From the IMG/VR virus record IMGVR_UViG_3300037585_000599, positions 1 through 24,004 of that record: 24,004 nt of DNA, one strand, 5' to 3'. The translations under genes and the position numbers were made by a program. Below, piece after piece: positions 1 to 24,004 of the stretch. Source of the DNA: a virus. A model generated the notes under the pieces. It searched no databases, was not told the DNA's origin, and was given only the letters and a program-made list of their open reading frames with translations. Each line of letters begins with the position of its first letter. Positions within the stretch are counted from its first letter, which is position 1.

Positions 1-5
1 GAGGC

Positions 6-860
6 ATGGGTGCTTCTAGTATGTATGCAGAAGCTTTAGCAGAAGGTATTATGAACTCTGCAACACCTATAGCTGCAGCAGATGCTAATACTTATAAGGC
101 TATGATATTTCAGAACCTTAATAACAGACAACAAGCCGCAGTTCAAAATGCGCAATCCTATCTTCAAATGGATATGGCTAATCTATCAAATAATCAACAA
201 GCCAATCTTCAAAACTTACAAACAAGACAAGCACAACTATTTTCAGATCAGGCAGCTTCTAACGCTGCATCACAATTTAATGCAACAAGTCAAAATCAAG
301 TAGATCAATTTTATAAAAATTTATCAACATCTGTATCTACAGCTAATGCCCAAAGGTCAGATGCTATGAATCAATTTTCTACATCAGAAAGTAATAAAGT
401 TGCAGCACAAAATGCTAATAATGAAACCGCAATAGAACAGGCTAATTTACAAACAGAGGCACAAATAAATCAATTTAACTCTCAGTTAGCAGACCAAAGA
501 GAAAGGTTTAATGTACAAAATCAACAAGTTATAGATCAATCTAATGCTAATTGGAGAAGATCAATTAACACAGCAAATACAGCAACTATTAATGCAGCTA
601 ATCAAACTAATGCACAAAATGCATTAGGTATATCTAATTTTGCTATGTCATCTTTGTGGCAACAATGGAGGGATGAGGCATCATGGACAAATGAAGCTGC
701 TCAAAATTCTATGAATAGAGCGCATAATTTAGCTGTAGCTGCACTAGAAAGACAAACAGCTTTTGATTTACAAGATCAAGAGTCAAGGGATAGTTTATAC
801 GAAATGCTTGGAAGGTTTGCTTCTGGTATGTTTGGATCAAATGCAGGAGGTACACCATAA
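6..860 (+). CDS. Ala/Asn/Gln-rich putative virion (ejection-type) protein, possibly 5'-partial
   Basis: The protein is about 284 aa, strikingly rich in Ala, Asn, Gln and Ser, and almost free of Cys and Pro. Residues 40-235 look like long helices or coiled coil. No enzymatic motif is visible. It is the first of a chain of plus-strand late genes and overlaps the next one by a single base (TAATG). Position, composition and the much larger proteins downstream suggest an internal virion protein comparable in place to T7 gp14; this is inference from size order, not homology. The start is uncertain. GAGG at 1-4 lies only one base before ATG 6, too close to serve as its ribosome site, and 16 bases before the next in-frame ATG at 21. 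No in-frame stop precedes position 6, so the true start may lie outside the window. Confidence 0.75.
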   Translation: MGASSMYAEALAEGIMNSATPIAAADANTYKAMIFQNLNNRQQAAVQNAQSYLQMDMANLSNNQQANLQNLQTRQAQLFSDQAASNAASQFNATSQNQVDQFYKNLSTSVSTANAQRSDAMNQFSTSESNKVAAQNANNETAIEQANLQTEAQINQFNSQLADQRERFNVQNQQVIDQSNANWRRSINTANTATINAANQTNAQNALGISNFAMSSLWQQWRDEASWTNEAAQNSMNRAHNLAVAALERQTAFDLQDQESRDSLYEMLGRFASGMFGSNAGGTP

Positions 861-1141
861 TGATAGGGGATATATTTAGGAATATATTTAGTAAAGAAAA
901 TATTATATCAAAAGGTTTAGGTATGGCTTTTGGAGACACAGGTATTGGAGGATCTGCAAGATCATCTATAACTGCACCTTCTACTAAAACACTAGAAGTG
1001 GGTATAGAGACTAGTACTCCTCCAGGAGAAGCAGAAAGCATTGATGCATCTGACCCACAAACAAATCTAGCATTATGGCAAAGACGTTTGTTTACAGACT
1101 CTGATGCCTATGCAATTAAAATTGCAGGGAAGGTAACATAA
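860..1141 (+). CDS. 93-aa hypothetical protein in virion-gene cluster
   Basis: This small protein has no recognised domain. The N-terminal half is hydrophobic and Gly-rich (residues 1-35, including IFRNIFSKENIISKGLGMAF). The C-terminal half is polar with several Thr, Ser and Asp residues, ending in a short basic segment. It starts inside the TAATG that ends the upstream gene and stops inside another TAATG that begins the next, so translation is probably coupled. Co-transcription with putative virion proteins suggests a structural or assembly role, but nothing in the sequence proves it. Confidence 0.7.
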   Translation: MIGDIFRNIFSKENIISKGLGMAFGDTGIGGSARSSITAPSTKTLEVGIETSTPPGEAESIDASDPQTNLALWQRRLFTDSDAYAIKIAGKVT

Positions 1142-1647
1142 TGAAAGAAAATATATTTGACGCATCAATACCTGGACAATCTTTAACAAACACTCCAGGA
1201 AATTATCCTTGGGAGCATGCTCCGCAATTCACATCTGTAGACGAAGCATCAGAGTATGTTTGGAATAGATTACATACTGAAAAAATGCTAGATCAGGTTA
1301 TTACCTTTTTAAAAAATGGTATACCTGTAGAAGCTATTGCTCGTATGATATTATTTGGAGGATTTGCAGAAGGTAAATGGAATGTGGATGTTGCATTATT
1401 AATATCTGAAGTTGTTTTTAATCAAATACTAGCTATAGGAATGAGAGCACAAATTCCTAACATAAAAATGTTTATAAAAGATCAAAGTAATGCCAAGTTT
1501 CATAAAGCATTTACTAAATTTAAAACTATGGAAAATAAAGAAAAAGAAGAGAAACCTAGTGAAGAAAGATTAAAGCAATTTGTTTCTGAAGTTAAAGAAG
1601 AATTACAAGAACAGCCATCAGGATTAATGGCAAAAGGAGATGCATAA
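1141..1647 (+). CDS. Conserved marine-phage-type structural/accessory protein, 168 aa
   Basis: I recognise only the general pattern. The N-terminus carries IPGQSLTNTPGNYPWEHAPQ (residues 10-29), followed by a helical segment with EASEYVWNRL. Openings of this sort are common in uncharacterised marine phage proteins next to virion genes. The centre (residues 60-115) is mixed helical and hydrophobic. The C-terminal 45 residues are highly charged (Lys/Glu, probable coiled coil) and end in SGLMAKGDA. A related GLM element occurs twice in the 142-aa protein at 9922-10350. It is coupled to both neighbours by TAATG overlaps. The function is unknown; a virion-associated or connector role is inferred from context. 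Confidence 0.78.
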   Translation: MKENIFDASIPGQSLTNTPGNYPWEHAPQFTSVDEASEYVWNRLHTEKMLDQVITFLKNGIPVEAIARMILFGGFAEGKWNVDVALLISEVVFNQILAIGMRAQIPNIKMFIKDQSNAKFHKAFTKFKTMENKEKEEKPSEERLKQFVSEVKEELQEQPSGLMAKGDA

Positions 1648-4064
1648 TGGGATTTTTTACTAGTTTTGCAAAAGGTTTTGCTGAAGGTGAAGTAGCAAAA
1701 ATACAAGCAATTAATGAAAAACAAAGATTAGATGATTTAAGAAAAGCTGAATTGAATGATAGTATTACGCTAATGGAAAAAGAATATGAAATTAATGCTA
1801 AGAAAGAAAATGATAAGGCAAACAAACAAAAAGAAAAGATGAATAAAATTTTATTAGATATGGGATTTCCTCAAGAGTATATAGATCAAGAGGCACAGTT
1901 CGCCTTAATGGGTCCTGATTATTTAAATACTTGGTATAGCCAAAGAGTAGAACTTTATCAAAGTCCTGTATGGCATAAATCTAAAATTAATTTCCATCCC
2001 AATCCAAACTTAATAGGAAAGTTTGTATGGGAAGCTGAATTAAATTCCAATACATCAAAAATAAATAATGTAGGGTCAGACGCAGGAGGAGGAGGAGCGG
2101 ACGTATTTGATTCTAAACAAGTAGTTAATGACGTAGCAGAAAACGCCAATATATCAGATAATATTGTAAAATCTCAATTTTCTGAAACTTCTTTCAAAGA
2201 ACCATTGAAAGTAGTAAGTCCTATAGGCATGTTCACACCAGTAGAAGATTATAGTACCTACACACCTCATGAGTGGATTCATGGAAAAGCAAGCACAGAC
2301 GTAGCAGGAGAAGGTAAACAATTTATATCTCTTGATGGCAAGAATATAGTAACCGCATATGCAAAACTGAATCATTTTACAGATGGTGAGGGAAAACTTC
2401 ACAAAAAAGAAGGGGGTGTATATTATGTTCCTACAAATTATGGTCCTATGCCTGTAGATGATTATTTTAAGCAGTTTGGTGTAGATTATGTTGGTGATGA
2501 TTCTGAAAATTTTACAACACTACAAGCAGCTTCACTATTTGATGGGGTTAAGGAAAATTATAATGTAAGATATATGGTAGTAGCCCCAAATCTTAAAAAT
2601 ACATGGACAGTTAATGGCGTAGGAATTTCTTATACAGATCCCTCAAGAATGGATACAATTAGTATTAATCGTATGCCTAACGAACTCGCACTTATTACAA
2701 ATTTGGATTTAGCAGAGTTTTCAACAGTACAGCAGCAGGTCCCTGGAAGGGGTGAAGAGACTACCTTTAATGCTTATGAAATTGGTATAAAAGAATATAC
2801 TGAAATGCTGTCTAATATGGGTTATGACATTCAATTAATTGATAGTACCAAAGAATCATCATCTGTATCATCAGGTGATATTGAGGCTACAGAGAAGTTA
2901 TTAAATGTAAAAAAACCTATAAAGGTTACAGTAGGTGAAACAAATAATGCTATAAATGCTCTTGTAACAGTAAGTGACTATCTTACAAATGATGATATTA
3001 GAACTAGACAGGTTGGAGATGACACTATAATTGAGATGCCGGGGATGGAAACTAATGCTAAAGCAGGCGCATTATTTGCAGCTTTCAATGAACTTGTAGG
3101 TAGATATTCGGATCAAAATATTTCTGAAGAGATATTAAAAGAACTTTATGGTAGTGATTATACTAAGTATATGTCTCCTAATCTTAATGATTTGGTTTCA
3201 AGACTTGCATTATATCATAATGATCTAGATGGCAGGGCAATAGAATTTCATACAGGAATCTTAACAAAAATGAAGGATGATGATTTTAAAAAGGAATTTG
3301 GTTTTGGCAAAACAGATACTACTATAGCCTCACAAGCACAGGAATTAGCTGATAGGGACTTGGAAAATCTTAGAACTTCTTCAGATATGATAAATCTTTC
3401 TAATAAGTATAAAAATATTACTCAAAAAACATTAGAAACTGAAGAAAAGGCATTTGAAGAAAAAATAGGAGGCATATTTAGGGTAAATACACAAGGTGGA
3501 TTTCCTGCTGCCAAATCTATTATCAATGATATAGTATCTCAGTATGTAAATGATCCTAATGATGCAGAGCAAAGAGATGATTTAGTAGCAGCTTTAGTGA
3601 ATCATCTAGGTCCAGATAGAGATAATATAGCAAGCGATGTAGACTTTGTAATGGATAACTATATAATTCCAGAATTATTTCCTGGTATGCTCGATAAGCC
3701 TACATCTGACTTAACAAAAGGTGAAGTAAAAGCTGCTGAAGAAAGTGTAGCTGTAACCAAGTGGTTAGAAAAAGATGCGCTTACAGATACTCAATCTAGT
3801 AGAATAAGGGCAGGTGCAGGAGGTCAAAGAGAAACTTTTGTAGTTCCTTTAGATGACAGTGCTAGTGGGTCTTTAGCTGCAGGTCGTTTATACGATACTG
3901 ACACAGGATATCTGTTATTTAAGAGTCCTACTCTACCTGCAGGTCACGTAGAGCCTATGCCTAATATAGGTGATAAATTCTTTGGTAACAAGACTAGAGA
4001 AAACTGGATAACTTTATGGGACAAAACTCACGATAGAGCAACTGGAAGACCCAAAGAGCAATAG
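1647..4064 (+). CDS. Large putative internal virion protein, 805 aa
   Basis: This long acidic protein has no recognised catalytic motif. The first 65 residues are predicted helical and charged (repeated Lys/Glu/Asn). A Gly-rich linker (DAGGGGAD) lies near residue 150. The remainder is a mixture of beta-rich (about 170-400) and helical (about 500-700) segments. It lies immediately before a 1359-aa protein and after an Ala/Gln-rich protein. In T7 the ejection proteins gp14, gp15 (747 aa) and gp16 (1318 aa) show the same size order, so a gp15-like periplasmic tunnel role is a reasonable guess, not a demonstrated homology. ATG lies in a TAATG overlap, preceded by a purine-rich AAAAGGAG ribosome site. 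Confidence 0.82.
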   Translation: MGFFTSFAKGFAEGEVAKIQAINEKQRLDDLRKAELNDSITLMEKEYEINAKKENDKANKQKEKMNKILLDMGFPQEYIDQEAQFALMGPDYLNTWYSQRVELYQSPVWHKSKINFHPNPNLIGKFVWEAELNSNTSKINNVGSDAGGGGADVFDSKQVVNDVAENANISDNIVKSQFSETSFKEPLKVVSPIGMFTPVEDYSTYTPHEWIHGKASTDVAGEGKQFISLDGKNIVTAYAKLNHFTDGEGKLHKKEGGVYYVPTNYGPMPVDDYFKQFGVDYVGDDSENFTTLQAASLFDGVKENYNVRYMVVAPNLKNTWTVNGVGISYTDPSRMDTISINRMPNELALITNLDLAEFSTVQQQVPGRGEETTFNAYEIGIKEYTEMLSNMGYDIQLIDSTKESSSVSSGDIEATEKLLNVKKPIKVTVGETNNAINALVTVSDYLTNDDIRTRQVGDDTIIEMPGMETNAKAGALFAAFNELVGRYSDQNISEEILKELYGSDYTKYMSPNLNDLVSRLALYHNDLDGRAIEFHTGILTKMKDDDFKKEFGFGKTDTTIASQAQELADRDLENLRTSSDMINLSNKYKNITQKTLETEEKAFEEKIGGIFRVNTQGGFPAAKSIINDIVSQYVNDPNDAEQRDDLVAALVNHLGPDRDNIASDVDFVMDNYIIPELFPGMLDKPTSDLTKGEVKAAEESVAVTKWLEKDALTDTQSSRIRAGAGGQRETFVVPLDDSASGSLAAGRLYDTDTGYLLFKSPTLPAGHVEPMPNIGDKFFGNKTRENWITLWDKTHDRATGRPKEQ

Positions 4065-4067
4065 TAT

Positions 4068-7000
4068 ATGGTAACAAAAACTGAATCTATAGTAAATCAA
4101 ATTAGAGAAGGTAAATATCAATACAAAAGAGATAAAAAAGAAGAAGATCAGCCTTATGCTGAAAAACTATTATCTGATATTTTTACACAACCTATAGGAG
4201 GAATTGTAGATGCTGCAGAATCAGCTTATAATTTTGTAGTACCTAAAGATAAAGAAGTAGAGATAAGCTATCTAATACCAGAGGCTAAAACTAAAATAGG
4301 TCAATTTGTAAGACCTGCTTCACAATTTTTTATACCTTATACAGGTGCTTATAAAATAGCTAAAGGGGGTTATCTATTTGTTAAAAATGCCAAAGGTTTA
4401 AAAGCCCATTTAAAAGGAGACCAATTTAAAAAACAAAAAATATTAAGAACAGAAAGTAAAAAAGATGAAATTGATGTTATACTTAGGGGTCCTAGAGAAA
4501 CAAAAACAAAAACAGAACTATTAATAGATGCAGCTAATAAAACTGTAGGTAGAAAGCCTGTCGTTTTAAAAAAACCTTTTACAGAAAAACTTGGAGAGCC
4601 TTTCATAAAAAAAACTTTAAACAGAAAGGAAACAGCAGGTCTTGCTTTAGGCGCAGGTGCATTAGCAGATGGCGCTTTCTTTGCTCCTTATGATCCTAAC
4701 CTTGCAGACTTACTAGTTAGATTTCCTGCTACAAAAAATGGATTAACTCAATGGTTGCAAACAGATCCTAACGGAGATCCTAAAATGGAAAGATTAAAAA
4801 ATATTATTGCAGGTGCAATACCTTCTGCATTTATTCCTGCATTTACTAATGGCGTAGCTAAAGGTTTTGTTTGGAGTAGAGATAGTATTGCAAAAAAAGC
4901 TATAAAAGAATTAAAGCTAGGAGAAGATATAGAACCTAAAGCAGGACAAATATATACTGATAAGAAGGGCAATAGATTTGAAATATTAGATATAATGGAA
5001 GTCAATAAAAAATTAGGGATAAATAATAGAACAGTAAGGACTAGAGATTTAGATAATCCTAATAGAGAAGTTGGAACTGATTCCTATAATACATTTTTGG
5101 AAGATATAAGAAGAGGAACATATAAACTACAAAGCGGGGCGGCAAAAAAAATTAAAAAGGATATAAATGTAGGTGTAGGAAGAGGCAAAAATGAAGAGGT
5201 AGCAAGAACTACAGACGCAGAAGTCAAAGAATCATTAGTAACTCAAACTGATGAGGTATTTTCACCACAACCTGCAGGCACTACAGGTGTAAAACAATTT
5301 GTTGCAGCTAAAAAAACGTTTAGTGAAAAATTAAAATTCAATTTCTTTAATAGTTCTATGGTTAAGAAAGGCGTTATTCAATATCTAGATAGTAATGCAG
5401 GACTAAGATTTTTAGAAGAAGCTGCTACAAAAGCAGGGGTAAAAAGTATACCTAGATTAGCATCAAAGTATAAAGATCAATTAGGAGTATACGCAGAATC
5501 TAGATTCCTACCTGCTGTAGGTGGAATGATAGAGCAATTCTTATTTGGAAAAACATTTAAATTTAAAGATGGGTCATCTGTAGCATCAGGAGATGGTCTT
5601 CAAGTTTTATTACAAAAGAATCTAGGAAAAAAATATAACGCTGATGAATTTTTTAATTATATAGGTGCTAAAAGTTTACTATCTTTATCTGACGGTAAAT
5701 TTAAAAGTCTATTTAAAAATGCAGATCAGGTAAAAAAGGATTTACTTACAGAAACAAAAAAAGGTGACCTGATACCTGAATACCAAAATGCAATGAACGC
5801 TTTAAATGAGTTTAACTCTCAATTATTAGATTTTGCAGTAGACGCAGGTCTTATTACAGCAGCTAGAAAAGCTGAACTAATAAAAGCTAGAATGCCTTAT
5901 GTACCTTTATACAGAGACTTAACTACAGATGAGCACTTAGTTAATCTTGCTAGAGGTGGGGGATCAGCAGTTAAAAGAAAAGCAAAGTTTGCACCTATAG
6001 GTTTTGATCCTAAAGCAGGAGAATTACCTTTAAGAAATTTATTTGATAACTATGTAGAAAATATTAATAGTATTATATCAACATCTTATAAAAATTATGT
6101 ATTAAGAAATACTTTTGATCTAATAGACCAAGCCAATAAAGGTATAAAACCAGGACAAGACGGAGGTTTAACGGCATGGGCAAGAGAAAATACAAAAACG
6201 CAACTAAAAGCTATAACTTTAAAGTCTAACGAAATTGAATCTGCCCTTATAAGAAAAAGTAAAAAAGATGGACAACCTCTAGCTATTGACCCTAACACAT
6301 TAGAAGATTTAGATGGACTTACTCTGTTTAGATCTGAAAATATACCCTTAGGACAAAGGCAGTTTATTGTATTTAGAAATAAACAAGTTAAAAATAAAAA
6401 AACAGGAGAACTTGAAGACACAATAGTACCTACAGTATATGACGTAAAAAATGAGTATTTATTTTTAACTTTAAATTCTATAAGTCCTAAACAGTTTGCT
6501 AAAACAAATGCCCTTGTAAGAGCAGCGGCAGGTTTTAAAAACCTATTGACCAAAGGTGTTACTATGGACCCAGGATTTTTTGCAGGTGCTAACTTATTAA
6601 GGGATACTTTTTCTTCAGCTATACTATCTAAGAATCCTTTCTATATACCTATGCTAAGTACTGCTGTAAAGACATCTCAAAGATTTCAAAGCAATGCAAG
6701 ACTAACACTAAAAGATGGTTCACAAATTACTTACAAAGAACTTTACGAAGAATTTAAATTAAATGGAGGATCTTTTGGATCTACTTTATGGAGAGGAGAA
6801 GTATCTGAGACATTCTTAAAAGAGTTTCATAGAAAGTTAGGATCTAATTATAAAAATGTATTGGATAGACCTAAAAAATTTATAGATAGGTATGGTGAAG
6901 TTGTCACAAGTTTTGAGAACGCATCTCGTTTTACAGAGTATACAATGCTTAGAAAGATGGGATATTCTGCAAGAGAATCGGCTTTAGCTTCTAGAGAAGT

Positions 7001-8147
7001 TGCTGTAGATTTTGGTATGCATGGTGCAAATACTTTCTTTAGACAGTATACATCTACTGTTCCCTTTCTAAATGCAGGTATTCAAGGTATTTATAGGACT
7101 GTAAGAGCACTTAAAAACGAAGGTCCTAAAGTTAGGGCAGCAGTTATTTCTAAAATAACAGCGTATGTAGCTGCTCCTTCTTTACTACTTCATATTCTTA
7201 ATAAGGATGATCCTAATTATCAAAACACATCTCAGCAAATACGAGACTTACATTATATGATACCTATCGGTGATGGTAATTTTATTAAGATTCCAAAGCC
7301 TTTTGAATTTGGCGCAATAGGGACTATACTAACAAACTTTTTAGAAACTTTAGATGGTACTAAAAATGGAGATCAGTTTCTTCTTACCTCATGGACAGTG
7401 TTAAAAAATCAAGCTAGACTATCTTATGTGCCACAAGTAATATCTCCTTTATTTAATACAGCAAGAAATAGAACATTCTTTGGGTCTCCTGTTATATCTC
7501 CAAACATGCAAAACAGTTTGCCTGACTATGGTCAATCTTATCCTTGGAGTAGTAAAACTATAACTGCTGCAATTGAAGGCGCTCCTCCTGCAATTAGAAA
7601 ATACCTAATGTCTCCTATACAGTTTGAAAACTTTTGGAATGCATATACAGGTGCAATGGGTGGATACCTTTTAGATTTAGTAGATGAAACTTTTGATATA
7701 TTCTCTGATGCAGAAATGCCAGATAAAAGATTAGATGAGTTTATTTTTATAAAAAGATTCTTACAACTAGATCCTCCTAAATTTACACAAGCTGAAGCAG
7801 ACTTTTACAGATTCAAAGCTGAAGCAACTAAAGCAAGAAATCAAATGATGAAATTTAAAGATGAAGGTAAAGTAGAACTATTAAGAGAGTTTTTACAAGA
7901 CCCTGAAAATCTAGAATTACTAGCAATATCGGGTAGACTAGAGAACTATGGCAGAACTGCAGCAAAGCTTAATACCCAAAGAAATCTTATTATACAAGAT
8001 AAAGAAATGTCTGGACAGATGAAAAAATTTAAATTGTCCCAGATAGACAAACTTATGGCAACTTTCTTTGACAAAATAATGAAAAGTATAGACGATATGG
8101 ATTTAGAAGTTCGTGAGCCATTTATAAATTTTAATAGAGGAGACTAA
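4068..8147 (+). CDS. Giant putative internal virion/ejection protein, 1359 aa, LPD38-like region
   Basis: This is the largest gene of the window. The N-terminal 100 residues are charged, and a Gly/Ala-rich hydrophobic stretch (AGLALGAGALADGAFFAPYD) sits near residue 190. The middle (about 430-900) is helical and basic. Around residues 980-1010 lies GMHGANTFFRQYTSTVPFLN followed by AGIQGIYR. This resembles the 'FFNA..QG' signature of large polyvalent-protein domain 38 (LPD38), found in giant phage and mobile-element proteins thought to travel with the DNA. The length is close to T7 gp16 (1318 aa), but I could not find the gp16 lytic-transglycosylase motif. The ribosome site is weak (AAAGAG), with three bases between the upstream stop and the start codon. 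The role as DNA-ejection protein is inferred. Confidence 0.82.
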   Translation: MVTKTESIVNQIREGKYQYKRDKKEEDQPYAEKLLSDIFTQPIGGIVDAAESAYNFVVPKDKEVEISYLIPEAKTKIGQFVRPASQFFIPYTGAYKIAKGGYLFVKNAKGLKAHLKGDQFKKQKILRTESKKDEIDVILRGPRETKTKTELLIDAANKTVGRKPVVLKKPFTEKLGEPFIKKTLNRKETAGLALGAGALADGAFFAPYDPNLADLLVRFPATKNGLTQWLQTDPNGDPKMERLKNIIAGAIPSAFIPAFTNGVAKGFVWSRDSIAKKAIKELKLGEDIEPKAGQIYTDKKGNRFEILDIMEVNKKLGINNRTVRTRDLDNPNREVGTDSYNTFLEDIRRGTYKLQSGAAKKIKKDINVGVGRGKNEEVARTTDAEVKESLVTQTDEVFSPQPAGTTGVKQFVAAKKTFSEKLKFNFFNSSMVKKGVIQYLDSNAGLRFLEEAATKAGVKSIPRLASKYKDQLGVYAESRFLPAVGGMIEQFLFGKTFKFKDGSSVASGDGLQVLLQKNLGKKYNADEFFNYIGAKSLLSLSDGKFKSLFKNADQVKKDLLTETKKGDLIPEYQNAMNALNEFNSQLLDFAVDAGLITAARKAELIKARMPYVPLYRDLTTDEHLVNLARGGGSAVKRKAKFAPIGFDPKAGELPLRNLFDNYVENINSIISTSYKNYVLRNTFDLIDQANKGIKPGQDGGLTAWARENTKTQLKAITLKSNEIESALIRKSKKDGQPLAIDPNTLEDLDGLTLFRSENIPLGQRQFIVFRNKQVKNKKTGELEDTIVPTVYDVKNEYLFLTLNSISPKQFAKTNALVRAAAGFKNLLTKGVTMDPGFFAGANLLRDTFSSAILSKNPFYIPMLSTAVKTSQRFQSNARLTLKDGSQITYKELYEEFKLNGGSFGSTLWRGEVSETFLKEFHRKLGSNYKNVLDRPKKFIDRYGEVVTSFENASRFTEYTMLRKMGYSARESALASREVAVDFGMHGANTFFRQYTSTVPFLNAGIQGIYRTVRALKNEGPKVRAAVISKITAYVAAPSLLLHILNKDDPNYQNTSQQIRDLHYMIPIGDGNFIKIPKPFEFGAIGTILTNFLETLDGTKNGDQFLLTSWTVLKNQARLSYVPQVISPLFNTARNRTFFGSPVISPNMQNSLPDYGQSYPWSSKTITAAIEGAPPAIRKYLMSPIQFENFWNAYTGAMGGYLLDLVDETFDIFSDAEMPDKRLDEFIFIKRFLQLDPPKFTQAEADFYRFKAEATKARNQMMKFKDEGKVELLREFLQDPENLELLAISGRLENYGRTAAKLNTQRNLIIQDKEMSGQMKKFKLSQIDKLMATFFDKIMKSIDDMDLEVREPFINFNRGD

Positions 8148-8148
8148 T

Positions 8149-8535
8149 ATGTTATCATTATTAATTAAACCTTTACTATCAGTAGCAGGAAATGCTGTTA
8201 CAGGATTCGTAGAGACAAAGAAAGCAAAAGCAGAGTTAGCTGTTACTGAAATTAAAGCAGCAAAAGCTTTGAAAGAACAGCAAATCGCAGGAAAAATTTC
8301 GTGGGAAGCCAGTGCGGTTGATCAGATGAAAGGGTCCTGGAAAGACGAGGTAAGTTTAGTAGTGCTACTTTTACCTGCTGTACTTGTATTTACTCCTTGG
8401 CAAGAGCATATACATAAAGGATTTGTTGCCTTACAAGATTTACCATCATATTATCACAATTTATTATATATCGCCATAAGCGCAAGCTTTGGAATTAAGG
8501 GAGCACAAGGTGCTGCAAAATTATTTAAAAAATAG
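8149..8535 (+). CDS. Holin-like membrane protein (3-TM/GTA-holin type)
   Basis: This 128-aa protein has a hydrophobic/amphipathic N-terminus (residues 1-22) and an Ala/Lys-rich helix (23-50). A SWKDE box (63-67) leads into a clear membrane segment (VSLVVLLLPAVLVFTPW, 68-84), followed by a second, weaker one (about 102-121) and a basic tail. This layout matches the phage holin family often called GTA_holin_3TM (PF11351), with the conserved SW-D/E box just before the main membrane helix. It has a strong ribosome site (GAGGAG six bases before ATG) and directly precedes the endolysin, the usual place for a holin. It would form the inner-membrane lesion that releases the endolysin. The family call is from pattern memory, not a search. 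Confidence 0.72.
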   Translation: MLSLLIKPLLSVAGNAVTGFVETKKAKAELAVTEIKAAKALKEQQIAGKISWEASAVDQMKGSWKDEVSLVVLLLPAVLVFTPWQEHIHKGFVALQDLPSYYHNLLYIAISASFGIKGAQGAAKLFKK

Positions 8536-8549
8536 GAGTGTTTACAATA

Positions 8550-8981
8550 ATGATTAGTATACAAATACAGAAATTAAAAGAACAAATTAAGGAGCATGAA
8601 GGGTATAGATTAGATGTCTATGTCGACACGCTAGGCTTTGACACAGGGGGCTATGGTCATAAAATGTTACCAGGAGAAGTACCTCCAACAACTAAAGAAG
8701 GTTGGGATAAACTATTTGATGAGGACTTTGATAAAGCGTGGAAACTTACTCAGAAGTTTTGTGAAGATAATAACTTAAATATAAGCATAGATGCACAATG
8801 CATATTATGTGAAATGATTTATCAAATGGGTTTTGCAGGCGTATCTAAATTTAAAGATATGATTGCCTGCTTACAAAACAAAGACATGAAGGGAGCATCT
8901 CTTGCCATGCTCGATTCGAGATGGGCAAAACAAACTCCCAATAGAGCACAACAACTAAGTCAACAAATGGAAAATGCATAG
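8550..8981 (+). CDS. Endolysin, T4-lysozyme-type (GH24) muramidase
   Basis: This 143-aa lysozyme would cut the peptidoglycan glycan backbone. The N-terminal catalytic box is clear: HEGYRLDVYVDTLGFDTGGY at residues 16-35 places E17, D26 and T32 with exactly the E-9-D-6-T spacing of T4 lysozyme E11/D20/T26, followed by GYGH. The C-terminus ends with a conserved-looking SRWAKQTPNRAQQLSQ. No signal peptide or transmembrane start is visible, so export depends on the upstream holin. ATG 8550 is preferred over GTG 8538: AGGAG at 8534-8538 overlaps the GTG but sits 11 bases before the ATG. The stop codon overlaps the ribosome site of the next small gene. Confidence 0.93.
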   Translation: MISIQIQKLKEQIKEHEGYRLDVYVDTLGFDTGGYGHKMLPGEVPPTTKEGWDKLFDEDFDKAWKLTQKFCEDNNLNISIDAQCILCEMIYQMGFAGVSKFKDMIACLQNKDMKGASLAMLDSRWAKQTPNRAQQLSQQMENA

Positions 8982-8989
8982 GAGGAAAT

Positions 8990-9127
8990 ATGAATAAATA
9001 TTTAGGAAAAGTTATAGATTTATATGCAACTTGTAAAACAAAATGGGAAGGTCTTAATAAAAAAGGCAAACTTATTACTGCAGGTTTAATTATAATTACA
9101 GTTATTATTTTATCAAAAGTACTGTAA
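8990..9127 (+). CDS. 46-codon single-pass membrane protein in lysis cassette
   Basis: This 45-aa protein has a basic N-terminus (MNKYLGKVIDLYATCKTKWE and then GLNKKGKL) followed by one C-terminal membrane helix (ITAGLIIITVIILSKVL). A near-perfect ribosome site, AGGAGG, lies four bases before the ATG and overlaps the endolysin stop. The stop codon overlaps the ATG of the metallopeptidase-like gene (TAATG). Tiny one-helix proteins in this position are often pinholins, holin antagonists or small virion/lysis factors; the sequence does not decide among these. The strong ribosome site and tight packing support it as a real gene. Confidence 0.8.
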   Translation: MNKYLGKVIDLYATCKTKWEGLNKKGKLITAGLIIITVIILSKVL

Positions 9128-9912
9128 TGTCAGATTGGAAGTCAGGATTTTTATCAAAGCATGATCCAACATCTCCCCCATCAGCTAGAAAAGAATTCTC
9201 TTATGAATTTTTCAAAGAAGATCTAGCTAGAGACCCTATAGCACAATTAGGTTTTGATGTTAATGTAGGAGCAATGTTTCCAAAGCCTTTAACAGATAAG
9301 TACCACCTGCCTGCAGGTACTATGGGCGAGGTGGGTTCTGGGGAAGAATACAGACAAAGCATCAGATCAGTAGCTAGAGTTAGACCTGACTTAGAAGGCA
9401 AGTTAGGGATAATGTATCACCCTAGTGTAACAAGTTATGACCCTGCTTTTAAAACTGTTGTGCTGCATGAGGCTAGGCACAGAGCATTTAAAAAACACCC
9501 AGAGATATTTAAAGATTTTAATGAATCTATTTATGGAAAATACGAAAATTTTAAATCCCTAGGGGAAGAGATATTAGTAAGATTTATAGATATGCAGCTT
9601 TTTCCAGAAAGCAAAAAAATGCATAAGGATTGGATTGAAGAAACAACAAAAGATATTGGCTATCCTCATGACTCTATCTATGGTAATGTACCTATGACGT
9701 ATGAAAGATTAGAAAAAGATATGCCTAAGTTAGCATCAGCAGTTATAGATGCTTCTAAAAAAATACTAGAAGAAAAAAATAAACTTTTAGAACCAAAAGA
9801 AAAAACTTTAATAGAAAAAGCAAAAGGATTTCTAGAAAAAGGAAAAACACCTGATTATGAAGCATTTGTGGGAGCAATGCCTTGGGAATTTTATAAACGG
9901 ATGGAAAAATAG
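9127..9912 (+). CDS. Putative zinc metallopeptidase-like protein (HEARH motif)
   Basis: The 261-aa protein carries VVLHEARHRAF at residues 111-121, a canonical HExxH zinc-binding and catalytic motif set in a hydrophobic helix. Downstream, Glu residues in LGEEILVRFIDMQ (about 145-157) could supply the third zinc ligand in gluzincin fashion. The preceding strand-like segment (KLGIMYHPSV) and tail of amphipathic Lys/Glu helices fit a small peptidase fold. There is no signal peptide. It starts in the TAATG that ends the 46-codon membrane protein gene. Possible roles are virion-protein maturation, host-protein attack or peptide cross-link cleavage; the sequence alone does not decide. It could also be a non-catalytic structural protein that carries the motif by chance, though the helix context argues against that. 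Confidence 0.65.
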   Translation: MSDWKSGFLSKHDPTSPPSARKEFSYEFFKEDLARDPIAQLGFDVNVGAMFPKPLTDKYHLPAGTMGEVGSGEEYRQSIRSVARVRPDLEGKLGIMYHPSVTSYDPAFKTVVLHEARHRAFKKHPEIFKDFNESIYGKYENFKSLGEEILVRFIDMQLFPESKKMHKDWIEETTKDIGYPHDSIYGNVPMTYERLEKDMPKLASAVIDASKKILEEKNKLLEPKEKTLIEKAKGFLEKGKTPDYEAFVGAMPWEFYKRMEK

Positions 9913-9921
9913 GAGAGAATA

Positions 9922-10350
9922 ATGGCACTACCAGTCACACAACAATTAACAGATCAATTAAATAGAGAAAGTGTAGGAGAAATTCCTACTACGCCTATGG
10001 AAGGTAATGTATCAAGACCCTTAATTATAGGAGATTTATTAGCAGCTATGAAAGATTTAAATTTTAATGATTTAGTAAATGAATACGGATCTATGGCTGC
10101 AGTTACAAATCCAGATACCACTGCAAGTCCTGGATTAATGGCTGAAGTAAAGTCTCCACCTTCTCCTTTAGAAACTCAAAATTCTCAAGAAAAAGAAGCA
10201 GTAAAAGTACCTCAAGGTGATCCTGAGTTTGTGGCTCCTGCTCCTGAAGATATTCCTACACCTATGACAGATGCTATGAATATTCAGCCTGACCCTAATG
10301 TACAAAATACTACAGCAAACTCCGGGTTAATGAAGCCTGCTATAGCTTAA
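9922..10350 (+). CDS. 142-aa Pro/Thr-rich protein with GLM motifs; last late gene
   Basis: No family is recognised. The N-terminus (residues 1-60) is mixed polar/hydrophobic with a helical LIIGDLLAAMKDLNFNDLVN. The rest is low-complexity, rich in Pro, Thr, Glu and Gln, and probably disordered (IPTTPME, APAPEDIPTPM). Two short GLM elements occur, SPGLMAE (69-75) and SGLMKPAIA (134-142, the C-terminus), similar to SGLMAKGDA ending the 168-aa protein at 1141-1647. The ribosome site is GGAGA before ATG. It is the last plus-strand gene, and its stop codon overlaps by four bases the end of the first minus-strand gene. A virion-associated role is only guessed from the operon. Confidence 0.68.
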   Translation: MALPVTQQLTDQLNRESVGEIPTTPMEGNVSRPLIIGDLLAAMKDLNFNDLVNEYGSMAAVTNPDTTASPGLMAEVKSPPSPLETQNSQEKEAVKVPQGDPEFVAPAPEDIPTPMTDAMNIQPDPNVQNTTANSGLMKPAIA

Positions 10351-10565
10351 AAATCTTTTAATAAAACATTTAGGGAGTCATCAAAGTCATAAGTTTTAGA
10401 CTTACAATGACCTACTATTGTAGTAATTAAATTTGCATGATAGCCCTTACCTAGTTTCTTAAGTACTTGGTCATTAGGTAAGGACTCATGGTCGACTACT
10501 ACTTCCCCCTTTTCGTTTACAAGAACAGTGGTTCTAAAAAGAATAGCCTCCTCTTTTTTCTTCAT
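10347..10565 (-). CDS. 72-aa hypothetical early protein, convergent with late operon
   Basis: This small protein begins with a charged MKKKEE and contains a beta-like segment (AILFRTTVLVNEKGEVVV) followed by a helical region. No domain is recognised. Its ATG overlaps the TGA of the 56-aa gene upstream (ATGA), indicating translational coupling. It is the last gene of the minus-strand operon, and its final bases are shared with the stop of the plus-strand 142-aa gene. No intrinsic terminator is visible between the converging operons. Confidence 0.62.
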   Translation of the reverse strand: MKKKEEAILFRTTVLVNEKGEVVVDHESLPNDQVLKKLGKGYHANLITTIVGHCKSKTYDFDDSLNVLLKDF

Positions 10566-10732
10566 TTCTTTTTAGCGTCTTCCTTAACAAACTCAGGTCT
10601 AATCTGAGGATCTAATTTAGGCAGTTTGCCTAATAGATTTATAAGTTGCACTACTTCTGCGTAAGGTCTAGTAAACATATATTTTACAACTGTATTTACT
10701 TGTTCCTGTGTTATTAAATAGTTATTGTCCAT
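10562..10732 (-). CDS. 56-aa hypothetical protein
   Basis: This reading frame was reconstructed by hand: MDNNYLITQEQVNTVVKYMF, then a helical segment (PYAEVVQLINLLGKLPKLDP) and a basic tail ending KEDAKKK. The C-terminus has an Asp/Pro-rich turn followed by lysines. It begins 11 bases inside the end of the DUF6378-like gene, and its TGA is interlocked with the next ATG (ATGA). The interlocked overlaps on both sides and the protein-like composition support a real gene. The function is unknown. Confidence 0.6.
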   Translation of the reverse strand: MDNNYLITQEQVNTVVKYMFTRPYAEVVQLINLLGKLPKLDPQIRPEFVKEDAKKK

Positions 10733-11003
10733 CGTTCCCCCTATATTTTAATTCACCTGCTATGGCGCTATATGCTGCCATATCTATATAAGTATCTTCA
10801 CTTACATTCCCGGCTTTCGTTCTAGCCATTTTTAATAACGTCATCATCAAAGCAACATCATGTCCTGTGATGTTTATATTCAAAAAAGCAGACCAAAGTT
10901 TAGCTATATTATTATGCATAACTTCTTTATCGCCATACTCTTTTGCTCTATCTCCTGATACGAGTTCATCCGCTATACTTAATAAACTACTTGCGTCTTT
11001 CAT
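10722..11003 (-). CDS. DUF6378-like phage protein
   Basis: This 93-aa helical protein carries GDRAKEYGD (residues 17-25), then HNNIAKLWSAFL, HDVALMMTLLKMARTKAG and DTYIDMAAYSAIAGEL. That order of motifs is typical of the small phage family DUF6378, whose acidic and histidine residues on an all-alpha scaffold recall MazG-type nucleotide pyrophosphohydrolases. No biochemical function is established, as far as I know; a role in nucleotide housekeeping is only a guess. It overlaps the end of the phosphoesterase gene by 17 bases. A GGAG lies 13 bases before the ATG. Confidence 0.78.
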   Translation of the reverse strand: MKDASSLLSIADELVSGDRAKEYGDKEVMHNNIAKLWSAFLNINITGHDVALMMTLLKMARTKAGNVSEDTYIDMAAYSAIAGELKYRGNDGQ

Positions 11004-11733
11004 ATTTTTTTCTCAACTCCTTTATATTAATAGATTGTAAATCATACTCTCCTTTATCTACGTTTCTCTTTACAATAAGTCCACTCCACCATAAATGTTG
11101 TGTGCCTTTTGCAAAGCTTTCTTTATGGTTTAAATAGCACCCTGCATTTAATCCCATAATCTTTCTACCATTGTGCATTGATCTAACTGCATAATCAAAT
11201 AAATGGGAATGCCCTACAGTAGCAGATTGAAAGTTCTTCTTTAATAAATTAGAAGCAACGTAATCTCCACTAATAGGTTTACCCATAACACCACTAGCTA
11301 TGTTATGACAATATAGAACTCCATCAAGTTCTACTATTCTTTCATAGTCATGGTATTCCCACCCGTATTTGGTAAAGGGAATATCATCAACACTCAATGT
11401 ACCTTCCAGCTCTGGATTGTCTTCAACAAACTTCGTTATTCTATGCTCATGATTACCTCCTAACATGATTTTTCTAGTTCGTTTATTCTTAAAACTATTG
11501 TTAAATAATTCTAAAGCTTCTTCTGCATGGTCTATTTCTTTTCTATACCTCCTACCTTCAAAAGATTTTTTACCTCTATCAAAATGAGATAGGGAGTCCA
11601 TATTAACCCAATCTCCTAGACAAATAACTATGTCAGGATTTAATTCTTTAGCGAACTTTCCTGCCCAGGTAAATCTGTCGTTGCTTACTCCCATTTTTAC
11701 ATGAGGGTCTGGTATTACTAGATGAGTTGTCAT
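10987..11733 (-). CDS. Calcineurin-type metallophosphoesterase
   Basis: The 248-aa protein carries all the metal-binding blocks of the calcineurin-like phosphoesterase superfamily in order: DPH (D9, H11), GDW (D41), GNHEH (N94, H95), a histidine at H143 and GHSH (H175, H177). It would hydrolyse a phosphoester at a di-metal centre; the substrate could be nucleic acid, a nucleotide or a phosphoprotein. It lies in a block with two PD-(D/E)xK nucleases and the putative ssDNA-binding protein, which favours a DNA-processing role. There is no export signal. Its ATG overlaps the stop of the preceding gene (TAATG), and an AAGGAGA ribosome site lies inside that gene. Confidence 0.88.
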   Translation of the reverse strand: MTTHLVIPDPHVKMGVSNDRFTWAGKFAKELNPDIVICLGDWVNMDSLSHFDRGKKSFEGRRYRKEIDHAEEALELFNNSFKNKRTRKIMLGGNHEHRITKFVEDNPELEGTLSVDDIPFTKYGWEYHDYERIVELDGVLYCHNIASGVMGKPISGDYVASNLLKKNFQSATVGHSHLFDYAVRSMHNGRKIMGLNAGCYLNHKESFAKGTQHLWWSGLIVKRNVDKGEYDLQSINIKELRKKYERRK

Positions 11734-12008
11734 TAGTGCAACTTCTCCTTCCTTTTTGTTAATAAATCTTCAAAACTTACTCTGTTTTCACTACTTGTTT
11801 CTTGCATAGCTTGTATACCTTTATCAAATATATAATCAGGTTCTTCTACAGAAACTTTTACCATTCCATGTGCTATTGTTAATGCAACAGCATAACTCTC
11901 TACCTGTGGTGCATTATTTGAAGGCAACACAGTACACGCAAATCCATTATCTGTCGGTAAAATAGAAACAAGTATAGCTTCTTTTATACTATTATTTTTT
12001 TTCGGCAT
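11733..12008 (-). CDS. 91-aa hypothetical protein in DNA-processing block
   Basis: No domain is recognised. The first half is beta-like (IKEAILVSILPTDNGFACTV) and the second helical (ALTIAHGMVKV, FEDLLTKRKEKL). It lies between the resolvase-like nuclease and the phosphoesterase, overlapping the former by 17 bases and the latter by one base (TAATG). The ribosome site AAGGAG sits four bases before the ATG, within the upstream gene. It may be a small partner of the neighbouring enzymes, but nothing in the sequence specifies this. Confidence 0.68.
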   Translation of the reverse strand: MPKKNNSIKEAILVSILPTDNGFACTVLPSNNAPQVESYAVALTIAHGMVKVSVEEPDYIFDKGIQAMQETSSENRVSFEDLLTKRKEKLH

Positions 12009-12351
12009 TTTTCTCCTTTATTAAATTTATAAAATGTTCTGCATCAACTATCATTAAAGGTTCACGCTGATTCATTTTTATAACAGCAATTGCTGTTTCG
12101 TTTTCTTTTATATGATGATTTGCTTGTACCATAATATCGTATATACCTTTGAATGTTTCTTTATTCTTACATTCTATAGAATAAGGTATCAATTCTTTAG
12201 CCCTAGTTGAAAATTTAATATCAACTCCAGTTTCTCCCATAATAGCCCCTGATATATCATCAGTAGTTAAAGAAGGGAATGCAGATAAGAGTTTATCTCT
12301 TACCCAATTTTGCAGTCTTCTTCCTTTAGCTTTTTTACTTCGTGTGTCCAT
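11992..12351 (-). CDS. PD-(D/E)xK nuclease, Holliday-junction-resolvase-like
   Basis: This 119-aa protein has a basic start (KKAKGRRLQNWVRDKLLSAF) and then the core nuclease signature: GVDI (D44) and SIECKNKE (E60, K62), with an amphipathic helix and Q76 behind it. This is the arrangement of small archaeal-type resolvase and restriction-like nucleases (PD-(D/E)xK fold). Given the size and its place beside a Cas4/RecB-like exonuclease, it may cut branched DNA during replication or packaging, the job of T7 endonuclease I. The exact substrate is inferred. It overlaps the end of the upstream nuclease gene by 17 bases. Confidence 0.8.
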   Translation of the reverse strand: MDTRSKKAKGRRLQNWVRDKLLSAFPSLTTDDISGAIMGETGVDIKFSTRAKELIPYSIECKNKETFKGIYDIMVQANHHIKENETAIAVIKMNQREPLMIVDAEHFINLIKEKNAEKK

Positions 12352-13234
12352 CTTCCTCCCTAGGATTATTAACTTCAGTATACCATACCCATTTAGGAGT
12401 AAGTGCTTTAGATTGTTGTTGAGGTAAATGTTTTAACTTTTCTCCCCAACAAGGTTTTTTATATGCACAAAATCTACATTGCAATGGTAATATTTTATTA
12501 CCTGTAGCTTTTCTGTTAAAGTATTCATCTTCATCTTTAAATAGTCTTTTAAATGGGGCATTTGAATTTAACGCTTCCATATTATCTTTAGCTTTCTTAA
12601 TAGCTTCTTGTGAATGGTGGTCGTCTGACAATGGTGTTTCGGTTACTGCCCATTCTCCTGTAGATTTATTAATAGCAATCCACCCTCCAAAGTCTGTATT
12701 TTCTGCATTAGAATATAGATATCCTTGAGATACATATCCAAAAGTATCCTCTTTCAGTATAGCATCAAAACCTCCTTCATCACTAAATTTATGTTCAAAT
12801 GCCCAGGGCGATGCACTTTTAATATCATATATTTTATTTTGGATTTTAATATCATATGTTCCAGAAATTTCTTCGTTATTATCAAATTTATATTTAACAT
12901 GTTTCTGAATATCATCTACTTTAATTCCTGAAGCTTTTAGTATTGCTACTGCTGCAGCTTCAATCATATCACCAAATAGGTTTCTCATTTTCGTATTGTA
13001 AGGCATGGGTTCTGGCTCTGCTCCAGATTTTTCCATTTGTAATTGGCAAAGAGGTCTGCCTATACTTGACATGCGTGTTGTAAATTTATTATCACGCTGT
13101 TCAGTAAACTGCTTTTTAAAAGCATCTTTACACGCTTCTCCAAACTCATTCACTATCGTACTAGATACACCCACAGAGGCTTTGTTAGCCTCTGTGAGAA
13201 ACATTTGTACTCTGTTTAAAATAGAGTTTGACAT
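12335..13234 (-). CDS. Cas4/RecB-like Fe-S exonuclease
   Basis: The 299-aa protein has the RecB-type nuclease motifs GDMIEAAA (G88, E92), SGTYDIK (D128), YDIKS (D137, K139) and a downstream Q170xxxY. Four cysteines are arranged as in Cas4, AddB and related nucleases: one upstream (C63 in GRPLCQ) and three downstream (CRFCAYKKPC; C253, C256, C262), expected to hold a [4Fe-4S] cluster. It probably degrades host DNA or processes DNA ends for recombination, as the phage exonuclease. It starts in a TAATG overlap with the putative ssDNA-binding protein gene, consistent with co-production. There is no CRISPR array or other cas gene nearby, so an adaptation role is not supported. Confidence 0.87.
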   Translation of the reverse strand: MSNSILNRVQMFLTEANKASVGVSSTIVNEFGEACKDAFKKQFTEQRDNKFTTRMSSIGRPLCQLQMEKSGAEPEPMPYNTKMRNLFGDMIEAAAVAILKASGIKVDDIQKHVKYKFDNNEEISGTYDIKIQNKIYDIKSASPWAFEHKFSDEGGFDAILKEDTFGYVSQGYLYSNAENTDFGGWIAINKSTGEWAVTETPLSDDHHSQEAIKKAKDNMEALNSNAPFKRLFKDEDEYFNRKATGNKILPLQCRFCAYKKPCWGEKLKHLPQQQSKALTPKWVWYTEVNNPREEDGHTK

Positions 13235-14091
13235 TAGTTGGCTAAGAACTCCTCTGGACTGTCTTCTGCCACAGCTTCTACGATCTTAGCACTAGCATCA
13301 TCTCTTACACTAGTAGCATTAGCTTGTTTCCATTGCTCTGCAATCCTCTTATTCTCATCTTGAATTAACTCATTAAACATATCCATATGCTCAAGGTCTT
13401 TCTTAGAAAATTCAACTTGCTTACTATCAGTATCAATAGATGCTACATAGAACGTATTACTTCCACTCTTCTTTCGTTTAGTGGTTAAGTTTAGCACATG
13501 ATTGAACATCAAACTATTTCTGCCTTTTAATCCTTTTAGAGTTTCTCCAATAGGTTTAAAATTCATACCTGTTACACGCCATAAAACAGGCATTTCAGTT
13601 ACAGTTGTTGCTGTACCATCTGCTTTAGTACACTCCATGCTAAGTAGCCCATACACTAATCTGTAGCATTTTATGTTTCTTTGTGCGTCTACTTCGGCTT
13701 CAGTAAGTTGCTCTTTATCTTTACCAATAACTTTTCCGCATCGTACTCCCCCTTTTGTGTCAATAGGCTCATCTTTCCATGATTTAAAGATTACTGATGT
13801 AGAGGCATATTTGTTAGCATCTGCGTCATATTCCATGTATTGATAAGCGTTAATAAATGGTCGAAACTGTACTGCTGTATCTTTTAAGCTATAGACTTTA
13901 GCTTCTGATTCAGGATCGTAAATATTATATACCCCTGCTCTCAAGGCATTCCCATCATCATCTTCAGCAGCTCTGTTTATTGCCAATCTTGGCAAAGTAC
14001 CAGACCCCATTTGAGATCCGTCATCTTGCCCTGTCATCTTCATTATCTCTTCGTTAGAAAGAGACTCAAAAGGTTTTACTTCATTACTCAT
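13234..14091 (-). CDS. Putative single-stranded DNA-binding protein
   Basis: This 285-aa protein has an N-terminal segment with TLPRLAINRAAEDDDGNAL (residues 32-50), a beta-rich middle (about 50-215) and an acidic, helical tail ending AVAEDSPEEFLAN. Proteins with this opening occupy the ssDNA-binding slot beside the polymerase in marine podoviruses, as far as I recall. A true OB-fold cannot be shown by eye, although an acidic tail is typical of phage SSBs that recruit partners. It has its own sigma70-like promoter (14124-14152) just upstream and a strong ribosome site (GGAGG, seven bases before ATG), fitting a protein needed in bulk. It heads the nuclease operon. Confidence 0.55.
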   Translation of the reverse strand: MSNEVKPFESLSNEEIMKMTGQDDGSQMGSGTLPRLAINRAAEDDDGNALRAGVYNIYDPESEAKVYSLKDTAVQFRPFINAYQYMEYDADANKYASTSVIFKSWKDEPIDTKGGVRCGKVIGKDKEQLTEAEVDAQRNIKCYRLVYGLLSMECTKADGTATTVTEMPVLWRVTGMNFKPIGETLKGLKGRNSLMFNHVLNLTTKRKKSGSNTFYVASIDTDSKQVEFSKKDLEHMDMFNELIQDENKRIAEQWKQANATSVRDDASAKIVEAVAEDSPEEFLAN

Positions 14092-14123
14092 ATTTGCACC
14101 TCCAGTGCTTTATTGTTATATCT

Positions 14124-14152
14124 AATATACCACATATATTAGTCTTTGTCAA
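14124..14152 (-). promoter_or_regulatory. sigma70-like promoter for the SSB-nuclease operon
   Basis: On the minus strand, TTGACA (14152-14147) is followed after 17 bases by TATATT (14129-14124). The -35 box overlaps the stop codon of the polymerase gene. A start site near 14117 would give a leader of about 25 bases containing the GGAGG ribosome site of the putative ssDNA-binding gene. Confidence 0.75.
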
Positions 14153-16185
14153 TGATAAATTGTAGTGTCTAACCAATTTGGTCCAACCTTTATCTCAACC
14201 TCTAATGGAACATCAAAATCAACACTATACCTCTCCATAAGTTCATCAACCACACCCAAACAACCTTGTGTTAAACACTCGGCTACTATTTGTTCCTCAC
14301 CAGGAAATACATCAGCGACTATAGAGTCATGCACTGTGTTGATTAAGATGCTCTTTGTGCCATTGCTCTCTAGCAATTTTTGAGAAAGGATACATGCTAG
14401 AGGAACAATGTCAGCAGTGGCTAAGCCTTGCACAGGATAGTTTTTTATCTGTGTTGAAAAGCTTGAGCCACCCCATGGCATGCGTTCTGCACTTGGAAAA
14501 GCGTACTGCCTACCTGTTGGTAGAGTTATGACTTTATGTCGTATTGCCTCACTTTGCAGCTTATCATGCCAAACTTTTATGTCAGGGTATTTTTTTAGAA
14601 ATTCTGTATAGTATTTCTTTTCATCTTCAGTCCCTGACATCCCACCATACAAAGGTTTAAATGTGTGCGCTTTAGCTTGTTGCCTGGAACACCCTATTGT
14701 ATCAGCAGTAAATTGATGGACATCAACGCCATCATTAATATCTTTTAGTCCTTGTTTGTCTTGTGCTAGAAAGACAGCAGTTCTAAATTCTAATTGTGCA
14801 AAATCTATCTCCATAATATTTCCATTATCAAATCGTGAACGAATAACTTTTCGTATTGGGAAAGTACCACCTCTTGGTTGATTTTGGAAGTTTGGGTCAC
14901 GACTAGATAGTCTGCCTGTTGTTGTAATACATTGCATAAAGTTTGGATACAAATAATTAACTTCTGTTTTATGCTTTTTAATACCTTCAACAAAAGTTTT
15001 TAAGTATGTATCTAAAGCATTGTACCTAGATATCTTTTCTATAAAATCTCGCAATTCTTCATTACCTGTTTTTGCCACTTTGAGTAAAGTATTTTTATCA
15101 GTTTTAAAACCGCCTTCAGCAATATCCATAACAGATTCTACTTTAGCATTAAATCCTGCTCTTTCTTTTAAATTTTTATAAATAAAACCTTTGCCTCCAC
15201 AATCCATACACTTAGTAAGATTTTTATAAGGGTCTCCATTAACTTTATACTTTTGTATATGCCCTTTTCCATTACAAGTAGGGCATTGTTGTGCTTTAGT
15301 TTTATACACAGGTTGTAAAAACATATCAAAAATCTTTCTCATTTCTGTTTTAGAATACTGATATCTTCTCTTTGGCTTCTTTGTAAATGGGTCTAATCCT
15401 AAATTAAATTGTACAGACCATTTCTTTTTGTCAGTAACCTTTGCTCCATAGATTAACCAGGACAATTGCTCTGGACTAGAAGGATTTATAGAAGTATCTC
15501 CCATTTTTTTATATATAGTTTCATCAATTTCTACACGAAGTCTGTCTTGTTCTTCTTGGAAATCCTTTTCTACTTGTTTTAATGCCTCCTCATCAATGTA
15601 AATGCCATTGTTTTCCATATTAGCTAATACAACTAGAAACTCACACATCATCTTAGTACTTTTTATTAATTTTTTATTCTTAGGTATCTTAAACTGTTCT
15701 ATTTGGGCATCAAACAATGATCGTGTTGATTTTATATCAAATCTACCATACTCTTCTAGCATTCCTATAGGCACATTCTCAAATGAGGTCTTGTTTTTGA
15801 TAAACCCTTCCATTAAATCAGACTTTTGCGTAACATTTCTTCTAACACAGCAATCTTTTAGCTTTAAACTGCGTTTTAAGCCTCTATTAAGCATATATTC
15901 GCCTATCATGGTGTCATAGACCCTGCCTGAGTAAGAAAATCCAGATTCCCATAACCAAATTAAGTCAAACTTTATATTGTGACCAACTAATAGAGTAGTT
16001 TTATCTAGTATACCTTGTACCCTCTTTCTATCAGGAGTTCCCCTGAACTCATTATGCTTAAAAAAGATATAGTCATCATTCAAACCCATACAAATTAAAA
16101 AGTTGTGTGGGTTTTTTGCTGATGGGTCTAGTTTACCTTCATCAGTTACTTGAAAGCTAGTCTCTACATCAAATGTAGTGATCAT
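14149..16185 (-). CDS. polA-like: Family A DNA polymerase with DnaJ-type zinc-finger insertion (HMO-2011 type)
   Basis: The 678-aa replicative polymerase has a 3'-5' exonuclease domain: Exo I FDVET (D6, E8), Exo II HNIKFD (N70, D74) and Exo III YGRFD (Y146, D150). Polymerase motifs follow: TTGRLSSRDPNFQNQP (422-437), motif A DFAQLEFR (D461), motif B RQQAKAHTFKPLYGG (R501, K505, F509, Y513) and motif C VHDS (H619, D620, S621). Between them, residues 301-334 hold two CxxCxGxG half-repeats (C301/C304 and C326/C329), a partial DnaJ zinc finger. This is the known signature of the HMO-2011 phage group. F509 aligns with E. coli Pol I F762. Motif C has Ser where Pol I has Glu (HDE). It overlaps the helicase gene by four bases (ATGA). 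Confidence 0.96.
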   Translation of the reverse strand: MITTFDVETSFQVTDEGKLDPSAKNPHNFLICMGLNDDYIFFKHNEFRGTPDRKRVQGILDKTTLLVGHNIKFDLIWLWESGFSYSGRVYDTMIGEYMLNRGLKRSLKLKDCCVRRNVTQKSDLMEGFIKNKTSFENVPIGMLEEYGRFDIKSTRSLFDAQIEQFKIPKNKKLIKSTKMMCEFLVVLANMENNGIYIDEEALKQVEKDFQEEQDRLRVEIDETIYKKMGDTSINPSSPEQLSWLIYGAKVTDKKKWSVQFNLGLDPFTKKPKRRYQYSKTEMRKIFDMFLQPVYKTKAQQCPTCNGKGHIQKYKVNGDPYKNLTKCMDCGGKGFIYKNLKERAGFNAKVESVMDIAEGGFKTDKNTLLKVAKTGNEELRDFIEKISRYNALDTYLKTFVEGIKKHKTEVNYLYPNFMQCITTTGRLSSRDPNFQNQPRGGTFPIRKVIRSRFDNGNIMEIDFAQLEFRTAVFLAQDKQGLKDINDGVDVHQFTADTIGCSRQQAKAHTFKPLYGGMSGTEDEKKYYTEFLKKYPDIKVWHDKLQSEAIRHKVITLPTGRQYAFPSAERMPWGGSSFSTQIKNYPVQGLATADIVPLACILSQKLLESNGTKSILINTVHDSIVADVFPGEEQIVAECLTQGCLGVVDELMERYSVDFDVPLEVEIKVGPNWLDTTIYH

Positions 16186-17393
16186 TCCTCATACCTCGAC
16201 AGTTCTGGGATTATATTGCATGGTATCATTCCATGCCACCCTGTTATCTTATTTTTAGTTATATTTAATCCTCGTAGATTTTTATCCATGTCCACCTTGT
16301 CTCTATACCCTACGCCTATAATAATATCTGCTTCTGCAGCTTTTCCTGTTTTGCTATTCTCCATCATATCAAAGGTTATGTCAAGTTTACCTTGAGCATC
16401 AGCAGATGCTTGAGAGATCGCAATCACACAGCAATTGTTTCTTTTGGCAATCTCCCTAGCACCTGTATATATAGCCCTAAGTTTTTCATCAGTACGAGCA
16501 AAGTTTCCTGCAACTCCAACTTTATCTAGCTGGTCAATTACGATTATATCAGGCTTTTCTTGCGCTACTAACTTATCTACTTTAACTAAATCCCAATCAA
16601 CAGTATCTAATATCTTTACATTTTCTTTGATCTCAGCCCATTTCCTATTGGCTAGGGCAGTATCGTTTTTTATTTCTTCAAATGTCATACCAGTATGCGC
16701 ATTGATTAGTCTCATTTGTGTCCTGATGGCAGGTTCTTCATTTATCAGAGCACAAACTTTTGCACCTTGTGATGCAAAACCATTTATTCCTGCAATAAGG
16801 TTTACCCAAAATGCAGTCTTACCACTTTCGGGGCGAGCAAATAATATAACTAAATTGCCTTCACCAATACCATGTACACGATCTTGCAATGGCTTTAGGT
16901 TAAATTTAAACTTAGTATTGTCTTTCAATTGTTCCACTAACTCACCCACATCAGAAGTAATATATTCATAGTTGTCACCTTCATCATCAATAGATGACTC
17001 TAAACACTTTTTAATCTCACTAAAATCTGCCTCTTTTCCATTATAAATCTCCGTAGCTAATACAGCAATTTTATTTGCTTGTCTTCGTTTATACAACGAC
17101 TCTAATATATTGTTAGCTATTTTTTCATTAGGTAAAGAGGCAGATTCTATATCCTCAATCAAAGATTGAAAATTTTGTTTTGCTACCCTAGTTAAAGCAG
17201 GATTATCAACATCAGTATACAAAGTTGATATCTCATTTAATGTTAGGTCATTATCTGAGTCTATATGCGCTTTAGCTATTGTGTTATACAAATCGCCTGT
17301 GCCATTTGTAAATAATTCTTTAGATAACTTTGCTTTGTTTTTTGTGTAAAACTCTTTGCTAAGTAATAATTTTATAAGTTCTTTTTCTATCAT
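16182..17393 (-). CDS. DnaB-type replicative helicase
   Basis: This 403-aa protein has a helical N-terminal domain (residues 1-140, beginning IEKELIKLLLSKEF) like the DnaB N-terminus, and a RecA-type ATPase domain. The latter shows Walker A ARPESGKTA (186-194), a catalytic-glutamate segment INEEP (217-221), Walker B DIIVID (282-287) and a sensor-like VIAISQAS (323-330). Near the end NITKNKITG (377-385) resembles the DnaB C-terminal basic loop. It would unwind the fork for the adjacent polymerase. It contains no primase domain; the primase is a separate gene at 19532-20320. It starts in a TAATG overlap with the Zn-ribbon gene. Confidence 0.9.
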   Translation of the reverse strand: MIEKELIKLLLSKEFYTKNKAKLSKELFTNGTGDLYNTIAKAHIDSDNDLTLNEISTLYTDVDNPALTRVAKQNFQSLIEDIESASLPNEKIANNILESLYKRRQANKIAVLATEIYNGKEADFSEIKKCLESSIDDEGDNYEYITSDVGELVEQLKDNTKFKFNLKPLQDRVHGIGEGNLVILFARPESGKTAFWVNLIAGINGFASQGAKVCALINEEPAIRTQMRLINAHTGMTFEEIKNDTALANRKWAEIKENVKILDTVDWDLVKVDKLVAQEKPDIIVIDQLDKVGVAGNFARTDEKLRAIYTGAREIAKRNNCCVIAISQASADAQGKLDITFDMMENSKTGKAAEADIIIGVGYRDKVDMDKNLRGLNITKNKITGWHGMIPCNIIPELSRYEE

Positions 17394-17605
17394 TATCTTA
17401 ATATACCATAATCATTTCCATATGTCCAATCGTCTGTACGCTTACATGGTGAGCATATTCTATTTACTTTGCTTTCGCTTTCAAATACTTTACTACACAT
17501 CATACAAATTCTTGTTGTCGTTGCTTTTTCTTCTATGCCCATTGCTTCTCTTTCTTCTTTTTCTTGTTCGTCTATAATCCAACTTCTAAATTCTTGATGA
17601 GTCAT
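17393..17605 (-). CDS. 70-aa zinc-ribbon protein
   Basis: The first 30 residues are acidic and helical (FRSWIIDEQEKEEREAMGIE). They are followed by a four-cysteine zinc ribbon: CMMC (C34, C37) and CSPC (C51, C54), spaced by 13 residues. The basic CKR and aromatic tail (DDWTYGNDYG) suggest a nucleic-acid or protein contact. It sits between the cytosine methyltransferase and the helicase, and its stop overlaps the helicase start (TAATG). An AAAGG ribosome site lies upstream. A small regulator or helicase accessory factor is possible; function is not determined. Confidence 0.75.
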   Translation of the reverse strand: MTHQEFRSWIIDEQEKEEREAMGIEEKATTTRICMMCSKVFESESKVNRICSPCKRTDDWTYGNDYGILR

Positions 17606-17626
17606 TCTATTTACCTTTCCCTTTAT

Positions 17627-18580
17627 TTATATATTCATACCTTTAAGTATATGCGAAATAACATCTATTGTCCAACCATTTCCTAGCATCTTATATCTTT
17701 GTGTATTCGATACACCCTCTGTATACCCAACAGGTACAGTTTGCAATCTTTCGCATTCTGTGACTGTTAGCTTTCTCCATCTATCTTTATTTATATCATA
17801 TTCTGTACTTATGTCAACTTTCGGTTCACGATTACCTCCACCCATACTATTTAATGTAGGTGCCTTACCATCAGGGCTGTATATTCTTTTTAGAATATCA
17901 TGTCCATTTATATCTGATGCCATACCGACCAGGGTACACCCATTATTGCCTGCACCTTTGTACATTGTAGCAGTCATACATAAACCTTTTTGATCTGTTC
18001 TTCTAAAGTGCCTAGCATTTCTAGGATTAACAGGAACTGCAGCTTCGTCTGTTTCTTTATCTAAAATATCTTTTAAGAGTATTCCTTTGTCTCCGATATC
18101 TTTATTGAAAGGTATATTAGTCCAATATAATCTTTTTCTACTTTGTGCAGATAATAAACTTGAATTTATCTCTATTGGTTTTACTCCCATATATTTAGTA
18201 ATAATATCTTGAGCATCTTGTTTCATTTTTACATTTTCTAACAAGAACCATCTTGGCTTTGTTTCTTCTTTTACTCTGATAAATTCAAAAAATAATTTAC
18301 TTCTTGGATCATCAAACTTTAATTGCTTGCCTGCAAAACTAAAACCTTGACATGGTGAGCCACCTATCAGCAAGTCTATATCCAGGTTTGTTGCATCTAA
18401 CTTAGTGGCATCACCTACATGAACTATATCAGGAAAGTTTTTCTTTGCTATCTTCATAGCATATTTATCTATTTCAGATGCATAGTACTTTCCTACTTCT
18501 ACTCCTAAATTTTTTAAAGCTATCTGACCGCAAGACATGCCATCAAATAGCGATAAAACATTAACTTTACTTTTTATCAT
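17627..18580 (-). CDS. DNA (cytosine-5)-methyltransferase
   Basis: The 317-aa enzyme shows C5-methyltransferase motifs in order: motif I FDGMSCGQ (12-19), motif IV GGSPCQGFSFAG (P76, C77, Q78; C77 is the catalytic cysteine), motif VI ENV (115-117), motif VIII QSRKRLYW (146-153) and motif IX-X RYKMLGNGW near residue 295. The target-recognition region between VIII and IX is short. No cognate restriction endonuclease lies nearby, so it is an orphan enzyme, probably protecting phage DNA from host restriction. The ribosome site is AGAAAGG before ATG. Its start is overlapped by the small gene at 18567-18716. Confidence 0.93.
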   Translation of the reverse strand: MIKSKVNVLSLFDGMSCGQIALKNLGVEVGKYYASEIDKYAMKIAKKNFPDIVHVGDATKLDATNLDIDLLIGGSPCQGFSFAGKQLKFDDPRSKLFFEFIRVKEETKPRWFLLENVKMKQDAQDIITKYMGVKPIEINSSLLSAQSRKRLYWTNIPFNKDIGDKGILLKDILDKETDEAAVPVNPRNARHFRRTDQKGLCMTATMYKGAGNNGCTLVGMASDINGHDILKRIYSPDGKAPTLNSMGGGNREPKVDISTEYDINKDRWRKLTVTECERLQTVPVGYTEGVSNTQRYKMLGNGWTIDVISHILKGMNI

Positions 18581-18716
18581 TCTTTACCTTTCTAAATTTT
18601 TTACTTGCCTTTTCCATAATTTTATCTCTTAGTTCGTCTTTTTGTTTTTTATTAAGACCCTCTATTTCTATTATCAAGTGGTCTTCTGCCCACTTCTTGT
18701 CTTTACTTTTTATCAA
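18567..18716 (-). CDS. Putative 49-aa Lys/Glu-rich protein with TTG start
   Basis: This frame is open from 18728 to the TAA at 18567. The only plausible start is TTG 18716, preceded by GAAAGGG about five bases upstream. The protein is highly charged and helical (IKSKDKKWAEDHLIIEIEGL, then NKKQKDELRDKI and a basic tail). It overlaps the end of the 55-aa gene by 14 bases and the beginning of the methyltransferase gene by 14 bases, the same overlap size seen elsewhere here. It fills what would otherwise be a gap. The rare start codon makes this call tentative. Confidence 0.42.
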   Translation of the reverse strand: MIKSKDKKWAEDHLIIEIEGLNKKQKDELRDKIMEKASKKFRKVKNDKK

Positions 18717-18870
18717 TTGTACCCTTTCTCACATGATTGACTATTGAAGTCTGTGCTAACAATAGTGCATCACGGATGTTTTTCTTTGTTTTCGGCTTAT
18801 CTTTTAAATAAGCATAAATATAATTAACCATAACATTTGTAGACTCGTCTGTCAAGAAAGATCTAAGCAT
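18703..18870 (-). CDS. 55-aa hypothetical protein
   Basis: This small helical protein was reconstructed by hand: MLRSFLTDESTNVMVNYIYA, then YLKDKPKTKKNIRDALLLAQ and a basic end (VNHVRKGTIDKK). The latter part (NIRDALLLAQTSIVNHVRKG) could pass for a helix-turn-helix-like segment, but the evidence is weak. It overlaps the preceding gene by eight bases and the next small gene by 14. The interlocking overlaps and absence of a competing frame support it. Confidence 0.6.
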   Translation of the reverse strand: MLRSFLTDESTNVMVNYIYAYLKDKPKTKKNIRDALLLAQTSIVNHVRKGTIDKK

Positions 18871-19363
18871 TTTTCAACCAATCGTGTTTCCACCAATAAG
18901 GTGATCCTGTACCTTTAGACCATTTAGCAAAGTATGCTTTGTCCCCTATATAATATTTTCTGTACGCAACAACATAATTCTTTGTTTTGTATTCGTCTGG
19001 CATACATTGAGGAGGATTTGTCATATCTCCTTGAGGAATGTTGTCACTAAAATCCCAATATTTTATAAATTCTATAACTCTGTTTGATTTGTGTTTTTTG
19101 TTGAAACGAACTTCGTATTGTTTATTTATAGATGAGGCATTTTTTAGTGCCCATTTAAAATTGTTTTTGTTATCTCCTACCCAAATAGTCATAGGGTGTT
19201 TAGGATAGGCAGGCTTATATAACTCACCTATTGTGCCACCCAAATGTCTTTGGATGGCAGTTGATAGCATCTGTGAAGATTCTAATAGCATTTTAGGAAC
19301 ATGCTTATCACACAAATACTTTGCAGCAAGTTCTGGACTTTTATCTAGAAAGAATATATTCAT
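18863..19363 (-). CDS. Conserved phage protein with DKHV/LESSQ motif, 166 aa
   Basis: The protein opens MNIFFLDKSPELAAKYLCDK, followed by HVPKMLLESSQMLSTA. I recognise this as a widespread phage family with conserved C/D-KH-V-K-M-x-L-E-S motif and later aromatic, Trp-rich segments (MTIWVGDNKNNFKWAL; WWKHDW at the end). I know of no established function. D19, K20, H21, K24 and E28 in one predicted helix could form an active site. Several Trp and His residues in the C-terminus (GSPYWWKHDWLKNA) recur in the family as I remember it. ATG 19363 is chosen over GTG 19372 because it forms a TAATG with the upstream stop and has a GGGTGG ribosome site; the GTG has none. Confidence 0.78.
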   Translation of the reverse strand: MNIFFLDKSPELAAKYLCDKHVPKMLLESSQMLSTAIQRHLGGTIGELYKPAYPKHPMTIWVGDNKNNFKWALKNASSINKQYEVRFNKKHKSNRVIEFIKYWDFSDNIPQGDMTNPPQCMPDEYKTKNYVVAYRKYYIGDKAYFAKWSKGTGSPYWWKHDWLKNA

Positions 19364-19539
19364 TAGTACCACCCTGTATCTATAGCGTTATCATTAAACT
19401 TGTTTTCTAATGACTGAATTACATTTTCTTTCATTTGTATTTCTTTAGGTAGTGAATCGTTCTCTATCTTTAAGTATTTAATCGCCCAGGCTAATGCTGT
19501 GGATTCTTCTTCTGTTAGTTTTAAGTACAGTCTATGCAT
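19363..19539 (-). CDS. 58-aa helical hypothetical protein
   Basis: This reading frame was reconstructed by hand: MHRLYLKLTEEESTALAWAI, then an amphipathic helical stretch with EIQMKENVIQSLENKF and a C-terminal TGWY. No family is recognised. Its ATG lies eight bases inside the end of the primase gene, and its TAA is interlocked with the next ATG (TAATG). An AGGAG ribosome site is visible upstream, inside the primase gene. Composition and packing support a real gene. Confidence 0.68.
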   Translation of the reverse strand: MHRLYLKLTEEESTALAWAIKYLKIENDSLPKEIQMKENVIQSLENKFNDNAIDTGWY

Positions 19540-20320
19540 TTAGTATCTCCTTTATTTGTTTTTCGTTGTAGTATTTTAAATCGTCTTCTAATATCTTGAC
19601 TTCTGTATTAACATAATACCTTAATTTTCCGCTTATGTCAAATGATTTAGTTGTTGCGTCCCGGTCCAATGCAACAATAACTTTCTTAAACTTTTTTTTA
19701 AGTATCGGTATGTAAGTATCTGGTAAACTTGTACCCATCAAAGCTACGCCTGTATATACACTTGATACAGCACAGGCACTTGCACAATCTTCTACCAGGA
19801 TTGCAGTATCACTATCTCCACAAATAAATGGATAAGTCTTACCACCATACATATACCATTTAGGATATACTTTTGAAGTTAATGCCCTACCAACTGCACC
19901 TAAAATCTTTTCTTTGTTTTTTATTAAGAATACAATTCTGTGTTGCTTTACATCATACATGAAACTTGCCTTTGCTTTTTGTTTGGCTTGTATACAATTA
20001 TTTTTTTTAAGATAATCATAACATTTTTGCTCTGATAAAACAGAAATAAAACTTGTTGGTAATACAAAAGGCTTTTCTTTTTCTTGCTTTGCTTTGTTTT
20101 CTGTCACTACGGTTTCTGCCACCTGTTGCATTGACATCTCCACTTCATGTTTTCCATGAGCAGAACATGATGCACTAAAGCAATACCATTTTAATTCTGA
20201 CTGCTCTCGCTTGACTACAAATGTGTTGGAATGATGACAGAATGGACAATCAAATCTCATGTCTAAATCACCTTGTGGTATTAATGTTTTTACTATTGTT
20301 AGCTGTTGATTATAATTCAT
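19532..20320 (-). CDS. DNA primase (zinc finger plus TOPRIM)
   Basis: With ATG 20320 as start, this 262-aa protein has an N-terminal CHC2-like zinc finger FDCPFC...WYCFSASC (C25, C28, C47, C52). A linker follows, then a TOPRIM catalytic domain with VED (E177) and ALDRD (D219, D221). It would lay RNA primers for the family A polymerase. In T7 these domains are fused to the helicase in gp4; here the helicase is a separate gene at 16182-17393. An upstream in-frame ATG at 20341 was rejected because it lies within the promoter, upstream of the -10 box. ATG 20320 lies only nine bases past that box and lacks a ribosome site, so the transcript may be nearly leaderless. Confidence 0.88.
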   Translation of the reverse strand: MNYNQQLTIVKTLIPQGDLDMRFDCPFCHHSNTFVVKREQSELKWYCFSASCSAHGKHEVEMSMQQVAETVVTENKAKQEKEKPFVLPTSFISVLSEQKCYDYLKKNNCIQAKQKAKASFMYDVKQHRIVFLIKNKEKILGAVGRALTSKVYPKWYMYGGKTYPFICGDSDTAILVEDCASACAVSSVYTGVALMGTSLPDTYIPILKKKFKKVIVALDRDATTKSFDISGKLRYYVNTEVKILEDDLKYYNEKQIKEILNA

Positions 20321-20329
20321 TGTTTTAGG

Positions 20330-20357
20330 AGTATAGCACATATTTGTACTTTGTCAA
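20330..20357 (-). promoter_or_regulatory. sigma70-like promoter for the replication operon
   Basis: On the minus strand, a consensus TTGACA (20357-20352) precedes TATACT (20335-20330) with a 16-base spacer. It lies immediately downstream of the terminator at 20366-20402 and upstream of the primase, so it would restart transcription for the primase-helicase-polymerase block. The -10 box is nine bases before ATG 20320. Confidence 0.78.
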
Positions 20358-20365
20358 ATAGACAT

Positions 20366-20402
20366 AAAAAAACCCAAGAGCCGAAAGGACAAGGCTCTTG
20401 GG
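20366..20402 (-). terminator. Strong rho-independent terminator
   Basis: On the minus strand a perfect 10-bp stem (CCCAAGAGCC at 20402-20393 pairing with GGCTCTTGGG at 20382-20373), with a 10-base loop, is followed directly by seven T (20372-20366). It closes the 315/136/90-aa operon. A second small hairpin (TTCCC-AAA-GGGAA, 20408-20420) lies just upstream of it. Read on the plus strand the stem is preceded by A7 but lacks a T tract, so it should work only for minus-strand transcription. Confidence 0.92.
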
Positions 20403-20428
20403 TGTATTTCCCAAAGGGAACTTTTAAA

Positions 20429-20701
20429 TTATTTTCGCCAAAATGGTCTAGACTTAGGATAGGCAGCAAAAGTATCTGCCATATCTCTATGCATATAACT
20501 TTGTTGTCTGCGATATCCAGGTTTACTTTTACCTCGGAATTGGTAAGTATATAAAGACCTGCCTTTGGCAGCTACAAAGACTTCTTGAAATAGTTTAAGA
20601 TATTTAATCGGCACACCCTTTGCTACTGAGCGTTCATACTCAGTAGAAGGGTGGCGATCTCGTAGGATCTCAGCAAGTCTAACTTTGCGTTCCCAAATCA
20701 T
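20429..20701 (-). CDS. 90-aa basic hypothetical protein
   Basis: This Arg/Lys/Tyr-rich protein (IWERKVRLAEILRDRHPS; RGKSKPGYRRQQSYMHRDM; ending KSRPFWRK) is strongly basic and suited to nucleic-acid binding, but no fold is recognised. It is the last gene before the strong terminator at 20366-20402 and follows the 136-aa gene with an ATGA overlap. The G+C content is a little higher than in neighbouring genes. The function is unknown. Confidence 0.7.
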   Translation of the reverse strand: MIWERKVRLAEILRDRHPSTEYERSVAKGVPIKYLKLFQEVFVAAKGRSLYTYQFRGKSKPGYRRQQSYMHRDMADTFAAYPKSRPFWRK

Positions 20702-21108
20702 ATAATGGCATTTCGAACAGTCTGTTTACTGTAGGTATTACTATAAGGTCTATTAGGATCAAATGAATGAGTCAAACCATTAGGAAGGAATGGAGGAATG
20801 CACTCAGAGGCAACAACCCAAAAGTGTTTCGACTTTTTGATTGCCACATAGACTTGAGGATCTTGCCCTTCTCTCAATCTTTGCATCTCATAACTGACAA
20901 GTTTAAACCAATTTGTTACAGATAAGTGTACGCCATGATATGTATACACATCTTTAATAATTGATAATTGCCACAACTGACCTGAGTCGCCTGACTGATG
21001 CCAGGCTGACTCTATCTGATCAAAGGTGAACTCTAATGTGTTGATCTTAATATCACTAGCGTGTTGATATTCAAACCCACCACCAGCATTTCTACTAGTT
21101 ATGTGCAT
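20698..21108 (-). CDS. 136-aa hypothetical protein
   Basis: No family is recognised. The sequence is mixed alpha/beta with several Trp, His and Tyr residues (FDQIESAWHQSGDSGQLWQL; TNWFKLVSYEMQRLREG) and a Pro/Asn-rich end (DPNRPYSNTYSKQTV). ATG 21108 is chosen because AGGAG lies six bases upstream, whereas the longer in-frame start at 21132 has no ribosome site. It begins 14 bases inside the end of the 315-aa gene and ends in ATGA with the 90-aa gene. The three probably work together. Confidence 0.72.
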   Translation of the reverse strand: MHITSRNAGGGFEYQHASDIKINTLEFTFDQIESAWHQSGDSGQLWQLSIIKDVYTYHGVHLSVTNWFKLVSYEMQRLREGQDPQVYVAIKKSKHFWVVASECIPPFLPNGLTHSFDPNRPYSNTYSKQTVRNAII

Positions 21109-22042
21109 TAGCAACTCCTGTTGCAACAACACCCACCATGTCTTTTGCTTTACGCTTCATTTGGTCTTGCTTAATAAGATCAATAGCGTCTTGAGATACA
21201 ATGCTGATAGCAGTTTGACCTTTACGACCAATCTGTGTAGACATTTCTGTTGCTTCTGACCAAGTTTCTAATATAGTTTCAAAGTGTCTTGAACCCATAA
21301 TCAAACCTTTGTAGGCAGAAACTAAAGACTCTCTTGACTTTTGCATCTGATCAAAAGCTATCTGAAGTCTATCAAAGCATTCGGCATTGTGCATCAAAGT
21401 ATCTATCTGATTAGTAGTCACTAATCTTGCTCTCGAATGACAACTATACTTACTGTAAGCAACATCAAACTCCATACCATCAAAAGAAACATTGTCGTAA
21501 AAAAGACTTGTGCCTTGCTTCATTATATTCTCTTTGATAGTAGAGTGATCTCCATAAGACATTCTCTTGCCTTCTGTATTCTTGCCATTATTGTTTTGAT
21601 AACTAAGGTAGTTAGATACATCTATACCTGAACTTACCATCTCATCATGGAACATCATGATACGAGAGTCTGCACCTTTTGGTAAACCTACATGATTGTT
21701 GTCATGCCTACCACCATAGTATGGGTGATGTCCTGTTTCGTCACAACCTTTTGGTGGCATACTGACATAGACTTCTCGTTCAGCATTTGCATCTTCTTTA
21801 AACCAAAAGCATGACTCTCTCTCTTTAAGACTGTACCTGTCTAAGACCTCGATATCTTTCGTTGGATAAAGATCCCCCACAATCTGTGAAACAAATTTTT
21901 TGATAGGTTCAAAAGAATCGAAGTATTTTTGTCTTGCTTCTAGGTATACTGACTTTTCAGCAGTATCTGTTTTAGCTATTTTAGCTTTTGCAAAGTTTAG
22001 TAGTATTGCTCTACTATCTTTGTTTAGTAGTGTTTTTGCCAT
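21095..22042 (-). CDS. 315-aa phage protein, unknown function
   Basis: The N-terminus is Lys/Ala-rich and helical (TLLNKDSRAILLNFAKAKIA). A His/Cys-rich segment in the middle (KGCDETGHHPYYGGRHDNNH, about residues 98-117) may bind metal. The C-terminus is helical and basic (QMKRKAKDMVG). The architecture faintly recalls the phage 'Nmad5' proteins (putative nucleotide-modification-associated domain), but this is a weak resemblance and should not be taken as a call. It heads an operon with a clean promoter (22068-22096), an AAGGAG ribosome site six bases before ATG and a terminator after its two partner genes. Confidence 0.75.
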   Translation of the reverse strand: MAKTLLNKDSRAILLNFAKAKIAKTDTAEKSVYLEARQKYFDSFEPIKKFVSQIVGDLYPTKDIEVLDRYSLKERESCFWFKEDANAEREVYVSMPPKGCDETGHHPYYGGRHDNNHVGLPKGADSRIMMFHDEMVSSGIDVSNYLSYQNNNGKNTEGKRMSYGDHSTIKENIMKQGTSLFYDNVSFDGMEFDVAYSKYSCHSRARLVTTNQIDTLMHNAECFDRLQIAFDQMQKSRESLVSAYKGLIMGSRHFETILETWSEATEMSTQIGRKGQTAISIVSQDAIDLIKQDQMKRKAKDMVGVVATGVANAHN

Positions 22043-22067
22043 AGTTGGCTCCTTTCATTGTTAGTTA

Positions 22068-22096
22068 ATAGTACCACAAACAAATCGTTAAGTCAA
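22068..22096 (-). promoter_or_regulatory. sigma70-like promoter, TACTATTAA class
   Basis: On the minus strand TTGACT (22096-22091) is followed after 17 bases by TACTAT (22073-22068), continuing TAAC. It precedes the 315-aa gene by 25 bases. It shares the -10 TACTATTAA with the promoters at 23173 and 23904. Confidence 0.78.
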
Positions 22097-22100
22097 ATGT

Positions 22101-22733
22101 CTAGTGTTGTTTGTAGCTTACGTTCTTGACTTTAGTATTCCAACAAGCACGACAATCTTTGCATTCGTTGTCTTGTTTGTATGCAATACATTTCTTCCCA
22201 TACCATTTTTTGCCTTTGCTATGTACTGTTGAGGTATTGGGAAAACTTGGTAATGGTTCTCCATTGACCATTGGTGATGATGCCCTGACTACAAGATTAC
22301 TAGGAAAAGTCTTGTATATTTTAAGATAATCAGAAACTATCTTGACTTCTCTAGTAGGTAGCCAATGCTTTACTTTTGGTGTGTTTTGACATACTTGAAC
22401 TATTCTTTCTAGTTCTGATAAACTGTCAATATCCCCACTATCTTTCCATCTAAAATATTTGGTTTGCTTTGTTTTGCTTTTGATTATTAGTGTCATAGCA
22501 TCAACAAACTTAGGGTGTTTCATTGCTTCAAATCGTTTATAGAATGCAGGTTTTACATTGCTAAACATATAGCAACCTTTCATTGCATAGCAATCAGCAC
22601 ATACTGATCCCTTAACTTTTCTTAACTTTGATCCTGTCTTACATAGTTCAGCAGGAGTGCCATAGGCAAATCCTGGCATCTTACTAGGTTTACCTAGACT
22701 TCCAATTATTTCATATGCTTGTTTTATATTCAT
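22101..22733 (-). CDS. GP88-like Cys-rich phage protein
   Basis: This 210-aa protein starts MNIKQAYEIIGSLGKPSKMP and carries SKMPGFAYGTPAELC, GSKLRKVKGSVCADCYAMKG (about residues 34-53) and a C-terminal Cys cluster (KKCIAYKQDNECKDCRACW). This pattern matches the phage family I know as 'gene product 88' (GP88, PF17338), for which I know no established biochemical function. The Cys pairs suggest a metal or Fe-S centre. ATG 22733 is chosen over an upstream TTG at 22802. The ATG is interlocked (ATGA) with the stop of a 21-aa gene that has a good ribosome site, whereas that ribosome site is only two bases from the TTG. Confidence 0.82.
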   Translation of the reverse strand: MNIKQAYEIIGSLGKPSKMPGFAYGTPAELCKTGSKLRKVKGSVCADCYAMKGCYMFSNVKPAFYKRFEAMKHPKFVDAMTLIIKSKTKQTKYFRWKDSGDIDSLSELERIVQVCQNTPKVKHWLPTREVKIVSDYLKIYKTFPSNLVVRASSPMVNGEPLPSFPNTSTVHSKGKKWYGKKCIAYKQDNECKDCRACWNTKVKNVSYKQH

Positions 22734-22795
22734 GACTTTGTGCTTATTAAAGTTATAATAATTAGTATAACTATTAGTGCTACGAATGTTTCCAT
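22730..22795 (-). CDS. 21-aa hydrophobic membrane micropeptide
   Basis: METFVALIVILIIITLISTK plus Ser forms a single predicted transmembrane helix. The ATG at 22795 is nine bases after AGGAG, and the TGA overlaps the ATG of the GP88-like gene (ATGA). It is far too short for routine gene finding, but the ribosome site, the hydrophobicity and the coupled stop make it credible. It may simply couple translation to the next gene, or may be a membrane-active host-takeover peptide. Confidence 0.58.
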   Translation of the reverse strand: METFVALIVILIIITLISTKS

Positions 22796-22895
22796 TTGAC
22801 AAATCTCCTATAGATGCTATACTGAGAAACCCCTTTCGAGGAAGCCCTAGTATATAGTGTTAGTATAAATAAATAAATAATCTTATAGGGATAGT

Positions 22896-23147
22896 CTATT
22901 TAGTTGAAATATGACCTTGATAGTCATAGTTAGGTAAAGCATCTGTACCTGCCATATCAATAGTTTTACTATCATTACAGGCAAACCACATTGCTATATT
23001 AATTTCTCCATACTTTTCTACAAACTCTGTAAGAGTTAATAATTTAGCTTGGTCTTTCATTTCTATTGCTTTGGAAACAGCAGTCTTAGTATAATGGTTT
23101 TGGTTTTTTAGTTTGTCTTGTGTGTATTCTCGTAATTGGTCGGTCAT
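22896..23147 (-). CDS. 83-aa hypothetical early protein
   Basis: No family is recognised. The first half is helical and charged (LREYTQDKLKNQNHYTKTAV and then SKAIEMKDQAKLLTLTEFVE). The second half contains WFACNDSKTIDM and ends in YQGHISTK. It has its own promoter (23173-23201) and an AAGGAG ribosome site shortly before ATG, so it is probably expressed early. Between its end and the 21-aa gene lie about 100 A+T-rich bases with no clear promoter or terminator. Confidence 0.7.
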   Translation of the reverse strand: MTDQLREYTQDKLKNQNHYTKTAVSKAIEMKDQAKLLTLTEFVEKYGEINIAMWFACNDSKTIDMAGTDALPNYDYQGHISTK

Positions 23148-23172
23148 ATTTACTCCTTTGTGATTATTATTA

Positions 23173-23201
23173 ATAGTATCATAGTCAGAATGCTATGTCA
23201 A
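23173..23201 (-). promoter_or_regulatory. sigma70-like promoter, TACTATTAA class
   Basis: On the minus strand a consensus TTGACA (23201-23196) is followed after exactly 17 bases by TACTAT (23178-23173), continuing TAATAATAA. It overlaps the end of the Zn-ribbon gene and drives the 83-aa gene. Confidence 0.82.
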
Positions 23202-23383
23202 ATTAGTTTAGACAAATTAAAACACTTTACGCATTTGTATCTATTTGCCCAATTATTTACTTGTATCATCATGTGTAATGTATGTATTCTATGGCATTTT
23301 ACACATTTGCTTAATGTGTCTTGATTGTTTTTATTTTGCAGTACATATTTTCTTTTTTTTCGTACGATAGTATCTACAATCAT
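23198..23383 (-). CDS. 61-aa zinc-ribbon protein
   Basis: The N-terminal half is basic (TIVRKKRKYVLQNKNNQD). It is followed by two Cys pairs, CVKC (C27, C30) and CVKC (C51, C54), an identical pair of knuckles 20 residues apart that would hold one zinc. It starts with ATGA overlap to the 50-aa gene and has a GAGGAGA ribosome site. The protein may bind DNA, RNA or host RNA polymerase, as small early phage zinc proteins often do, but nothing demonstrates this here. Confidence 0.7.
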   Translation of the reverse strand: MIVDTIVRKKRKYVLQNKNNQDTLSKCVKCHRIHTLHMMIQVNNWANRYKCVKCFNLSKLI

Positions 23384-23532
23384 TGTTCACTCTCCTCAAC
23401 TATATAGAAATCATAACCCCCATTGAGATTGTTTATTTCTATGTATTCTTCTGCTTCAGTTTCAGTACCAAATTCAACATCTAAATAATAAGATGTTTGG
23501 GTATTTTGAAACTTTATTTTATACTTCCTCAT
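23380..23532 (-). CDS. 50-aa acidic hypothetical protein
   Basis: This frame was reconstructed by hand: MRKYKIKFQNTQTSYYLDVE, then FGTETEAEEYIEINNLNGGY and DFYIVEESEQ. The pattern (beta strand, beta strand, short helix TEAEEYIEINN, beta strand) is that of a tiny alpha/beta domain. The protein is strongly acidic at its C-terminal half, possibly a DNA mimic or binding partner. It overlaps the 117-aa gene by 14 bases and the Zn-ribbon gene by four (ATGA). No good ribosome site is seen, so it probably relies on coupling. Confidence 0.65.
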   Translation of the reverse strand: MRKYKIKFQNTQTSYYLDVEFGTETEAEEYIEINNLNGGYDFYIVEESEQ

Positions 23533-23872
23533 TTGACCAATCTAACTTGAAGTATTCTTCGTTATGTTTTTTTGTTGACAAAGAGTGCTTGACATTGGCT
23601 TTTAGTATTCTGCGTAGCCAGGAAATTCTAGTTTCATATACATCATTAATAGCAAAACCTATGAAATTATCAAACGCATTTGGGCTATTGCTCATAGGTT
23701 TATCTATAATGGTGTGAAATAATTTATATCTTAATTTTAATTCTGGTAAAGTTTCTTCGCTAATGACTGCCATGCCTAAAACATGAAGCTGTAAGCCAAA
23801 TAGCTGCAGTTGATTTTTGATAGAGGCGTACCCTTCGTCAGACATTCCTCTTGAGTTTGTTATTAATGGCAT
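23519..23872 (-). CDS. 117-aa hypothetical early protein
   Basis: No family is recognised. The sequence is helical with MPLITNSRGMSDEGYASIKN at the start, hydrophobic LFGLQLHVLGMAV (24-36) and a basic segment (RISWLRRILKANVKH). It is the first complete gene after the rightmost promoter (23904-23932), with GAAAGGA before the ATG. It begins a small early operon with the 50-aa and Zn-ribbon genes. Confidence 0.7.
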   Translation of the reverse strand: MPLITNSRGMSDEGYASIKNQLQLFGLQLHVLGMAVISEETLPELKLRYKLFHTIIDKPMSNSPNAFDNFIGFAINDVYETRISWLRRILKANVKHSLSTKKHNEEYFKLDWSNEEV

Positions 23873-23903
23873 TGTTAGTCCTTTCTATTATTATTTATAC
23901 TTA

Positions 23904-23932
23904 ATAGTATCAAACTTTGACTTTTATGTCAA
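23904..23932 (-). promoter_or_regulatory. sigma70-like promoter, TACTATTAA class
   Basis: On the minus strand a consensus TTGACA (23932-23927) is followed after 17 bases by TACTAT (23909-23904), continuing TAAG. The -35 box overlaps the stop codon of the partial gene at the window edge. It drives the 117-aa gene. Confidence 0.83.
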
Positions 23933-24003
23933 ACAAAGTCGTCTGCACTTGGCACTTCGAATGATCCCCAATAACTCCACTTTTTTGTGACTTTGCTTTT
24001 TAC
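23929..24003 (-). CDS. C-terminal fragment of a gene cut by the window edge
   Basis: One minus-strand frame stays open from the right edge to a TGA at 23929. It encodes 24 residues (VKSKVTKKWSYWGSFEVPSA then DDFV). The aromatic, Asp-ending C-terminus reads like a real protein end. The other frames give less protein-like sequences. The identity cannot be told. Confidence 0.5.
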   Translation of the reverse strand, partial: VKSKVTKKWSYWGSFEVPSADDFV

Positions 24004-24004
24004 A

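Follow-up and report, generated by a model that had tools for sequence, protein, structure and literature searches.

The window analysed here is the whole of a 24,004-base virus record, a 24-kb fragment whose G+C content of 33.8% falls inside the range of 31.9–35.4% published for HMO-2011-type subgroups thought to infect SAR11. On its minus strand lies an open reading frame (ORF) for a family-A DNA polymerase with an insertion that carries two CxxCxGxG motifs. The polymerase and its parts are as follows.

14149–16185, minus strand: family-A DNA polymerase ORF of HMO-2011 type, 678 aa, ATG to stop.
15691–16185, minus strand: 3′–5′ exonuclease domain, approximately residues 1–165, from a Pfam DNA_pol_A_exo1 match just under the cut-off and alignment with Klenow and T7.
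15448–15675, minus strand: first half of the thumb (helix H and the NPSS helix H1), approximately residues 171–246, from alignment with the Klenow sequence SSTKQLQTILFE.
15106–15447, minus strand: thumb insert between helices H1 and H2, residues 247–360, from loop lengths and the model of the insert.
15160–15306, minus strand: putative zinc-finger module with a two-strand stalk, residues 294–342, from the strands modelled at 294–300 and 334–342 and a Pfam DnaJ_CXXCXGXG match at 296–337.
15262–15285, minus strand: first putative zinc motif, CPTCNGKG (C301/C304), residues 301–308, its cysteines invariant in 73 aligned rows.
15187–15210, minus strand: second putative zinc motif, CMDCGGKG (C326/C329), residues 326–333, its cysteines invariant in relatives.
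14152–15099, minus strand: remaining thumb (helices H2 and I), palm and fingers, residues 363–678, from Pfam DNA_pol_A.

The polymerase is flanked by a helicase gene (16182–17393), with a primase gene (19532–20341) nearby. Between these two, which are adjacent in Pelagibacter phage HTVC033P, the window carries a C-5 cytosine DNA methylase gene upstream of the helicase (17627–18580; Pfam E = 3.7e-44). Just downstream of the polymerase is a 285-aa ORF with no Pfam match (13234–14091), and an ORF of equal length, gp24, occupies the matching position in HTVC033P; on position alone, it could be a single-strand binding or partner protein.

The reading frame, the Pfam matches and the motif positions bear out the original prediction of a polymerase at this locus with C301/C304 and C326/C329 motifs. 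DNA_pol_A covers residues 355–672 (E = 4.8e-48; 164.4 bits against a cut-off of 34.3), DnaJ_CXXCXGXG (PF00684) gives E = 4.4e-6 and 27.3 bits, below its curated cut-off of 32.7, and DNA_pol_A_exo1 gives E = 1.2e-4 and 22.4 bits, slightly below its cut-off of 23.6. Alignment with Klenow and T7 locates the DEDDy-type proofreading residues (D6, E8, D74, Y146 and D150), the aspartates of motifs A and C and the O-helix residues (D461, R501, K505, F509, Y513 and D620), and, as judged from sequence, the exonuclease and polymerase motifs of the 678-aa protein are both intact. Motif C reads HDS rather than HDE, with a serine (residue 621; 14323–14325) at the position of Klenow E883; the same motif is found in the polymerases of HMO-2011, CRP-738, StenR269 and Vibrio phage 1.015.O.

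Among marine phages, the HMO-2011 type is a dominant group and one of the most abundant. Their polymerases are known to be marked by a partial DnaJ central domain with two CxxCxGxG motifs, described as lying between the exonuclease and polymerase domains (PMC6918029, PMC9038755), and this two-motif domain, together with homology over at least 80% of the length at no less than 25% identity, serves as an inclusion criterion for metagenomic genomes (PMC9038755). By these standards, the window polymerase is an HMO-2011-type DNA polymerase; its nearest phage records are HTVC033P, at 58.5% identity, and HMO-2011, at 41.5%. The enzymes of this group (HMO-2011, HTVC033P, CRP-1, CRP-2, CRP-3, CRP-345 and others) have the same full architecture with both motifs in the same place, and differ from the window polymerase only by sequence divergence, the motif spacing being 25 or 37–38 residues by subgroup. 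The claim that the finger marks the HMO-2011 group also agrees with our searches: in the phage collection, HMO-2011-type records were the only good matches to the finger region, and no finger-bearing polymerase was found outside the group. A weak match (E = 0.3), from Pseudoalteromonas phage HP1, proved to be a stand-alone exonuclease that carries a CxxC...CxxC finger at its C terminus (L282:1922–2677). We found no published functional test of the finger. The architecture is not new; what is added here is its exact placement in the thumb, the recognition of a single predicted C4 site, the invariant residues and the existence of finger-less relatives.

How strongly is the finger conserved? When the polymerase was shuffled 200,000 times, one CxxCxGxG motif appeared in 209 sequences and two appeared in none. 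Relatives were taken from IMG/VR by three queries, with none of the search patterns for the window query spanning the four cysteines, and all four cysteines are kept in each of the 203 distinct full-length relatives obtained. The spacing between the cysteine pairs in these relatives is 25, 37 or 38 residues and varies by subgroup, and the first motif is near-invariant while A, T or S frequently replaces the first glycine of the second. In a 73-row alignment (A1), no cysteine column apart from these four reaches 90% conservation; a lysine or arginine occupies positions 253, 312 and 314 in all 73 rows and position 295 in 72, K312 and K314 being the two lysines between the cysteine pairs, and the uncharged residues T296, A298, G317 and P319 are also strongly conserved. 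The finger has a mean net charge of +6.4 in this alignment, or +10.8 per 100 aa, compared with −5.2 for the exonuclease and +0.4 for the palm and fingers, and 56 of the 73 members give a Pfam match to the DnaJ-type module at E ≤ 0.001. Most copies in genome collections come from metagenome-assembled contigs; of six distinct copies checked, five retain the cysteines, and the other is a fragment that begins past them. The original prediction had spoken of two half-repeats, and although that count stands, the two motifs together would form one complete four-cysteine site, corresponding to zinc site II of DnaJ (motifs 2 and 3), that probably binds zinc.

The original prediction had called for a structural model of the finger region, and the model obtained is confident: pLDDT is 86–93 in blocks over residues 291–340 and averages 90.8 over the full polymerase, the two strands of the insert make a stalk, and the insert modelled by itself is compact (pLDDT 90.8). 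Given this hairpin and the conservation described above, the four cysteines are expected to cluster in space. A DnaJ-type co-chaperone combines a J domain with four CxxCxGxG motifs arranged in two zinc sites. The window polymerase has two of these motifs, 25–38 residues apart among group members, and a single predicted zinc site, and a Pfam scan up to E = 10 revealed no J domain in it. The likeness to the central (CR-type) zinc domain of DnaJ lies in the CxxCxGxG pairs and in a profile search of PDB sequences, in which the zinc domain of E. coli DnaJ (1exk, E = 0.0097) ranked first, aligned through its motifs 2 and 3, and phage antitermination protein Q ranked second (E = 0.083). Foldseek comparison of the insert with the PDB gave DnaJA2 as the best match (probability 0.97, but with a non-significant E of 0.27), and the zinc modules of UvrA, an unrelated host DNA-repair protein, superpose on it at 1.6 Å over 35 columns (probability 0.92–0.94), again with a non-significant E above 1. 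Matches in a viral structure library were small phage proteins, many of 44–110 aa, and stand-alone phage mini-proteins with a similar module are numerous. None of these fold and profile E-values is strong. Because the matches to DnaJ, UvrA, protein Q and small phage proteins are all weak, the label "DnaJ" denotes a widespread zinc hairpin and carries little functional information, and the chaperone-like partner once suggested for the finger loses ground, given the missing J domain and a zinc module that resembles that of UvrA about as well as that of DnaJ.

On the location of the insert, our analysis departs from the original description of motifs between the exonuclease and polymerase domains: the motifs are as described, but, by alignment, the insert (approximately residues 247–360) is inside the thumb, a subdomain of the polymerase domain, and not between two domains. 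Solved Pol I structures align to residues 60–247 and then again from approximately residue 357. The helices of the first half of the thumb are modelled at residues 173–193, 199–228 and 238–246, the NPSS sequence occupies residues 234–237, and a multiple alignment of phage polymerases, T7 and Klenow puts the insert after the helix that starts with NPSS or NLSS (Klenow H1, a name of our own) and before the helix that starts with FKTDKNTL (Klenow H2). The H1–H2 loop is 117 aa long in the window polymerase compared with 19 aa in E. coli Pol I. T7 gene 5 DNA polymerase is likewise a family-A phage replicase with a thumb insertion, but its thioredoxin-binding loop, to which residues 300–314 belong, precedes the NPSS helix (NPSS at residue 335; the H–H1 junction), whereas the window insert follows it; thus, both enzymes have thumb insertions at different junctions, a call that uses the NPSS landmark because the alignment program misplaced the T7 loop. 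The T7 sequence also differs from the window polymerase in having no CxxC pair. The idea that the finger replaces the T7 thioredoxin-binding loop is therefore unsupported as homology. Nor does the second strand of that idea, the absence of a thioredoxin from the window, help: no thioredoxin-like or SSB-like Pfam match was found among the 20 replication-side ORFs scanned, but T7 takes its thioredoxin from its host, so a missing thioredoxin is uninformative, all the more so in a 24-kb fragment.

Some relatives manage with a short H1–H2 loop and no finger. In Stenotrophomonas phage StenR_269 (StenR269) and Vibrio phage 1.015.O the loop is 23–26 aa, and the polymerase catalytic residues are kept in alignments at about 30% identity, which suggests that the finger is a lineage accessory outside the catalytic core. 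Their exonucleases may differ, as the position of D74 is E in both and that of Y146 is R in Vibrio 1.015.O. A thioredoxin-domain protein is encoded just upstream of the finger-less polymerase of StenR_269 (L092:26–292). Other family-A polymerases enlarge the same junction by other means: many phage enzymes, of ICP2-like, MEP402-like and Autographiviridae types (L090, L091, L094–L097 and L293–L297), have a loop of 55–143 aa with conserved lysines, one of them invariant, and a GKNxG..KTK-like turn, but no cysteines, unlike the window finger. By eye, homology between this lysine-rich insert and the basic turn of the finger looked likely, and it was rejected at an hhalign probability of 0.3%. In ICP2-like Vibrio phages and in Methylophilales phage MEP402, the polymerase is additionally split into two ORFs (L090:2950–5043 and L091:2989–5100) at a point corresponding to approximately window residues 438–455, just ahead of motif A; in MEP402, an acidic ORF of 77 aa separates the two parts. 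A viral-contig search with the ICP2 polymerase returned no relative. On whether the finger arose from a single origin, palm-domain trees did not recover the HMO-type polymerases as one clade, but an AU test did not reject one (p = 0.168), and long branches make the result unsure.

What might a zinc hairpin do in this position? In family-A polymerases, the thumb grips the newly made duplex by its minor groove. In the window polymerase, a replicative enzyme, an insert of about 115 residues extends the thumb between H1 and H2; at its end are a stalk of two strands and a predicted single C4 zinc hairpin, with no other part of DnaJ, and this zinc-stiffened basic hairpin (K295, K312 and K314) would reach along the new duplex, the longer contact raising processivity from within the polypeptide. 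We give an even chance to this explanation, that a zinc-stabilised basic thumb hairpin lengthens the grip on product DNA; sequence, position, conservation and a confident model are in hand, and from them we infer zinc binding, DNA contact and processivity. Precedent comes from thumb insertions that give T7 and human mitochondrial polymerases their processivity and from Lys-rich thumb insertions of plant organellar polymerases, which have been modelled as poised to contact duplex DNA (PMC7699545). By analogy, the lysine-rich inserts of other phages, which lack detectable homology, would back only the site and not the module. Against a grip on the duplex, the invariant lysines could equally serve protein docking, and both of the roles originally suggested for the finger, DNA contact and partner docking, are plausible at the thumb tip.

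Docking is indeed the main rival. The finger could be a replisome platform for a DnaB-like helicase, primase, single-strand binding protein or other phage factor, coupling synthesis to unwinding with DNA contact secondary; the helicase gene directly adjoins the polymerase gene with the primase gene close by, the conserved uncharged residues T296, A298, G317 and P319 fit a specific interface, and the T7 thumb loop also binds the T7 SSB (PMC7699545). Docking would account for the conservation nearly as well as a duplex grip does, and we regard it as possible at roughly one-half the likelihood of the grip. Distinctly less probable is that the finger, without any direct partner, mainly shapes and stabilises the thumb and keeps its long insert positioned. 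Structural stapling is a common role of small C4 zinc hairpins, and the insert is compact when modelled alone; nevertheless, such a role explains neither why K312 and K314, which lie in the turn from one cysteine pair to the other, are invariant nor why E. coli Pol I, StenR269 and Vibrio phage 1.015.O, with loops of 19–26 aa, manage without a finger. Recruitment of a host chaperone or redox factor (DnaK or thioredoxin) as a T7-like processivity partner can draw on the DnaJ-like motif, with 1exk as the best PDB profile match, and on the role of DnaJ in lambda replication brought up by the authors of PMC9038755, but it is very improbable with no J domain, only one of DnaJ's two zinc sites, an insert whose thumb junction is not that of the T7 loop and a similar module in many stand-alone phage mini-proteins.

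Returning to the zinc-stabilised grip on product DNA, we note that the finger is present in every HMO-2011-group polymerase examined here. We tentatively suggest, while considering it somewhat unlikely, that it is a self-contained processivity device, at a thumb junction unlike that of T7, that makes a borrowed processivity protein unnecessary in this group. The limits of the insert (approximately residues 247–360), its invariant residues (the four cysteines, K312 and K314) and its natural finger-less relatives make the function of the finger directly testable. If it is an in-built processivity element, then the finger would represent a second phage answer, at a different place in the thumb, to the problem that T7 meets with host thioredoxin.
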